From: Polaribacter marinaquae
Lineage (GTDB): Bacteria; Bacteroidota; Bacteroidia; Flavobacteriales; Flavobacteriaceae
NCBI RefSeq assembly: GCF_038019025.1
Contig: NZ_CP150496.1
Coordinates: forward strand, 1,504,001-1,568,000
Reading direction: 5' to 3'
Length of the DNA stretch: 64,000 bases
This document shows, piece after piece, positions 1 through 64,000 of the stretch (the first letter of the stretch is position 1; each line of letters begins with the position of its first letter). A program made the position numbers and the translations under genes. The notes beneath the pieces are model-generated. The model made no database searches. It had not been told where the DNA came from and worked only from the letters and a program-made list of their open reading frames with translations.

Positions 1-785
1 ATTTTACCTATAACTCTAAAAAAAATATTCTTACCGCAGTTGCAAAAAAACCTCTAGAAATAAAGCATAAAAGCTTGGGGTATAAAATAATTTTCGAACT
101 TGAAAAATTTGTAATAAATAACAAAACTGTTACGTATTTAGGCTATTCTAGATATCAAAATTTAAAAGGAAGCAATAGAAAGAAGCGTAAATGGCAGCAA
201 AAACGTTTAGAAACTTACAACGGTTCATTTACTCATTTTTATCAATCTTTATTAAAAGGTACAACTTATTTAGATGGATTTTTAATGCATCAATTTGAAA
301 GGGTTTTAAACCCAGATAGACCAAGTGAAAGTGTTATAAAAAAAGCTAGGGAATTGGTGAAATTGCACAGAAATAAAATCAACTTTTTAAAAAAGATTGA
401 AATACCAAAAACACCTTTAGATTCGGCTTTGGTTACTTTAAAAAAAGCTAGATTACCCAAATTTAAAGATTATTTATACAAATCTAAAGTGCCAATTAAA
501 GACATCTTAAAATTTAAAAACGGTGTTTCTTACCTTAATTTTAAGAACAATTTAAGCATTGTTTACACAAAAGAATTAGAAGAAGAAGGTTATATTTTAA
601 GAGCTGCATTTAGCAAACCAAGAAAAGCATTACCGCAAACCTCTTCTATAATTCCTTTAAAACTGCCTACTATTATAGATAAAAACGGAACATTAATCAA
701 TCCGTTAAATGTTTTTTATGAAGGATATTGGTCTTACGAAAAGTTTGCAAATTCACTTCCTTTAGATTATGACCCTAAAATATAA
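1..785 (+). CDS. Carboxypeptidase-like regulatory domain protein, C-terminal part (cut by window edge)
   Basis: The frame is open from the left edge (first full codon at base 3), so the N-terminus lies outside the window; the TTG at 75 is an internal Leu codon, not a start. About 260 residues are visible. The segment reading PLEIKHKSLGYKI is typical of Bacteroidota surface proteins that begin with a CarboxypepD_reg-like (transthyretin fold) domain and continue with a conserved alpha/beta region. The rest is Lys-rich, with no membrane segment or known catalytic motif. A complete protein of apparently the same broad class lies at 44363-45946. The gene converges on the glycosyltransferase with a 3-nt gap. 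Function is unknown; cell-envelope location is inferred from the family. Confidence 0.6.
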   Translation, partial: FTYNSKKNILTAVAKKPLEIKHKSLGYKIIFELEKFVINNKTVTYLGYSRYQNLKGSNRKKRKWQQKRLETYNGSFTHFYQSLLKGTTYLDGFLMHQFERVLNPDRPSESVIKKARELVKLHRNKINFLKKIEIPKTPLDSALVTLKKARLPKFKDYLYKSKVPIKDILKFKNGVSYLNFKNNLSIVYTKELEEEGYILRAAFSKPRKALPQTSSIIPLKLPTIIDKNGTLINPLNVFYEGYWSYEKFANSLPLDYDPKI

Positions 786-788
786 ATG

Positions 789-2030
789 CTAGTTACTATT
801 CTTAGCTTCAATCCATTTACTCATATATTTTGTTGCTTGTAGTGTTTGATGTTGCAACAAACTTCCAAAGAAATTAGAAGCCCTATGTTTCTCTAAATTT
901 TGTTGAATTTCTTGAATTTTACTTGACAAAACTACTCCATTTTTCTTTTTACTGTAAATAGAATTAATAATATCAATTCCTTTTTGCTGAGAATTCTTCC
1001 AAGTTGACTCATCGTTATAAAGTAGAACTGCTTTGTTTGCAAAATCAGTATAATCGTCTTCTATAAAACCATTCCACTCAAAATTATTTGCCATTCCTTC
1101 TGCACCAATACTTGTTGTTACACTTGGCGTACCGCAAAGCATAGCTTCTGTTAATTTGCCTTTTATACCTGCACCAAAATTTAAAGGAGCTAAAACTACT
1201 TTGGCATTTTTAACTACATTATTTGCATCCTTTGCAAATCCTTTAATTAAAAAACCTTCTTTTTTATTATTTAATTCTTGTATTTGTTGAGTAACATAGG
1301 CACCATAAATATGTAACTCTGCCTTAGGAAGTTGTTTTCTAACTTTTGCCCAAATTTCTTTTTTTAAAGTTAAAACTGCATCAACATTTGGTTTATGAAA
1401 AAAATTTCCGATAAATATAAAATGTTCTCTTTCTGCAAAATGATGCCACTTTACTGTTTGTAAGGCATCTATTTCTTCAAACATAAAAGGTAAATACAGA
1501 ATCACATTAGAAGGTATTTTAAAGACCTCTTTTAACAATTCCATTTCATAAGTAGAAATAATTAAAGACAAATCGCATCTTAAAATAGATGCAACTTCTC
1601 TCTTTGTAATGTCTTGTTTTAAAAGTTCTGAAACTGAAAAAGGAAGCTCCTTTTTAACACAAAACTCTCTGGTTTTACGCAAACAATGCAAGTCTTCTGT
1701 ATCTAAAATTGTAATTGCATTCGGACAATGTTCTGCAACACGCCAACCAAATTGTTCTTCGATCATAAATCGATCAAATAAAACTATATTGGGTTTAAGT
1801 TTCTTTACAAAAGCATCAAAAGAAATATTGTTAAGCTCGATAAAAACTTCTTCTATACCTAAAGATTTTAAATCTAATGCTTTTTCACTTTTTTGTGCCA
1901 CACATGCAAAGGTTATGTGATATTCTTTTTCTAAAAACTGGTCAATTAACTGCAACATTCTTTTGCCTGCAGCAGAAGAATTAGGTTCTACCCAAACAGC
2001 ACCAATAATTAAAACTGTGTTATTTTGCAA
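789..2030 (-). CDS. Glycosyltransferase, GT4-like
   Basis: 413 residues. The N-terminal half is a Rossmann-like acceptor domain (first strand VLIIGAVWVEP, then a small-residue loop SSAAGKR). The C-terminal half carries the GT-B nucleotide-sugar signature: FIFIGNFFHKPN near residue 205 and GAGIKGKLTEAMLCGTPSV near residue 290, where the E-x-x-x-C-G-T-P run matches group 1 transferases. The start is TTG at 2030, immediately after the TAA of the upstream gene; the first in-frame ATG (residue 25) would delete the first beta strand, so TTG is preferred. Acceptor and sugar cannot be told; a polysaccharide or glycoprotein role is inferred. Confidence 0.8.
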   Translation of the reverse strand: MQNNTVLIIGAVWVEPNSSAAGKRMLQLIDQFLEKEYHITFACVAQKSEKALDLKSLGIEEVFIELNNISFDAFVKKLKPNIVLFDRFMIEEQFGWRVAEHCPNAITILDTEDLHCLRKTREFCVKKELPFSVSELLKQDITKREVASILRCDLSLIISTYEMELLKEVFKIPSNVILYLPFMFEEIDALQTVKWHHFAEREHFIFIGNFFHKPNVDAVLTLKKEIWAKVRKQLPKAELHIYGAYVTQQIQELNNKKEGFLIKGFAKDANNVVKNAKVVLAPLNFGAGIKGKLTEAMLCGTPSVTTSIGAEGMANNFEWNGFIEDDYTDFANKAVLLYNDESTWKNSQQKGIDIINSIYSKKKNGVVLSSKIQEIQQNLEKHRASNFFGSLLQHQTLQATKYMSKWIEAKNSN

Positions 2031-2504
2031 TTATTTAGAATTCATTTGAAGTTTATAATCAGCTTGTACCTTTTTACCCCAAGTAACAACAGCATTAATT
2101 TGCTCTTGCGTAAGATTTGCATCGGCATGCGTCCAAGTATAAGAATCTAATGGCATTTCTCCTTTTTCTACTTCTTCGTAAAGTTCGTCCATTTTATGTT
2201 CTTTCTTTTTTAAAGAATAAGAGCTCCATTTAGAAAAGTTTAAATGCTTTTTACCGTCTTTAATATGATCGTCTAACCAATAATTTACAGGTGTAATGTT
2301 ACTGTACCAAGGATAAACTGTTTTATCTGAATGGCAATCGTAACAAGTTGTTTCTAATACTTTTTTAACATCTTCTGGCGGATTTGTTTCTGACACAAAA
2401 GCAGCTACAGAAGTCATTTCACCATCGTTTTTTTCTGGACCAAAAAACTGAGCAATTACAAGTACAACTAATAGAAAAACTAATATTTTTTTTAGGGTTT
2501 TCAT
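2031..2504 (-). CDS. Haem-binding domain protein (cytochrome c-like)
   Basis: 157 residues. An N-terminal hydrophobic segment (residues 5-22, [17 protein letters not shown]) anchors or exports it, and a single haem c attachment motif CYDCH (C54, C57, H58) follows, preceded by DVKKVLETTC and followed by YPWYSNITPVNYWL. That layout is the Haem_bd family of Bacteroidota periplasmic proteins. A distal Met for axial ligation may be in GEMPLDSYTW near residue 117. The stop codon directly abuts the TTG start of the glycosyltransferase, so the two are probably co-transcribed. Role in electron transfer is inferred from the motif; partner unknown. Confidence 0.8.
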   Translation of the reverse strand: MKTLKKILVFLLVVLVIAQFFGPEKNDGEMTSVAAFVSETNPPEDVKKVLETTCYDCHSDKTVYPWYSNITPVNYWLDDHIKDGKKHLNFSKWSSYSLKKKEHKMDELYEEVEKGEMPLDSYTWTHADANLTQEQINAVVTWGKKVQADYKLQMNSK

Positions 2505-2573
2505 CTGTAAATTTTAAGAATATTTTATACTGTAAAACTACTAAATTCTTACTTTATTTTATGAAAATATCCG

Positions 2574-2581
2574 TATTTTTG
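2574..2581 (+). promoter_or_regulatory. Putative -7 element for lpdA
   Basis: TATTTTTG matches the Bacteroidota -7 consensus TAnnTTTG, 58 nt before the lpdA ATG. No clear TTG at the expected -33 position. Confidence 0.4.
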
Positions 2582-2639
2582 TCAATTATTATTAAAAAAC
2601 AAAGCATTAGGTTGCAAAAAACACAAAATAAACTTACTT

Positions 2640-4040
2640 ATGAAATATGATATTATTGTAATTGGTTCTGGTCCTGGAGGATATATAGCTGCAGTTAGAG
2701 CTTCTCAATTAGGCAAAAAAGTAGCAATTATAGAAAAATATTCAACTTTGGGTGGTACCTGTTTAAATGTTGGTTGTATACCTTCTAAAGCTTTATTAGA
2801 TTCTTCTCATCATTATTACGATGCAGTTCATCATTTTGAAGAACACGGTATTTCTGTTGAAAAACCAACTTTCGATTTTGGTAAAATGGTAGATAGAAAA
2901 GCTAAAGTTGTAGAAACAACTACAGGCGGAATCAAATACCTTATGGATAAAAATGACATCGATGTTTTTGAAGGATTGGGTTCTTTTGTAGACAAAACTC
3001 ATGTTAACATTGCTAAAAACGACGGTACATCAGAAGTAATAGAAGGTACCGATATTATTATTGCTACAGGTTCTAAACCTTCTACGTTACCATTTATTAC
3101 GTTAGATAAAGAACGTGTAATTACATCTACAGAAGCTTTAAAATTAAACGAAGTTCCTAAACATTTATTAGTAATTGGTGGTGGTGTTATTGGTTTAGAG
3201 TTAGGTTCTGTTTACAAGCGTTTAGGCGCAGATGTAACGGTTATAGAATATGCTCCAAAAATCACACCAACTATGGATGCTGATGTTTCTAAAGAATTAC
3301 AAAAAGTTCTTAAAAAACAGGGTATTAAATTTGCTGTAAGTCATGGTGTAACTTCTGTAGAAAGAAACGGTGAAGAAGTTACTGTAAAAGCAAACAACAA
3401 AAAAGGAGAAGAAGTTACTTTTACCGGAGATTATTGTTTAGTTGCTGTTGGTAGAAAAGCATATACAGAAGGTTTAGGTTTAGAAAAAGTTGGTGTAGAA
3501 GTTAACGAACGCGGACAAGTTGCTGTAAATGATCATTTACAAACAAATGTACCTAATATTTACGCAATTGGAGATGTAGTTAAAGGTGCAATGTTGGCAC
3601 ATAAAGCAGAAGAAGAAGGTGTAGTTGTTGCAGAATTTTTAGCTGGTGAAAAACCACATATCGATTATAATTTAATTCCGGGTATTGTTTATACTTGGCC
3701 AGAAGTTGCTGCTGTTGGTAAAACAGAGCAAGAATTAAAAGATGCTAAAGTAGATTACAAATCTGGTAAATTTTCTATGAGAGCTTTGGGTAGATCTAGA
3801 GCTAGTGGAGATATTGATGGTTTTGTTAAAGTTTTAGCAGATAAAAATACAGACGAAATTTTGGGTGTACACATGGTTGGTGCACGTGTTGCAGATTTAA
3901 TTATGGAAGCTGCAGTAGCCATGGAATATAGAGCGTCTGCAGAAGATTTAGCGAGAATTTGTCATGGTCATCCAACATATTCTGAAGCTGTTAAAGAAGC
4001 TGCAAAAGCTGCTTGGGATGGTAAACCGTTAAATGCATAA
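2640..4040 (+). CDS. lpdA: Dihydrolipoyl dehydrogenase (E3)
   Basis: 466 residues, the usual length of E3. It reoxidises dihydrolipoyl groups of 2-oxoacid dehydrogenase complexes with NAD+. Visible: FAD-binding GSGPGG at residues 9-14, redox-active disulfide GGTCLNVGCIPSK with C41 and C46, the NAD-binding GGGVIGLELG in the middle, the second FAD motif YAIGDV near residue 310, and the C-terminal dimer-interface active-site HGHPTYSE with the catalytic His-Glu pair. It stands alone; no E1/E2 genes are next to it, so one E3 probably serves several complexes. A strong terminator follows. Confidence 0.96.
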   Translation: MKYDIIVIGSGPGGYIAAVRASQLGKKVAIIEKYSTLGGTCLNVGCIPSKALLDSSHHYYDAVHHFEEHGISVEKPTFDFGKMVDRKAKVVETTTGGIKYLMDKNDIDVFEGLGSFVDKTHVNIAKNDGTSEVIEGTDIIIATGSKPSTLPFITLDKERVITSTEALKLNEVPKHLLVIGGGVIGLELGSVYKRLGADVTVIEYAPKITPTMDADVSKELQKVLKKQGIKFAVSHGVTSVERNGEEVTVKANNKKGEEVTFTGDYCLVAVGRKAYTEGLGLEKVGVEVNERGQVAVNDHLQTNVPNIYAIGDVVKGAMLAHKAEEEGVVVAEFLAGEKPHIDYNLIPGIVYTWPEVAAVGKTEQELKDAKVDYKSGKFSMRALGRSRASGDIDGFVKVLADKNTDEILGVHMVGARVADLIMEAAVAMEYRASAEDLARICHGHPTYSEAVKEAAKAAWDGKPLNA

Positions 4041-4068
4041 AACTGTATTTTTAATTACAGTCATTGAT

Positions 4069-4101
4069 AAAAAAAGCACCTAATATTTAGGTGCTTTTTT
4101 T
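4069..4101 (+). terminator. Intrinsic terminator after lpdA
   Basis: AAAAAGCACCTAA, a 3-nt loop, then TTAGGTGCTTTTTTT: a near-perfect stem followed by a T run, 30 nt after the lpdA stop. Confidence 0.9.
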
Positions 4102-4129
4102 ATGTTTAAAAGTTTCCTATTTTTATAAA

Positions 4130-5350
4130 ATGAAAAAGAAACTTTTTATGCTATTATTTTTCTTAGCAAGTTTATCCATTAACGCTCAAGAAAATACAGA
4201 TTTCAAAACACAACCAAACTCCTTTTTATCAAAAGCATATTATAGTATTAATTTTGGCGGAATTTTTTATCCTTTTTCTAATAATAATTTAAAAGAGGGT
4301 TACCAAACAGACACGTTTGCTAAAAACATTTTTTCTGGACGATTGCTACTAGGTTATAAAATCTTACCCGATTTAGCGGTTCAATTTGGTACATTAAGAC
4401 CTGCTTCTTGGTTTCAATACACAAACGTAAACAATGTTGGCTATCATAACAGCGTTTGGATAAATGCTTGGTCTTTGTCTTTAAAGAAAAATATAAACTT
4501 AAATGATAAATTATCTTTTTTTGCTGAGAGCGGAATTGCCAACGTAACCAGAGTAGGATTTTCTATAAATGATAAAGTTGTATATTCTGATGCGCATTAT
4601 GCAAGCTTTCTTTATGGCTTTGGATTTAACTATAAATTGAACAAAAAATGGAAGTTGAATTTAAACGGAACATTCTTACCAAAATCAACAAAAGAAAATC
4701 AACCTTCTATATCTCAAGTAACTTTAGGTTTCGAATACCATATCAACAAATTATCCGAAGAAAAAGCTGATAAATTTCGCAAAAATGGTCATTTTTTTCC
4801 TAAAAACATGCTACAAGTTAGTTACGGAACAAGTAAAATTGGCTTTGGTGTCAATCGGTTTTTTGGTATGAGTTTAAAGGTTGGTAACTTCGAAAGTTTC
4901 GGCATACCAGTATTTTGGGTTGGCGAAGTTAAGGCAGCCAATTCTTTTTCAATTACCTACCAACAATTACTTTTTAGAACAGAAAAAATATTCTCTTTAG
5001 ACTGGGGTGCAAGTATAACTGCGTTTAATACAGAAGCTACCAACGAGAAAGTGCTTGCTTTTTCAATTTTTCCTTCGATGCGTTTTTATCTTTTAAGAAG
5101 AAATAAGTTTGATATGTATGCAAATTACTCGCTTATCGGACCAACATTTTTAACAAAAGGAAATTTAGACAACCTTAATACCGGCCCAAAAATTACATAT
5201 CAAGACACAATGGGACTTGGTTTTTTCTTCGGAAAAAAACGACAATACAATGCAGAATTTAGAATTATGCACTACTCTAACGGAAACATTTTTACAAATA
5301 ACTCTGGTGTTGCAGTGCCAATTCAGTTTACATTTGGTAAAACTTTTTAG
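4130..5350 (+). CDS. Outer-membrane protein with C-terminal PagL-like (acyloxyacyl hydrolase) barrel
   Basis: 406 residues from the ATG at 4130, which begins a clear signal peptide (MKKKLFMLLFFLASLSINAQ, cleavage after A19/Q20). An in-frame start 39 nt upstream would lie inside the lpdA terminator and lack a signal peptide. Residues ~25-215 look like one small beta-barrel (alternating strands, SWFQYTN, FGFNYKLNKKWKL). Residues ~225-406 look like a second barrel ending in HYSNGN (H381, S383, N384), the PagL lipid A 3-O-deacylase signature H-x-S-N. The catalytic Glu of PagL, expected about 12 residues after the Ser, appears to be Ala395. Lipid A trimming is possible but unproven; it could be a non-catalytic barrel. 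Confidence 0.65.
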   Translation: MKKKLFMLLFFLASLSINAQENTDFKTQPNSFLSKAYYSINFGGIFYPFSNNNLKEGYQTDTFAKNIFSGRLLLGYKILPDLAVQFGTLRPASWFQYTNVNNVGYHNSVWINAWSLSLKKNINLNDKLSFFAESGIANVTRVGFSINDKVVYSDAHYASFLYGFGFNYKLNKKWKLNLNGTFLPKSTKENQPSISQVTLGFEYHINKLSEEKADKFRKNGHFFPKNMLQVSYGTSKIGFGVNRFFGMSLKVGNFESFGIPVFWVGEVKAANSFSITYQQLLFRTEKIFSLDWGASITAFNTEATNEKVLAFSIFPSMRFYLLRRNKFDMYANYSLIGPTFLTKGNLDNLNTGPKITYQDTMGLGFFFGKKRQYNAEFRIMHYSNGNIFTNNSGVAVPIQFTFGKTF

Positions 5351-5396
5351 CCAATAAATCTGCATAAAAATTTCTATTTCTAAACAATAAGAATTG

Positions 5397-5404
5397 TATT
5401 TTTG
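5397..5404 (+). promoter_or_regulatory. Putative -7 element for pabB
   Basis: TATTTTTG (TAnnTTTG) ends only 8 nt before the pabB ATG. If used, transcription would start within a few bases of the start codon, giving an almost leaderless mRNA. Confidence 0.4.
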
Positions 5405-5412
5405 CATTAATT

Positions 5413-6717
5413 ATGCAAAGAACTGTTCGTACTTTTTCTATTGAAAACATCGCTACTTTTAAACAAAATTTACTGTGTTGGTCTCAACAATTTGAAACAG
5501 CACTTTGGTTAGATTCTAATAACTATAACCAAACATATACTAGTTTTAATAGCGCTTTGGCTGTTGAAGAATTTACATCTATAAAAACAGATTACACCAA
5601 CGCTTTTGATAAATTAAAAGAATATCAAACTACAACAAAAGATTATATTTTTGGATATATTTCTTATGATGTAAAAAATGATGTCGAGCATTTAAAGTCT
5701 AAAAATTTAGACAATTTAGGTTTTGCCGATTTGTATTTTTTTCAACCTCAAAAATTAGTTTTTATAAAAGAAAATTCCGTTGAATTTCATTATTTAAGAA
5801 TGGTTGATGATGAAATTGAAGAAGACTTTAAAACGATTAAAAATATTAATCCTTCAGTTTTTGAAAATTCTAAAAGCGACATCAAAATAAAATTACGAAT
5901 TCATAAAGATGAGTACCATCAAAAAGTATCAAAAGTTTTAGAACATATTAAAAGAGGTGATATTTATGAAGCTAATTTTTGTCAGGAATTTTATGCCGAA
6001 AACGCTACTATAAATCCGTTGCAAGTTTACAAGCATTTAAACGATATTTCTGAGCCACCATTTGCTGCTTATTTAAAGTTAGAAAATCAATATGCTTTGT
6101 GTTCATCACCAGAAAGATATATTAAAAAGGAAGGCAGTAAAATAATTTCGCAACCTATAAAAGGAACCGCAAAACGATTAATTAGCCAAATTGATGATGA
6201 GAAAATTGCACGAAATTTAATGAGAGATGAAAAAGAACGTGCAGAAAATGTAATGATTGTAGATTTGGTTAGAAACGATCTTTCTAAAACTGCAACTAAA
6301 GGCTCTGTAAAGGTTGAAGAATTATGTAAAGTGTATTCTTTTAAACAAGTGCATCAAATGATATCTACGGTAGTCTCTAATATAGATACAGATTTAATGC
6401 ATCCGGTAGAAGTTTTACGAAGCACTTTTCCTATGGGAAGCATGACAGGCGCACCAAAAGTTTCTGCAATGCAAATTATAGAAGACTTAGAAGAAACCAA
6501 AAGAGGTTTATATTCGGGCGCAATTGGTTATTTTACGCCAGAAAACGATTTCGATTTTAATGTTGTTATTAGAAGTATTCTATACAACGAAGAAAAAAAA
6601 TACGTTTCATATTCTGTTGGTGGTGCAATTACTGCAAAATCTATTGTAGAAAACGAATATGAAGAATGCTTACTTAAAGCAAAAGCAATGAAATACGTTT
6701 TACTAAACGCCCAGTAA
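5413..6717 (+). CDS. pabB: Aminodeoxychorismate synthase component I
   Basis: 434 residues. Chorismate-binding enzyme that aminates chorismate to 4-amino-4-deoxychorismate for folate synthesis. The C-terminal catalytic domain (residues ~155-430) shows HIKRGDIYEANFCQ, SSPERYI, then QPIKGTAKR. The Lys in PIKGT is the residue that distinguishes PabB from anthranilate synthase TrpE (PIAGT), which favours PabB. Further motifs are MIVDLVRNDL, FPMGSMTGAPK and YSGAIGYF. No glutaminase (PabA) or lyase (PabC) gene is adjacent. It begins a run with the small gene at 6738 and tilS. Confidence 0.88.
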   Translation: MQRTVRTFSIENIATFKQNLLCWSQQFETALWLDSNNYNQTYTSFNSALAVEEFTSIKTDYTNAFDKLKEYQTTTKDYIFGYISYDVKNDVEHLKSKNLDNLGFADLYFFQPQKLVFIKENSVEFHYLRMVDDEIEEDFKTIKNINPSVFENSKSDIKIKLRIHKDEYHQKVSKVLEHIKRGDIYEANFCQEFYAENATINPLQVYKHLNDISEPPFAAYLKLENQYALCSSPERYIKKEGSKIISQPIKGTAKRLISQIDDEKIARNLMRDEKERAENVMIVDLVRNDLSKTATKGSVKVEELCKVYSFKQVHQMISTVVSNIDTDLMHPVEVLRSTFPMGSMTGAPKVSAMQIIEDLEETKRGLYSGAIGYFTPENDFDFNVVIRSILYNEEKKYVSYSVGGAITAKSIVENEYEECLLKAKAMKYVLLNAQ

Positions 6718-6737
6718 AACCAAAAAATATACTTATT

Positions 6738-6971
6738 ATGATATTTAATAAAGAAGAACTTTTTCAGAAAACTTTAGAAAGTTTATCAGAAACACCAACA
6801 GAACAAAATATGTTTAATAAGTTTTTAGAACTGTATCCTGCAGAATGGAAACAACTAAAAGTTACGTTTTCTAAATTTAACAGAAGTAAACAGTTTGGTA
6901 AAACAATTCCGTTACCAAAACCAGAGGTTTCTCTAAGAAAAGACATTAGAATTTGGTTAAGAAAACAGTAA
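6738..6971 (+). CDS. Small conserved-looking protein between pabB and tilS
   Basis: 77 residues, no signal peptide, no membrane segment. Basic and Lys/Arg-rich toward the C-terminus (SLRKDIRIWLRKQ), with several aromatic residues (YPAEWKQLK). Codon usage matches its neighbours and spacing to pabB (20 nt) and tilS (25 nt) suggests one transcript. I do not recognise a family; its compact basic character would fit a nucleic-acid or ribosome-associated helper, but that is a guess. Confidence 0.6.
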   Translation: MIFNKEELFQKTLESLSETPTEQNMFNKFLELYPAEWKQLKVTFSKFNRSKQFGKTIPLPKPEVSLRKDIRIWLRKQ

Positions 6972-6996
6972 TAGATTACGTATTTTTAAAATTGTT

Positions 6997-8316
6997 ATGC
7001 GTCAAAAATTATCTAATCATATAAATAGTAAACTTCCTTTTTTAAAGGATAAAAAGCTATTGATTGCCATTTCTGGCGGCATAGATTCTGTTGTATTAAC
7101 CCATTTATTAGCAACATTAAATTTTAATATTTCTTTAGCGCATTGCAATTTTAAATTAAGAAATTTAGAAAGTGATTTAGATGAAGAATTTGTAAAAAAC
7201 CTAGCCAAAAAATTACAAATTGATTGCCTCTGTATTTCTTTTGAAACAGAAAAAATAGCACAACAAAATAAAGAATCTACACAAATTGCCGCGAGAAATC
7301 TTAGATATAATTGGTTTAAAGAATTAAGTAAAAAACACAATTTCGATTATGTGTTAACTGCCCATCATGCAGATGATAATTTAGAAACTTTTCTAATTAA
7401 TTTAACACGAGGCTCTGGTTTAGATGGATTTACAGGAATTCCAGAAATAAACAATTCTATTGTTCGTCCGTTTTTACAGTTTTCTAGAGATGAAATTCTA
7501 AACTTTGCTACCTCTAATAATATTTCTTGGCGAGAAGATAAAAGCAACGCTTCTACAAAATATGTTCGTAATAAAATAAGGCATCAAGTTTTACCGGTTT
7601 TAAAGGAAATAAATCCGAATATATTAGCAACATTTTCTAAAACTGTAGCAAATTTACAAGAGAGTAAAGAAATTATTAAAGATAGAATTGAAATTGTTTC
7701 TAAAGATGTTATCCAATATTTAGATGATAAGAATTCATTTAAAATTAATATTGATAAAATTCAGCAATTAAAAAACCCAAAAGCTTATTTATATCAACTT
7801 TTAGAAAATTATAATTTTACTGAATTTAACGATGTTCACAACTTGCTAAAAGCGCAATCTGGTAAACAAGTTTTTTCTAAAACACACGTTTTATTAAAAG
7901 ATAGAGAATTTTTAATTTTGTCTGAAAGAGATTTTTCGACCTTACAACAAAAGACTTTTAAGATTGATGAAAAGGATACTGAAATTTTAGAACCTATTCA
8001 TTTAACTTTAGAGCATTTGGCAGAAAAATCAACAAAAAATAAAAATACAATTTACGTTTCTAAAAAGCATTTACAATTTCCTTTAGTTGTAAGAAAATGG
8101 CAAAATGGCGACTATTTTTATCCGGCAGGAATGCAAGGAAAAAAGAAACTGAGTAAGTATTTTAAAGACGAAAAAATGTCTTTATTAGAAAAAAATAACA
8201 CTTGGCTTTTGTGTAATGGTTCCGATGAAATTATTTGGATAATTGGTAAAAGGCAAGACAACAGATTTTTAACATTTTCTAACGATGCTTCTCTTATAAA
8301 AATTAGCCTTTTATAA
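6997..8316 (+). CDS. tilS: tRNA(Ile)-lysidine synthase
   Basis: 439 residues. ATP-dependent ligation of lysine to C34 of tRNA-Ile(CAU), which converts its decoding from AUG to AUA. The N-terminal PP-loop SGGIDS is at residues 26-31; NLRYNWF and TAHHADDNLETFL follow, as in the family, then RPFL and the ED(K/R)SN..T.Y.RN.IR motif (EDKSNASTKYVRNKIRH). The C-terminal TilS substrate-binding region contains RKWQNGDYFYPAGMQGKKKLSKYF near residue 370. Full length for the family. A 14-bp palindrome CCTTTTATAAAAGG overlaps its stop codon and may act as a weak terminator. Confidence 0.95.
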   Translation: MRQKLSNHINSKLPFLKDKKLLIAISGGIDSVVLTHLLATLNFNISLAHCNFKLRNLESDLDEEFVKNLAKKLQIDCLCISFETEKIAQQNKESTQIAARNLRYNWFKELSKKHNFDYVLTAHHADDNLETFLINLTRGSGLDGFTGIPEINNSIVRPFLQFSRDEILNFATSNNISWREDKSNASTKYVRNKIRHQVLPVLKEINPNILATFSKTVANLQESKEIIKDRIEIVSKDVIQYLDDKNSFKINIDKIQQLKNPKAYLYQLLENYNFTEFNDVHNLLKAQSGKQVFSKTHVLLKDREFLILSERDFSTLQQKTFKIDEKDTEILEPIHLTLEHLAEKSTKNKNTIYVSKKHLQFPLVVRKWQNGDYFYPAGMQGKKKLSKYFKDEKMSLLEKNNTWLLCNGSDEIIWIIGKRQDNRFLTFSNDASLIKISLL

Positions 8317-8407
8317 AAGGTTTACGTATTTTTAAAAAATTATATATCAATTCTATTATTGATACAAACCCATTTAATCATCTCTAAAATAAGAGATTTA
8401 CCGAAAA

Positions 8408-10378
8408 ATGAAGAAACTATTTTTACTGCTTACATTATGTTTTACAGTTTTTGCAAATGCACAAACAGAAGACAATCCTTTAGTTTGGCAAACATCAATA
8501 CAGAAAATTTCTGATACAGAATACGATGCTGTTTTTACTGCAAAAATCTTAAAAGATTGGCATTTATATTCGCAATACAATCCAGAAGATGCATCACAAG
8601 CTTTAGAAATTGTAATTCCTGAAGGTAAAAAAGGATACAAATTAGTTGGCAAAGCGAAAGAAAGTGAAACAACTAAAGAATATTCTGAAGTTTGGGAAAA
8701 AGAAGAAATTTTCTTTAAGAATAAAGCTACCATTACACAACGTGTTTTAATTGAAGATACAAATATTGATAATATAACTTTAGAAATTTACGGGCAAGTT
8801 TGTAAACAAGCTTGTATACAAATAGAAGATTCTTTCTCATTTTCTTTAAATGGTAAAACTCTAGAAAAAGAGGAAGTTATTTTAGATGAAAAAAGCAGAA
8901 AATTAACCGAAAAGTTAAAATTAAATTTAAAAAACACAGAATTACTTAAAACAGATACTACATTAGATAATAACGATGGTAGCTCTTTAATGAATATATT
9001 TCTTTTAGGTTTTATTGGTGGATTATTAGCACTTTTAACACCTTGTGTTTTCCCTATGATACCTTTAACAGTATCATTTTTTACAAAACAATCTCAAAGT
9101 AAAAGTAAAGGTATTTTTAATGCAATTTTATACGGATTATTTATCGTGATAATTTACATGCTTTTAAGTGTCCCTTTTCACTTAATTGATGGCTTAGACC
9201 CAAGTATTTTAAATACAATTTCAACCAATATTTGGTTAAACATCTTCTTTTTTATCATTTTAGTGTTTTTCTCTTTATCATTTTTTGGTTTTTATGAAAT
9301 AACGTTACCAAGCTCTTGGGGAAATAAAATGGATGATGCATCCAACATTGGTGGTTTTATTGGCATTTTCTTTATGGCTTTAACTTTAGCTATTGTTTCA
9401 TTTTCTTGTACTGGTCCAATTTTAGGTTCTTTGTTAGCAGGTTCTTTAGGTACAGTTGGCAATCCTGCTTTTCAGCTTTCTGCTGGTATGACTGGTTTCG
9501 GACTCGCTTTGGCTTTACCTTTTGCTTTATTTGCATTGTTTCCTAACTTGTTAAACGCCTTGCCTAAATCTGGCGGTTGGTTAAATACAACCAAAGTTAT
9601 TCTTGGTTTTTTAGAATTGGCTTTTGCTTTTAAATTTTTATCAAATTCTGATTTAGTTGGCCATTGGGAAATTTTAAAACGTGAAATTTTTATAGGAATT
9701 TGGATTGCTATTTTTATTGGTTTAGCACTTTATTTATTCGGTAAAATTAAATTCCCACACGATTCTCCTCTTAAGAAATTGTCTTTTTTTAGAATTTCTT
9801 TTGGTGTATTAGTTTTTGCTTTTGTGATCTATTTAATTCCGGGAACATTTAAAAATCCTACTTGGAGTTTAAGCGCTTTAAGTGGTTTTCCTCCACCTCA
9901 ATTTTACAGTATTTATCAGCAAGAATCAGATTGTCCTTTAGGTTTAGATTGTTATAAAGATTTTGATGAAGGTTTAAAGGCAGCACAAGAAACAAACAAA
10001 CCTATTTTATTAGATTTTACAGGTTGGGCATGTGTAAATTGCCGTAAAATGGAAGAAAACGTATGGAGCGATCCATCAATTTATAATATTTTAAAAGACG
10101 ATTATATTCTAATTTCATTGTATGTAGATGATAATGAAAAGAAGTTGCCAGAAGCAGATCAATTCAGTTTTAAAAAAGCAAACGGTAAAATAAAAAAGAT
10201 TAAAACTTACGGTGATAAATGGTCTACATTTCAGGTTGTAAATTTTAAAAACGCATCGCAACCTTATTATATTTTGATGAATGCCAATTTAGAAATTTTA
10301 AACTCACCACAGCAATATACAGACATAGAAACGTATAAAAATTGGTTAGAAAAAGGAATTTATAATTTCAAAAATTAG
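8408..10378 (+). CDS. dsbD: Thiol:disulfide interchange protein DsbD
   Basis: 656 residues. Inner-membrane protein that carries electrons from cytoplasmic thioredoxin to periplasmic thiols. Domains in order: signal peptide (residues 1-19, ending ANAQ); N-terminal DsbD-alpha domain (~20-150) with a CKQAC pair; a membrane domain (~195-475) with the two redox cysteines in LLTPCVFPMIPL and FSCTGPIL; and a C-terminal thioredoxin fold (~520-656) with active site CVNC in GWACVNCRKME. All three redox modules are present. Downstream lies a small secreted protein in the same direction. Confidence 0.92.
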   Translation: MKKLFLLLTLCFTVFANAQTEDNPLVWQTSIQKISDTEYDAVFTAKILKDWHLYSQYNPEDASQALEIVIPEGKKGYKLVGKAKESETTKEYSEVWEKEEIFFKNKATITQRVLIEDTNIDNITLEIYGQVCKQACIQIEDSFSFSLNGKTLEKEEVILDEKSRKLTEKLKLNLKNTELLKTDTTLDNNDGSSLMNIFLLGFIGGLLALLTPCVFPMIPLTVSFFTKQSQSKSKGIFNAILYGLFIVIIYMLLSVPFHLIDGLDPSILNTISTNIWLNIFFFIILVFFSLSFFGFYEITLPSSWGNKMDDASNIGGFIGIFFMALTLAIVSFSCTGPILGSLLAGSLGTVGNPAFQLSAGMTGFGLALALPFALFALFPNLLNALPKSGGWLNTTKVILGFLELAFAFKFLSNSDLVGHWEILKREIFIGIWIAIFIGLALYLFGKIKFPHDSPLKKLSFFRISFGVLVFAFVIYLIPGTFKNPTWSLSALSGFPPPQFYSIYQQESDCPLGLDCYKDFDEGLKAAQETNKPILLDFTGWACVNCRKMEENVWSDPSIYNILKDDYILISLYVDDNEKKLPEADQFSFKKANGKIKKIKTYGDKWSTFQVVNFKNASQPYYILMNANLEILNSPQQYTDIETYKNWLEKGIYNFKN

Positions 10379-10428
10379 AATTCGGTATACAAATTGATGC
10401 TATTATTTTGAAAACTAACATTTTAATC

Positions 10429-10824
10429 ATGAAAGCAAAACTTTTCTTTTTAACAATATTTATGCTAATCAGCAACCTTATCTTTTCTCAAGATAAAGAT
10501 ATCAAAGTAACAAAAGCACCAACAAGTATTTATACAATTAATAGTTTTAGCAACAACCCAAATAGTTTTTATAAACTGAATTCTAAATTAAACTTAAATT
10601 CTTTTGATTTTGTAACACTTAATGTAGAAGATATCGAAAACAACATAATGGCTATCAATTTTCTAAATATTGATAAAAAGCCATCAGAATTTATTTATGA
10701 TGATTACAACAATTATCAAAACAACTACTATTTAAAGGGTTTTAGATACAAGAACGACCCAACAAGATGGAATCTTCAATGTATAGAAAATAGAATTCAG
10801 CCATATTTCTTGAATAAACAATAA
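10429..10824 (+). CDS. Secreted protein of unknown function
   Basis: 131 residues from the ATG at 10429, which opens a classic signal peptide (MKAKLFFLTIFMLISNLIFSQ). A longer reading from TTG at 10408 adds seven residues before the signal peptide and is less likely. The mature part is rich in Asn, Tyr and Phe (DDYNNYQNNYYLKGFRY) and has one Cys near the end. No domain recognised. It sits 50 nt after dsbD with no terminator between, so it may share that transcript. Confidence 0.55.
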   Translation: MKAKLFFLTIFMLISNLIFSQDKDIKVTKAPTSIYTINSFSNNPNSFYKLNSKLNLNSFDFVTLNVEDIENNIMAINFLNIDKKPSEFIYDDYNNYQNNYYLKGFRYKNDPTRWNLQCIENRIQPYFLNKQ

Positions 10825-10950
10825 ATTCTATATTCATCAAAAAAACATAAAATTTATATCGTTTTCGTAATTTTTTTGTTAATTATTAGTAAAAACCTAA
10901 GTTCTGAAACCTTGCTTTTTTGTAGATTTACTCTATAAAAATAATAGAAT

Positions 10951-13530
10951 ATGTCAGGATTACCTAAGCTAGCTCGTTTTAACGAAAACGTATTGTCTAA
11001 ATATCAAATTTACAACAGTATTTTTATGACTTTGCCATTCGACACCATAAATAATACCGGTGTTTTATTGCCATTGTTTAATGAGTTATGTAAAAAAGGT
11101 TTTCAAGAGGGTAAAAATCCTACAGAAATTGTAGATGCTTTTTTTAGCAAATACCAAGAAAATCCTTCAGAAAAAGAAAAAACAGATTTATTATTTCGTT
11201 TTATACAATATATAGAAAGACAAGTTGTATTGTTTGATGCTATAGAAGACGCCGCTTTTCCTGTTGTTAATAATATGGATGGAGTTGGTACACTAAGAAA
11301 CTCTAAAGAAACTGCCATTTTAGGTGAAAAGAAAGAAGCATTAAAAGCTTATTTAGAAGAATTTAAAGTTCGAGTTGTTTTAACTGCGCATCCAACACAA
11401 TTTTACCCAGGTTCTGTTTTAGGTATTATTACAGATTTAGACAAAGCAATTCAAAATGACGACTTGCTTTTAATTAAAAAACTTTTAGCACAATTAGGTA
11501 AAACGCCTTTTTATAAAAAATCGAAACCAACACCTTTTGATGAAGCTGTAAGTTTAATTTGGTATTTAGAAAATGTCTTTTACCATTCTGTAAGTAAAAT
11601 ATACAACTACATTCAAAACAATATCTATGACGGAAATCCGATGGATAACGAAATTATAGATCTTGGTTTTTGGCCTGGTGGTGATAGAGATGGTAACCCA
11701 TTTGTAACAACCCAAATAACTTTAGACGTTGCAGAAAGGTTAAGACAATCTGTTTTAAGAAGTTATTATAGAGATGTTAGAAAACTTAAAAGACGTTTTA
11801 CTTTTGATGGCGTTCAAGAGATTTTAACTAAGATTGAAAAGCGACTTTACAAACACGTTGTAAGAAGTTATAGTAAAGTAAACTTTTCTCAAGGCATATT
11901 ATTACAAGAACTTGCAGAGGCAAGAAAAATTGTAGAAACAAAACATCAATCTTTATTTATAGAAGAATTAGATGATTTTATTAACAAAGTTAGAATTTTT
12001 GGTTTCCATTTTGCAACTCTAGATATTAGACAAGACAGTAGAGTGCATCATAAAGCTTTTACTCAAATTGTTAAAGATTTACAAGAAACTGGCGATACTA
12101 CTTTTCCTAAAAACTACGAACATTTACCAGAAGATGAACAAATAGAAATTTTATCTGTTGTTAAAGGAAGCATCGATCCAAAATCTTTAAGCGATGAAAC
12201 TTCTGTAAGTACAATAGAATCTATTTATGCTTTAAAAGAAATTCAAAAAAGAAACGGAGAAAGAGGTGCAAACCGTTACATTATAAGTAACAATCAAACC
12301 GCATTAAATGTTATGGAAACATTTGCAATGCTTAACCTTTGTGGCTTTGAAAATGAATTACCAGTAGATGTTATTCCGCTTTTTGAAACAGTAGAAGATT
12401 TACAAAACGCAGAAGAAGTAATGCGTAAATTGTATAGTAATAGAACGTATAGATATCATTTAGAAAAGAGAAAAAACAAACAAACTATAATGTTAGGTTT
12501 TTCTGATGGAACTAAAGATGGTGGATATTTAATGGCAAATTGGGGGATTTTTAAAGCAAAAGAAGCATTAACAAAAGTTTCTAGAGAATTTGATATTGAA
12601 GTAATATTCTTTGACGGACGTGGAGGACCTCCTGCACGTGGTGGAGGAAAAACACACCAATTTTACGCATCTTTAGGACCAACAATAGAAGACAAAGAAA
12701 TTCAACTAACAATACAAGGTCAAACAATTAGTTCTAATTTTGGTACAGAAAATTCTGCACAATACAACTTAGAGCAATTATTAAGTTCTGGTATTAAAAA
12801 TGATATTTTTACAAAAGATCAATTAAACGAAAAAAATAGAGAATTAATAGAAGACATGGCAGCTACCAGCTACCAAACTTATGTCGACTTTAAAAATCAT
12901 CCGCAGTTTTTACCGTACTTAGAAAAAATGAGTACGTTAAAATACTATGCTAAAACCAACATTGGTAGTAGACCAAGTAAACGTGGTGGTTCTGATAAAT
13001 TAGACTTCTCTGCTCTTAGAGCAATTCCTTTTGTAGGAAGCTGGAGCCAGTTAAAACAAAACGTACCAGGATTTTTTGGAGTAGGAACTGCTTTAAAGAA
13101 ATATGAAGATGCAGATAGATTTGATGAAGTAATTGCATTCTACAATGAATCTGACTTCTTTAAAACCTTGCTAGAAAACAGTATGATGAGTTTAACAAAA
13201 TCTTTTTTCGAATTGACAGCATACATGGCTAACGATAAAGAATTTGGTGATTTCTGGAAACTAATTTATGAAGAATACAAGACAACCAAAAGGCTACTTT
13301 TAAAACTTACTGGTCACAAAGATTTAATGGAAAACTTTCCAGTTGGAAAAGCTTCTATAGAAATTAGAGAACAAATTGTTTTACCACTTCTTACAATTCA
13401 GCAATTTGCTTTAAAACAAATTCAAGAACTTCAAAATTCTGATGAAAACTCAGAAAAATTAGAAGTATATGAGAAAATGGTGATGCGTTCTTTATTTGGA
13501 AATATTAACGCAAGTAGAAACTCTGCATAA
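10951..13530 (+). CDS. ppc: Phosphoenolpyruvate carboxylase
   Basis: 859 residues. Adds bicarbonate to phosphoenolpyruvate to give oxaloacetate, refilling the TCA cycle. Catalytic motifs in order: LTAHPTQ with the essential His at residue 147, FWPGGDRDGNPFV, FHFATLDIRQDS, the catalytic loop FFDGRGGPPARGGG around residue 555, and SRPSKRGG around residue 675 followed by the C-terminal region. It lacks the long N-terminal regulatory extension of plant enzymes. Monocistronic by layout: 126 nt upstream and a long inverted repeat downstream. Confidence 0.95.
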   Translation: MSGLPKLARFNENVLSKYQIYNSIFMTLPFDTINNTGVLLPLFNELCKKGFQEGKNPTEIVDAFFSKYQENPSEKEKTDLLFRFIQYIERQVVLFDAIEDAAFPVVNNMDGVGTLRNSKETAILGEKKEALKAYLEEFKVRVVLTAHPTQFYPGSVLGIITDLDKAIQNDDLLLIKKLLAQLGKTPFYKKSKPTPFDEAVSLIWYLENVFYHSVSKIYNYIQNNIYDGNPMDNEIIDLGFWPGGDRDGNPFVTTQITLDVAERLRQSVLRSYYRDVRKLKRRFTFDGVQEILTKIEKRLYKHVVRSYSKVNFSQGILLQELAEARKIVETKHQSLFIEELDDFINKVRIFGFHFATLDIRQDSRVHHKAFTQIVKDLQETGDTTFPKNYEHLPEDEQIEILSVVKGSIDPKSLSDETSVSTIESIYALKEIQKRNGERGANRYIISNNQTALNVMETFAMLNLCGFENELPVDVIPLFETVEDLQNAEEVMRKLYSNRTYRYHLEKRKNKQTIMLGFSDGTKDGGYLMANWGIFKAKEALTKVSREFDIEVIFFDGRGGPPARGGGKTHQFYASLGPTIEDKEIQLTIQGQTISSNFGTENSAQYNLEQLLSSGIKNDIFTKDQLNEKNRELIEDMAATSYQTYVDFKNHPQFLPYLEKMSTLKYYAKTNIGSRPSKRGGSDKLDFSALRAIPFVGSWSQLKQNVPGFFGVGTALKKYEDADRFDEVIAFYNESDFFKTLLENSMMSLTKSFFELTAYMANDKEFGDFWKLIYEEYKTTKRLLLKLTGHKDLMENFPVGKASIEIREQIVLPLLTIQQFALKQIQELQNSDENSEKLEVYEKMVMRSLFGNINASRNSA

Positions 13531-13541
13531 ATAAAAAACTA

Positions 13542-13584
13542 AAGCATACTTTTTTTCTTTATATTTAAAGAAAAAAGTATGCTT
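13542..13584 (+). repeat. Long inverted repeat overlapping the comM start codon
   Basis: The left arm AAGCATAC-T7-CTTT (13542-13560) pairs with the right arm AAAG-A6-GTATGCTT (13567-13584), about 18 bp with one bulged base and a 6-nt loop. The ATG of comM (13579-13581) lies inside the right arm. No T run follows, so this is not a standard terminator. Confidence 0.8.
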
Positions 13585-15114
13585 GTAAAAGTTTATGGCT
13601 CAGCCGTTTTTGGTATTGAGGCAACTACAATTACCGTAGAAGTAAATATAGACAAAGGTATTGGCTACCATTTAGTGGGTTTGCCAGACAACGCTGTTAG
13701 AGAAAGTTCTTACCGAATTTCAGCAGCATTAAATAACAATAACTATAAACTTCCTGGTAAAAAAATCATTATAAACATGGCTCCTGCAGATATTCGTAAA
13801 GAAGGAGCTGCTTATGATTTAACATTGGCTGTAGGTATTCTTGCCGCTTCTAATCAAATTAAATCACCAAACATAAACGAATACATAATTATGGGAGAAC
13901 TTTCTCTAGACGGAAGTTTACAACCCATAAGAGGAGCATTACCTATTGCGATAAAAGCGAGAGAAGAAGGTTATAAGTACTTAATTCTTCCGAAAGAAAA
14001 CGCAAAAGAAGCAGCAATAGTAGATAATTTAGAAGTTTTAGGTGTAGAGAACATTCTTGAAGTTATCAATCATTTTAATGATGATGAAAAAATTGAACCT
14101 ACAATTGTAGATACGCGCGCAGAGTTTTACAAAAATATCGATTTCCCAGAATTTGATTTTTCGGATGTAAAAGGACAAGAATCCATAAAACGTTGCATGG
14201 AAATTGCAGCCGCTGGTGGCCACAACATTATTCTAATTGGACCACCAGGATCTGGAAAAACAATGCTTGCAAAACGATTGCCTTCTATCTTACCACCAAT
14301 GACATTGCATGAAGCATTAGAAACCACAAAAATACATTCTGTAGTGGGTAAAACTAAAAATGAAGGTCTTTTATACCAAAGACCATTTAGAAGCCCACAT
14401 CATACAATTTCAAATGTTGCATTAGTAGGTGGCGGACAATATCCAAGACCAGGAGAAATTTCTCTTTCTCATAATGGTGTTCTTTTTTTAGATGAATTAC
14501 CAGAATTTAAAAGAGATGTTTTAGAAGTTATGCGTCAACCACTAGAAGATAGAGACGTTACCATTTCTAGAGCTAAATTTACAGTAACTTATCCTTGTAG
14601 TTTTATGTTGGTAGCTAGCATGAATCCTAGTCCGAGTGGTTTTTTTAATGACCCTAACTCACCCATGACTTCTACTCCGCAAGAAATGCAACGATATTTA
14701 AGTAAAATTTCCGGTCCATTATTAGATAGAATAGACATTCATATAGAAGTTACACCGGTTCCTTTTGATAAATTATCAGAAGAAAGAAAAGGTGAATCTT
14801 CTGTAGAGATTAGAAAGCGAGTAACTGCATCTAGAGAGTTACAATCTAAAAGATTTAAAGATTTTGAGAACATTCATTATAACGCTCAAATGAACGTGAA
14901 ACAAATAAGACAATTTTGTAAACTTTCTCAAGAAAGCAAAACCCTTTTAAAAACTGCTATGGAAAAATTAAATCTGTCTGCCAGAGCTTACGATAGAATC
15001 TTAAAAGTTTCGAGAACAATTGCAGATTTAGCCAATACTGAAGAAATAGCACCAGATCATATTGCAGAAGCAATACAATATCGAAGTTTAGACAGAGAAG
15101 GTTGGTTGGGGTAG
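13579..15114 (+). CDS. comM: YifB/ComM-family Mg chelatase-like AAA+ ATPase
   Basis: 511 residues. The N-terminal Lon-like domain (residues 1-~170) starts MLVKVYGSAVFGIEA, the family's usual beginning, which fixes the start even though the ATG is inside a hairpin. The AAA+ core follows: Walker A GPPGSGKT at 221-228, Walker B VLFLDELPEF, sensor region MVASMNPSP, and a C-terminal Mg_chelatase_C helical domain. In other bacteria ComM is a hexameric branch-migration helicase that helps integrate DNA during natural transformation. No zinc-type four-Cys insert is seen; only scattered Cys. Confidence 0.9.
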   Translation: MLVKVYGSAVFGIEATTITVEVNIDKGIGYHLVGLPDNAVRESSYRISAALNNNNYKLPGKKIIINMAPADIRKEGAAYDLTLAVGILAASNQIKSPNINEYIIMGELSLDGSLQPIRGALPIAIKAREEGYKYLILPKENAKEAAIVDNLEVLGVENILEVINHFNDDEKIEPTIVDTRAEFYKNIDFPEFDFSDVKGQESIKRCMEIAAAGGHNIILIGPPGSGKTMLAKRLPSILPPMTLHEALETTKIHSVVGKTKNEGLLYQRPFRSPHHTISNVALVGGGQYPRPGEISLSHNGVLFLDELPEFKRDVLEVMRQPLEDRDVTISRAKFTVTYPCSFMLVASMNPSPSGFFNDPNSPMTSTPQEMQRYLSKISGPLLDRIDIHIEVTPVPFDKLSEERKGESSVEIRKRVTASRELQSKRFKDFENIHYNAQMNVKQIRQFCKLSQESKTLLKTAMEKLNLSARAYDRILKVSRTIADLANTEEIAPDHIAEAIQYRSLDREGWLG

Positions 15115-15137
15115 AATTCACAAAATATTCTAAAATG

Positions 15138-15168
15138 AAAAAAGCATCTCAAAATTGAGATGCTTTTT
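15138..15168. terminator. Bidirectional terminator between comM and tRNA-Asp
   Basis: AAAAAGCATCTCAA, AA, TTGAGATGCTTTTT: a perfect stem with A and T runs on opposite sides, serving comM (plus) and tRNA-Asp (minus). Confidence 0.88.
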
Positions 15169-15169
15169 G

Positions 15170-15243
15170 CGGTCTGGACGGGACTCGAACCCGCGACCCC
15201 CTGCGTGACAGGCAGGTATTCTAACCAGCTGAACTACCAGACC
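15170..15243 (-). tRNA. tRNA-Asp (GTC)
   Basis: On the minus strand a 74-nt cloverleaf reads: acceptor GGTCTGG/CCAGACC with discriminator G, D arm GTTC..GAAT, anticodon arm CCTGC-CTGTCAC-GCAGG with anticodon GTC, variable GGGTC, T arm GCGGG-TTCGAGT-CCCGT. CCA is not encoded. All stems pair. It is a lone tRNA gene flanked by a bidirectional terminator. Confidence 0.97.
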
Positions 15244-15307
15244 GTTGCTCTTAGCGGTTGCAAATATAACACAGTTTTTAATATCTGCAAGCATTTTTTT
15301 AAAAAAA

Positions 15308-16231
15308 TTAAATATTTTTTTTTCTACTGATTAAATAAGCAGTTAAAACATCATTAAAACCTTTATTAATATCTACCGGAACATAATCTATCTTATACTG
15401 TAAACATTTGTTTTTTAGATTTTTAAAATACTCATTTACTAATTCCTGGTATTTTTCCTGAACATTTTCTGCAAAAACATTAATTTCTTGACCAGTTTCT
15501 ATATCAATAAATTTTTTTGGAGAATTATCGAAATTAAAATCAAATTCAGTTTTTTGATCATAAGTATGAAACAAAACAACCTCATGTTTATTATATTTTA
15601 GATGTTTTAGTGCTTCAAATAAAGAATCATTCTGTTTATTTGGCTGAAACATATCTGTAAAAACAAAAATTAAAGATCTTCTATGAATCTTTTCTGCAAT
15701 TTCATGAAGAAATTTATACGTTTCTGTAGTATTTTTAGAAGTAGTTGTTAATAATTGCTCTAATTGATGTAAAAGCATTTTTCGATGTCGATCACTTCCT
15801 TTCTCTGGCGCGTAATATTCATAAACATCAGAATAAATACTTAAACCAACCGCATCTCTTTGCCTCTTAAGAATCTCCATTAAAGCAGCAGCGGCAATTG
15901 CAGAAAAGCCAACTTTGTTTAAACTATTTATAGTCTGTTTTTTTACGACAGGATAATGCATAGAAGCAGAATTATCAATAATAATATGACATCTTAAATT
16001 TGTTTCTTCTTCGTATTTTTTGGTGTATAATTTTTCGGTTTTAGCAAATAACTTCCAATCTATATGTCTTGTACTTTCGCCTTTATTGTATAGCTTATGT
16101 TCAGAGAATTCTACAGAAAACCCATGAAAAGGACTTTTATGAATACCTGTTATAAAACCTTCTACAACTTGTCTTGCAAGAATGTCTAAGTTTTTTATTT
16201 CTGATGATTTAACTTCGGATGAATTTACCAT
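15308..16231 (-). CDS. DUF58 domain protein (MoxR-system companion)
   Basis: 307 residues, cytoplasmic, no membrane segment. The DUF58 signature is HKSPFHGFSVEFSEHKLYNKGESTRHIDWKLFAKTEKLY-like (residues ~30-70; the G-x-D/S-x-R-x-I-D-W-K-x-x-A core is visible). It is followed by a von Willebrand-like region beginning IIIDNSASMHYP, a MIDAS-type D-x-S-x-S. Such proteins are usually encoded with a MoxR AAA+ ATPase and vWA membrane proteins; none of those is adjacent, which is slightly unusual. Downstream of trxA but separated from it by a terminator. Confidence 0.85.
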   Translation of the reverse strand: MVNSSEVKSSEIKNLDILARQVVEGFITGIHKSPFHGFSVEFSEHKLYNKGESTRHIDWKLFAKTEKLYTKKYEEETNLRCHIIIDNSASMHYPVVKKQTINSLNKVGFSAIAAAALMEILKRQRDAVGLSIYSDVYEYYAPEKGSDRHRKMLLHQLEQLLTTTSKNTTETYKFLHEIAEKIHRRSLIFVFTDMFQPNKQNDSLFEALKHLKYNKHEVVLFHTYDQKTEFDFNFDNSPKKFIDIETGQEINVFAENVQEKYQELVNEYFKNLKNKCLQYKIDYVPVDINKGFNDVLTAYLISRKKNI

Positions 16232-16242
16232 ACTACCAAAAT

Positions 16243-16272
16243 AAAAAAAGGTTTGACGTTAGCCAAACCTTT
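16243..16272 (-). terminator. trxA terminator
   Basis: On the minus strand AAAGGTTTG, an 8-nt loop, CAAACCTTT then a T run (A7 at 16243-16249 on plus). Confidence 0.85.
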
Positions 16273-16297
16273 ATCTTATTTAATATGTTAATGCTAC

Positions 16298-16615
16298 TTA
16301 TATAGCAGCATCAATTTTACCTGTGTAAACGTTTTTAGGTGCAACACCTACTTGCTTATCTACAACTTCTCCGTTTTTAAATATTAAAACTGTTGGTATA
16401 TTTCTAACACCATATTTAGCTGCAAATTCTTGGTTTGCATCTACATCTACTTTACCTACAACAGCTTTACCGTCATATTCAGTATGAATTTCATCTACAA
16501 TTGGCCCAACCATTCTACAAGGCCCACACCAAGCAGCCCAAAAATCTACTAATACTGGTTTATCAGATTTTAATACTACCTCTTCAAAATTTGCGTCTGT
16601 TATTTCTAATGCCAT
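16298..16615 (-). CDS. trxA: Thioredoxin
   Basis: 105 residues, standard thioredoxin length. Small cytoplasmic dithiol oxidoreductase. The active site WCGPC is at residues 29-33 (C30, C33) after VLVDFWAA, the buried Asp is in VDFW, and the cis-Pro is in VRNIPTVLIFKNGE. It can supply electrons to the PAPS reductase CysH and to DsbD encoded elsewhere in this window, and to ribonucleotide reductase. Monocistronic, with its own promoter and terminator. Confidence 0.96.
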   Translation of the reverse strand: MALEITDANFEEVVLKSDKPVLVDFWAAWCGPCRMVGPIVDEIHTEYDGKAVVGKVDVDANQEFAAKYGVRNIPTVLIFKNGEVVDKQVGVAPKNVYTGKIDAAI

Positions 16616-16656
16616 TTTTTTATATTTTAAAAGTTCTTATTTCTAATTTTGTACTG

Positions 16657-16664
16657 CAAAAGTA
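16657..16664 (-). promoter_or_regulatory. Putative -7 element for trxA
   Basis: TACTTTTG on the minus strand (TAnnTTTG), 41 nt upstream of the trxA ATG. A TTG lies about 25 nt further upstream, slightly beyond the usual 17-23 spacing. Confidence 0.5.
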
Positions 16665-16837
16665 AACAAAAATTTTACTTTCTATATTTCAAAAAAATTA
16701 CTTTTTACTATTAGTCTATCAATAGTTTTTATGCTTACAAATATAGATTATGTTATAAATCAAGCCATTTCAAATCAAAAATTAATAATTCTTCATCTAA
16801 AACTAGCACCTTTTAAAGATATAAAAAATTTAAACCT

Positions 16838-17794
16838 TTAAAAAAGTTCAGTAGCAATAGCTTGTACATTATCACTTTTTCCCATAGAATAATAATGTAA
16901 AACAGGCACACCTGCAGCTAACAATTCTTTAGATTGCTGTATTGCCCACTCAATACCAACTTGTCTAACAGCTTTGTTATTACTACAATCTTCTATAGCA
17001 ATAATTAAAGGCTCTGGTAAATCAATTTTAAAAACTTGTGGCAATAACTGTAAGTGACGTTTAACTGCAATGGGTTTAATTCCTGGTATAATAGGCACAT
17101 TTATACCTGCATTTTTGGCCGCTGCAACAAATTCAAAATATTTCTGATTATCAAAAAACATTTGAGTTACAACATAATCTGCCCCAGCATCAACCTTTTC
17201 TTTTAATCGTTTTAAATCGGTTTGTAAAGATGGTGATTCTAAATGTTTCTCTGGATATCCTGCAACACCAATACAAAAGTCAGATTTATTAGACGCCTCT
17301 ACAACCTCGTGTAAATATTTTCCGCAGTTTAAATCCTGAATTTGAGAAACCAAATCTTTTGCATAATGATTTCCGTCTTTGTTTGGTTCAAAATACTTTT
17401 GATGGCTCATCGCGTCTCCTCTTAACGCCATAACATTATCAATCCCAAGATAATGGCAATCTACCAAAACATACTCTGTTTCCTCTTTACTAAAGCCACC
17501 ACAAAGCACATGTGGCACAGTATCTACATCATATTTATGTTTAATTGCAGCACAAATACCAACTGTACCTGGCCGCATTCTAGTAATTTTTCTATCTAAC
17601 AAACCGTTACCTTTATCTATATAAACGTATTCTTCTCTAGAAGTTGTTACGTCTATAAACGGAGGTTTAAACTCCATTAAAGGATCTATGTTGTTGTATA
17701 ATTCTTGAATATTATTTCCTTTTTTTGGCGGAATAATTTCAAATGAAAATAATGTTTTTCCGTTGGCTTCTTTAATATGATCTGTAATCTTCAT
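16838..17794 (-). CDS. metF: 5,10-methylenetetrahydrofolate reductase
   Basis: 318 residues. FAD enzyme that reduces methylene-THF to 5-methyl-THF, the methyl donor for MetH. Typical features: FSFEIIPPKKG near the N-terminus with the catalytic Glu, FIDVTTSREE, MALRGDAM, and the C-terminal substrate region GADYVVTQMFFDNQKYFEF followed by VPIIPGIKPI. It follows the two MetH genes on the same strand, 283 nt away, with a dispersed repeat and a possible small ORF between them. Confidence 0.95.
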   Translation of the reverse strand: MKITDHIKEANGKTLFSFEIIPPKKGNNIQELYNNIDPLMEFKPPFIDVTTSREEYVYIDKGNGLLDRKITRMRPGTVGICAAIKHKYDVDTVPHVLCGGFSKEETEYVLVDCHYLGIDNVMALRGDAMSHQKYFEPNKDGNHYAKDLVSQIQDLNCGKYLHEVVEASNKSDFCIGVAGYPEKHLESPSLQTDLKRLKEKVDAGADYVVTQMFFDNQKYFEFVAAAKNAGINVPIIPGIKPIAVKRHLQLLPQVFKIDLPEPLIIAIEDCSNNKAVRQVGIEWAIQQSKELLAAGVPVLHYYSMGKSDNVQAIATELF

Positions 17795-17817
17795 CGTTCC
17801 TGAATTTATTCAGTATT

Positions 17818-17904
17818 CTAGATGAAATAAGCTATTGTTAATGCAGTTACAGTTAATGTTAAAAGCCTTAGAAAGAAAACTATTTCAATTCTATGTTTTT
17901 TCAT
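17818..17904 (-). CDS. Possible 28-residue membrane peptide upstream of metF
   Basis: ATG at 17904 to TAG at 17818 encodes MKKHRIEIVFFLRLLTLTVT followed by ALTIAYFI: a basic N-terminus then one hydrophobic stretch long enough to span the membrane. It lies between metH and metF on the same strand, 23 nt before metF. Short AT-rich ORFs of this kind arise by chance, so this is tentative. It could be a leader peptide or a small membrane protein. Confidence 0.25.
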   Translation of the reverse strand: MKKHRIEIVFFLRLLTLTVTALTIAYFI

Positions 17905-17991
17905 TTTTTTAATATTTACTGCAAAACTCTTATTTCTTCTTTTATTAGTTGTTAGTTTAAATAAAATTAATTGTTAATTAATTATTTCTTT

Positions 17992-18075
17992 TGGGCGTTC
18001 CCTTTCAGGTCGCGCTTTTCGTTATATCTTTTTCTCGTTCCTTAAAAAAGGATGTCACTACAATCGCTAACGCAG
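17992..18075 (-). repeat. Dispersed structured repeat, copy 1
   Basis: Read on the minus strand it begins GCGTTAGCGATTG, immediately after the metH stop, and ends GAAAGGGAACGCC. Outer arms GCGTT/AACGC pair; the adjoining GCG/CGC pair replaces GGG/CCC of copy 2; an inner hairpin is ATCCTTTTTT / AAAAAGAT. Copies 2 and 3 are at 49438-49520 and 59283-59360. Confidence 0.8.
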
Positions 18076-18077
18076 GC

Positions 18078-20753
18078 TTACTCTTCTGCTAAATTTGGAT
18101 GCAACCATTTTCTAGCTTTTTGTTTCGAAATTCCTTTACGTTGTGCATAATCTGTAACTTGATCGTCTGTTATTTTACCCAAACCAAAATATTTAGCTTC
18201 TTTATTTGCAAAATAATAACCAGAAACAGCAGCTGCAGGCCACATTGCCAAACTTTCTGTAAGTTTAACATCTATTTGTTCTTCTACGTTAAGTAAGCTC
18301 CAAATTGTTTCTTTTTCTAAATGATCTGGACAAGCAGGGTAACCTGGCGCCGGACGAATACCTTTGTAATTTTCTTTAATTAAATCATCATTAGACAATT
18401 CTTCATCAAGAGCATACCCCCAATGTTTTGTTCTAATTTGTTTGTGCAAATATTCTGCAAAAGCCTCGGCAAAACGATCTGCAATTGCTTGCGCCATAAT
18501 TGCATTATAATCATCTTCTTTAGCTTTATAACTTTCTGCCAATTCTTGTGCCCCAAAAATTCCGACACAAAAAGCACCCATAAAATCTTTTTTACCAGAT
18601 TCTTTAGGTGCAATAAAATCTGCTAAAGCATGGTTTGGTATACCTTCTCTTTTCTTTAACTGCTGTCTTAAAGTTCTAAAAACAAATTCTTCTCCTCCTT
18701 TTTTATGTACAGAAATATCATCTTCGTTAATAGTATTTGCTTCGAACAAACCAAAGATTGCTTTTGGTTTTAAAGATTGATTTGCTATAATTTCATTAAT
18801 CATAACATTTGCTTCTTTGTACATTATTGTTGCTTGCTCGCCTACAACCTCATCTGTTAAAATATCAGGAAATTTACCATGTAAATCCCAACTTCTAAAA
18901 AACGGACTCCAATCTATAAAAGGCACTAATTCTTTTAAACTTAACTGTTCTAAAGTCTGAATTCCTAATTCTTTTGGCTTTACAATTTCAGTAGTTTGCC
19001 AATCAATTTTGTATTTACGTGTACGAGCTTCTTTTATAGAAATGTATGATTTCTCTTTACCTCGTTTTAAAAACTTGGTTCTAAACTCATCATAATCTTT
19101 CTTTAATTTTGCTACATAATCGTTATTGGTTTTTTTATTCAGCAAATCTCCAACAACAGTTACTGCTCTAGAAGCATCATTTACATGAACCACAGCGTTT
19201 TTATATTGTGTATCTATCTTAACTGCTGTATGTGCTTTAGATGTTGTTGCACCACCAATCAATAACGGTAATTTAAAATTTTGACGCTCCATTTCTTTGG
19301 CTAAATACACCATTTCGTCTAAGGACGGAGTAATCAATCCGCTTAAACCAATTGCATCTACATTTTCTCTTTTTGCAGCTTCAATAATTTTTTCTGGCGG
19401 AACCATAACTCCTAAATCTACAATCTCGTAATTATTACAGCCTAAAACAACAGAAACAATATTTTTACCAATATCATGAACATCTCCTTTTACTGTTGCC
19501 ATTAATATTTTACCTAATGCTTTTTGTTCTTCGCCTTTTTCTGCTTCTATAAAAGGATTTAGATAACCGACCGCTTTTTTCATAACTCGAGCAGATTTTA
19601 CAACTTGTGGTAAAAACATTTTTCCTGCACCAAATAAATCTCCAACTACATTCATACCAATCATCAAATTTCCTTCGATAACCTCTATTGGTTTTTCTGC
19701 TTGTTGTCTTGCTTCTTCTACATCTTCAATAATAAATGCGTCAATTCCTTTAACTAAAGCGTGCGTAATTCTATCTTGTAAAGGGTTTTCTCTCCAAGAT
19801 AAATCGATAGTTTTTTCTTTTTTGGTTCCTTTTACCGTTTCTGCAAAATCTAATAAACGTTCGGTAGCATCTTCTCTTCTATCTAAAATTACGTCTTCTA
19901 TATGTTCTAATAAATCTTTCGGAATATCATCATACACTTCTAACATTGCTGGGTTAACAATACCCATATTCATACCTGCTTGTATCGCATAATACAAGAA
20001 AACAGAGTGCATTGCTTCTCTAACAGTATTATTTCCTCTAAAAGAAAACGACACATTACTTACTCCTCCACTTACAGAAACGTTTTCTAAATTCTGACGC
20101 ACCCAACGCGTTGCTTCTATAAAATCAATAGCATTTTTTCGATGTTCATCCATACCTGTTGCCACAGGAAAAATATTTAAATCGAAAATTATATCTTCGG
20201 ATGCAAAACCAACTTTGTTTACTAAAATATCATAAGAGCGTTTGGCTATTTCTATACGTCTTTCGTAATTGTCTGCTTGTCCAACTTCATCAAAAGCCAT
20301 TACAATTACTGCGGCTCCGTACCTTTTTATTTGAGTTGCTTCCCAAATGAATTTTTCTTCTCCTTCTTTTAATGAAATGGAATTTACAACGCATTTTCCT
20401 TGTACAACTTGTAAACCAGCTTCAATAATTTCCCATTTAGAACTATCTATCATCATAGGAACTCTACAAATATCTGGTTCTGCAGCTATTAAATTCAAAA
20501 AACGAACCATGGCTTCTTTTCCATCTATCAAACCATCATCCATATTAATATCTACAATCTGCGCACCACCGTCTACTTGATGTCTTGCAATATCTAAAGC
20601 TTCATCAAATTTCTCTTCTTTAATAAGTCTTAAAAACTTGCGTGACCCTGCAACGTTGGTTCGTTCTCCTACATTTATAAAATTGCTGTTTTCATTTAGA
20701 ATTAAAGGTTCTAAACCAGACAATTTCATATATTTTGTTTGTTTTATCTTCAT
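18078..20753 (-). CDS. metH: Methionine synthase, cobalamin-dependent, C-terminal polypeptide
   Basis: 891 residues. Carries three of the four MetH modules: the methyl-THF (pterin) binding barrel starting [16 protein letters not shown] near residue 25; the cobalamin cap and binding domain with DVHDIGKN, where H426 is the lower axial Co ligand; and the C-terminal AdoMet reactivation domain with [12 protein letters not shown] near residue 795. The homocysteine domain is encoded separately at 20767-21756, 13 nt upstream. The two reading frames differ, but both ends fall at a domain boundary and both are intact, as is common in Bacteroidota. Enzyme activity depends on vitamin B12. Confidence 0.93.
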
Positions 20754-20766
20754 TAGGCTACCTTTA

Positions 20767-21756
20767 TTAAAGTTTACGTGGCTTATATTTTGAAGCTAAA
20801 TTTGATATTACTTTTATGTGTTCTGGCGATGTACCACAACAGCCACCAATAATATTTATCAAATCTTTTTTTAAATACTCTTCTATTTGTTCTCCCATTT
20901 CTTCAGGAGATTCATCATACTCTCCAAAAGCATTTGGTAAACCTGCATTTGGATGTGCAGATATTGCAAAGTCGGTTTTATTTGCTATTGCCTCTAAATG
21001 TGGTTGCAATAAATTGGCACCTAAAGCACAATTAAACCCTACAGATAACAACGGAATGTGAGACACAGAAATTAAAAAAGCTTCTGCAGTTTGCCCAGAT
21101 AAAGTTCTACCTGATGCATCTGTTATTGTACCACTTAACATAGTTGGAACTTCTATATTTCGAGCAGTTTTTACTTCTTCTATAGCAAATAAGGCTGCTT
21201 TTGCATTTAATGTATCAAAAACGGTTTCTACTAATAAAATATCTGCGCCACCATCTAACAAGGCTTCTACTTGTTGTTTGTAAGCAATTCTTAATTGATC
21301 GAAAGTTACTGCTCTAAAACCAGGGTCGTTAACATCTGGAGACATACTTGCAGTTCTATTTGTTGGCCCTATAGAACCTGCAACAAAACGAGGTTTATGT
21401 GGTTCTTTTGCTGTAAATTGATTTGCAACTTCTTTCGCAATTTTTGCAGATTGATAATTTAGCTCGTACACTAAATCTTCCATTTGATAATCTGCCATTG
21501 CAATTGTAGTACCAGAAAAAGTATTGGTTTCTATAATATCTGCACCAGCTTCAAAATATTTTGCGTGAATAGTTTTTATAGCTTCTGGCTGTGTAATAGA
21601 CAATAGATCGTTATTACCCTGAAGCGGACTAGGATAGTCTTTAAAACGTTCTCCTCTAAAATCTTCTTCTGTAAATTTATAAGCTTGTAGCATTGTGCCC
21701 ATTGCACCATCTAAAACTAAAATTCGTTCTTGTAAAGCTTTGTATATCTCTGACAT
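20767..21756 (-). CDS. metH: Methionine synthase, homocysteine-binding polypeptide
   Basis: 329 residues. Betaine-homocysteine methyltransferase-type barrel: starts [19 protein letters not shown], with the three zinc-binding cysteines in GFNCALG (near residue 240) and [10 protein letters not shown] (C306, C307). It binds and activates homocysteine as a thiolate for methyl transfer from cobalamin on the partner polypeptide. First gene of a metH operon preceded by a SAM-I riboswitch. The ATG is preceded by a small hairpin TTGATA-AAAA-TATCAA and an A run rather than a strong Shine-Dalgarno. Confidence 0.93.
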
Positions 21757-21808
21757 TTTTTGATATTTTTATCAATATATGTCATCAGGAAAGGTAAAAT
21801 TCTTTGCT

Positions 21809-21916
21809 GTTATCTGTCAAGTTTAGAAAAAACTTGTAGAATGTAGCACCTTTCTCATAAAAATGAGAGGTTGCCAAGGCTTCATCGGGTCTAATCCCTC
21901 TACCTTTCGTGATAAC
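21809..21916 (-). promoter_or_regulatory. SAM-I (S-box) riboswitch upstream of metH
   Basis: On the minus strand: P1 GTTATC/GATAAC closes the element; inside are the conserved core AGAGGGATTAGACCCGATGA, GCCTTGGCAACCTCTC and AAGGTGCTACATTCTAC. These match the SAM-I consensus (kink-turn CGATGA, GGCAACC, GGTGCTA). It lies 53 nt upstream of the metH start. Expected action: SAM binding lowers expression. No obvious T-run terminator follows, so translational or transcriptional mode is undecided. Confidence 0.95.
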
Positions 21917-21941
21917 GTAATTAATAAGTTTATGAACTGAA

Positions 21942-21974
21942 CTACAAATAAACGCATTATTTATTTATTTGTAG
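21942..21974 (-). repeat. Perfect 11-bp dyad in the metH promoter region
   Basis: CTACAAATAAA (21942-21952) and TTTATTTGTAG (21964-21974) are exact inverted repeats with an 11-nt spacer, just upstream of the SAM-I element. On the minus strand the TTTATTTG arm also resembles a -7 element (TAnnTTTG with one mismatch). Either an operator-like dyad or part of transcript ends from cysM. Confidence 0.4.
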
Positions 21975-21997
21975 AATTATTATATTAAAAATTTAAA

Positions 21998-22037
21998 TAA
22001 CTTTTGCTTTTATAATTCTTATAAATAACAAAAGTTA
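21998..22037 (-). terminator. Possible terminator after cysM
   Basis: TAACTTTTG and CAAAAGTTA form a 9-bp stem with a long 22-nt loop, 13 nt after the cysM stop, followed on the minus strand by T-rich sequence. Weak but suitably placed. Confidence 0.4.
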
Positions 22038-22049
22038 CTTAAATATTTG

Positions 22050-22943
22050 TTAGTCTTTTTCAAATAAAGTTGAAGATAAATATCGATCACCTCTATCACA
22101 GACAATTGCAACTACTACTCCTTTTTCTAATTTTTCTGCAACTTTTATAGCAGTTGCTATAGAACCTCCACTACTCATACCTGCAAAAATTCCTTCTTCG
22201 GATGCTAATCTTTGTGTCATCGCCTTTGCTTCTTCTTCACTTACTTCTATTACCTGATCTACTTTAGATCTTGTAAAAATTGCAGGCAAGTATTCTTGTG
22301 GCCATTTTCTAATTCCTGGTATTTTTGCACCATCTACAGGTTGAGCACCAACTATTTGAATTTCTTTATTTTGCTCTTTTAAATAATCAGAAACTCCCAT
22401 TATAGTTCCTGTAGTTCCCATAGCAGCAACAAAATGTGTTACCTCTCCTTCTGTATCTCTCCAAATCTCTGGACCCGTTGTTTTATAATGCGCTTTAGAA
22501 TTATCTGTATTATCAAACTGATTCAATCTAAAATATCCTTTTTTATATTTTAATTTTAAAGCATAATCTCTAGATCCTTCAATACCTAAATCTGCAGGAG
22601 TTAAAATAACTTTAGCGCCATATGCACGCATCGTTTTTACTCTTTCTACTGTTGAGTTTTCGGGTAAAACTAATACCATATTTACACCTAAAACTTTAGC
22701 CATAAGAGCCAATGCTATTCCGGTATTACCACTTGTTGCCTCTACTAAAGTGTCTCCTTTCTTAATATTTTTTCTTCTTAAAGCTTCAGAAATCATATTA
22801 TAAGCTGCTCTATCTTTTACACTTCCGCCTGGGTTGTTACCTTCTAATTTTAAAAGTAGTTTTACACCGTCTTTTTTAAAGATATTTTGCGCTTCTACTA
22901 ATGGTGTATTACCTACAAAATCTATGATACTTTTTGTTTTCAT
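22050..22943 (-). CDS. cysM: Cysteine synthase B
   Basis: 297 residues. PLP enzyme that joins O-acetylserine and sulfide (or thiosulfate) to make cysteine. The PLP lysine is K43 in NPGGSVKDRAAYNM, with SGNTGIALA and the phosphate loop GTTGTIMG, then GMSSGGSIATA near residue 255. The length and the KDRAAYNMI and GIRKWP stretches fit the CysM branch more than the ~310-residue CysK branch. It starts 4 nt after cysE, so the pair is co-translated. Last gene of the sulfate/cysteine block. Confidence 0.92.
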   Translation of the reverse strand: MKTKSIIDFVGNTPLVEAQNIFKKDGVKLLLKLEGNNPGGSVKDRAAYNMISEALRRKNIKKGDTLVEATSGNTGIALALMAKVLGVNMVLVLPENSTVERVKTMRAYGAKVILTPADLGIEGSRDYALKLKYKKGYFRLNQFDNTDNSKAHYKTTGPEIWRDTEGEVTHFVAAMGTTGTIMGVSDYLKEQNKEIQIVGAQPVDGAKIPGIRKWPQEYLPAIFTRSKVDQVIEVSEEEAKAMTQRLASEEGIFAGMSSGGSIATAIKVAEKLEKGVVVAIVCDRGDRYLSSTLFEKD

Positions 22944-22947
22944 TTAA

Positions 22948-23703
22948 TTAATTTCTTTGAAAAATTTTATTTTCTGATTGCACAGTTACAACAGAATTTT
23001 CTAAAATAGTTTCTGTTACACAAACATTTGCACCAATAACAGAATTTTCTCCTATAACAACATCTCCGCCTAAAATTGTAGCATTTGCATAAATAACTAC
23101 GTTATTTTCTATTGTTGGATGTCTTTTGGTAGAAGCCATGCTTTTTTTAACTTGAATTCCTCCTAAAGTTACACCTTGAAATATTTTAACATTGTTTTTT
23201 ATAACCGTTGTTTCTCCGATAACTATACCTGTTGCATGATCAATAAAAAAAGAATCGCCAATTTGTGCTCCTGGATGAATATCTGTACCTGTTGTGCTAT
23301 GAGCAAATTCACTCATCATTCTTGGTAAAACAGGTATTTTTTGTTTTAACAATTGATTACTTAATCTATACACTGCAATTGCATAAAAACCAGGATAAGC
23401 TAAATATATTTCTCTTAAACTCTTTGCAGCAGGATCACTATTTAAAGCCGCCAATGCATCTAAATCTAATTTTCTTCTAATTTCTTTAAAAGATTTTTCG
23501 AAATCTAGCCAAAAGCATGCCTCATTTTCAATAGATAATCTCTCTAAGATTTTTAAAAATTTATTTTTAGTAGCTTCACCATTAATACTATTATAATTAG
23601 TATCAAATAAGCAATTAATTAATTCTTTTGTAAAAACCTCTACAGCATCTCTTAAACACATGCTATAGTTTTGTTCTTTTATATTTGCAGAAACCTCATT
23701 CAT
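22948..23703 (-). CDS. cysE: Serine O-acetyltransferase
   Basis: 251 residues. Activates serine with acetyl-CoA, the committed step to cysteine. A helical N-terminal region (~1-125) is followed by the left-handed beta-helix of hexapeptide repeats: TTGTDIHPGAQIGDSFFIDHATGIVIGETTVI, where His and Asp of the active site lie in DIHPGA and IDHATG. It then has GGIQVKKSMASTKRHPTIENNVVIYANATILGG. The SxxTKRHPTI form is the shorter EpsC/SAT type. Lies between ferredoxin and cysM. Confidence 0.92.
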   Translation of the reverse strand: MNEVSANIKEQNYSMCLRDAVEVFTKELINCLFDTNYNSINGEATKNKFLKILERLSIENEACFWLDFEKSFKEIRRKLDLDALAALNSDPAAKSLREIYLAYPGFYAIAVYRLSNQLLKQKIPVLPRMMSEFAHSTTGTDIHPGAQIGDSFFIDHATGIVIGETTVIKNNVKIFQGVTLGGIQVKKSMASTKRHPTIENNVVIYANATILGGDVVIGENSVIGANVCVTETILENSVVTVQSENKIFQRN

Positions 23704-23712
23704 ATATATAAA

Positions 23713-24042
23713 TTAAGATTCTGGAGCCAATTCTACTTCTAAACCGTCTATTTCTGGCGTAATTTGTATTTGACAACCTAATCTACTATTGTCTTCTACA
23801 TTAAAAGCTTCTGCCAACATTGCATCTTCATCATCTGTCATTTCTGGCAAATCATGTTCAGAATTCACGTAACATTGACAAGATGCACACATTGCCATGC
23901 CACCACAAATACCAATTGTACCTTCTTCTGCTAACTCGTAGGAACGAACAACTTCCATTAAGTTCATTGCCATATCTGTTGGTGCAACTACATCATGTGT
24001 TACGCCATTTCTATCTGTAATTTTTATGTTGATGTCTTGCAT
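23713..24042 (-). CDS. 2Fe-2S ferredoxin, adrenodoxin type
   Basis: 109 residues from the ATG at 24042. A longer reading from 24072 is possible, but it would overlap a good -7 element (24070-24077), so the shorter start is preferred. The cluster ligands are C-x5-C-x2-C in GICGGMAMCASCQCY and a fourth Cys in SRLGCQI near the end, the adrenodoxin-like spacing. It probably carries electrons from the flavoprotein encoded just upstream (24100-25155) to the sulfite-reductase-like enzyme at 26585-28687, which has no flavin subunit of its own. Pathway role is inferred from position. Confidence 0.88.
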   Translation of the reverse strand: MQDINIKITDRNGVTHDVVAPTDMAMNLMEVVRSYELAEEGTIGICGGMAMCASCQCYVNSEHDLPEMTDDEDAMLAEAFNVEDNSRLGCQIQITPEIDGLEVELAPES

Positions 24043-24069
24043 CTGCTTCACTTTTAATAATATTGTCTG

Positions 24070-24077
24070 CAAAGTTA
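24070..24077 (-). promoter_or_regulatory. Putative internal -7 element before ferredoxin-cysE-cysM
   Basis: TAACTTTG on the minus strand matches TAnnTTTG, 27 nt upstream of the preferred ferredoxin ATG, in the short gap after the reductase gene. Confidence 0.45.
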
Positions 24078-24099
24078 CGGAAACCTAACAGATAACCGA

Positions 24100-25155
24100 C
24101 TACTCTATTGCTTTTACAACAGCTTTTGGCGCCTCTTTTCTTGTTCCGTCAAAACCATCTACGCCTCCAACAGTAGTATATTTCATTACATATTTTTTAT
24201 CTGGAAAAATTCTTTTGTAGGCACTTTGACACATTAAAGTTGCTTCGTGAAAACCACATAAAATTAATTTTAATTTACCCGGATATGTATTTACGTCTCC
24301 GATTGCATAAATACCCGGAATATTAGTTTGATAATCTAACGTATTGTTAACCTTAATAGCATTTTTCTCAATTTCTAATCCCCAATTACCAATTGGCCCT
24401 AATTTTGGTGACAAACCAAATAACGGTATAAAATGATCTGTATCAATAATAAAAGCATCTTCACCTTTCTTTTCTACAGCAACACCTGTTACTTTATCTT
24501 TACCAATAATGCCTTTAACTTCTGCAGGTGTAATAATATTAATTTTGCCTAAGTTTTTTAATTCTTGTGCTTTTTCTACAGAATCTAAAGCACCTCTAAA
24601 CTCATTTCTTCTATGAATTAAAGTTACTTCTGATGCTACATCAGATAAGAAAATTGCCCAATCTAAGGCTGAATCTCCTCCACCAGAAATTACAACTTTT
24701 TTGTCTCTGTATAATTCTGGTTCTTTTATTATATACTCAACACCTTTATCTTCAAAACTTTCTAAATTATCAATTTTCGGTTTTCTAGGCTCAAAAGATC
24801 CTAAACCACCTGCGATTGCAACTATTTTAGCGTGATGTTTTGTTCCTTTATTGGTTGTTACAATAAAAGTACCATCATCTTGTTTGTCTATTGTTTCTGC
24901 TCTCTCTCCTAAGGTAAAGCCTGGTTCAAACTGTTTGGTTTGTTCTAATAGTTTAGTTGTTAAATCTCCTGCTAAAATTTCTGGATAAGCAGGAATATCA
25001 TAAATAGGTTTCTTAGGATAAATTTCTGAACACTGACCTCCTGGTTGTGGCAAAGCATCAATTAAATGGCATTTTAATTTTAATAAACCTGCTTCAAAAA
25101 CTGTAAATAAACCTGTTGGTCCTGCACCAATAATTAATATATCTGTTGTAATCAT
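24100..25155 (-). CDS. Ferredoxin-NADP reductase, thioredoxin-reductase-like (YumC type)
   Basis: 351 residues. FAD-binding IIGAGPTGLFTVFEAGLL at residues 7-24, GGQCSEIYPKKPIYDIP, NADPH-binding ISGGGDSALDWAIFLSD near residue 160, and the second FAD motif YAIGDVNTYPGKLKLI near residue 290. The thioredoxin-reductase CxxC is absent, and the C-terminal extension beyond the FAD domain is the mark of the TrxR-like FNRs of Bacillus and Chlorobium. It is encoded directly upstream of a 2Fe-2S ferredoxin. Together they should feed NADPH electrons to the siroheme reductase in this operon. Confidence 0.88.
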   Translation of the reverse strand: MITTDILIIGAGPTGLFTVFEAGLLKLKCHLIDALPQPGGQCSEIYPKKPIYDIPAYPEILAGDLTTKLLEQTKQFEPGFTLGERAETIDKQDDGTFIVTTNKGTKHHAKIVAIAGGLGSFEPRKPKIDNLESFEDKGVEYIIKEPELYRDKKVVISGGGDSALDWAIFLSDVASEVTLIHRRNEFRGALDSVEKAQELKNLGKINIITPAEVKGIIGKDKVTGVAVEKKGEDAFIIDTDHFIPLFGLSPKLGPIGNWGLEIEKNAIKVNNTLDYQTNIPGIYAIGDVNTYPGKLKLILCGFHEATLMCQSAYKRIFPDKKYVMKYTTVGGVDGFDGTRKEAPKAVVKAIE

Positions 25156-25173
25156 AATTGTTTGCTTTTGACT

Positions 25174-25211
25174 TTTCGCTTTTGGCCTTTTGCTTATTAC
25201 AAAAGCTAAAG
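25174..25211. repeat. Intra-operon hairpin repeat R1
   Basis: TTCGCTTTTGGCCTTTTGCTTATTA followed by CAAAAGCTAAAG. Both segments recur, with small changes, at 30100-30172 in the same operon. GCTTTTG and CAAAAGC can pair. Confidence 0.55.
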
Positions 25212-25224
25212 GTTAATAGCTATT

Positions 25225-25806
25225 TTATTTTTCTACTAAACTTTTTGTGAATTCGTTTAGCTTTTCTACTTTTTCCTCAAAGTCTCCTTTGATAGTTTTT
25301 CTGTACTCGTTTAAATTCTTTACTAAATCATCTATGTTTTCTGGAATAACTTCTTCAAAAAACTGACGTAACCTCTTAGCTGTTGTTGGTGATTTTCCGT
25401 TAGTAGAAATTGCAACTTTTACGTTTCCTTTAGTTACAATTCCGCCCATATAAAAATCGCAAAAAGGCGGATTATCCGCTACATTAACCAAAATACTTCG
25501 TTTTCTACAATGTTTGTAAACGGTTTCATTTATTGTAGGAATATCTGTAGTTGCAACAACTATATGTTTCTTTTTTAAATACCGTCTGCTATATTTTTTC
25601 TTAATTAACTTTACATTTCCGGTTTTTGCTAAAGAAATTGTACCTGATCTAAACATTGGCGAAACCATGGTAACATTTGCATCCGGACTAGATTTTAGCA
25701 AAAATGTAAGCTTCTCTTCTGCCACAAAACCACCACCTACAATTAAAACCTCTAAATTTTTAGTTTTTAAAAAAATCGGATATAAATTATTTCTTTCCAT
25801 CAGCAT
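25225..25806 (-). CDS. Precorrin-2 dehydrogenase/sirohydrochlorin ferrochelatase (Met8/CysG-N type)
   Basis: 193 residues. Converts precorrin-2 to sirohydrochlorin and inserts iron to make siroheme. The NAD-binding motif LIVGGGFVAEEKLTFLL is at the N-terminus, followed by VATTDIPTINETVYKHC and VNVADNPPFCDFYMGGIV, where the catalytic Asp sits, and STNGKSPTTAKRLRQ. ATGs at 25806 and 25800 are both possible starts (MLMERNN). It lies between cobA and the ferredoxin reductase and supplies the prosthetic group of the neighbouring reductase. Confidence 0.9.
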   Translation of the reverse strand: MLMERNNLYPIFLKTKNLEVLIVGGGFVAEEKLTFLLKSSPDANVTMVSPMFRSGTISLAKTGNVKLIKKKYSRRYLKKKHIVVATTDIPTINETVYKHCRKRSILVNVADNPPFCDFYMGGIVTKGNVKVAISTNGKSPTTAKRLRQFFEEVIPENIDDLVKNLNEYRKTIKGDFEEKVEKLNEFTKSLVEK

Positions 25807-25809
25807 ATA

Positions 25810-26583
25810 TTATTGCATTAAAACTCTAGAGTAATCTTGCTTAACTTCTGATAAAATTGCTCTATGGTTAACAACTTCACCTAAAATAATAATTGCAGGA
25901 TTACTCAATTCCCTTTTCTCTACAATCTCTACAATTGTATCCACAGTTCCAATACCAACTTTTTCGTTAGTTCTTGTACCGTTTTGAATGATTGCTACAG
26001 GTAAATTATTTTTATTTTCTTGTTGAAACAATTTAATTATTTCCGGTAATTTACCCATTCCCATTAAAACCACTACTGTAGCATTCGATTTTGCTGCTAA
26101 TGCAACATCATTAGATAATTTATGCTCTTTTGTAGTACCTGTAATAACCCAAAAACTTTCTGAACTACCACGTTTTGTTAAGGGAATATTTTGATATGCT
26201 GGCACTGCTAATGAAGATGAAATACCAGGCACCATTGCAGTTTCTATTCCATAATTTGCTACATATTCCATTTCTTCTGCACCACGACCAAAAATAAAAG
26301 GATCACCACCTTTTAAACGAACCACGTGCCCATGAGATTTTGCTCTCGCTACAATTAAGTCATTAATTTGTTCTTGTTGATACCTATAACAACCTCTTCT
26401 TTTACCTACAAAAATTTGTTCTGCATTTGGGTTGATATAATCTAACAACTCTTCATTTACCAAGGCGTCATACAATACTACATCTGCAGATTTTAGAACC
26501 TTAATAGCTTTTAATGTGATTAAATCTACATCTCCGGGGCCTGCCCCTACAACTGTTAATTTCGGAATTTTTTGACTCATCAT
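25810..26583 (-). CDS. cobA: Uroporphyrinogen-III C-methyltransferase
   Basis: 257 residues. SAM-dependent double methylation of uroporphyrinogen III to precorrin-2, first step of siroheme synthesis. Family motifs: VVGAGPGDVDLITLKA near the start, DALVNEELLDY, GKRRG.....QEQIN, RLKGGDPFIFGRGAEE, VPGISSSLAVPAYQNIPLTKRG, and VVLMGMGKL. It starts one base after the reductase stop, so translation is coupled. Together with the adjacent Met8-like gene it makes a complete uroporphyrinogen-to-siroheme route. Confidence 0.94.
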   Translation of the reverse strand: MMSQKIPKLTVVGAGPGDVDLITLKAIKVLKSADVVLYDALVNEELLDYINPNAEQIFVGKRRGCYRYQQEQINDLIVARAKSHGHVVRLKGGDPFIFGRGAEEMEYVANYGIETAMVPGISSSLAVPAYQNIPLTKRGSSESFWVITGTTKEHKLSNDVALAAKSNATVVVLMGMGKLPEIIKLFQQENKNNLPVAIIQNGTRTNEKVGIGTVDTIVEIVEKRELSNPAIIILGEVVNHRAILSEVKQDYSRVLMQ

Positions 26584-26584
26584 T

Positions 26585-28687
26585 TTAACTTACACTTTCA
26601 GCTAAATTATTAGATAAAACTCTAAATTCTTTAACTTTTTTCAACAAAATTTCAGAATCATTGATATATTGCAAACAAAACTCTTTAGATGGTGCATTTT
26701 TATTAATTTGATAAATTAACTCACTAAAAGATGTGTTTAACTCAATTTTACCAGACCCCACAAACAACTCATCAAACTGCTTTATAATTCCTGCGTGGGT
26801 GTTGGTCTTTTTACTTTCTGCCAATAACATTGCTTTAGCAGTATTTACTAAAGATTGATATGCATAATATATGGCCCCAGAATAAATCTCGTTTTTATAA
26901 GATTCTTTAGCATTTTCAATTTTCTCTTCACTTTCTAAAAATAAAGTAGCTATTAAATCGATAACAACACCAGCACACTCACCTATACCAATTGCTTTTA
27001 CATATTTTTCTTCTTCACCCCAATCGATAAAATCTTCTTGGGTTAAATTGGTAACATCTTGTAAATCATGTAAAAAATTATAAAAATACTTTTCTCCTTT
27101 TTCTTTGTAATAATCTACAAATTGTTTTCCGTTGGCATTTGATTCAAAATCATTTAAAATTCTGCGCAACGCTTCCGGACCTCTTCTACTTGGTACTTTT
27201 ACAACTTTGTCGGCTAAAAGAGCATTTCCGTCACCTAAATTACCTCCTCCTAGAAGAACTTGTAACGCTGGTGCTATTAATTTATCTTTTGTTCTTACAG
27301 TCATTCCTTGAAAACCAATGTTTGCCATATTATGCTGCCCACAAGCATTCATACATCCACTAATTTTAATTACTAAATCTTGGTTTTCTAAATACTGAGG
27401 ATATTCTGTAGTAATTACTCTTTCTAATTCTTTAGAAATCCCTGTACTACTTGCAATCCCTAAATTACAAGTATCTGTACCAGGACAAGCCGTAATATCT
27501 ACTGCTTTGTTATAACCTGCTTCTGCAAAACCTAATTTTTCTAATTCTTGATAGAAAAAAGGCACTAATTCTTCTTTTACAAACGGAATTACAATATTCT
27601 GACGTAAAGTTAATCGGACTTCGCTAGCGGCATAATTATCTACTAAATCTGCTAATAAACGTGCTTTATCTGTATAAAAATCACCTAATAAAACTTTAAT
27701 TCCTATTGCTACAAATCCTTTTTGTTTTTGCGGAATTAAGTTTGTGGTTTTCCATAACTCAAATGCTTCTTCGTTTTTAATTTTAACCTTAGGAACATCA
27801 ACAGAAACAGGAGTTGAAGCAACAAAAGCATCAGCATTTATAACAACAGTTTTAAACTCTATTGCTTCTTGTTCTTTGGCTATCAACTCTCTAAAAGCCT
27901 CCAAACCAATATCTTTTAATAAAAATTTCATTCTTGCTTTGGCTCTACTTTTACGTTCGCCATAACGATCAAAAACTCTTAAAACACCTTCCATTACAGG
28001 TATAATTTTATCTGATGGTAAAAACTCATATAAAACATCTGCGTGTCTAGGTTGCGAACCTAAACCACCAGCAACCATTACTTTAAAACCTCTAATACCG
28101 TTTTGAATCTTAGCAATAAAACCTAAATCGTGCATATAAGACAAACCAGTATCTTCATCCGTAGAAGAAAAAGAAACCTTAAATTTACGTCCCATTTCTT
28201 GACAAATTGGATTTCGTAAAAAGAATTTATAAAGAGCGTCTGCATAAGGCGATACATCAAAAGGCTCGTTTACATCTATTCCTGCAGTTTCTGATGCAGT
28301 TACATTTCTAACAACATTACCACAGGCCTCTCTTAAAGTTACATCATCTCTTTCTAATTCTGCCCACAATTCTGGTGTTCTATCTAAATCTACATAGTGA
28401 ATTTGTATATCTTGACGGGTAGTAATATGTAATCTACCTCTTGAATATTCATCAGAAACAGCTGCAATTCTATTTAATTGATTTGTTTTAAGTTTACCAT
28501 AAGGCACCTTAATACGAATCATTTGAACACCTTGCTGTCTTTGGCCATAAACACCTCTAGCTAATCGAAGACTTCTAAATTTTTCTTCATCTATTTGTAG
28601 ATTTTTGAATGCAGCAATCTTATCTGCTAATTCTATAATATCTTTTTCTACAATCGGATTTTCTATTTCTGTTTCAAAACTTCTCAT
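26585..28687 (-). CDS. Siroheme sulfite/nitrite reductase with C-terminal HEPN-like domain
   Basis: 700 residues. Residues ~1-500 are a ferredoxin-type siroheme/[4Fe-4S] reductase: two ferredoxin-like half domains with LHITTRQDIQIHYV and NVTASETAGI, then the cluster ligands in TACPGTDTCNLG (C-x5-C) and SGCMNACGQH (C-x3-C). Genomic context (CysDNH, siroheme genes, ferredoxin and FNR) points to sulfite rather than nitrite. Residues ~540-700 are an extra helical domain with YSGAIYYAYQSLVNTAKAMLL and THAGIIKQF, resembling HEPN/MNT-associated helical bundles. The R-x4-6-H ribonuclease motif is not seen, so a binding or assembly role is more likely than RNase activity. Confidence 0.85.
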   Translation of the reverse strand: MRSFETEIENPIVEKDIIELADKIAAFKNLQIDEEKFRSLRLARGVYGQRQQGVQMIRIKVPYGKLKTNQLNRIAAVSDEYSRGRLHITTRQDIQIHYVDLDRTPELWAELERDDVTLREACGNVVRNVTASETAGIDVNEPFDVSPYADALYKFFLRNPICQEMGRKFKVSFSSTDEDTGLSYMHDLGFIAKIQNGIRGFKVMVAGGLGSQPRHADVLYEFLPSDKIIPVMEGVLRVFDRYGERKSRAKARMKFLLKDIGLEAFRELIAKEQEAIEFKTVVINADAFVASTPVSVDVPKVKIKNEEAFELWKTTNLIPQKQKGFVAIGIKVLLGDFYTDKARLLADLVDNYAASEVRLTLRQNIVIPFVKEELVPFFYQELEKLGFAEAGYNKAVDITACPGTDTCNLGIASSTGISKELERVITTEYPQYLENQDLVIKISGCMNACGQHNMANIGFQGMTVRTKDKLIAPALQVLLGGGNLGDGNALLADKVVKVPSRRGPEALRRILNDFESNANGKQFVDYYKEKGEKYFYNFLHDLQDVTNLTQEDFIDWGEEEKYVKAIGIGECAGVVIDLIATLFLESEEKIENAKESYKNEIYSGAIYYAYQSLVNTAKAMLLAESKKTNTHAGIIKQFDELFVGSGKIELNTSFSELIYQINKNAPSKEFCLQYINDSEILLKKVKEFRVLSNNLAESVS

Positions 28688-28766
28688 AATATGCCCAAAC
28701 TAACCTCTTATTTAAGAGAGGAACTCTTACTTGGGTGTAAGAATTTTATTTATAATTTCTTTTTTA

Positions 28767-28783
28767 CCTATAGGATTAGTAGG
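28767..28783 (-). promoter_or_regulatory. Second candidate sulfur-operator dyad, upstream of the sulfite reductase
   Basis: On the minus strand CCTACTAATCCTATAGG, 17 nt, agrees at 12 of 17 positions with the dyad at 32012-32028 and keeps its CCTA..TAGG ends. It lies in the 145-nt gap between cysN and the reductase gene. Confidence 0.4.
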
Positions 28784-28832
28784 TTTATAAATTCACGAAT
28801 ACTACTTTATTTTTTAAATAAATTAAAAACTT

Positions 28833-30080
28833 TTATTTTATGAATCCGACACCAACTGTGTTGTTGGTTTTAGGGTTAATCAAAATAAATAAACCATTTG
28901 ATTTGTTATCTTTAAAAGAATCGAATGTTAATGGTTTGCTTAATTTTAAGTGAATATCTCCTATTTGATTTAGTTCTAATTCTGAAGGATTTTCTTCTAT
29001 ACCAGAAAAATCGGTTTTAATGATACTTGATAATTGAGTTATTTTTGCCTGAGCATCATTTACACCATGTTTAATATAATATTTTTGTGATGGTTGTAAA
29101 GATTCTTTATCCATCCAACAAACAGTAGCTTCTAACTGTTTTGAAATTTTTGGTTCTTCTTTCGATTTCACCAACATATCTCCTCTACTTACATTAACAT
29201 TGTCTTCTAAAGTTAGTGTTACAGAACTTCCTCTTTTTGCTAATTGATATTCTGTATCAAAAAAATTAATTGATTTAATTTTTGATTTTGTTTGAGAAGG
29301 TAAAACAGTAATTTCATCTCCAACTTCTAAATCTCCACCATAAATTTTACCTGCATATCCTCTAAAATCGTGGTACTCTTCGGTTTTAGGTCTGATGACA
29401 GTTTGAACCGGAAAACGAGTTTGAGAAGCATCATTAATAGCGGAAGCATCTAAATTTTCTAAATGATGCATTAAAGTTTCTCCTTTATACCAAGGCATAT
29501 TATCAGATTTATCAACAACATTATCTCCTTTTAATGCTGATAAAGGAATGAACGTTAAATTCTGACCTTTGTACTCGCTTTTACTTGCTAAATATTCAAT
29601 TTCTCCTTTTATTATGTTGTATTTTTCTTCAGAAAAATCAACTAAATCCATTTTATTAACAGCAATTACAACATCTTTAATCCTTAATAAATTATTGATA
29701 AAAAAATGTCTATATGTTTGTTCTACAACTCCGTTTCTAGCATCAATTAAAACGATAGAAGCTTGTGCTGTAGAAGCACCAGTAACCATATTTCTTGTGT
29801 ATTCTATATGACCTGGTGTATCTGCAATAATGAAACTTTTACTTGGTGTAGAAAAATAAATATGTGCAACATCTATTGTAATACCTTGTTCGCGTTCTGC
29901 AACCAAACCATCTGTAGCTAAAGAAAAATCTAAATAATCAAAACCTCTTTGTCTACTTTTTTCTTCTATAGCTTCTAACTTATCATCTGTTAATGATTTT
30001 GTATCGTATAAAATTCTACCAATTAAGGTACTTTTACCATCATCTACACTTCCTGCTGTTGCTATTTTTAGTACTTTCAT
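28833..30080 (-). CDS. cysN: Sulfate adenylyltransferase subunit 1 (GTPase)
   Basis: 415 residues. GTPase subunit that powers formation of APS from sulfate and ATP by CysD. GTP-binding motifs: GSVDDGKSTLIGR at residues 10-22, DTPGH, and NKMDLVDF; the switch stretch DGLVAEREQGITIDVAH is typical. Two C-terminal beta-barrel domains follow. The protein ends there: no fused APS kinase (CysC) domain, which in many bacteria follows CysN. Encoded after cysD with a 115-nt gap containing a hairpin repeat. Confidence 0.95.
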   Translation of the reverse strand: MKVLKIATAGSVDDGKSTLIGRILYDTKSLTDDKLEAIEEKSRQRGFDYLDFSLATDGLVAEREQGITIDVAHIYFSTPSKSFIIADTPGHIEYTRNMVTGASTAQASIVLIDARNGVVEQTYRHFFINNLLRIKDVVIAVNKMDLVDFSEEKYNIIKGEIEYLASKSEYKGQNLTFIPLSALKGDNVVDKSDNMPWYKGETLMHHLENLDASAINDASQTRFPVQTVIRPKTEEYHDFRGYAGKIYGGDLEVGDEITVLPSQTKSKIKSINFFDTEYQLAKRGSSVTLTLEDNVNVSRGDMLVKSKEEPKISKQLEATVCWMDKESLQPSQKYYIKHGVNDAQAKITQLSSIIKTDFSGIEENPSELELNQIGDIHLKLSKPLTFDSFKDNKSNGLFILINPKTNNTVGVGFIK

Positions 30081-30099
30081 TTTTTATCAGCTCTTTGCT

Positions 30100-30172
30100 A
30101 TTCGCTTTTGGCTTTTAGCTTATTTTGTATTCTTTTTATTTTTGTGCTAATGACTAAAGCCAAAAGCTAAAG
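30100..30172. repeat. Intra-operon hairpin repeat R2
   Basis: TTCGCTTTTGGCTTTTAGCTTATTT on the left and GCCAAAAGCTAAAG on the right. GCTTTTGGCTTT and AAAGCCAAAAGC pair over 12 bp across a ~45-nt loop, between cysD and cysN. Related to R1 at 25174-25211. Confidence 0.55.
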
Positions 30173-30195
30173 ACTTAAATTTTCTGAAGAAAATT

Positions 30196-31101
30196 TTAGA
30201 AATATCCTTGTTGTTTTCTTTTTTCCATTGCCGCCTCAGAACGTTTATCATCAATTCTTGCTCCTCTTTCTGATATCGAGGAATCTCGAATTTCTTCTAC
30301 CACCTTTTCTATATCTACGGCATCAGATAAAACAGCAGCGGTACAACTCATATCGCCTACGGTTCTAAAACGAACCATTTTCTCTATAACTTCCTCTTCT
30401 TCATCTCTGTAAACTACCTCATCATCCGCAGACCAAATCATGCCATCTCTCACAAAAATTTTTCTTTTATGAGCGAAATATATAGACGGAATTTCAATTT
30501 TTTCTTCTTTTATGTACGACCAAACGTCAAGCTCTGTCCAGTTTGATATCGGAAACACACGTACATTTTGCCCTAAATCAATACGTCCGTTTAGCATATC
30601 GAAAACTTCTGGACGTTGATTTTTCTCATCCCATTGCCCAAAATCATCTCTTACAGAAAAGATTCTTTCTTTAGCTCTTGCTTTTTCTTCATCTCTTCTT
30701 GCACCACCAATACATGCGTCAAAACCAAACTCTTCGATAGCGTCTAACAAAGTTTCTGTTTGTAACATGTTTCTACTTGCGTATCTACCAGATTCTTCTT
30801 TAACACGACCAGAATCTATGTTATCTTGTACATTTCTAACAATTAATTCTACGCCCAACTCTTTAGCTAAACGATCTCTAAACTCTATAGTTTCGGGGAA
30901 ATTGTGCCCTGTATCTATGTGCATTAAAGGAAAAGGAATTTTTGCAGGATAAAATGCTTTTTGCGCTAAACGCACTAAAGTTATACTGTCTTTTCCGCCA
31001 GAAAAAAGTAACACTGGTTTTTCGAACTGCGCAACTACTTCTCTAAATATATATATTGCTTCACTTTCTAAAGCATCTACTTGTATTGTTCTTTGATTCA
31101 T
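30196..31101 (-). CDS. cysD: Sulfate adenylyltransferase subunit 2
   Basis: 301 residues from the ATG at 31101. Upstream in-frame starts at 31131 and 31107 are less likely, because AAAAGAG lies at proper Shine-Dalgarno distance only from 31101. The PP-loop SGGKDS is at residues 34-39, with MHIDTGHNFPET, VRVFPISNWTELDVWSYI, and the C-terminal RFRTVGDMSCT..VES-like region (here GDMSCTAAVLSDAVDIEKVVEEI). It makes APS together with CysN. Starts within a dozen bases of the cysH stop. Confidence 0.95.
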   Translation of the reverse strand: MNQRTIQVDALESEAIYIFREVVAQFEKPVLLFSGGKDSITLVRLAQKAFYPAKIPFPLMHIDTGHNFPETIEFRDRLAKELGVELIVRNVQDNIDSGRVKEESGRYASRNMLQTETLLDAIEEFGFDACIGGARRDEEKARAKERIFSVRDDFGQWDEKNQRPEVFDMLNGRIDLGQNVRVFPISNWTELDVWSYIKEEKIEIPSIYFAHKRKIFVRDGMIWSADDEVVYRDEEEEVIEKMVRFRTVGDMSCTAAVLSDAVDIEKVVEEIRDSSISERGARIDDKRSEAAMEKRKQQGYF

Positions 31102-31112
31102 AATCATCTCTT

Positions 31113-31727
31113 TTAGATATGCAAACCACATTCTCTATTACTTTCTACTTTTGTTGGATCGAAATATGTGAACTCGTTTGGTAAGTTTTTTTCGATTAAA
31201 TAAGCATCTAATTCTTTGTCTGTGCTATTGTAAAACGGACTGACTTTTAAAATACCATCTTTACTTACAGATACAACATCTATACTATCTCTAAATGCAG
31301 TTTGTCCTTTTCTTAAATTTGTAAACCAAACATCTGGTTGATGTTCTTGCATAGCTCTTGTAAAAGGCTCTAACTTAACTTGCTTTGTAAACTCTGCATG
31401 TTTTGGATCTTCGATTGACGGAACACCTAACACAACATTTCTATGAGCAACTGTTTGCTTAGGTGTGTATAATTGAATGTTTAAATTCAATTTTTCAATC
31501 AATTCTTCTGCGTGTCTGTATGTTTGTACTGTGTTATAACCTGTATCGCACCAAATTACTTTAATGTCTTTTTTTACTTCTGTTACCGCATTTAAAATAA
31601 CAACCTCATAAGGCCTAAAATTTGTAGTAATTACTGCATTTTTAGCGATTGAAATTGCCCAAGAAATTATTTCTTTTGGGCTTTTGTTTTTTAATTCAGC
31701 ATTTATTTTATCTAAATCTAGGTTCAT
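31113..31727 (-). CDS. cysH: PAPS/APS reductase without iron-sulfur cluster motif
   Basis: 204 residues from the ATG at 31727, whose A overlaps the upstream stop in a TAATG junction; an earlier ATG at 31754 lies inside the DUF2061 gene. It reduces activated sulfate to sulfite using thioredoxin or glutaredoxin. Substrate-loop features: WCDTGYNTVQTYRHAEEL, VWFTNLRKGQTAFRDSI, and the catalytic C-terminal ECGLH. The two cysteine pairs (CC...CxxC) that bind [4Fe-4S] in assimilatory APS reductases are absent, which usually means a PAPS enzyme, yet no APS kinase gene is in the block. Confidence 0.9.
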   Translation of the reverse strand: MNLDLDKINAELKNKSPKEIISWAISIAKNAVITTNFRPYEVVILNAVTEVKKDIKVIWCDTGYNTVQTYRHAEELIEKLNLNIQLYTPKQTVAHRNVVLGVPSIEDPKHAEFTKQVKLEPFTRAMQEHQPDVWFTNLRKGQTAFRDSIDVVSVSKDGILKVSPFYNSTDKELDAYLIEKNLPNEFTYFDPTKVESNRECGLHI

Positions 31728-31990
31728 TATTTTCCCCATTTTATTTTGTTCCAAATTCTTTCGTGAAAAAAGTATAATATTAACTTCGTTACAAAGTCTA
31801 CAGATGCAATAGAAGTTGCCAAACCTATTTTACCAGTTAAAAAATAAGACACAACTAAAGTATCTAAAGTACCTATAAGTCTCCAGCTTAAAGCTTTTAT
31901 TACACTTCGTAAAGGTTTTTCAGACGTTTTATCTTCTGTAAAACCTCTACTTTGTGTTTTTTTACTAAAAATGATTTGATTTAAAATCAT
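31727..31990 (-). CDS. DUF2061 small membrane protein
   Basis: 87 residues. The DUF2061 core RSVIKALSWRLIGTLDTLVVSYFLTG is followed by GLATSIASVDFVTKLILYFFHERIWNKIKWG, giving two likely membrane helices (~45-62 and ~64-80). First gene of the sulfate block; it overlaps cysH by TAATG, so the two are translationally coupled. Biochemical function is not known to me. Its fixed place at the head of the operon suggests a role in sulfate or sulfite handling at the membrane. Confidence 0.85.
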   Translation of the reverse strand: MILNQIIFSKKTQSRGFTEDKTSEKPLRSVIKALSWRLIGTLDTLVVSYFLTGKIGLATSIASVDFVTKLILYFFHERIWNKIKWGK

Positions 31991-32011
31991 AGTTATTAAT
32001 TAATTCAATTA

Positions 32012-32028
32012 CCTACTAGTTTGGTAGG
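32012..32028 (-). promoter_or_regulatory. Candidate operator dyad at the transcription start of the sulfate operon
   Basis: On the minus strand CCTACCAAACTAGTAGG, a 17-nt imperfect palindrome with CCTAC/GTAGG ends. It begins 7 nt downstream of a perfect promoter, so it covers the start site, the usual place for a repressor. The nearby Rrf2 gene is the obvious candidate regulator. A related site lies at 28767-28783. Confidence 0.55.
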
Positions 32029-32034
32029 ACAATG

Positions 32035-32066
32035 CAAACCTACGGTAATTTTTATTAGTTTAACAA
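32035..32066 (-). promoter_or_regulatory. Promoter of the sulfate assimilation operon
   Basis: TTG (32064-32066), 21 nt, then TAGGTTTG (32035-32042) on the minus strand: an exact match to the Bacteroidota consensus TTG-N17-23-TAnnTTTG, 44 nt before the DUF2061 start. Confidence 0.75.
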
Positions 32067-32199
32067 GGATTCTTGTCAATTTTCATTTAAACCCTATAGA
32101 TTTAATAGATTAATAAAAATAATAAATAAATTTTGCGAATCTTAAACCTAAAACGACTTAAGACCAACAATTATTTACCAATAAAATTCAAATATTATT

Positions 32200-32613
32200 T
32201 TAGCACTTACAGAGATCTGCTAATGAAGTATTTCTAAAAATATCTAGCGTATTATCTCTCACCTTAATCATTAAACGATGCACAGAACATGCATTTTCAT
32301 CTGGGCAATCATCACATTTTTCGTAAAAGTTTAAACTTACGCAAGGCACCATAGATATTGGCCCTTCTAAAATACGCATAACAGTTGTCATTGGAATATC
32401 CGAAGGACTTTTAAGTAAATAATAACCACCGCCTTTTCCTTTTTTAGAACCTAAAATTCCGTTTTTACGAAGTGTTAACAAAATAGTTTCTAAAAATTTT
32501 AGGGAAATATTTTCGCTCTTAGAAATTGTAGCAATTGCAACAGGATTTTTATTTTCTTGTTTTGCTAAATAAGTAAGCGCTTTTATTCCGTATTTTGTCT
32601 TTTTTGAAAGCAT
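32200..32613 (-). CDS. Rrf2-family transcriptional regulator
   Basis: 137 residues. Winged helix at the N-terminus: MLSKKTKYGIKALTYLAKQ, recognition region SENISLKFLETILLTLRKNGIL, wing GSKKGKGGGYYLL. The C-terminal part has a cysteine cluster C91-x8-C100-x2-C103-x5-C109, plus C135 and C137, which could sense redox state or hold an Fe-S cluster as in IscR/RirA-like members; CymR, the cysteine regulator, is also in this family. Encoded on the same strand directly upstream of the sulfate block, so control of that operon is the natural inference. Confidence 0.88.
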   Translation of the reverse strand: MLSKKTKYGIKALTYLAKQENKNPVAIATISKSENISLKFLETILLTLRKNGILGSKKGKGGGYYLLKSPSDIPMTTVMRILEGPISMVPCVSLNFYEKCDDCPDENACSVHRLMIKVRDNTLDIFRNTSLADLCKC

Positions 32614-32642
32614 TAATTTACTAGATTTTTAATAAATATGTA

Positions 32643-33830
32643 CTATTTAGTTGTGTGGCTTTTATCTAAATTATAGAAAGTAGCTTGTGCAAAATCTGTA
32701 GCATCGCCAGAGTTATTTAAATGGTAAACACCTGCTTTAAAATACATGTACTGCCCACCAACATTATAACCGCTATTAACCATATCTACAGTTTTAGATA
32801 CATCATCTTTACCGTCTCTACTAATTGTTATTGTTAAATTATCTCCAACAACTTTTATCGAATAAGTAAACTTTTCATTCAGTGCAATTCCGTCTGTCGG
32901 ATTGGAAGCACTACTGCTTCTAGAACCAATTAACTCGTACCATTGCTCGCTACCATTACCGTCTGTTGGTTCGTGTGCAAAATAAATAGAACCTAAAGCA
33001 TTGTCTTTTAATTTTCTGTAGTAAATTCTTACAGGCTCATCATCATTTGCATGAATTTGACCAATTACTAACCTACCAACATGACTACTATTACCTGTAG
33101 TAGTAACATTATTAATAGCAAGTGTTGCATTCATTTCTCCGTCGAAACCAGCTGCTGCATTTAAATCCGCAGAAGGGGCAGTACCAAAAACCCAATTATT
33201 TTTATTTACACCTTTAGTACTAATACTTGTATTTGTACCGCGTAACATTTCTCTTAACTCAACTCTGGTGTAACTTGTGTTTGCAGAAGTTTTAAAACCA
33301 TCTACAGGACATTTAAAAACTATTCCACCATCATCCGAAGTATAAAAATATTTATTATTTTGATATTTATTATTTAATTCGCTTACAGTAATTGTAGTTG
33401 CTATACCGTTTCCGTTATTTTCTGGAATACTTAAATTCCAAGTTGATAAATCAAAGTTTTCTGATGGTGCTTTCGTAACATTTTCTCTAGCCGCTTGCTT
33501 TACCTCTATTGTTTCTGATAAACTTAAACCAGAAATTTGTATCGTTCCTGTTCGGGCATTTAATGTTGTGTTTTCTGAAACAGTAACATCAATTTTACCA
33601 TTATTAGAACTAGAAGCTGGTGTAACAGAAATCCAATTTTGGTTTGCGGTCACACTCCAATCAATATTAGAAGAAATATTAACTGATTTTGTTTCTTCTT
33701 GAGCCGAAAATTCTGACAAAGAATTTACAGTTAATTTTTCTATAAAAATATCTTCTGTGGTTTCACTAGAACCACAACTTAAGATTAATGTTAGAAAGAT
33801 AAAAGAAAAAATATTTTGTAATAATCGCAT
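32643..33830 (-). CDS. Alginate lyase lipoprotein, PL7 family with BACON domain
   Basis: 395 residues. A lipoprotein signal ends LILSC (C19). Residues ~30-113 form a BACON domain (SSNIDWSVTANQNWISVTP). Residues ~125-390 are a polysaccharide lyase family 7 jelly roll with the three family signatures: TRVELREM (R-x-E-L), IGQIHAND (Q-I-H) and YFKAGVYHLN (Y-F-K-A-G-x-Y). In PL7 the QIH form is generally linked to guluronate-containing blocks. It is probably anchored on the outer membrane to cut brown-algal alginate. No TonB receptor, other lyases or uptake genes are adjacent. Confidence 0.88.
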   Translation of the reverse strand: MRLLQNIFSFIFLTLILSCGSSETTEDIFIEKLTVNSLSEFSAQEETKSVNISSNIDWSVTANQNWISVTPASSSNNGKIDVTVSENTTLNARTGTIQISGLSLSETIEVKQAARENVTKAPSENFDLSTWNLSIPENNGNGIATTITVSELNNKYQNNKYFYTSDDGGIVFKCPVDGFKTSANTSYTRVELREMLRGTNTSISTKGVNKNNWVFGTAPSADLNAAAGFDGEMNATLAINNVTTTGNSSHVGRLVIGQIHANDDEPVRIYYRKLKDNALGSIYFAHEPTDGNGSEQWYELIGSRSSSASNPTDGIALNEKFTYSIKVVGDNLTITISRDGKDDVSKTVDMVNSGYNVGGQYMYFKAGVYHLNNSGDATDFAQATFYNLDKSHTTK

Positions 33831-33888
33831 AAAATCTTTTGATTTAATAAACCTTAAAGGTAGTAAAAAGAATAATTAAATATTAATT

Positions 33889-35058
33889 TTATTGCAATGC
33901 TTGTTTTAAATCATCAATAATATCTTTTACATTTTCTAAACCTACAGAAACTCTAACCAAACCATCTGTAATACCAACTTCTAAACGATCTTGTTCAGAC
34001 AAACGACCATGTGTCGTAGAAGAAGGATGCGTTACAATGGTTCTAGTATCGCCCAAATTAGCAGATAAAGAACACATTTTAATTTTATTTAAAAAATTTC
34101 TTCCGGCTTCAATACCGCCTTTAATTTCAAAAGCAACAATATTACCGCCTAATTTCATTTGCTTTTTTGCAATTTCATATTGTGGATGCGATTTTAAAAA
34201 AGGATATTTCACCAAAGTTACTTGTTCATTTTCTTCTAAAAACTGAGCAACTTTTAAAGCATTTTCTGCATGTTTTTCTACTCTAAGTGCTAAAGTTTCT
34301 AAACTTTTAGACAAAACCCAAGCGTTAAAAGGCGACATTGCTGGTCCTGTATTTCTAGCAAATAAATAGATTTCTCTAATTAAATCTTTACTACCAACAG
34401 TTACACCTCCTAAAACTCTACCTTGCCCATCCATTAATTTTGTAGCAGAATGAATAACCAAATCTGCACCAAATTTTATTGGTTGTTGCACGTAAGGCGT
34501 TGCAAAACAATTATCAACAATAAAAATTAAATTATGCTTTTTTGCAATTTTACCTATTAGTGCTAAATCTAAAATATCTACTGCCGGATTTGTTGGTGTT
34601 TCTATATAAAGAATTTTAGTGTTTTCTTTAATTAAACTTTCAACTAAATCTACTTCATCTACCTTAAAGTAAGAAGTTTCGATATTCCATTTTGGCAAAT
34701 ATTTTGTGAACATGCTATGCGTAGACCCAAAAACCGATCTACAAGACACAATATGATCGCCTGCGTTTAATAATGCCGCAAAACTTGAAAATATTGCAGA
34801 CATACCAGTCGCAAATGCATAACCTGATTCTGCGCCTTCCATAGTAACCACTTTATCTACAAATTCTGTTGTGTTTGGGTTTGTAAACCTACTATACAGA
34901 TTGCGTTGTTTTTCTTCGGAAAAAGAAGCTCTCATTTCTTCTGCATCATCAAAAACAAAACTCGATGTTAAATATAAAGGTGTAGAATGTTCTGAAAACT
35001 GACTTCTTTCTGTCTGATTTCTTATTGCTGATGTTTCAAAATGTTTGTTTTTACTCAT
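33889..35058 (-). CDS. Trans-sulfuration PLP enzyme, MetZ/MetB-like
   Basis: 389 residues. Cys/Met-metabolism PLP family: PIYLT-like start (TPLYLTSSFVF), YSRFTNPNT, phosphate-binding SGMSA (here TGMSAIF), IVDNCFATPY, and the PLP lysine in VIHSATKLMDGQGRVLGG. Likely a direct O-acylhomoserine sulfhydrylase (MetZ-like) or cystathionine gamma-synthase; the sequence alone does not decide. Third gene of a metY - fusion - metZ run controlled by one SAM-I riboswitch, 46 nt after the fusion gene. Confidence 0.85.
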   Translation of the reverse strand: MSKNKHFETSAIRNQTERSQFSEHSTPLYLTSSFVFDDAEEMRASFSEEKQRNLYSRFTNPNTTEFVDKVVTMEGAESGYAFATGMSAIFSSFAALLNAGDHIVSCRSVFGSTHSMFTKYLPKWNIETSYFKVDEVDLVESLIKENTKILYIETPTNPAVDILDLALIGKIAKKHNLIFIVDNCFATPYVQQPIKFGADLVIHSATKLMDGQGRVLGGVTVGSKDLIREIYLFARNTGPAMSPFNAWVLSKSLETLALRVEKHAENALKVAQFLEENEQVTLVKYPFLKSHPQYEIAKKQMKLGGNIVAFEIKGGIEAGRNFLNKIKMCSLSANLGDTRTIVTHPSSTTHGRLSEQDRLEVGITDGLVRVSVGLENVKDIIDDLKQALQ

Positions 35059-35104
35059 TTTTATTTTTTATGATTCTGAAACAAGTTCAGAGTGACACTT
35101 AGTG

Positions 35105-38100
35105 TCAATTATTATGTTTTGCCAATCTTAAAATATCACCAAAAACGCCTCTTGCAGTAACGCTTGCTCCGGCTCCGGCACCTTGTATTACAATTGGTTG
35201 CTCGCCATATGATTCTGTATAAATTTCAAAAATAGCATCAGAACCTTTTAGAGATCCTAAGGGAGTAGATTTTTCTGTAGAAACTAACTTTACTTCTAAA
35301 TTACCTTTTGATTTTGATAAATCTCCGCTTAATTCGCCAATATATCTTAAAACATGATTTGGTTTTTGATTTTCTTTTAAAGTCTGATATTCGGTATTTA
35401 ATAATTCTAAATTTTCTAAAAAGCTTTCTGCTGAACCTTCTCTTAAATTCTCTGGAATTAAATTTTTGATAACAACTTCATCAAATTCATTTTCTAATTC
35501 TAATTCTCTTGCAAGTATCAATAATTTTCTAGCAACATCATTACCGCCTAAATCTTCTCTAGCATCTGGCTCTGTAAATCCTTTATCAATTGCTTCTTTT
35601 AAAACTTCAGAAAAAGGAACATTTTTATTAGAAAAATTATTAAATAAATAACTTAAACTTCCAGAAAAAACACCTCTAATTCTAGTTATATTTTCTCCGG
35701 ATTCATGTAATAATCTAATTGTATCTATCAAAGGTAAACCTGCACCAACATTGGTTTCGTATAAATATTGTTTTTTATATTCTTTTAATTTAGCTCTTAT
35801 TTCTTTGTAAAAATCAAAAGATAAAGTATTTGCAATTTTATTACAAGAAACTAAATCGAAACCAGCTTCTATTAAAGGTAAATAATTCGCTACAAAATTT
35901 ACACTAGCAGTATTATCTACGGCTATTAAATTTTCGAAATGATGTGCTTTTGCAAAGGCAATAATATCATTAACGTTTACATTTTCTTCACCACTTTCTA
36001 AAAGATTCTCTTTCCAATTTTTAGAAACGCCATCTTTTTTTAACAGTACTTTTTTAGAATTTGCTACAGCAAAAACATTCAATTGTAATTTTCTTCTTTC
36101 TAAAACAGACTGCGTATTTTCTATAATTTGGTCTATTAATGTACCACCAACTAAACCTTTACCAAAAACAGCAATATTAATTTTCTTAACAATACCAAAA
36201 ACTTGCCCATGAATTACATTAACTGCCTTATGTAATTCTGATTTCTTAACAACCAAACTAACATTTTTACCTGTAACTGTATTATTGAACAACAAAGGCA
36301 CAATTTGATTTTTAATTAAAGCATTATAAGGATGATGAAACTCACTTAAATCTTGACCAATTATAGAAATTACAGCAACATCTTTAACAACAGAAATCTG
36401 ATTTACATCTTGTGAATAAAAGTCGTTTTCGAACTCTTTTTCAAGGGCATTTATTGCTTCTTCAGATTCATTTTCTGCTATAATTAATCCAATTCCTCTT
36501 TCTGATGAACCTTGCGAGATAATACTAACACTTATATTTCTATCGCTTAACGCTTTAAAAATTCTTGCATCTACACCAACTTTACCTAGCAAACCTCTAC
36601 CTTCAAAATTTAACAGAGCAACATCATTAATTGTAGAAATCGATTTAATGCCTTTTGATGAAGATGCGGAAGTGATAAGCGTACCTTTATCTTCTTCTTG
36701 AAAAGTATTTAAAATTCTAAGATTGATGTTTTTTTCTATAAGTGGTATAATCGTTTTAGCGTGCAAAATTGTTGCCCCAAAGTTTGCCAATTCATTTGCT
36801 TCAGAAAAAGACAACTGCTCTATCTTTTTAGCATCTGCAACCAAATCTGGGTTTGCCGTAAAAATTCCGCTTACATGTGTATAATTCTGTAACTCTTCTG
36901 CATCTAAATAATTGGCTAATAATGCGGCAGTATAATTGCTACCATTTCTACCCAATGTGGTTGTTTCTCCTTTTTTATTTGCAGCTACAAAGCCACTTAC
37001 AATATTTATTACGTTGTTGTTTTTCTTAAAAAATGCTGTTACATTCTCTTTTGAAACTGCTGTTATTGGTTGGGCGTTTCCAAAATTTTCGTCTGTAATT
37101 ATTAAAGATCTAGCGTCTATTGCATTTGCCGGCACACTAATTTGTTCTAGTAAACTTGCTACTAATTTTACAGACAATAATTCTCCTTGCGCTAAAACTT
37201 CATCTTTAATTTTACTACTGTAATCGCCTAATAAAGAAACCCCTTCAAACAAAGTTTCTAGTTTTGTAAATTCCGATGTAAAATCTACTTTATTTATTGG
37301 CGTTTGCTGATATTTTTTAAACTCTTCGAATTTAGATTTGTACTCTTGTTTAGCTGCAGCAGTATTTAAAATATCTTCTAAATTGTTAGTTGCATTGCCT
37401 CTTGCAGAAACTACAACCGTAATTTTTTTATTCTCTTTGTATTTTTTTGCAATAATACGTATCGCATTTTCTAAGCCTTTTCCGTTGGCTAAAGATTTTC
37501 CTCCAAACTTTAAAACTTTCATCTTCTTTTCTCTGTAATCTTTATTAAAAATAGGTGCAATAATTTTTTCTAATTGATCATATTCTATTAAAAAAGCATC
37601 ATGACCATGCACCGAATTTATTTCGTTATAAGTAACATTGTCTTTTGTTAATGCTAACTTTTTATGTGTTTCTCTGTTTTCTTCCGCAGTAAAAAACAAA
37701 TCAGAATCTACCCCAATAATATGAATGTTGGCTTCTATCTTATCTAAGATTTCTTCAGGTTTTAAACCTCCGTTGGTAACATCAATCGTTTTTAATAATT
37801 GATTCATTAATTTATAAGACGATAATTGATAACGTTCTTGTAACTTTTTGCCATGATGTAACAACCAACTTTCTACATCAAAAATATCTGAATTCGCTTT
37901 TTTTGATCGATGAAAACGCTCTTTAAAACTTTCTGGCGTTCTATAACATAACATTGCATGCATGCGTGCATCATGCACCGGATTGCTAGAATTTACCAAA
38001 AATTGTTCTTGAATTTGGCAATTGGCTATTAACCAATCTGTAGATTTCCAATCTGTTGCTATTGGTAAAAAATGTTTTGTTAATTTTGTATTTAAGACCA

Positions 38101-38506
38101 ACATTTCCCAAGCAATTCCGCCACCTAAAGAACCTCCTATCAAAGCAAATATTCTATCAATTTTTAATAGATTCAATCCTTCTAAAAAAATATTGGCAAC
38201 ATCTCTTGCTATAAAATCTTTATAATTTTCAATTAAAAAACTATCAAAACCATTGCCTGGTATATTAAAAGACAAAATGGTATAAACCTCTGTGTTTATT
38301 GCTTTATCTAAACCTACAATATCTTGCCACCAACCTTCTTTTCCGGCAACATTAGAATTACCTGTTAATGCATGATTGATTAAAACCACAGGAGCCGACC
38401 CTAATTCTTTACCAAAAACTTGATAACTCAAATTTAATTCAGGAATTTTTACACCAGCTTCTGTGGTAAAATTTTTTATTTTGATATGTTTTAGTAATTC
38501 TTTCAA
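35105..38506 (-). CDS. Triple fusion: MetX-like acyltransferase, aspartokinase, homoserine dehydrogenase
   Basis: 1133 residues. Residues 1-~325 are an alpha/beta-hydrolase homoserine O-acetyltransferase: INHALTGN, nucleophile S126 in GGSLGG, Asp269 in VDSDLFF and His302 in HGHDAF. Residues ~329-790 are aspartokinase beginning MKVLKFGGKSL and containing two ACT repeats. Residues ~790-1133 are homoserine dehydrogenase with NAD-binding VFGKGLVGGTL, NVGAGLPLI and GFTEPDAREDLGGNDVARK. The start is TTG at 38506; no ATG precedes the first conserved strand. It lies 11 nt after metY. One polypeptide thus makes aspartyl phosphate, later homoserine, and the O-acetylhomoserine that MetY uses. Confidence 0.92.
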   Translation of the reverse strand: MKELLKHIKIKNFTTEAGVKIPELNLSYQVFGKELGSAPVVLINHALTGNSNVAGKEGWWQDIVGLDKAINTEVYTILSFNIPGNGFDSFLIENYKDFIARDVANIFLEGLNLLKIDRIFALIGGSLGGGIAWEMLVLNTKLTKHFLPIATDWKSTDWLIANCQIQEQFLVNSSNPVHDARMHAMLCYRTPESFKERFHRSKKANSDIFDVESWLLHHGKKLQERYQLSSYKLMNQLLKTIDVTNGGLKPEEILDKIEANIHIIGVDSDLFFTAEENRETHKKLALTKDNVTYNEINSVHGHDAFLIEYDQLEKIIAPIFNKDYREKKMKVLKFGGKSLANGKGLENAIRIIAKKYKENKKITVVVSARGNATNNLEDILNTAAAKQEYKSKFEEFKKYQQTPINKVDFTSEFTKLETLFEGVSLLGDYSSKIKDEVLAQGELLSVKLVASLLEQISVPANAIDARSLIITDENFGNAQPITAVSKENVTAFFKKNNNVINIVSGFVAANKKGETTTLGRNGSNYTAALLANYLDAEELQNYTHVSGIFTANPDLVADAKKIEQLSFSEANELANFGATILHAKTIIPLIEKNINLRILNTFQEEDKGTLITSASSSKGIKSISTINDVALLNFEGRGLLGKVGVDARIFKALSDRNISVSIISQGSSERGIGLIIAENESEEAINALEKEFENDFYSQDVNQISVVKDVAVISIIGQDLSEFHHPYNALIKNQIVPLLFNNTVTGKNVSLVVKKSELHKAVNVIHGQVFGIVKKINIAVFGKGLVGGTLIDQIIENTQSVLERRKLQLNVFAVANSKKVLLKKDGVSKNWKENLLESGEENVNVNDIIAFAKAHHFENLIAVDNTASVNFVANYLPLIEAGFDLVSCNKIANTLSFDFYKEIRAKLKEYKKQYLYETNVGAGLPLIDTIRLLHESGENITRIRGVFSGSLSYLFNNFSNKNVPFSEVLKEAIDKGFTEPDAREDLGGNDVARKLLILARELELENEFDEVVIKNLIPENLREGSAESFLENLELLNTEYQTLKENQKPNHVLRYIGELSGDLSKSKGNLEVKLVSTEKSTPLGSLKGSDAIFEIYTESYGEQPIVIQGAGAGASVTARGVFGDILRLAKHNN

Positions 38507-38517
38507 GTAAAATCGGT

Positions 38518-39792
38518 TTATATTTCTGAAAAAGCTGCCTTTAAATCTGCTTTTAAATCTGCTATATCTTCAATACCAACAGACAAACGAATTAAATCTT
38601 GCGATACACCTGCACTTTCCTGTGCCGTTTCATCTAATTGTTGATGTGTTGTACTAGACGGATGAATAATCAACGATTTTGTATCACCAATATTTGCCAA
38701 CAAAGAGAAAACCTTTGTTTTATCTGCTATTGTTTTTGCCGCTTCAAAACCGCCTTTTGGCCCAAAAGTTACAATACCACTTTGCCCCTTTGGCAAATAT
38801 TTATCAGCTAGATCTTTGTATTTACTGCTTTCTAAACCAGGATAATTTACCCAAGCAACCTCTTCTTGTGCTTCTAACCACTTTGCTAATTCTAAAGCAT
38901 TTTTAGAGTGTTGCTGAATTCTAACCGGCAACGTCTCTAAACCTTGAATAATATTAAATGCGTTTGTAGGACTTAATGCGCCACCAAAATCACGCAGTCC
39001 TTCTAAAATCAATTTAAAAGTATAGGATGCAGCACCTAAAGCCTCGTGATATTTTAAACCATGATACCCAGCAGAAGGTTCTGTAAATTCTGGAAATTTA
39101 CCATTTGCCCAATTAAAAGTTCCTGCATCTACAATTGCGCCTCCTAACGAAGTTCCTTGTCCGCCAATATATTTTGTAAGTGAATGTATTACAATATTTG
39201 CACCATGTTTAATCGGATTCAATAATGCAGGTGTTGCTACCGTGTTATCTACAATAAAAGGAACTTCTGCAGCTTTAGAATGTACAGCAATTGCTTCTAA
39301 ATCTAAAACATCTAACTTCGGATTTCCTAAAGATTCTACAAAAAATGCTCTTGTATTTTCTTGTAAAGCTTCTGCAAAATTATCAGGATTAGAAGCATCT
39401 ACAAAAGTTGTAGTAATACCAAATCTTGGTAACGTAACGCTTAGTAGATTATACGTTCCGCCGTATAAACTGCTCGAAGCTACAATATGATCTCCTGCTT
39501 TTAAAAGCGTTAACAAACCTGTAGAAATTGCTGCCGTACCAGAAGCAAAAACCACAGCTCCAATACCGCCTTCAACTGCGGCTAATCGATCTTGTAAAAT
39601 TTGATTTGTAGGGTTATTTAAACGCGTGTAAATAAAACCTAATTCTTTAAGCGAAAATAAATTTGCTGCGTGTTCTGAATTGTCAAAAACATACGAAGAT
39701 GTTTGATAAATAGGAACTGCTCTTGTTCCTCCGTTTTGTGTTACGTCATGCCCTGCATGTAATGCGTTTGTTGCTAATTTTTGAGTACTCAT
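38518..39792 (-). CDS. metY: O-acetylhomoserine sulfhydrylase
   Basis: 424 residues. PLP enzyme that converts O-acetylhomoserine and sulfide directly to homocysteine. Features: TNALHAGHDVTQNGGTRAVPIYQTSSYVF, the phosphate-binding FASGTAAI, VDNTVATPALLNPIKHGANIVIHSLTKYIGGQG with the PLP lysine, and the longer length (about 425) typical of the OAH sulfhydrylase branch rather than MetB/MetZ (~385). First gene behind a SAM-I riboswitch; the next gene makes its substrate. Confidence 0.93.
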   Translation of the reverse strand: MSTQKLATNALHAGHDVTQNGGTRAVPIYQTSSYVFDNSEHAANLFSLKELGFIYTRLNNPTNQILQDRLAAVEGGIGAVVFASGTAAISTGLLTLLKAGDHIVASSSLYGGTYNLLSVTLPRFGITTTFVDASNPDNFAEALQENTRAFFVESLGNPKLDVLDLEAIAVHSKAAEVPFIVDNTVATPALLNPIKHGANIVIHSLTKYIGGQGTSLGGAIVDAGTFNWANGKFPEFTEPSAGYHGLKYHEALGAASYTFKLILEGLRDFGGALSPTNAFNIIQGLETLPVRIQQHSKNALELAKWLEAQEEVAWVNYPGLESSKYKDLADKYLPKGQSGIVTFGPKGGFEAAKTIADKTKVFSLLANIGDTKSLIIHPSSTTHQQLDETAQESAGVSQDLIRLSVGIEDIADLKADLKAAFSEI

Positions 39793-39838
39793 TTTTCTAT
39801 TTTTTTGAGTTAATAAATGATTAAAACAAAAGTTGAAT

Positions 39839-39861
39839 GCATCAATTTATGATTGATGTAC
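39839..39861 (-). repeat. Hairpin in the metY leader
   Basis: CATCAAT and ATTGATG arms around a short loop, between the SAM-I aptamer and the metY start. Possible part of the expression platform; no T run. Confidence 0.35.
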
Positions 39862-39919
39862 TTACTAGAAAAATGTTATTAAGAAAATAGAAGTTTCCAG
39901 AACAGGAAAATTCTTTTTT

Positions 39920-40026
39920 GTTATCTATCCAAATACAAAGTATTTAGGTAGAATGTAGCACCTTCTTTATTTCTAAAGGGTTGCTAAGGCTTCATCGGGT
40001 CTAATCCCTTCACCTTTCTTGATAAC
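39920..40026 (-). promoter_or_regulatory. SAM-I (S-box) riboswitch upstream of metY
   Basis: Minus strand: P1 GTTATC/GATAAC, core AGACCCGATGA with GCCTTAGCAACCC, and AAGGTGCTACATTCTACC. Close in sequence to the metH copy at 21809-21916. The gap to the metY ATG is 127 nt, longer than for metH. Controls metY, the triple fusion and metZ by layout. Confidence 0.95.
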
Positions 40027-40056
40027 ATTTCAATAAGTTATTGAACTTTGTGAGTA

Positions 40057-40064
40057 CAAATATA
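40057..40064 (-). promoter_or_regulatory. Putative -7 element of the metY transcript
   Basis: TATATTTG on the minus strand (TAnnTTTG), 30 nt upstream of the SAM-I aptamer, so the transcript would begin just before the riboswitch. Confidence 0.55.
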
Positions 40065-40251
40065 TGTTCAGAAAAATTTAATATCCTAATAAAATCGTAA
40101 CTATTTTTTTACGGCTACAAATTTCACATTTTATTATACTAAGTTTTAATTATTCCTTAAAAACAGCGTTTTAAAACTCTTAAAATTGATTTATTGATGA
40201 TGCTATCATAAATAATTATGATAAAAAAGTGTGGCTTTTAATTTTATAGTG

Positions 40252-40259
40252 TACTTTTG
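40252..40259 (+). promoter_or_regulatory. Putative -7 element of metK
   Basis: TACTTTTG (TAnnTTTG) ends 12 nt before the SAM-II-like aptamer, so transcription would start at about 40264, right at the edge of the aptamer. Confidence 0.55.
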
Positions 40260-40271
40260 CAGTCGAATTAA

Positions 40272-40322
40272 GAGGAAAAATTTGAACTGATTGCAACCTC
40301 AATAAAAAAATGCTAAAGCAGT
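40272..40322 (+). promoter_or_regulatory. SAM-II-type riboswitch aptamer upstream of metK
   Basis: P1 GAGG/CCTC (40272-40275 with 40297-40300), loop ATTTGAACTGATTGCAA, then GCTAAAG and CAGT. ACTG (40286-40289) pairs with CAGT (40319-40322) to close the pseudoknot. The loop and GCTAAA follow the SAM-II core as I remember it from the Sargasso metX crystal sequence (ATTTAACCGTATTGCAA ... GCTAAAAAGG). It lies in front of metK, a SAM-synthesising enzyme. Not checked by covariance search. Confidence 0.75.
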
Positions 40323-40391
40323 AATTATCTACTTCTTTTAGCGACTATGCAATCAATTTTAATTTCCTACAACATTTAAAAGAAGAATATT

Positions 40392-41648
40392 ATGTCATAT
40401 TTATTTACCTCAGAAAGTGTTTCTGAAGGACATCCTGATAAAGTAGCAGATCAAATTTCTGATGCTTTAATAGATAATTTTTTAGCCTTTGATAAAACAA
40501 GTAAAGTAGCTTGCGAAACATTAGTTACAACTGGGCAAGTTGTATTGGCTGGAGAAGTAAAATCTAAAACTTATTTAGATGTACAGCAAATTGCAAGAGA
40601 TGTAATTAATAAAATTGGTTATACAAAAGGAGAATATATGTTCGACGGAAATTCTTGCGGTGTTTTATCTGCAATTCACGAACAATCGCCAGATATTAAC
40701 CAAGGTGTTGATAGAGCAAAACCAGAAGAACAAGGTGCTGGAGACCAAGGAATGATGTTTGGTTATGCTACAGATGAGACAGAAAACTACATGCCTTTGG
40801 CTTTAGAATTGTCTCACAGGCTTTTAATTGAATTAGCAGCTTTAAGAAGAGAAAACAAAGACATTACTTACTTAAGACCAGATGCTAAATCTCAAGTAAC
40901 TATAGAGTATTCTGATGATAATGTTCCGCAAAGAATTGATGCGATTGTAATTTCTACTCAACATGACGATTTTGACAAGTCTGATGATGTTATGTTAGCA
41001 AAAATTAAAAAAGATATCGTTGAAATTTTAATTCCTAGAGTTGTAGCAAAATTACCTGCTCATATTCAAAAATTATTTACAGATAATATTACGTATCACA
41101 TCAACCCAACAGGCGTTTTTGTTATTGGTGGACCTCATGGAGATACAGGTTTAACTGGTAGAAAAATTATTGTTGATACTTACGGTGGTAAAGGTGCACA
41201 CGGTGGTGGTGCTTTCTCTGGAAAAGACCCTTCTAAAGTAGACAGATCTGGAGCTTATGCAACTAGACATATTGCAAAAAATTTAGTTGCTGCCGGTTTA
41301 TGTAAAGAAGTTTTAGTACAAGTTTCTTATGCAATTGGTGTTGCAAAACCTACAAGTATTAACGTAGAAACCTATGGTACAGCAACTGTTGGTTTATCCG
41401 ACGGAGAAATCAGTAAAAAAGTAGAAGAAATTTTTGACATGCGTCCTTATTTTATAGAACAACGCTTAAAATTAAGAACGCCAATTTACTCTGAAACTGC
41501 TGCATATGGCCACATGGGTAGAACTCCAGAAATTAAAACAGTAACTTTTTCTAATCCAATGGGAGAAACTGTTTCAGAAGAAGTAGAAACTTTTACTTGG
41601 GAAAAGTTAGATTATGTAGACAAAGTAAAAGCGGCATTTAATCTATAA
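40392..41648 (+). CDS. metK: S-adenosylmethionine synthetase
   Basis: 418 residues. Makes SAM from methionine and ATP. Motifs: [20 protein letters not shown] with catalytic His/Asp at the N-terminus, [43 protein letters not shown] with [21 protein letters not shown], and a C-terminal GLSDGEI region. An AGAAGAA stretch precedes the ATG. Transcribed away from the metY operon. Followed by a strong terminator, so monocistronic. Confidence 0.97.
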
Positions 41649-41663
41649 AATTAAACAAACTTT

Positions 41664-41698
41664 TAAAAGCCTTTAGGTATATCTAAAGGCTTTTTTTA
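41664..41698 (+). terminator. metK terminator
   Basis: AAAAGCCTTTAG, GTATAT loop, CTAAAGGCTTTTTTT: 12-bp stem and T run, 16 nt after the stop. Confidence 0.92.
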
Positions 41699-41804
41699 TG
41701 CTCAAAATTTAACAGTAAGCAGGTTTTCTCTTTAACAATTTTTTAAGAAGTCTTAACTTTTTGTTTACGTAACTTCGAAAGTTATAATATTAATCAAATA
41801 TATC

Positions 41805-44285
41805 ATGACAAAAAAAATACTTACTAGGCTGCTTTTAGTAGCTTTCGTATTTGGTTTTTCTACTGAATCTTCTGCTCAATTTTGGAAGAAAAAGAAAAAA
41901 GAAGCACCGAAAACTGCAGCAAAACCGAAACCTAAACCTAAAAAAGGTGGAATTCAGCCTTATAGTAAGGTAGTAACCAAAGAACACAAAACAGACGAAG
42001 GTTTGTTTAAAGTGCACCAAAAAGATAATTCTTATTTATTTGAAATACCAGATTCTCTTTTAAGAAGAGAAATGTTAATGGTAACAAGAATTGCTAAAAC
42101 TGCCAGCGGTATTGGTTTTGGTGGTGGTAAAACAAACACACAAGTTTTACGTTGGGAGAAAAAAAATAAACAAATCTTATTAAGAGTTGTTTCGCATAGC
42201 GTTGTTGCAGATACTTTGTTACCTGTGCACGAAGCGGTAGTAAACTCTAACTTAGAACCAATTTTATTTTCTTTTCCTATCAAAGCATTTAGTAAAGATT
42301 CTACTGCAACTGTTATAGATGCAACTTCTTTATTTTCTACAGATGTAAAACCTTTAGGTTTCCCTAATTTTTACAGAAGAGCTTACCAAGCTACTAGAAT
42401 GGATAAGACTCGTTCTTACATAGATAGAGTAAGTAGTTACCCAAGAAACATAGAAGTAAGACATGTAAAAACTTACTTTGCAAACAAAGCGCCATCTAAT
42501 AGTGCGGTTGGTTCTATTACTTTAGAAATGAGTAATTCTATGGTTTTATTACCAAAAGTACCAATGAAACGTAGATATTTTGACGAACGTGTTGGTTGGT
42601 TTGCTAGAGGTCAAACAGATTATGGTTTAAAAGATCAAAAAAGTAAAACGGTTAGATATTTAGATAGATATCGTTTAGAAGTTAAAGATGAAGATATCGA
42701 GAAATTTAAAAGAGGAGAATTAGTAGAGCCTAAAAAACAAATTGTTTATTACGTAGATAGAGCAACTCCTAAAGAATGGGTACCATATATTATACAAGGT
42801 GTTAACGACTGGCAAGTAGCTTTTGAAGCAGCTGGTTTTAAAAATGCTATTGTTGGTAAAATGGCACCAACTAAAGAAGAAGATCCAGAGTATAGCCCAG
42901 AAGATGTGCGTTATTCTGTAATTAGATATTTAGCATCTCCGATTCCTAATGCAAACGGACCTCACGTAAGTGACCCAAGATCTGGAGAGATTTTAGAATC
43001 TGATATTAACTGGTATCATAATGTAATGACTTTATTACACAACTGGTTTTTTGTACAAACAGCTGCAATTAACGAAGACGCAAGAAGCAATAACTTTAAG
43101 ACAGAAACTATGGGACGTTTAATTCGTTTTGTTTCTTCTCACGAATTAGGTCATACTTTAGGTTTACCTCATAACATGGGAAGTTCTGTAGCTTATCCTG
43201 TAGACTCTTTACGTTCTGCAACTTTTACAAAAAAATATGGTACTGCCCCATCTATTATGGATTATGCTCGTTTTAACTATGTTGCACAACCAGAAGATAA
43301 AGGTGTTGCTTTAATGCCAGACATTGGTCCTTATGATAAATACTCTATCAATTGGGGTTATAGACCAATTTTAGACAAGACTGCCGAAGAAGAAAAAGAA
43401 ACTTTAGATAAGTGGATTTTAGATAAAGCAGACAACCCAATGTATCATTTTGGTCGTCAGCAATTTGGCGTTGTAGATCCAAGTGCACAAACTGAAGATT
43501 TAGGAGACGACGCTATTAAGGCGAGTGATTATGGTATTAAAAATTTAAAAAGAATTTTACCTAGATTAGAAGAGTGGACTACAGAAAAAGGACAGACTTA
43601 TGACGAAATGGCTACAATGTATGGTCAAGTTATTGGTCAGTTTGGTAGATACATGGGACATGTTTCTTCTAATGTTGGTGGTATTTACGAAAACTATAAA
43701 ACTGCAGATCAAGAAGGTGCTGTTTACACACATGTAGACAAAGCACATCAAAAAGCAGCTTTAAAATTTGTAATCAATCAATTATTTAAAACCCCTACTT
43801 GGATGTTAGACAAAGACCTTTTCTCTAAAACACAATCTAGTGGTGCTTTAGAAAGAGTTAGATCTTTACAAGTAAGAACTTTAAATAGTCTTTTAAGTGC
43901 AGATAGAATGGCACGTATGATAGAAAATGAAACTTTAAATGGCGCTAAAGCTTACAATTTAGTTTCTATGTTTTCTGATGTAAGAAAAGGTATTTGGTCT
44001 GAATTATATAGCGGTAGAACTATAGATACATATAGAAGAAATCTTCAAAAAGCACATGTAGAGCGTTTAGACTTTTTATTAAACGATGCTAAAAACCAAA
44101 GAGGACGTTTTGGAACACCATCTGTAAATGTTGGTCAGTCTGATATTAAATCTTTTGCAAGAGGAGAATTAACTAGATTAAAAAGAGATGTTAGAAATGC
44201 AGCTTCAAGAGCTTCTAACACAACTTCTCGTTACCACTTACAAGATGTTTTAGCTAGAATTGAAGTAGCTTTAGATCCAAAGTAA
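41805..44285 (+). CDS. Secreted zinc-dependent metalloprotease (DUF5117/DUF5118 type)
   Basis: 826 residues. A signal peptide (~1-25, SSAQ end) is followed by a Lys/Pro-rich stretch (FWKKKKKEAPKT, KPKPKPKK). A long N-terminal DUF5118/DUF5117-like region leads to the metzincin-type zinc site HELGHTLGLPH (H446, E447, H450, H456) and a Met-turn SIMDYARFNYVAQ about 35 residues on. The C-terminal third is helical with many Arg. Extracytoplasmic peptidase of a Bacteroidota-enriched family; its substrates are unknown to me. Monocistronic, with a terminator after it. Confidence 0.88.
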   Translation: MTKKILTRLLLVAFVFGFSTESSAQFWKKKKKEAPKTAAKPKPKPKKGGIQPYSKVVTKEHKTDEGLFKVHQKDNSYLFEIPDSLLRREMLMVTRIAKTASGIGFGGGKTNTQVLRWEKKNKQILLRVVSHSVVADTLLPVHEAVVNSNLEPILFSFPIKAFSKDSTATVIDATSLFSTDVKPLGFPNFYRRAYQATRMDKTRSYIDRVSSYPRNIEVRHVKTYFANKAPSNSAVGSITLEMSNSMVLLPKVPMKRRYFDERVGWFARGQTDYGLKDQKSKTVRYLDRYRLEVKDEDIEKFKRGELVEPKKQIVYYVDRATPKEWVPYIIQGVNDWQVAFEAAGFKNAIVGKMAPTKEEDPEYSPEDVRYSVIRYLASPIPNANGPHVSDPRSGEILESDINWYHNVMTLLHNWFFVQTAAINEDARSNNFKTETMGRLIRFVSSHELGHTLGLPHNMGSSVAYPVDSLRSATFTKKYGTAPSIMDYARFNYVAQPEDKGVALMPDIGPYDKYSINWGYRPILDKTAEEEKETLDKWILDKADNPMYHFGRQQFGVVDPSAQTEDLGDDAIKASDYGIKNLKRILPRLEEWTTEKGQTYDEMATMYGQVIGQFGRYMGHVSSNVGGIYENYKTADQEGAVYTHVDKAHQKAALKFVINQLFKTPTWMLDKDLFSKTQSSGALERVRSLQVRTLNSLLSADRMARMIENETLNGAKAYNLVSMFSDVRKGIWSELYSGRTIDTYRRNLQKAHVERLDFLLNDAKNQRGRFGTPSVNVGQSDIKSFARGELTRLKRDVRNAASRASNTTSRYHLQDVLARIEVALDPK

Positions 44286-44306
44286 GAAAAAAATTAATGT
44301 TCATTT

Positions 44307-44339
44307 AAAAAACCACGCCCAATTTTGGCGTGGTTTTTG
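44307..44339 (+). terminator. Terminator after the metalloprotease gene
   Basis: AAAACCACGCC and GGCGTGGTTTTT arms with a short AT loop, 22 nt after the stop. Confidence 0.9.
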
Positions 44340-44362
44340 CTTTTTAAATCGAAAAAAATAGC

Positions 44363-45946
44363 ATGAAAAAAATTACCTTTTTATTTTTTCTTACCTCGTT
44401 TGTAAACTTTTCGCAAGAAAAAATCTCTTTTAAAGTTTTAGATAAACAAACTAAAAAACCCGTTGTATATGCAACGGTTATGTTAAAAAAAATAAAAAGA
44501 GGCACGCATGCAGATGTAAATGGTAAATTTCAAATTCCAATAAAATATAAATCAAACGGAATTATAAGAATTTCTTCTATCGGCTATAAAACCAAAGAAA
44601 TTAAATTATCAGCATTAAAAAATAAAAAAGAGCATATAGTTTATTTAACTGTTTATAATAACAGTCTTAACGAGGTAGTCATTTCAACATCAATAAAGAA
44701 AAGAAAGAAAAAACTTTTAGGTGTACAAATTGTTAGAAAAGCAATAGAAAACATCTTAAATAACTACCCTACAGAACCACATTCTTATATTGGTTATTAC
44801 AGAGATTACCAACAACCAGTTGGAGACTCTTATCAGAAAAAAAATAATTATAAAGAAAAAATAGATTACATAAATGTTAACGAAGCAATAATTGAAACTT
44901 TTGACAATGGTTTTAAAACTGATAAATTAAAGAGTAAAAAAAATCAATCTTTATTATATAATTACATTGAAAACGATAAATTTATTAAAGATTCTACACT
45001 TACAATACCTTATGATAATGCTGATAAGAAATTTTCAGAAAGCGTATATATTAGTCCGTTAGGTGGTAATGAATTAAATATTTTATCCTTAACAAACACA
45101 ATTAGAAATTACAATAAAATGTCTTTTTCTTTTAGCAATACATTTAACAAGCATTTTATTAGAAATCATAAATTTAAACTTAAAAAAATTATTTATTCTG
45201 ATAAATCACCATTGTACGAAGTAACTTTTAACTCGATTAAAGGAAAAACTAGTTACGAATATGCAGCTTACGGAACCATTTATATTTCTAAACAAGATTT
45301 TGCAATTCATAAATTAAACTACAATTTGTATTACAGATTCAAAAAGAATCCGCAGTACTCTGTTACCATAGCATACAAACCTATTAAAGACAAAATGTAT
45401 TTGAACTACATTACTTTTAATAATTTTTTTGAAGCAACAAATGGTAACTATTTTAAAATTGATAAAACAACATTTAACAAAAAAAATAAAACTTTTAAGG
45501 TTTCTTTTAACAGACCAATCAATTTAAGAAGTATAACACCAATAAGGTCGAAATTTAAAATTTATTATAAGAACCAAAAATTAAAAATTAAAGATGTACA
45601 AGCTAGTATAGAAAATTCAAGAACTCTAACTATTCATATTGATAAAGAATCAATAGAAAAAATGGATTTAAATAATAGCGATACTGATAGCAACTATGCA
45701 AACAATTTTGTTTTTGATATTACAAATATAAAAGACATCGGAGGCTTTAAAATTAATGAAAGAGCAAGTTTAAAGCTAAACCAATATAGAGAATTTTTTG
45801 TACAAGAAGTCTTCGAGCATAAACTTTTACCCGTACAAAAAGAGTTTGTAAACAAGAGTTTACCTTTGTCTAAGTCTAAAGTAACCGATTTAAAATTAGA
45901 GAATGATTATTGGATAAATACACCTTTAAAATCTTCTAAAAATTAA
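44363..45946 (+). CDS. Carboxypeptidase-like regulatory domain protein
   Basis: 527 residues. Signal peptide (residues 1-18, ending VNFSQ). Residues ~20-110 are the CarboxypepD_reg-like beta sandwich: VLDKQTKKPVVYATVMLKK, HADVNGKFQIP, IRISSIGYKTKEI. A conserved region follows, starting KLLGVQIVRKAIENILNNYP and YIGYYRDYQ, and the remainder is beta-rich. Very high Lys and Asn. The family is common in Bacteroidota envelopes; exact role unknown. Related in type to the cut gene at the left window edge. Confidence 0.75.
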   Translation: MKKITFLFFLTSFVNFSQEKISFKVLDKQTKKPVVYATVMLKKIKRGTHADVNGKFQIPIKYKSNGIIRISSIGYKTKEIKLSALKNKKEHIVYLTVYNNSLNEVVISTSIKKRKKKLLGVQIVRKAIENILNNYPTEPHSYIGYYRDYQQPVGDSYQKKNNYKEKIDYINVNEAIIETFDNGFKTDKLKSKKNQSLLYNYIENDKFIKDSTLTIPYDNADKKFSESVYISPLGGNELNILSLTNTIRNYNKMSFSFSNTFNKHFIRNHKFKLKKIIYSDKSPLYEVTFNSIKGKTSYEYAAYGTIYISKQDFAIHKLNYNLYYRFKKNPQYSVTIAYKPIKDKMYLNYITFNNFFEATNGNYFKIDKTTFNKKNKTFKVSFNRPINLRSITPIRSKFKIYYKNQKLKIKDVQASIENSRTLTIHIDKESIEKMDLNNSDTDSNYANNFVFDITNIKDIGGFKINERASLKLNQYREFFVQEVFEHKLLPVQKEFVNKSLPLSKSKVTDLKLENDYWINTPLKSSKN

Positions 45947-45989
45947 TAGATTCGATATTTATATTTAGTATTTCCTTTAAAAAGTATTC

Positions 45990-45997
45990 TATATTTG
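45990..45997 (+). promoter_or_regulatory. Putative -7 element of the dus gene
   Basis: TATATTTG (TAnnTTTG), 16 nt before the ATG at 46014. Confidence 0.5.
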
Positions 45998-46013
45998 CAG
46001 CTCAATATTTGTC

Positions 46014-46967
46014 ATGAGTCAAACATTACTTTCTTCTCCTTTACAAGGTTTTACAGATTATAAATTTAGAAATGCTTTCAATCATTTTTTTGGCGGAATC
46101 GATACGTTCTACGCTCCTTATATTCGATTAAACGGCAAACTTGTTATTAAAAATTCTTACAAGCGAGATATTGAATTGGCAAATAATACAACGCTAGAAG
46201 TTATTCCGCAAATTATTACAAATGATGTTGATGAGTTTTTATTTGTTGCAAAATATATAAGAGAATTAGGCTACAAAGAATTAAACTGGAATCTTGGTTG
46301 CCCTTATCCAATGGTTACCAAACGTGGTATGGGTTCTGGTTTAATTGCAGATCCAGAAAAAATAAATAATATTCTTCATAAAGTTCATAATGAATCTGAT
46401 GTTTTGGTTTCGATGAAAATGAGAATGGGTTATGAAAATCCTGAAGAAATTTTAAAAACTTTACCTGTTTTAGACAAGTACCCTCTTAAAAACATTGCAA
46501 TTCATGCAAGAATTGGAAAGCAGTTGTATAAAGGCGGAACAGATTTAGATTCTTTTCAGAAATGTATCGACAATACAAAACACAAATTATATTATAATGG
46601 CGATGTTACCTCTGTAAATGCCTTTAAAAAGCTACAAGAAAGATTCCCTACAATAGATCATTGGATGATTGGTAGAGGCTTAATTGCTGATCCTTTTTTA
46701 CCTAATATGATTAAGAAAGATACTTTAGAATATCCAAAAAATAGATTTGATATTTTTAATGAATTTCACGATCGTATTTTTACTGAATATGATGCAGCTT
46801 TATCTGGACCAACTCCCATTAAAATGAAGATGCTTGGTTTCTGGGAATATTTTTCTAAAAGTTTTGCCAATCCGCAAAAAACCTATAAAAAAATTAAAAA
46901 AGCTCAAAACGTAAAAAAATACGAAATTGCAGTTAGAGAAATTTTTAAAGAAGCTAAAAACGGTTAA
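46014..46967 (+). CDS. tRNA-dihydrouridine synthase
   Basis: 317 residues. FMN enzyme that reduces uridine in tRNA D-loops. TIM-barrel motifs: SPLQGFTDYKFRNAF at the N-terminus, NLGCPYPMVTKRGMGSGLI near residue 95 with the catalytic Cys, VSMKMRMGYE, IAIHARIGKQLYKG, YYNGDV and MIGRGLIADPFL. Which Dus subfamily (target position) cannot be told by eye. Converges on the MscS gene with a 7-nt gap. Confidence 0.92.
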   Translation: MSQTLLSSPLQGFTDYKFRNAFNHFFGGIDTFYAPYIRLNGKLVIKNSYKRDIELANNTTLEVIPQIITNDVDEFLFVAKYIRELGYKELNWNLGCPYPMVTKRGMGSGLIADPEKINNILHKVHNESDVLVSMKMRMGYENPEEILKTLPVLDKYPLKNIAIHARIGKQLYKGGTDLDSFQKCIDNTKHKLYYNGDVTSVNAFKKLQERFPTIDHWMIGRGLIADPFLPNMIKKDTLEYPKNRFDIFNEFHDRIFTEYDAALSGPTPIKMKMLGFWEYFSKSFANPQKTYKKIKKAQNVKKYEIAVREIFKEAKNG

Positions 46968-46974
46968 TTAAAAA

Positions 46975-48603
46975 TTAATCTTCTTTAGGGTTTTCTTTAT
47001 TAAATTCTTCTAAAACTTTTGTAATTGCGGTATCTATTCTACCAGCATCCGTGTTATATTTAGGATTTAAACCTTGTTTCTCTGGAAAATGCTCTATAGT
47101 AACTGTTGTAGACGGAAAAGCAAAATCTACTCCTAATTCTTTTGCCAACTTTACTATTGCAATGTGTAATCGATGTTTAGAAGATTGCTCTACACCCCAA
47201 GCCAAACTTTTAAAGTATACATTTACCATTACCAACAATGCCGAATCTCCAAAACCAGTAAATTCTACATTGTAAGAATCTGATCTTGTTTCTGGATGTG
47301 CAATAATTATTTCTCTTACACCTTTTACAAATGCCTCGATTAATTCTGGCGGAGTATCATAGCGCAAACCTAAATTTGTGTTATAACGTCTAAACAAACG
47401 TAAACCTTTGTTATTGATAACAATTTCTGATAGTTTACTATTTGGTATTTGGTATACAGATGTATCTGCTGCACGCACACTTGTAGATCTAAAACCTACT
47501 TTTTCTACAGTACCAACAACTTCTCCGGCTTCAATCCAATCTTCTATATGAAACGGTTTGTCTAAAAAAATCATAATTGTACCAATTAGATTTTTTACTG
47601 TGTCTTGAGACGCCAAAGCAACAGCTAAACCACCAATAGTAGCACCTGCTAAAATTGTTGTAGTATCTACACCAAATAAAGCTACTAACCTTAAAACACC
47701 AATAAATATAACCAAGCCAACAAAGAAGTTGTGTAGAATTGGAGATAATTGATCGTCTAATCGGTTATGTGTTTTTTCTGTAAAAACACTGTAAAACTTC
47801 ATTAAAACATGAACTAAATTTATTAAAACGTATGTCCAAAAAACAACCTTAGCAATATCTATAAACAAGAAAACCCATTTATTAATTTCTAAACTAAAGT
47901 ATAACGAAGGAAAAACACTATCTAAAAAACTAATAGCAATTAATAAACTAATTGGTCTTGCCAATTTTTTTAAAGATTGATCAAAAGTAATATCTGTAGT
48001 TTTCGTAATTTTTTGCTGTATTCTATTTAAAATTACAAACGTTAATTTTCTAAAAACAAAAAATATAAGTACGGTTAATACCATAAAAATAAGCACAGAA
48101 AATAATTGCCAATATTCTATGGTCCATAATTTTTTATGTCCAAATTCTGGAATAAAATCTTGAATCTTTTGAACATACCAAGGAAAAACAGCATTGTATA
48201 AACTATCTATTTTAGCAACCGTTTCAGAAGAATAATACCATTTGTTTTCTATTTTTTCTACAGATATTTCTGGCATTCGCTGCGGAAAAGGTGTATATTT
48301 TTCATATGAAGAATATCGAACAGTATCTTTATAATTGGCGTTTTTTGGCACTTTATTAAAATCTACATAAAGACCTTTACCGTCTAAAACCTTTTTAATT
48401 CTTACAACTTTTTTTATCGCTTCTTTTTCTGGTAAACCTAAAATTGTCTTAGCAGATTTTTTAGGCTGATAAGAATCTGATTGTAAAAAATATAAATGCG
48501 TATACAAAGTAGCATTAGGGTTACTTAAATCGACTCTTACAGAATCTTTTTGAGCGTTTATTATAAATGATACTAAAAATAATAACCAAAATATTTTACG
48601 CAT
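46975..48603 (-). CDS. Mechanosensitive ion channel, MscS family
   Basis: 542 residues. Signal peptide (1-17, IINAQ), a periplasmic region to about residue 160, several membrane helices (~165-190, ~210-230, ~240-265, ~285-305), then the pore helix TM3 rich in Gly/Ala (ILAGATIGGLAVALASQDTVKNLIGTI). The beta domain DWIEAGEVVGTVEKVGFRSTSVR and a C-terminal alpha/beta domain follow. Opens under membrane tension to release solutes during hypo-osmotic shock. The extended N-terminal periplasmic part is longer than in E. coli MscS (286 residues). Confidence 0.9.
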   Translation of the reverse strand: MRKIFWLLFLVSFIINAQKDSVRVDLSNPNATLYTHLYFLQSDSYQPKKSAKTILGLPEKEAIKKVVRIKKVLDGKGLYVDFNKVPKNANYKDTVRYSSYEKYTPFPQRMPEISVEKIENKWYYSSETVAKIDSLYNAVFPWYVQKIQDFIPEFGHKKLWTIEYWQLFSVLIFMVLTVLIFFVFRKLTFVILNRIQQKITKTTDITFDQSLKKLARPISLLIAISFLDSVFPSLYFSLEINKWVFLFIDIAKVVFWTYVLINLVHVLMKFYSVFTEKTHNRLDDQLSPILHNFFVGLVIFIGVLRLVALFGVDTTTILAGATIGGLAVALASQDTVKNLIGTIMIFLDKPFHIEDWIEAGEVVGTVEKVGFRSTSVRAADTSVYQIPNSKLSEIVINNKGLRLFRRYNTNLGLRYDTPPELIEAFVKGVREIIIAHPETRSDSYNVEFTGFGDSALLVMVNVYFKSLAWGVEQSSKHRLHIAIVKLAKELGVDFAFPSTTVTIEHFPEKQGLNPKYNTDAGRIDTAITKVLEEFNKENPKED

Positions 48604-48639
48604 AGAAATAATAATTTTGAAAAATTTAATTACAAATTT

Positions 48640-48663
48640 AAACCTTTTGACTTTTTTACAGTC
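48640..48663 (+). promoter_or_regulatory. ECF-type promoter, copy A (in front of the candidate sRNA)
   Basis: AAACCTTTT, 12 nt, GTC, 2 nt, then AGAAGTATAAA. The AACC...GTC pair with 16 nt between is the layout of ECF sigma factor promoters. The same blocks and spacing occur at 48839-48862 before the Spy-like gene. Confidence 0.55.
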
Positions 48664-48669
48664 AAAGAA

Positions 48670-48792
48670 GTATAAATATTAAAAAAATAAAACACTTACA
48701 ACAATAATAAAGCTTAACAGTTGCTAATTTTTTGGGTTGATTAATTAGTATATTGTAATACTCGAATTCTTAATTGAATTCGAGTTTTTTTT
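48670..48792 (+). ncRNA. Candidate ~120-nt small RNA
   Basis: Bounded by ECF-type promoter copy A and a strong intrinsic terminator, with no ATG inside and no plausible reading frame. It lies between the divergent mscS and Spy-like genes. Expression is inferred only from the promoter and terminator. Confidence 0.45.
48760..48792 (+). terminator. Orphan intrinsic terminator
   Basis: ACTCGAATTC, loop, GAATTCGAGT followed by T8. No plus-strand gene precedes it closer than dus, 1.8 kb away behind the minus-strand mscS gene. Confidence 0.88.
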
Positions 48793-48838
48793 GCTTTAAA
48801 CACAAACCTTAAAATACTGTTAATTAGAAATATAAATT

Positions 48839-48862
48839 AAACCTTTTCAATTTTGCACAGTC
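48839..48862 (+). promoter_or_regulatory. ECF-type promoter, copy B (Spy-like gene)
   Basis: AAACCTTTT, 12 nt, GTC, 2 nt, AGAAGTATAAA: same blocks and spacings as copy A. The ATG of the gene is 40 nt after GTC. Confidence 0.6.
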
Positions 48863-48901
48863 TTAGAAGTATAAAATTAAAATAATTAAAAAGATAAAAA
48901 C

Positions 48902-49360
48902 ATGAAAAAATTAGCAAGCATTTTAGTATTCGTATTCGCATTTACAGTAAGTACGCAAGCCCAAAGAGGTAAAACTGATAAACGTGCAAGATTAACAACA
49001 GAACAACAAACAGAATTGACTGTTAAAAAAATGACCCTAGCTTTAGATTTATCTAGAAAGCAACAAAATCAAATTAAGCCTTTAATTTCTAATCAAATTG
49101 CAGAAAGAAAAGCCGAGATGGAAAAGAGAAAGAAAGCTAGAAAAGATAAAAAAGGACCTACTTCTGATGAAGTTTTTGAAATGCAAAATAAAAGATTAGA
49201 CGCTCAAATAGCAATGAGAAATAGCATGAAAGATATTTTAAACGACGAACAGTTTAAAAAATTTGAAAAAATGCACAAAAAAAGAGCTATGAAAGGTAAA
49301 AAAATGGCGAAAAGAAAAGGGATGAAAAACCGCAAAGAAGGTAGAAGAGTTAGAAAATAA
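48902..49360 (+). CDS. Small basic periplasmic protein, Spy/CpxP-like (DUF4890-like)
   Basis: 152 residues. Signal peptide MKKLASILVFVFAFTVSTQAQ, then an almost wholly helical, Lys/Arg-rich chain: LTTEQQTELTVKKMTLALDLSRKQQNQIKPLI, repeated E-K-R-K stretches, MKDILNDEQFKKFEKM, and a very basic tail. The LT..Q...L....L.L...Q...I pattern is that of Spy/CpxP-type periplasmic chaperones and the Bacteroidota DUF4890 group. Preceded by an ECF-type promoter, which fits an envelope-stress role, but this is inference. A terminator follows. Confidence 0.7.
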   Translation: MKKLASILVFVFAFTVSTQAQRGKTDKRARLTTEQQTELTVKKMTLALDLSRKQQNQIKPLISNQIAERKAEMEKRKKARKDKKGPTSDEVFEMQNKRLDAQIAMRNSMKDILNDEQFKKFEKMHKKRAMKGKKMAKRKGMKNRKEGRRVRK

Positions 49361-49382
49361 ATATTTGAATTAGTTGATTAAT

Positions 49383-49419
49383 AAAAAGACCAATTTCTGT
49401 TAAGAAATTGGTCTTTTTT
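49383..49419 (+). terminator. Terminator after the Spy-like gene
   Basis: AAAAAGACCAATTTCT and AGAAATTGGTCTTTTTT form a long stem with a short loop. Confidence 0.92.
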
Positions 49420-49437
49420 AATTTAAAAATCTTGGGA

Positions 49438-49520
49438 TTGCGTTAGGGATTGAAATGGCATCCTTTTTTGAGGAACGAAAAAAAGATATAATGTAAAGCC
49501 CGACCTTGTGTAACGCCAAA
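49438..49520 (+). repeat. Dispersed structured repeat, copy 2
   Basis: Plus orientation, starting GCGTTAGGGATTG and ending TAACGCC. Outer stem GCGTTA/TAACGC, adjoining GGG/CCC, inner hairpin ATCCTTTTTT / AAAAAAAGAT. About 75 percent identical to copy 1 by eye. It ends 5 nt before the stop of the convergent carbonic anhydrase gene. Confidence 0.85.
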
Positions 49521-49525
49521 AAAAA

Positions 49526-50041
49526 TTACTCTTTAAACCAGCTAGAATAGGTAACGTAATTGTCTGCAATTCTGTTTATTTCTCCAGAAATTAATTCTTC
49601 TGAAATATCTTTCACTTTTTTAGCAGGTACACCCGCGTAAATACTACCACTTTCTACTATTGTGTTTTTTGTAACTACAGCGCCTGCTGCAATTATAGAA
49701 TTAGATTCTACTACGCAATCATCCATAATAATACTTCCCATACCAACCAAAACATTGTCTTTAATTGTACAACCGTGCACAATTGCATTATGTCCAATAG
49801 ATACGTTATTGCCAATAGTTGTTGGCGATTTTTGATACGTTGCATGTATTACAGCGCCATCTTGAATATTTACTTTATTACCAATTTTTATAAAGTGTAC
49901 ATCGCCACGAATTACCGCATTATACCAAATTGAACATTCTTTACCTAAAGATACTTCGCCCAAAACTGTTGCATTTTCTGCTATAAAACAATCTGATGGA
50001 ATTTGTGGGTGTTTACCTCTTACTGGTTTTATTATTGCCAT
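49526..50041 (-). CDS. Gamma carbonic anhydrase family protein
   Basis: 171 residues from the ATG at 50041; a reading from 50119 would run into the response regulator gene and add a sequence foreign to the family. Left-handed beta-helix of hexapeptide repeats: NATVLGEVSLGKECSIWYNAVIRGDVHFIKIGNKVNIQDGAVIHATY. The three metal-ligand-type histidines appear in VIHATY, IGHNAIVHGC. Such proteins may hydrate CO2 or act as acyltransferase-like scaffolds (YrdA/PaaY type). Seven nt after the LytTR regulator gene, so same transcript. Confidence 0.85.
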   Translation of the reverse strand: MAIIKPVRGKHPQIPSDCFIAENATVLGEVSLGKECSIWYNAVIRGDVHFIKIGNKVNIQDGAVIHATYQKSPTTIGNNVSIGHNAIVHGCTIKDNVLVGMGSIIMDDCVVESNSIIAAGAVVTKNTIVESGSIYAGVPAKKVKDISEELISGEINRIADNYVTYSSWFKE

Positions 50042-50048
50042 ATTTTTT

Positions 50049-50780
50049 TTATTTAAAATAAGAGAGTAGGTTACTTTTTTGAGATGCAGAAACCAAAATT
50101 TCTTTTCCGTTTGATACAATAACGCTACCGCCTTTACCTTTTTTATATTTAATTATTGCGTTTACATTAACTAGATATGATTTATGTATTCTAACAAAAG
50201 TATATTCTTTTAAAATACCCTCGAAATGTTTTAGTGTTTTGCTAACTAGTTTTTTAGAATTAGATAAATGAATTTCTGTATAATTATCATCTGCTTTACA
50301 AAAAATAATATCGCTTACATCTAAAATTTCAAAACCATCTTGCTGCGGAATTGTAATTTTACCATGTACAGCTAAACTTTTTGTTTCTAGAATTTTATTT
50401 TGAAGTTGCTGTTCTTTTTGTTTAATTTCTAAAACAGTATTTACTGCTTTTATTAATTGATCTATAGAAATGGGTTTTAATAAATAATAACTTGCATTAT
50501 TATTTAATGCTTCTATTGCATAATGGTCGTAAGCTGTAACAAAAATGACTTCAAAAGTTCTATTTTCTATTTTTTCTAACAAATCGAACGCGTTACCAAA
50601 AGGCATTTCTACATCTAGAAAAACTAAATCTAAGTTGTGTTTATTTATTAAATTGTAACCTTCTTCTATGTTACTAGCTTCACCTAATAAATTAACATTA
50701 GGGCAATATTTACTTAAATAGTTTCGAATTATATCTCTACTAATTCCTTCGTCTTCTACTATAATTGCATTTAATTTCAT
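50049..50780 (-). CDS. LytTR-family response regulator
   Basis: 243 residues. Receiver domain with phospho-acceptor D56 in DLVFLDVEMPFGNAFDLL, preceding acidic pocket VEDE near residue 9, and conserved Thr/Lys in FVTAYDHYA and YLLKPIS. The C-terminal LytTR DNA-binding domain begins near residue 140: ILDVSDIIFCKADDNYTEIHLSN, FVRIHKSYLVN. Pairs with the adjacent histidine kinase, whose gene ends 1 nt before this start. Targets unknown. Confidence 0.93.
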   Translation of the reverse strand: MKLNAIIVEDEGISRDIIRNYLSKYCPNVNLLGEASNIEEGYNLINKHNLDLVFLDVEMPFGNAFDLLEKIENRTFEVIFVTAYDHYAIEALNNNASYYLLKPISIDQLIKAVNTVLEIKQKEQQLQNKILETKSLAVHGKITIPQQDGFEILDVSDIIFCKADDNYTEIHLSNSKKLVSKTLKHFEGILKEYTFVRIHKSYLVNVNAIIKYKKGKGGSVIVSNGKEILVSASQKSNLLSYFK

Positions 50781-50781
50781 T

Positions 50782-52965
50782 TCAATTCTTTTTCAAAATC
50801 AATTCTACTTTTGTTCCTTCACCGTTTTCTAAAGCATTAGAAACTTTTACAGAAATTTTATCTTTGTACATACTATTTAAAATAGCTATTCTATTTTTTA
50901 TAGTACTCATTCCTTTAGATTTTTGTTTTAATTGATTTTTAGTTTTTAATTTTTCAGAATTTTTTCTTCCTATACCGTTATCTAAAATCACAACAGAAAG
51001 CACATCCGGATTTTTAAGTTTCATAGAAATTTCTAATTTTCCTTTCTCTTTTCGATACCTTAAACCGTGCCAAATTGCATTTTCTATATAAGGCTGTAAT
51101 AACATTGGTGGTATAGCAAATTGTTCTAAGTTAATGTCTTTACCAATCTTTATTTCATAATCAAATTTATCTTTAAATCTGTTATGCTCTAATTTTACAT
51201 ATAGTTCTAACAATTCTAATTCTTTAGTAAAAGGAATAAAATCTTCATCAGAATTTTCTAAAACAGATCGCATTAATGTAGAAAATTCTGATAGATATCT
51301 ATTGGCATTTCTTTCATCATTAACAGCAATAAAACTGTTAACAGAATTTAGAGCATTAAAAATAAAATGCGGATTCATTTGCGATCGCATAGATTTTAAA
51401 GCTAATAAATTATTGGCAATTTTTTGTTGCTGGCTATTTCTGTACATAAAATAAACTAACAAAATCATTAAGAAAAAACCACCAATTAAGGAGTAAATAA
51501 TTATCCTTTGGCTTTTATTACTTTCTTCGGATAACCTAGAATCTATATAAGCTAAATTAATTTTGCTATCTGCTAATTCTTTATCTTTTTCTAGACTTAA
51601 AATTCGGTTTTGATTGTCGGCAATTTTTTTTGAAAATCGTTTTACTTGCTGTATTTCTTGCTCTTTACCGATATACAATGAATCTACTAAGGCTACATAT
51701 TTTTGATAATTTTTTAATGCTTTGTCATACTCACCAAGATTTGAAAAAACTTCTGAAATTCTTCTCGTAGCATCTTTTTCTACTACAATATCTTTGTTCT
51801 TTTTGGCTTCTGCCCTACTTTCTTCTAGGTAAGAAATAGCTTCTTTGTAATCTTCTTTTAAAATATAGGCATTTCCTATTTTATAATTAATTTTTTGCGG
51901 AGTTACAGCGTCTTCATTGTTTATTTTTTCCTTCGAATTATTTTCTTGTGCTGTTTTTTCTAAACTCTTTTTTCTTAACTCGATCTCTTGGTCATATTTT
52001 TTTGATGAATTTAAAAACTCTGCAACCTTTTCTTCTTCTAACAACACTCTATTTAAATCTTCTTTTTTAGCAAAGTTTAATGCTTTGTTAAACCCTTTTG
52101 CAGCCAATTTAATTTTACCTTCTGCAGAATAAACAGTTGCCAGTTTAGAACTTATATCGGTTAATTTAGAAGTTACATTGTGTTGTTTTGCTTCATTAAA
52201 AGCTAAATTGTAATACTTCTTAGTTTCTATATATTTCTTTTGCGCAAAATAAATATCTCCCAAACTTTCTAAAACAGTTATTTTCTCATAAAAACTTAGA
52301 TTTTCATCTTTAATCTTTAAGAAAGTTTTTTTACTTTCTTTGTATTTCTTTAATAAATATTGCGCCGTTCCTAATTTTATTTTAGTAGAAAGGTCTTCTT
52401 TAATTTGATTTGATAACTTATAATTAGTTACCGCTAAATCATACTGTTTCCAGTGTAAATATATATCTGCTAACACTTTATAAGTATGAGAGTTTCTTTC
52501 TTTCGAGTTACCGCTTTTAATCGCGTTTTCTATAAAATATAAACTTTTGTCAATATCAATTTTCTTGTAAAACTGTGCAGAATCTAAGTATGTGTTATAA
52601 TTATCTTGTTTTCTATTCTTTCTTTTTAATAGTTTAGATGAGATTTCTGTAATACCTTCTACTAAGATTTTAATTTCTTCATTAGATTTTATAGTGTAAT
52701 AAACGTCTTCAAAATCAGAATGACTTACCACTAATTGATCTCCTATTCTGGCTTCAACGTTGTAAAAATCTTTAATTTCTGAATAATAAAATTGTTTTCC
52801 GTTTACAAAAACATCTGCATTTTTAACAGTAGCTCTTGTTGCTTTCAGCTCTATTTTAACCTGAATAAAAAAACTTTCTTGCGTTTGGTTTGTAGTATTT
52901 TCTTGAGCATAAAATAATGCTACAAAAAATATAAAATAGATTATTATGTATTTTCTAATATTCAT
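50782..52965 (-). CDS. LytS-type sensor histidine kinase with TPR domain
   Basis: 727 residues. Signal peptide (ends FYAQ), a periplasmic part of about 460 residues containing repeated TPR-like helices (SHTYKVLADIYLHWKQYDLAVTNY, KITVLESLGDIYFAQKKY, NYKIGNAYILKEDYKEA), a coiled coil, one membrane helix near residues 487-507 (IYSLIGGFFLMILLVYFMY), then the His_kinase domain with SQMNPHFIFNALNS. The phosphorylated His is in NPHF. A C-terminal ATPase lobe has YIENAIWHGL and LDNGIG. Typical Bacteroidota envelope sensor; signal unknown. Confidence 0.92.
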   Translation of the reverse strand: MNIRKYIIIYFIFFVALFYAQENTTNQTQESFFIQVKIELKATRATVKNADVFVNGKQFYYSEIKDFYNVEARIGDQLVVSHSDFEDVYYTIKSNEEIKILVEGITEISSKLLKRKNRKQDNYNTYLDSAQFYKKIDIDKSLYFIENAIKSGNSKERNSHTYKVLADIYLHWKQYDLAVTNYKLSNQIKEDLSTKIKLGTAQYLLKKYKESKKTFLKIKDENLSFYEKITVLESLGDIYFAQKKYIETKKYYNLAFNEAKQHNVTSKLTDISSKLATVYSAEGKIKLAAKGFNKALNFAKKEDLNRVLLEEEKVAEFLNSSKKYDQEIELRKKSLEKTAQENNSKEKINNEDAVTPQKINYKIGNAYILKEDYKEAISYLEESRAEAKKNKDIVVEKDATRRISEVFSNLGEYDKALKNYQKYVALVDSLYIGKEQEIQQVKRFSKKIADNQNRILSLEKDKELADSKINLAYIDSRLSEESNKSQRIIIYSLIGGFFLMILLVYFMYRNSQQQKIANNLLALKSMRSQMNPHFIFNALNSVNSFIAVNDERNANRYLSEFSTLMRSVLENSDEDFIPFTKELELLELYVKLEHNRFKDKFDYEIKIGKDINLEQFAIPPMLLQPYIENAIWHGLRYRKEKGKLEISMKLKNPDVLSVVILDNGIGRKNSEKLKTKNQLKQKSKGMSTIKNRIAILNSMYKDKISVKVSNALENGEGTKVELILKKN

Positions 52966-53167
52966 TTATAGAAATTAATTACTGTAAACATACACACAAA
53001 AAAGCATCTAAAAAAACATCAAATCTTTAGAAAATCATTTAAAAAACTAATAAAAGTAACTTTTACTAATTTTTTGGTACACATACCTCATTAGAAAACA
53101 GTATACACTAAATCTAGATTTTTTCTAAAAAAATTCAAACTTATTTTTACAACATAAAAACATACAC

Positions 53168-53866
53168 ATGAAACAGCTTACATTTTTATTTTTACTTTTC
53201 TTGTCATCATTTATTTTAAGTCAAAACAGCAATCTCGAAAATTCTTATATCGAAGTTTTAGGTAGTTCTGTAAAAAAAGTTGTCCCCAACGAAATCTATT
53301 TGGATATTTTTTTAAAAGAACGAATAGAAAAAGGGAAAAAATTAAATTTAGAAACATTAGAAAATCAATTAAAAAATGCATTGATTAATATTGATATTTC
53401 AGCAGAAAATCTTTTTATTTCTGATGTAAATGCGGTTATTTCAAAAACTGGTTGGTTTACTAAAGAGATGTTTTCTACTGCTAAATACACTCTTAAAGTA
53501 AGCAGTCCAAAAAAATTAAAAAGTTTTTTTAATTGTTTAGATGAACTAAAAATAACACAAATAAACATAACAAAAGCAACGCACTCTAAACTAACCGAAT
53601 TAAAAAAAGAGAATAAAATAGCCGCAATTAAAGCTGCAAAAGAAAAAGCTTATTATCTGTTAGATGCAATTAATGAGAAATTAGGTAAACCTGTTTTTAT
53701 TAAAGAAACAGAATCGAATAAAAACCAGAATTTTGCCAATACGAGCAATTTGTTACTAAACGGTTACACGAGTGGGATTTCTAAGTTAAAAAGAAATAAA
53801 ACTATCACTCAATTTGAAGAGATAGTTCTAAAAACTTCAATCTTTATAAAATTTAAAATTGAATAA
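53168..53866 (+). CDS. SIMPL domain (DUF541) protein
   Basis: 232 residues. Signal peptide (MKQLTFLFLLFLSSFILSQ). The rest follows the SIMPL/DUF541 pattern: IEVLGSSVKKVVPNEIYLDIFLKER near the start, a middle region, and the C-terminal KAAKEKAYYLLDAINEKLGKPVFIKE with the conserved A..KA..L....G... segment. Periplasmic or outer-membrane associated; members have been linked to surface interactions and stress in other bacteria, but the function here is unknown. Confidence 0.82.
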   Translation: MKQLTFLFLLFLSSFILSQNSNLENSYIEVLGSSVKKVVPNEIYLDIFLKERIEKGKKLNLETLENQLKNALINIDISAENLFISDVNAVISKTGWFTKEMFSTAKYTLKVSSPKKLKSFFNCLDELKITQINITKATHSKLTELKKENKIAAIKAAKEKAYYLLDAINEKLGKPVFIKETESNKNQNFANTSNLLLNGYTSGISKLKRNKTITQFEEIVLKTSIFIKFKIE

Positions 53867-53897
53867 AAAACAACTAATCTTAAGATTAGTTGTTTTT
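53865..53897. terminator. Bidirectional terminator between SIMPL and glucosaminidase genes
   Basis: A perfect palindrome AAAAACAACTAATC-TTAA-GATTAGTTGTTTTT between two convergent genes, overlapping the SIMPL stop. Confidence 0.9.
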
Positions 53898-53912
53898 AAA
53901 ATCATATTTTAC

Positions 53913-54764
53913 TTACTTTTTTACCAACAATTTTTGTCCTACAGAAATAATATTACTGTCTAAATTGTTAATTGCTTTTAAGTTGGCTACAGATATATTA
54001 AATTTTCTAGAAATAGAATACAAGGTATCTCCTTTTTTTACTTTATAAAAACTGCTTGTAACCTTTGGTATAACTATTGGTTTTTCTAACTTTTCTCCTT
54101 CATTCAGGTTTTTTACTTTTTCAACAAAATTTCCTTTCTTAATTTTGTCAAACTCATAAAGTTGATAGTCTTTAATTATTTTTATAAGCTTAACAGGATA
54201 TTTTCTATCTGTTGCATAACCTGCTTTTCTTAAGCCATAAGCCCATTTTTTATAGTTTTTAATATTGTAATTAAACAAAAAAGCATATCGACTTCTTTGT
54301 GTTAAAAAAAGTGAATGGTCGTTATAAGAAGTTTCTGGATAAACGTATTTTCTAAAACACTCTCCTTTTTCATCATCATCATGATAGACTCTTTCACCTT
54401 TCCAGGCAGTATGACATTTAATTCCGAAATGATTATTAGACTTTAAAGCCAACTCACTTTTACCTTTACCAGATTCTAAAATTCCTTGAGCTAAAGTTAT
54501 ACTTGCCGGAATTTTATATTCGTGCATTTCTTTTACTGCAATTGGCGCATATTTTCTAATATAAGAAAGCGTTTCTTTATTTAATCTAGGATTATTTTTG
54601 TTTAGTTTTTTTGTTAATTCTACTTCATTAACAGATGGCAAATCTATAGGTGCTGGCTCTACAATTACCACACCCGGATTTTTCTTGTTTACAACCTTTT
54701 TCTTAGCTCCACAGCTACATAAAATCAATAAAAAAACACAACTAAAAATAATTTTTAACTTCAT
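53913..54764 (-). CDS. Glucosaminidase lipoprotein with C-terminal LysM
   Basis: 283 residues. Lipoprotein signal ending LCSC (C18). Residues ~70-200 form a glucosaminidase domain (FlgJ/mannosyl-glycoprotein type): ITLAQGILESGKGKSELALKSNNHFGIKC with the catalytic Glu, and YNDHSLFLTQRSRYAFLF, WAYGLRKAGYATDRKYPVKLI. Residues ~240-283 are one LysM repeat (YKVKKGDTLYSISRKFNISVANLKAINNL). A peptidoglycan hydrolase of the outer membrane or periplasm. Its ATG overlaps the stop of the upstream gene (TAATG), so translation is coupled to the PLP enzyme, an unexpected pairing. Confidence 0.92.
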   Translation of the reverse strand: MKLKIIFSCVFLLILCSCGAKKKVVNKKNPGVVIVEPAPIDLPSVNEVELTKKLNKNNPRLNKETLSYIRKYAPIAVKEMHEYKIPASITLAQGILESGKGKSELALKSNNHFGIKCHTAWKGERVYHDDDEKGECFRKYVYPETSYNDHSLFLTQRSRYAFLFNYNIKNYKKWAYGLRKAGYATDRKYPVKLIKIIKDYQLYEFDKIKKGNFVEKVKNLNEGEKLEKPIVIPKVTSSFYKVKKGDTLYSISRKFNISVANLKAINNLDSNIISVGQKLLVKK

Positions 54765-55708
54765 TACACATTTATAATTTGTAGATTCTTTTTAACTAAG
54801 TTTGCGTTAAAACCATCAATTCCTTGTATACCACCAGTATGAATTGCTAAAATTTTAGTGCCTTGTTCAAAAGTATCTTTTTTAATTAAATCTAAAATAC
54901 CAAACAACATTTTACCTGTATAAACTGGGTCTAATAAAACACCTGTTTTCTCTTTAAATGTATTGATAAACTCTATCAACTCATCATTAAATTTTGCATA
55001 ACCTCCAAAATGATACTTTTTTTGTAAGCTCCAATTGTCTTTACGAATGGTATATTTTTTAATTTCTTCGGATAAAAAAGCTCCTTTTAAAGCGGGAAAA
55101 CCAATAACTTTTTGATGTTTTTCTAAAGATTTTATTATTCCAGAAATAGTACCTCCAGTACCAACAGCAGCACAAATATAATCGAATTTAGAATCTTGTT
55201 CTGTTAAAATTTCTTGGCAACCATCTACTGCCAAACCGTTGGTTCCTCCTTCAGGAATCATATAAAAATCTCCCCATTTATTTTTCATCTTTTCTATAAA
55301 ACCAAAAGACGTTTTTTGCCTGTACAATTCTCTTGACACAAAATGAAATTTCATTCCATTTTCTGCTGCTTTTCTTAAAGTTGGGTTCCCTTCTAAAGTT
55401 TCTTTAATATTTTTACCTAACTCGTCTCCTCTAATTACAGCAAACGTTTTTAAACCTGCTAACTTACCCGCTACAGCAGTTGCAGCGATGTGGTTAGAGT
55501 ATGCGCCACCAAATGTTAAGACAGATTTTTTCTTTAACTTAATTGCTTCTTCAATATTATATTTTAGTTTTCTAAACTTGTTACCAGAAACAAACGGGTG
55601 TATTAAATCTTCTCTTTTAATAAAAAGTTCTACATTTTTTTCTTTTAATAAAGAGAGTTCTATTTGTTCGTTTTTTGATACAATTGTTGCGTTTAAATCC
55701 ATGGGCAT
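54764..55708 (-). CDS. D-cysteine desulfhydrase / ACC deaminase family PLP enzyme
   Basis: 314 residues. PLP fold type II: LFIKREDLIHPFVSGNKFRKLKYN carries the PLP lysine, then SNHIAATA, PEGGTNGLAVDG, and the phosphate loop VGTGGTISGI near residue 185, ending LDPVYTGKMLFGIL and AIHTGGIQGIDG. The family includes 1-aminocyclopropane-1-carboxylate deaminases and D-cysteine desulfhydrases, which sequence by eye does not separate; the bacterial homologues without plant association are mostly the latter. Two possible ATGs (MPM) at the start. Confidence 0.85.
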   Translation of the reverse strand: MPMDLNATIVSKNEQIELSLLKEKNVELFIKREDLIHPFVSGNKFRKLKYNIEEAIKLKKKSVLTFGGAYSNHIAATAVAGKLAGLKTFAVIRGDELGKNIKETLEGNPTLRKAAENGMKFHFVSRELYRQKTSFGFIEKMKNKWGDFYMIPEGGTNGLAVDGCQEILTEQDSKFDYICAAVGTGGTISGIIKSLEKHQKVIGFPALKGAFLSEEIKKYTIRKDNWSLQKKYHFGGYAKFNDELIEFINTFKEKTGVLLDPVYTGKMLFGILDLIKKDTFEQGTKILAIHTGGIQGIDGFNANLVKKNLQIINV

Positions 55709-55794
55709 TTATTCTTGCGACTACAAGAATTTTTAAAATTTTAGTATTTAGTTTAAGTTTCCTGATTAAAATCAGGAATAAAATTTAGATAGAA

Positions 55795-57714
55795 TTATGA
55801 GAAGTTAGAAACTTGCGCTTCTATTTTTTCCCAATCTTCCATTGCAGCATCTAATTTTGCTTTTTTAGCTTTGTATTTTTCAAAGAAATTTGGTCTAGAT
55901 GAAACTTCATCGTAATTATTAGCCAATTCTAAGTCTATTTTTTCTATTTCTTTTTCTAAATCTGCAATTTCGGTTTCTACTTTAGAGAGTTTATTATTTA
56001 GTTTTTTCAACTCTTTTTCTTGTTCTCTAGATAATAAATGTGCTTCTTTTTTAGAAGTGTCTTTAGCAACTTTTACAACCGTTCTTTTTTCTGCTTCTCT
56101 TAAATTTTCTAATTTATGTTGATCTAAGAAATAATCGATATCACCTAAATATTCTTTAATTTCTTTGTCTTTAAAACCATAAACTGTGGTAGTTAAACCT
56201 TGTAAGAATTCTCTATCGTGAGAAACTACAATTAATGTACCATTAAAGTTATTTAAAGCTTCTTTTAAAACTGTTTTAGAGGCAATATCTAAGTGGTTTG
56301 TTGGCTCATCCATTATTAAAACATTAAATGGTTGCAATAATAATTTACATAATGCCAATCGATTTCTTTCTCCTCCAGAAAGTACTTTTGCTTTTTTATC
56401 TACAGCATCTCCACCAAATAAGAAAGACCCCAACATATCTCTAACACGCATTCTGTTAGTATCTGTTGCTGCATCTTCCATGATTTCTAGAACTGTTTTT
56501 TCTGGTGGTAAATGTTCTGATTGGTTTTGAGCGAAATAACCAACTTCTACATTATGACCTAATTTTAAATGACCTTCAAACGGAATTTCTCCAACCATCA
56601 TTTTTGCCAGTGTAGATTTTCCTTGTCCGTTTTGACCAACAAAAGCAATTTTACTATTTCTTTCTATTAATAAGTCTACACCTTCTAAAACGTGTTTATC
56701 GCCATAGCTTTTACACAAATTTTCTGCTTCAACAATAATTTTACCAGGTTCTCTAGAAATGTTAAATCGAACATTCATTGCCTGATTATCGTCTTGATCT
56801 ACTTCAATCAACTCAACTTTATCTAGTTGTTTCATTAAAGATTGCGCCATAGAGGCTTTACTAGCTTTGGCTTTAAACTTATTTATTAAGTGTTGTTTTT
56901 GCTTTATTTCTTTCTCTTGATTCTTTTGAGCTTGTAATTGCTTTTCTTTAATTTCTCCTCTTAAAAGCAAAAATTCTGAATAAGGTTTTTTGTAATCGTA
57001 AATTTGCCCTAAAGAAATTTCTATAGTTCTATTTGTTACGTTATCTAAAAACATTTTATCGTGAGAAACCAATACAATTGCACCAGCGTATCCTTTTAAA
57101 AAGTTTTCTAACCAAATAATAGATTCGATATCTAAGTGGTTTGTTGGCTCATCTAAAAGCAAAATATCATTATTTTGTAATAATAATTTTGCCAATTCAA
57201 TTCGCATTCTCCATCCTCCAGAAAAAGTATCGGTTAGTTTGTCAAAGTCTTCTCTTTTAAAACCTAAACCTTGTAAAATTTTTTCCGTGTCTCCTTGATA
57301 GTTGTAACCTCCTAAAAGCTCGTAACGTTCTGTTTTTTCTGTTAAATCAATAATTAATTGGCTATAAGATTCACTTTCGTAGTCTGTTCTTGTAGCTAAT
57401 TGTTCGTTTATTTGATCTAATTGTAGTTCTATTTCTTTAATTTCTTCGAATGCTTGATATGCTTCTTCTAAGATAGTTCTTCCTTCAACAAAATCTATAT
57501 CTTGTCTTAAAAAACCAATTTGCACATCTTTATCAAACGCCATTGTACCTCCACTACTTTCAATATCCTTAGAAAGAACTTTTAAAAGTGTAGATTTTCC
57601 TGCTCCATTTTTACCTATTAAACCAATTCTGTCTCCTTTATTTAATTTGAAAGTAATACCAGAAAACAAATCAGTTCCCATAAATGAAACTGTTAAATTA
57701 TGAACGTTTAGCAT
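55795..57714 (-). CDS. ABC-F family ATPase
   Basis: 639 residues, soluble, no membrane segments. Two ABC cassettes: the first has Walker A GKNGAGKST near residue 36, signature FSGGWRMR and LLLDEPTNHLD; the second has GQNGQGKST near residue 365, LSGGERNR and LIMDEPTNHLD. The linker between them (~245-310) and the C-terminal coiled coil (~560-639) are charged helices, as in Uup/YheS-like ABC-F proteins that act on ribosomes or DNA. Not a transporter. Which ABC-F subgroup is not settled. Confidence 0.92.
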   Translation of the reverse strand: MLNVHNLTVSFMGTDLFSGITFKLNKGDRIGLIGKNGAGKSTLLKVLSKDIESSGGTMAFDKDVQIGFLRQDIDFVEGRTILEEAYQAFEEIKEIELQLDQINEQLATRTDYESESYSQLIIDLTEKTERYELLGGYNYQGDTEKILQGLGFKREDFDKLTDTFSGGWRMRIELAKLLLQNNDILLLDEPTNHLDIESIIWLENFLKGYAGAIVLVSHDKMFLDNVTNRTIEISLGQIYDYKKPYSEFLLLRGEIKEKQLQAQKNQEKEIKQKQHLINKFKAKASKASMAQSLMKQLDKVELIEVDQDDNQAMNVRFNISREPGKIIVEAENLCKSYGDKHVLEGVDLLIERNSKIAFVGQNGQGKSTLAKMMVGEIPFEGHLKLGHNVEVGYFAQNQSEHLPPEKTVLEIMEDAATDTNRMRVRDMLGSFLFGGDAVDKKAKVLSGGERNRLALCKLLLQPFNVLIMDEPTNHLDIASKTVLKEALNNFNGTLIVVSHDREFLQGLTTTVYGFKDKEIKEYLGDIDYFLDQHKLENLREAEKRTVVKVAKDTSKKEAHLLSREQEKELKKLNNKLSKVETEIADLEKEIEKIDLELANNYDEVSSRPNFFEKYKAKKAKLDAAMEDWEKIEAQVSNFS

Positions 57715-57755
57715 GAAATGTAATAATTGTTACTAAATTAAAGATGTAAAAAATT

Positions 57756-57763
57756 TACCTTTG
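57756..57763 (+). promoter_or_regulatory. Putative -7 element for the DUF983 gene
   Basis: TACCTTTG (exact TAnnTTTG), 27 nt before the ATG at 57791; TTG at 57727-57729 lies 26 nt further upstream, slightly long. Confidence 0.55.
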
Positions 57764-57790
57764 CAAAAGTATATAAATTTTAAGGTTAAG

Positions 57791-58171
57791 ATGTTTAAAA
57801 AAGGAACAAAAATATATAGTATTGCTAAAGGAAAGTGCCCTAAGTGCCACGAAGGTGATTTTTTTAAATATAAATTCACTTTTAATCCTTCTAAAATTAC
57901 ACAATTGCACGATAACTGCCCAAACTGTAATTTAAAATATATGATGGAACCTTCATTTTTTTATGGAGCAATGTATGTTAATTATGGTATTACAGTTGCG
58001 CTTTCTGTAGCTACCTTTTTAATTTCATCTTTAATATTTAACTTAGGCTTATTACAATCTTTTGCTACTATCATTGTCACTTTAATTTTATTGGCACCAG
58101 TAAATTTAAGATTGTCTAGAATTTTATGGATTAATATGTTTGTTTCTTACGAACCTAAAACTAAAAAGTAG
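57791..58171 (+). CDS. DUF983 membrane protein with zinc-ribbon-like cysteines
   Basis: 126 residues from the ATG at 57791; an earlier TTG-initiated reading at 57761 would begin inside the promoter -7 element. N-terminal CPKCHEGDFF and CPNCNLKYMMEPSFFYGAMYVNYG are the DUF983 signature, two CxxC pairs that could bind zinc. Two hydrophobic helices follow (~67-88 and ~91-112). Function unknown. Divergent from ABC-F and convergent with the FAD oxidoreductase (1-nt gap). Confidence 0.85.
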   Translation: MFKKGTKIYSIAKGKCPKCHEGDFFKYKFTFNPSKITQLHDNCPNCNLKYMMEPSFFYGAMYVNYGITVALSVATFLISSLIFNLGLLQSFATIIVTLILLAPVNLRLSRILWINMFVSYEPKTKK

Positions 58172-58172
58172 T

Positions 58173-59219
58173 TTATACATTCTGAAATCTTTTTATATCT
58201 GCTGCTTCATCTAAAGCAATATTATTTTCTATAAAATCATACAAATTAGAAGCTAGTTTGGGTGCTATCATTACACCTCTTGTGCCTAAGCCATTTAAAA
58301 TTGCCAAGTTTTTATGCGTTGGATGCACTCCTACAAAAGGTCTTCTATCTGCAGTGGCTGGTCGAATACCCGCAGTTTGATCTAATATTGTATACGGTAC
58401 GTCTATAACTTTTTTAAGTTTTAACACCAATTCTTCTCTACCAGATGCTGATGCCACTGATGTTTTATCTTTATGATTAAAAGTTGCACCAACCTTGTAT
58501 TTATTTTCACCTAAAGGGATTAAAAATAACGCTGATTTTAATAAAAAATCGATATTTAATTCCGGAGCATGAATTGTAATTAACTCTCCTTTTACTTCAT
58601 CTAAAGGTAAATAATTAAAGAAAGGATTTTCTTTTAAACCAAAGCCCTCGCAAAAAACAATTTTAGAAGATGTAATTGATTTATAAATGATTTTATTTTC
58701 TGATATTTCTAAAAGAGAGTGATCGAATTTTTCAAATTGAATTGCATTATTGTCTTCTAAATAATTACGATATGCATTTACAAGTTTTAACGTATCAATT
58801 CTTCCGGTTTCATTTACAATTCCGAAACCAAAATCACCAATTACGCCATCTACCTTTTTATGTTCTAAATCTGAATTTAAAAATTCTTTTAATCTTGTTT
58901 TATCAGATGCTGCAAACCAATTGTTTTGTTCTTCGACAGACTTAAATGCTCTTTTGATTTCTATTTTCTGATCAAATTTTTCTTGTAATTTCTCTTCTAA
59001 ACGCTTATAAAATGGCATTGCAATTGCTAATTGTTCTGCAGCTTGCCAAACAGGTGTAAATCTTCTTAAAATTACAGGATTATAAACTCCGCCAGCAACT
59101 AAAGATGATGTTTGCGACGCATCTTCGAAAACAATAAATGTTTTGTTAGCTTTTAATAACTCTTCTGCAAAAGCTAAACCTGCCAAACCTAAACCAACTA
59201 TAATATAATCTACTTTCAT
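58173..59219 (-). CDS. FAD-dependent oxidoreductase, DAO-like
   Basis: 348 residues from the ATG at 59219. The frame is open for another 56 codons upstream, but that stretch contains dispersed repeat copy 3 and precedes the FAD motif, so it is not coding. Dinucleotide-binding IVGLGLAGLAFAEELL at residues 6-21, then a DAO-type substrate domain with GGVYNP, ending QTAGIRPATADRRPFVGVHP and LNGLGTRGVMIAPKLA, the usual C-terminal FAD contact. Substrate (amino acid or related amine) unknown. Downstream of the gldKLMN operon on the same strand. Confidence 0.85.
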   Translation of the reverse strand: MKVDYIIVGLGLAGLAFAEELLKANKTFIVFEDASQTSSLVAGGVYNPVILRRFTPVWQAAEQLAIAMPFYKRLEEKLQEKFDQKIEIKRAFKSVEEQNNWFAASDKTRLKEFLNSDLEHKKVDGVIGDFGFGIVNETGRIDTLKLVNAYRNYLEDNNAIQFEKFDHSLLEISENKIIYKSITSSKIVFCEGFGLKENPFFNYLPLDEVKGELITIHAPELNIDFLLKSALFLIPLGENKYKVGATFNHKDKTSVASASGREELVLKLKKVIDVPYTILDQTAGIRPATADRRPFVGVHPTHKNLAILNGLGTRGVMIAPKLASNLYDFIENNIALDEAADIKRFQNV

Positions 59220-59282
59220 AATAATTAATAGTACATAAATAAGCTTTAATAAGCTAGTATTTCTAATTGTTGCAAACAAGTT

Positions 59283-59360
59283 TAGCCCTGATTGAAACAT
59301 TTGTTTGAGCTCTTTTTGAAGAATGAAAAAAAGCGAGTGTTGAAAGCAGGAAATAGCTTC
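59283..59360 (+). repeat. Dispersed structured repeat, copy 3 (divergent)
   Basis: AGCCCTGATTGAAAC at the left and GAAAGCAGGAAATAGCT at the right, with an inner T5/A7 hairpin. CCTG/CAGG occupies the place of GGG/CCC in copy 2 and GCG/CGC in copy 1. Lies between gldN and the FAD oxidoreductase gene, opposite strand to both. Confidence 0.65.
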
Positions 59361-59364
59361 AAAT

Positions 59365-59394
59365 AAAAAAAACGCTTGCTTACGCAAACGTTTT
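59365..59394 (-). terminator. Terminator of the gldKLMN operon
   Basis: On the minus strand AAAACGTTTGC, GTAA, GCAAGCGTTTTTTTT: 11-bp stem (one G-T pair) and T8, 20 nt after the gldN stop. Confidence 0.9.
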
Positions 59395-59414
59395 GTATGA
59401 ATTTAAATTGCGAA

Positions 59415-60269
59415 TTAATAATTCCACATATCTATTTCTCTGTTTCTAATGTCTTCTTTAATCTTGTTTGCTTCTAGCAACTGAAATAAAGAATTACCTC
59501 TAACATAGTCTTCTATGGCTCTATTACCGTAAATATTTTCTTCTCTAATAATAGTAGAGCTAAACCTTCTTGCATTTAACAAATGATCGAAAGATATTGG
59601 TTGTGATGCATTTTTTGGATTAAAAACTTTAGCATCGTGTAATACTTCTCTTGCCGAAGGAAAGAAAATCCAGAATAATTCGTACAACTCATCGTCTTCA
59701 ATTTCTTGAACGCCTAGTGTTTGAACATCTTTACCCATTGGCGCTAAAGCTAACATTCTGTATTTTAACTCGCCTTGACGCTTATCAAAATACCACATAC
59801 CTTTAATCATATAACCTGCAACATCTTCTGTTTGGATTCTAAAAGTATCTGTATAACCATTCTCTTCACGAACGTTAATTAAACGTTGGTCTATTTCTTG
59901 TTGTGTAATTTTTGAAGTAAAAAAAGAATCGTCGTATGCTTCTTTAATTTTACCTTGCTTTATACCTTTTATGATTGTGTAAAACAAAGATCTTCTATCA
60001 GAAGAAATATTAGTTGTATCTATAGGAAAGTAATATGGTAGGTTTATCTTTTGATTTAAATCGATAAATTCCCACACAACTTTAGACCATAAAACGTCTC
60101 TGTCGTCTACGTAACCATAAGGAATTGGACCATCATTATCTGCTGCCAATTGCTGATCGCTTTTTACACCAATTTGGTCTACAGATTTTGCGTTTAGTAA
60201 ATTTGCTTGCGCATTTACAAAACCTGTTGTTAGGATAGCGAATACTATTATTACACAATTTTTAATCAT
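59415..60269 (-). CDS. gldN: Gliding motility/type IX secretion protein GldN
   Basis: 284 residues. Signal peptide (ends GFVNAQA). The GldN/PorN core follows: PYGYVDDRDVLWSKVVWEFIDLNQKINLPYYFP, DRRSLFYTIIKGIKQG, GYMIKGMWYFDKRQGELKYRMLALAPMG, and FWIFFPSAREVLHDAKVFN. With GldK it forms the periplasmic ring of the T9SS that surrounds the translocon. Last gene of gldKLMN, 14 nt after gldM, with a terminator behind it. Confidence 0.95.
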   Translation of the reverse strand: MIKNCVIIVFAILTTGFVNAQANLLNAKSVDQIGVKSDQQLAADNDGPIPYGYVDDRDVLWSKVVWEFIDLNQKINLPYYFPIDTTNISSDRRSLFYTIIKGIKQGKIKEAYDDSFFTSKITQQEIDQRLINVREENGYTDTFRIQTEDVAGYMIKGMWYFDKRQGELKYRMLALAPMGKDVQTLGVQEIEDDELYELFWIFFPSAREVLHDAKVFNPKNASQPISFDHLLNARRFSSTIIREENIYGNRAIEDYVRGNSLFQLLEANKIKEDIRNREIDMWNY

Positions 60270-60283
60270 AACTATGTTTATTT

Positions 60284-61816
60284 CTAGTTTGTTAACTCTA
60301 TATTAACTGGTAATACCTTTTTTAGTTTATAAGAGTTATTTTTTATTACTGCTTGAATACCGAAAATATTAATTATATCTCCTCTTCTTGCTTTAGAAAG
60401 TGCTTTTTTGGCTGCTGCATTTAATTTAGAACCATTTACAATTATTGCTAATTGACCTGGCACTTTTACTTTAAAGCTTGTTACTCTTAAATCTAAGTCG
60501 AATAAGAAATCTGGCAAACCTGCACCTATTGGCGTATTTGCTAAACCAGATTTAGGCATTCTTACTGTCCCAAATTGTCCTCTTACTGTTCCCATTGCTG
60601 CTGGTATATCTTTAATTCTGAACACAGTTTTTGTGTTTACATTTTTACCATCTGCTAATTTTGCAGAAACATTAATACTAACTGTATTTCCTGCTTTTGG
60701 TCTCATCATGTATTTACCAGAACCAGTTTTTTGCAATCCTGGTGCACTTGCTCTAACATCTTTATCTGGCACACCTGGTAAAGAAATAGATATAGGATTT
60801 GATAAACCTCTATATACTACATTCATTTTATCTGCAGATACAACAGGCGCGTTTGGTTTAGAAATTACAGAATAAGAACTTTTAAAAGGAACCGGAACTT
60901 CTTCTCCGTTTTCCATAAAGTAAATTGTTCCTTTAATATCTTTTTCTCCAACACTACCAGCTCTTAAATCTAAAACTACGCTACCATCTTTAAAGTTATC
61001 GTATTTTTTACCATTTAATTCTACTCTACTAGGTTTTAAGCTTGGGTCATACCTTCCTAAAACAACACTTCCTGTAACTTTATCACCAGGATAAAAAGCA
61101 TTCTTATCAAGTTGTACAACACCATTATAATTAGACATAGAAACTTCACTTTCTAATTGTCCGCCTAATAAATCTGAAATTATATCGCTTTCAGTATTTT
61201 TTACATCAGCTTGTATTTGTGTAAAGTTTGTTAATGAAGCTACCATCGGAAAACCTTCATACCTTGCTCTTAAAAATGGAATTTCTTTCCCTGTTTCTTG
61301 ATCTACTACATCGTCTGTAGAAAACCTGTTATTTAAGACAGGTGCAAATTTACTATCAGATCCTAATGCATTTAAAACATTATTTCTGTAACCATCCATT
61401 TTATCTAAAAACTCTTGCCCTTCTGCTGTATAATTGTCTCCTTTAAAGAAATAAGCATCTAACCAATCTGTTTTGTCCATCTCTTCATAATTGTCTTTAT
61501 CTTCTATATCTGCAGTCATTTTAGACTTTAAATCTGCTAAATATTGATAAAACTCAGAAGAGTATTCTTTTACTTTGTCTGCTTTCTGCTTTAATGGTCC
61601 AAATTTTTCTGGTTGTTCAGAAGCCTTTGTTGCCAAATTTGTATAAGCTAAAGCATTTTTTTCTGCTGTAGAAAGGTTGTTTTCTACTAATTTTTCGTTC
61701 ATAAATCCAAAAGCAGATAAAACTTCTTTACTCATATTCATTGCTAACATTGCAATAAATACAAGATACATTAAGTTAATCATCTTCTGTCTTGCGGACA
61801 TTTTTCCTCCTGCCAT
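60284..61816 (-). CDS. gldM: Gliding motility/type IX secretion protein GldM
   Basis: 510 residues. Starts MAGGKMSARQKMINLMYLVFIAMLAMNMSKEVLSAF, a cytoplasmic tip and the single membrane helix with the conserved Glu that packs against GldL. Residues ~40-225 are the first periplasmic helical domain and ~225-510 three beta-rich domains (GVVQLDKNAFYPGDKVTGSVVLGRYD, VVYRGLSNPISISLPGV, and the C-terminal IVNGSKLNAAAKKALSKARRGDIINIFGI). GldLM is the proton-driven rotary motor of T9SS and gliding. Confidence 0.96.
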   Translation of the reverse strand: MAGGKMSARQKMINLMYLVFIAMLAMNMSKEVLSAFGFMNEKLVENNLSTAEKNALAYTNLATKASEQPEKFGPLKQKADKVKEYSSEFYQYLADLKSKMTADIEDKDNYEEMDKTDWLDAYFFKGDNYTAEGQEFLDKMDGYRNNVLNALGSDSKFAPVLNNRFSTDDVVDQETGKEIPFLRARYEGFPMVASLTNFTQIQADVKNTESDIISDLLGGQLESEVSMSNYNGVVQLDKNAFYPGDKVTGSVVLGRYDPSLKPSRVELNGKKYDNFKDGSVVLDLRAGSVGEKDIKGTIYFMENGEEVPVPFKSSYSVISKPNAPVVSADKMNVVYRGLSNPISISLPGVPDKDVRASAPGLQKTGSGKYMMRPKAGNTVSINVSAKLADGKNVNTKTVFRIKDIPAAMGTVRGQFGTVRMPKSGLANTPIGAGLPDFLFDLDLRVTSFKVKVPGQLAIIVNGSKLNAAAKKALSKARRGDIINIFGIQAVIKNNSYKLKKVLPVNIELTN

Positions 61817-61857
61817 TCTAATTAGTTTTTAAGTTAAATATACATTAGTGAAACTAA

Positions 61858-62502
61858 TTATTTGTTTGACATTGCAGATAGCATGTTACCATATACTCCG
61901 TTTAAAGAAGACAAGTTGCTTGCTAAAGCTTTCATTTGCTCGTGTAATCTTTCTGTATTTTCTACAACAGAAGTATTTAATTCTGCTTGTTTGCTTGTAT
62001 TTTCTACCTGAACTTTGTATAAATTATTTAAAGACTCCATTTGTAATGCAGCTTTAGACATTTCTTCGTTATATTTATTGGTAGAAGCAACAGAACCAGA
62101 TGCTGCAGATAATCCTTCTGCTGCATTTTGAAAGTTTTTCATGCTAGAACCTAAACTTGCCATTAAGTTAGAATCTATTTTTGCTTCTTGTAATAAACTA
62201 TCTAATTTTTGAGAAAGCATTCCTTCTGCTCCTAATTTTTTAGTTTCTTTTTTAGAAGAAATTCCTCCTTCTGCTAATTCTGGATAAACTTTAGACCAAT
62301 CTAAATCTTCTTCTGGTGCATCAAAAGCAGAAATTAAGAATACTATCGCTTCTGCAATTAAACCAATTGTTAGCATTAAACCACCTGTAATTGGCCCGAT
62401 ATTTATATGTTGAATCTTGAATAAAGCTCCAATAATTACTACTGCTGCTCCAATTCCGTAAACGAAATTCATTCCTTTTTTGTACGCTCTTGACTGTGCC
62501 AT
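61858..62502 (-). CDS. gldL: Gliding motility/type IX secretion protein GldL
   Basis: 214 residues. Two membrane helices near the N-terminus (GMNFVYGIGAAVVIIGALFKI and GGLMLTIGLIAEAIVFLISAF), the second carrying Glu residues implicated in proton flow, then DAPEEDLDWSKVYPEL and a cytoplasmic helical tail rich in Ala, Ser and Asn. Partner of GldM in the inner-membrane motor. Lies between gldK and gldM with gaps of 32 and 41 nt. Confidence 0.95.
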   Translation of the reverse strand: MAQSRAYKKGMNFVYGIGAAVVIIGALFKIQHINIGPITGGLMLTIGLIAEAIVFLISAFDAPEEDLDWSKVYPELAEGGISSKKETKKLGAEGMLSQKLDSLLQEAKIDSNLMASLGSSMKNFQNAAEGLSAASGSVASTNKYNEEMSKAALQMESLNNLYKVQVENTSKQAELNTSVVENTERLHEQMKALASNLSSLNGVYGNMLSAMSNK

Positions 62503-62534
62503 TTTTCTTTAAATTAATTTAGGGGTTTTTATTA

Positions 62535-63908
62535 TTATTTATTTCCTGTTCCGATATAGTTTTGAACGGTTCTAAAACCAATGTAGCTTCTTGCAGTATC
62601 TGCATATTCATAATCTCTAGAACTTACTTCTAAAAAGTATGCTACATCTTTCCATGAACCACCTCTTACAATTTTTCTTTTATTTTTTCTATCCTCAACA
62701 TTAGGGTTCATTGTAGAAGCCATGTAGTAAGAAGATAAGTTATATGCTGTATTTGTCCACTCAGAAACATTACCAGCCATATTGTACAAACCGTAATCGT
62801 TTGCATTAAAAGACTTAGCTTCCATAGTATATAAAGCACCGTCTACAGCATAGTTACCTCTAACAGGCTTAAAGTTTGCTAAAAAGCAACCTCTATCACT
62901 AGTTGTTCCTCCTGTTCCCCATGGATATGTTGCAAATTCTAAACCTCCACGTGCAGCATATTCCCATTCTGCTTCTGTAGGCAATCTAAAATCTGGTACT
63001 TGAGTAGCGTTTTTTCTTCCTTTTAAATAATCATTTTTCTTTTTAGTTCTCCAATTACAGAAAGCATTTGCTTGCTCCCAAGTTATACCAACAACAGGGT
63101 AATCTCCATAAGATTGGTGATAAAAATAATCTTGGTGCATAGGATCATTGTAAGAATAATTAAAATCTTTTACCCAAGCAGTTGTATCTGGGTAAATATT
63201 TAAAACTTCAGTTTGAACAAAATCTTTTCTATTCCCTCCTTTTCTTGCTGCATTATCTCTATCAAACCAAGAATATCTATACTTTAAGAATTTAGGATTA
63301 AAAGTTCTAATACCGTCAACAGCTTCTTCTCTACTAATATATAGAGAATCCATTACCTCTACATAATCAATATCTGGATATTCTTCTTTTTTCCAAACTA
63401 ATTCAGTTTCCCAATTTAATGGTTTTATAGAATCGATACCATCGCCTAAGCTCCAGTAGTTTTCATACATATATCTTTGGTAAGGTGTTGCATCTGTGGT
63501 ATCTACTGTAGCAAAAGCATACTCATGTATTCCACCAGAAGGTAAAGCTCCATCAGGATTTGGAGTAGCACTTAAAGCGGCAAACTCTGCTTGATATCCC
63601 AATCTTGTTCTTACGATAGAATCTCTAACCCAATGAACAAATTCTTTGTATTCATTGTTAGTAACTTCAGTTTCATCCATATAATAAGGCCTAACAGTAA
63701 CTGTTTTTGTTGGTGCATTCATAGTACCAATAATATCTTGATCTTGCTTACCCATTGTAAATGAACCACCAGGAATTAAAGCCATACCGTATGGTTTTTC
63801 TGAAAACCATTTCTTCTTAACTTTAACACCCACCAACTCTCCTCTATCATTAGAGCCACAACTGTAAATTACTGCTAATAAAAGTGCAAATATTGCTGCT
63901 TTCTTCAT
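62535..63908 (-). CDS. gldK: Gliding motility lipoprotein GldK
   Basis: 457 residues. Lipoprotein signal ending VIYSC (C17). The body is a formylglycine-generating enzyme-like (SUMF1) fold: PYGMALIPGGSFTMGKQDQD, YYMDETEVTNNEYKEFVHW, PVVGITWEQANAFCNWRTKKK, FRLPTEAEWEYAARGG, YNMAGNVSEWTNTAY, IVRGGSWKDVAY and SYIGFR. GldK uses this fold structurally, as an outer-membrane ring partner of GldN, and is not thought to be catalytic. First gene of the operon. Confidence 0.96.
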   Translation of the reverse strand: MKKAAIFALLLAVIYSCGSNDRGELVGVKVKKKWFSEKPYGMALIPGGSFTMGKQDQDIIGTMNAPTKTVTVRPYYMDETEVTNNEYKEFVHWVRDSIVRTRLGYQAEFAALSATPNPDGALPSGGIHEYAFATVDTTDATPYQRYMYENYWSLGDGIDSIKPLNWETELVWKKEEYPDIDYVEVMDSLYISREEAVDGIRTFNPKFLKYRYSWFDRDNAARKGGNRKDFVQTEVLNIYPDTTAWVKDFNYSYNDPMHQDYFYHQSYGDYPVVGITWEQANAFCNWRTKKKNDYLKGRKNATQVPDFRLPTEAEWEYAARGGLEFATYPWGTGGTTSDRGCFLANFKPVRGNYAVDGALYTMEAKSFNANDYGLYNMAGNVSEWTNTAYNLSSYYMASTMNPNVEDRKNKRKIVRGGSWKDVAYFLEVSSRDYEYADTARSYIGFRTVQNYIGTGNK

Positions 63909-63937
63909 ATTCTGTTTATATCTTAACTAAAAGTTCG

Positions 63938-63968
63938 TAAACCTATTATTTTTTTTGTTAAAAAACAA
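63938..63968 (-). promoter_or_regulatory. Promoter of gldKLMN
   Basis: On the minus strand TTG (63966-63968), 20 nt, TAGGTTTA (63938-63945): one mismatch to TAnnTTTG, about 30 nt before the gldK ATG. Confidence 0.55.
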
Positions 63969-64000
63969 TATTGAAATCGCATTTAACGTATTCATTTTTT

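Follow-up and report, generated by a model that had tools for sequence, protein, structure and literature searches.

A SAM-II riboswitch ahead of metK in Polaribacter marinaquae, and a predicted long hairpin that competes for both strands of its aptamer

The stretch of DNA analysed here (64,000 nucleotides from Polaribacter marinaquae, hereafter the window) carries metK, encoding methionine adenosyltransferase (SAM synthetase), at 40392..41648 on the + strand (TIGR01034, 516.3 bits, cut-off 309.4). The four best named relatives of the protein are all from Polaribacter, at 95, 92, 90 and 85% identity. A scan of the whole window with all Rfam families gave six matches in all, among them a SAM-II aptamer at 40266..40326 (+), for which RF01726 scored 69.6 bits (cut-off 44, E 2.2e-11) over model positions 1–60 of 60. 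This is the single RF01726 match in the genome, and metK is the gene directly after it, so that a methionine/SAM gene lies downstream. SAM-V is absent from the six matches, and the alphaproteobacterial SAM-II model RF00521 has no match in the genome, the control genomes being equally silent. An earlier note, made from the letters alone, had proposed a SAM-II-type aptamer at this place, and at the level of the covariance model the metK leader element is confirmed as a SAM-II riboswitch (RF01726). All the sequence features named in that note were found where it had placed them when the letters were read directly.

The aptamer stem P1 is formed by GAGG (40272–40275) and CCTC (40297–40300), and the H-type pseudoknot P2 by ACTG (40286–40289) with CAGT (40319–40322), both as read from the letters; another leader (L131) has AGGG/CCCT in place of GAGG/CCTC. 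Between the end of the pseudoknot strand and the metK ATG lie 69 nt. Upstream, TACTTTTG at 40252..40259 (+) matches TAnnTTTG, which I take to be the Bacteroidota-type -7 promoter motif. Among 193 leaders TAnnTTTG occurs within 70 nt before GAGG in 188, and in 171 it ends 10–16 nt ahead of it. The position of the element makes a transcript start just before the aptamer likely, in agreement with the earlier placement of a -7 element at the aptamer edge.

The same aptamer was sought in related genomes, with RF01726 matches counted at an E-value of at most 0.001. It was found in 283 of 299 sampled genomes of the family (275 above the curated cut-off), in 51 of 58 genomes of the genus (43 above the cut-off), and in 38 of 247 across the phylum; these 38 comprise 27 from the window's own family, 3 from another family of the order and 8 more distant. 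A SAM-II example in a flavobacterium had been expected to be informative; in this family it is the rule. The aptamer is in fact already known, and is ordinary for Flavobacteriaceae: a table in Weinberg et al. (2010; PMC2864571), in the portion of that paper available, lists "SAM-II long loops" as RF01726, from Bacteroidetes and marine samples, and the accessible text of Corbino et al. (2005; PMC1273637) mentions a few SAM-II cases within the Bacteroides group. Extra copies in some small genomes precede a metY-like gene (MGNQKISTKALHVGHD...) in one case (L027), and other ORFs in three more (L005, L106 and L107).

On the opposite strand a divergent transcript carries a SAM-I riboswitch at 39918..40028 (-; RF00162, 79.5 bits, cut-off 44.4), 237 nt from the SAM-II aptamer. 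Behind it lies a metY-like gene for O-acetylhomoserine aminocarboxypropyltransferase (38518..39792, -; TIGR01326, 608.1 bits, cut-off 495.1), followed by an ORF of 1133 aa (35105–38506, -). The TIGR family search places a MetX-like region at its residues 10–318 (TIGR01392, 182.6 bits, under the cut-off of 500) and a bifunctional aspartate kinase/homoserine dehydrogenase I at residues 329–1131, over the cut-off. Of the 58 genomes of the genus, 54 have SAM-I and 51 have SAM-II, and all 51 have both. In 37 of these 51 genomes the coordinates, counted by eye, put the two on opposite strands and no more than a few hundred bases apart; some of the genomes are fragmented. Barrick and Breaker (2007; PMC2258182), in the text available, found no species with both SAM-I and SAM-II, and the 51 genomes with both classes go past that survey as far as the available text describes it.

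For a comparison of what lies between aptamer and gene, 196 leaders (193 distinct, three duplicates having been merged) could be parsed from aptamer to metK among 260 loci. The 64 loci left out are those where the search pattern did not find an aptamer plus metK; some are metK loci that have no SAM-II, some are SAM-II copies upstream of genes other than metK, and some are genuine leaders overlooked by the pattern, such as L083, L085 and L087 from the genus, and L131, L205 and L240. Of 17 loci that are more distant or odd, 9 were not located by the pattern. The leaders fall into 50 from the genus, 18 selected by a switch-strand motif (hereafter the motif-selected group), and 125 others. The motif-selected set at first held 19 leaders; one of them (L168), which lacks the sequestor described below, was moved by hand to the others, a move that favours the reading given here. 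Folds were computed without the pseudoknot and without ligand energy, and the permutation and shuffle statistics ignore kinship among leaders.

In the window, the linker between aptamer and metK is complementary to both strands of the aptamer. The aptamer 3' strand GCTAAAGCAGTA (40312..40323, +) is captured, in the predicted fold, by an inner anti-aptamer arm TACTTCTTTTAGC (40330..40342, +), GCTAAAG..AGTA pairing with TACT..CTTTTAGC. An outer arm (40348..40368, +) faces the aptamer 5' strand (40273–40295): its first part, TGCAATCA (40348–40355), is exactly complementary to TGATTGCA (40288–40295), and the arm is predicted to extend further than had been described, 40363–40368 also pairing with AGGAAA (40273–40278). 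The fold of the window's leader (40262–40420) is not by itself significant when the whole leader is shuffled (z -1.34, 19 of 200 shuffles equally stable); when the linker only is shuffled, z is -2.7. The corresponding linker-only means are -2.0 in the genus, -2.7 in the other leaders and -4.1 in the motif-selected group.

The pairing itself recurs among relatives. The mean paired fraction of the aptamer 3' strand with the linker is 0.91 in the genus, against 0.27 in shuffles. Both aptamer strands are engaged by the linker in the SAM-free folds of 45 of 50 genus leaders (15 of 250 with shuffled linkers) and of 104 of 125 other leaders (37 of 625), a shuffle rate of about 6% in these two groups. 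In the motif-selected group this holds for only 4 of 18 leaders, against 3 of 90 shuffled, perhaps because the switch strand is there drawn to the start region. In 49 of 50 genus leaders and 127 of the 143 remaining ones the linker is more complementary to the aptamer 5' strand than its shuffled versions are; the edge is smaller against linkers swapped in from other leaders (31 of 50 and 97 of 143). Folds inspected by eye show the linker likewise placed onto the aptamer in two leaders from another family of the order (L272 and L274), and an antisense arm accompanies the SAM-II copy of L027. These comparisons support two mutually exclusive predicted folds, aptamer and long hairpin. The earlier note had made two claims, the aptamer and the hairpin that excludes it; the second is the informative one, and it is supported by the modelled folds of most Flavobacteriaceae leaders examined, the motif-selected group being the exception.

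The outer arm reads as an antisense version of the aptamer 5' strand, though a degenerate one, and covaries with it in part. In the window, TGCAATCAATTTTAATTTCCT (40348–40368) stands opposite AGGAAAAATTTGAACTGATTGCA (40273–40295). The register of the match differs among leaders: many in the genus match at TGATTGC, with GCAATC downstream, and GATTTGAC, with GTCAAATC downstream, is where the match is best in many other genera. Where the aptamer is of the AAGGA class, its own linker binds that variant best in 28 of 32 cases; for the AAAGA class the figure is 19 of 46, with 11 ties, and the AAAAA class shows hardly any preference (4 of 74, with 4 ties), which may be because G pairs add strength. 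Among 85 leaders, two of three variable positions covary between aptamer and arm beyond permutation (p 2e-4 each, kinship ignored), and the third does not (p 0.65). In some genera with the GTCAAATC arm (leaders L148, L150, L163 and L178) a small hairpin, for example GACG-N4/5-CGTC, is possible in the SAM-bound view and overlaps bases of the antisense arm; leaders with GTCAAAT have a mean linker-alone z of -1.0 (n=36).

A switch also needs an output, and the one considered here is access to the metK start. The cost of opening the region from -15 to +12 around the start codon was computed once with the aptamer available for pairing, to represent the SAM-free state, and once with it excluded from pairing, to represent the SAM-bound state. 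For the window it is predicted to rise from 2.1 kcal/mol SAM-free to 5.9 SAM-bound. The mean change is +1.48 in the genus (control -0.25; 46 of 50 leaders exceed their own control), +5.41 in the motif-selected group (control -0.89; 17 of 18) and +1.25 in the other leaders (control +0.11; 89 of 125). SAM-bound genus leaders hardly differ from controls in this cost (4.94 against 4.90), so the shift there arises from the SAM-free state. A first run had covered -20 to +12, and the stretch was shortened after that result was known, because the longer one overlaps the outer arm in short linkers. The first run gave mean changes of +1.52 in the genus (control +0.35), -1.06 in the motif-selected group (control -2.47) and +0.48 in the others (control +0.19), and for the window 4.25 rising to 6.09. 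The description of the element as a "complete two-state switch" came without an output, and the output proposed here, access to the metK start, is a computed one.

What the linker might pair with in the SAM-bound state differs between groups. In the window, TAAAAGAAG (40377..40385, +), before the ATG, is the exact complement of CTTCTTTTA (40332–40340). As a conserved sequestor of the genus this pair was rejected. Of the 50 leaders, 26 have a linker-to-start pairing better than the shuffle mean and 19 one better than the swap mean; in the 24 leaders with the invariant GAAG, the facing linker base is T in 8, C in 11 and A in 5. It is retained solely as a possible SAM-bound contact, as judged from the letters and the fold. 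The window's fold from start to linker is by itself unremarkable (z -0.41, 58 of 200 shuffles equally good), and folding the linker alone gives a z close to zero, both in the genus (-0.5) and in the other leaders (-0.4).

The motif-selected leaders come from genomes with listed sizes of 1.3 to 2.2 Mb, several of them incomplete. In this group the linker by itself is predicted to fold with far greater stability than its shuffles (z -3.8), and TAAAGCAA, located a few bases ahead of the ATG, is the pairing partner of a switch strand such as TTGCTTTA. Covariation was assessed in 16 leaders in which GCTTT near the beginning of the linker is followed further on by AAAGC, and in which only the flanking positions are informative: at the first, T-A, A-T, G-C and C-G are all seen and 13 of 16 leaders are paired (p 3e-4), with p 0.033 at the second and p 0.70 at the third. 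A dedicated start-site sequestor is, on this sequence comparison, clear only in these small-genome relatives. Three-strand translational riboswitches, of the anti-sequestor/sequestor kind, have aptamer, switch and start-site strands that compete, and in the modelled folds of the motif-selected group this logic is complete.

The most satisfactory reading, short of a demonstration, is that SAM turns translation off. The opening cost of the start rises in the SAM-bound state, and there is no terminator-like site between 39780 and 40450; for these reasons the riboswitch probably switches metK translation off when SAM is plentiful, a proposal I favour with some confidence. When SAM is scarce, the linker would fold back on the aptamer, the inner arm taking the 3' strand and the outer arm the 5' strand, as the comparison of leaders suggests; with the linker tied up, the metK start would be open. 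With SAM bound, the pseudoknot would retain both aptamer strands and release the pyrimidine-rich linker, which could then pair with the A-rich start region (CTTCTTTTA with TAAAAGAAG in the window) and lower initiation. Such a scheme would suit ribosomes that hardly use Shine-Dalgarno (SD) sequences, yet are sensitive to structure at the start codon.

SAM-II riboswitches are usually explained by an SD sequence hidden in the pseudoknot or by a terminator. The former is the SAM-II model given in the available part of a review (PMC10907184), and would here mean direct occlusion of the ribosome by the pseudoknot, the downstream complementarity having no regulatory role. It fits the metK leader poorly, and I consider it very unlikely: the pseudoknot strand ends well ahead of the ATG, pairing of linker with aptamer far exceeds shuffles, and Flavobacterium johnsoniae does without SD usage (PMC6847099, as far as its accessible text goes). 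Baez et al. (2019; PMC6847099), in that same text, describe members of the phylum as without SD sequences, and report for F. johnsoniae that structure of the start region tunes translation. Since SAM-II is near-universal in a family that hardly uses SD sequences, it must act otherwise here. Attenuation by an intrinsic terminator that forms when SAM is bound, the mechanism put forward for many SAM-II leaders of alphaproteobacteria, has precedents in the putative terminators that follow many SAM-II aptamers (PMC1273637, available text) and in the one predicted for Sinorhizobium meliloti metZ (PMC9373788, likewise). I find it scarcely credible at this locus, where no terminator-like site is called and where the SAM-bound leader views hold such sites in 0 of 50 genus, 0 of 18 motif-selected and 4 of 125 other leaders (1, 0 and 1 when shuffled).

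A U-rich tract after the long hairpin might suggest the reverse, a terminator that forms without SAM, so that SAM would turn metK on. Over 41 leaders of the genus, T does account for 7.7 of the 12 nt that follow GCAATC, the linker mean being 4.8, but in other genera the count after CAAATC is 4.4 against 4.1 (55 leaders). Because the tract reads as the antisense of AAAAATTT in the aptamer of this clade, and because it is absent from other genera, a SAM-free terminator was set aside; no terminator is called in the window, activation by SAM is metabolically implausible for a SAM synthetase, and this reversal is highly improbable. Less easily dismissed, though still unlikely, is a version in which the same two folds compete and the output is either Rho-dependent termination or decay of the RNA, for which the freed linker, pyrimidine-rich and poor in G, would provide the site of loading or cleavage. 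The linkers contain 18% C and 10% G over the 193 leaders (15% and 8% in the genus), there is no intrinsic terminator, and outside the motif-selected group a dedicated sequestor is unsupported. The excess of C over G, however, is to be expected of a linker that complements the purine-rich strands of the aptamer, and both the shift in start-region accessibility and the sequestor that covaries in the motif-selected group point to translation.

Among the closest described elements is "SAM-II long loops", with which the aptamer shares sequence, structure, phylum and a match over the whole model length (PMC2864571); no expression platform was found in the text available, and one may be described in the supplement. 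The leaders of S. meliloti metA and metZ share the SAM-II aptamer, and metA is thought to repress translation upon SAM binding; its SD sequence, GAGG, is hidden within the riboswitch, and metZ has a predicted terminator (PMC9373788, in the part available). The metK leader here has neither, and differs from both by the long antisense arm that re-pairs the aptamer. The metX SAM-II from the Sargasso Sea likewise binds SAM with a pseudoknot aptamer, but its ribosome site, according to the excerpted review (PMC10907184), is inside the pseudoknot, which in the metK leader ends 69 nt before the start.

Three-strand riboswitches resemble the metK leader in the competition of aptamer, switch and start-site strands. 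Unlike in these, the switch arm here is complementary to a large part of the aptamer 5' strand in addition to the 3' strand, and the start-site strand is not a usual SD. An expression platform built on an antisense arm was not found described in the open-access literature as far as its available texts go, supplementary files aside. The wider proposal, on which I am evenly divided, is that SAM-II in Flavobacteriaceae has a different output, in which an encoded antisense copy of the aptamer would make the ON state by leaving the start region unobstructed, and SAM would free that copy to silence initiation. The cell would at the same time divide its sensing of SAM between two unrelated aptamers set back to back, with methionine synthesis under SAM-I and SAM synthetase under SAM-II. 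The conserved antisense arm would be a testable answer to how SAM-II acts without an SD sequence, and the natural variants, with two registers and one group that has a clear start-site sequestor, are suited to the design of compensatory mutants.

Further regulatory RNAs were matched in the window by the Rfam scan. A second SAM-I riboswitch lies at 21807–21918 (-), and is followed on the same strand by ORFs at 20767–21756 (329 aa) and 18078–20753 (891 aa), read by eye as a split methionine synthase, and then by an ORF at 16838–17794, named metF-like by eye from its translation. Flavo-1 RNAs (RF01705) lie at 18004–18082 (-), at the 3' end of the 891-aa ORF, and at 49437–49509 (+). A Flavo-1 RNA is also present about 70–450 nt downstream of metK in three Flavobacterium records (L197, L202 and L209).
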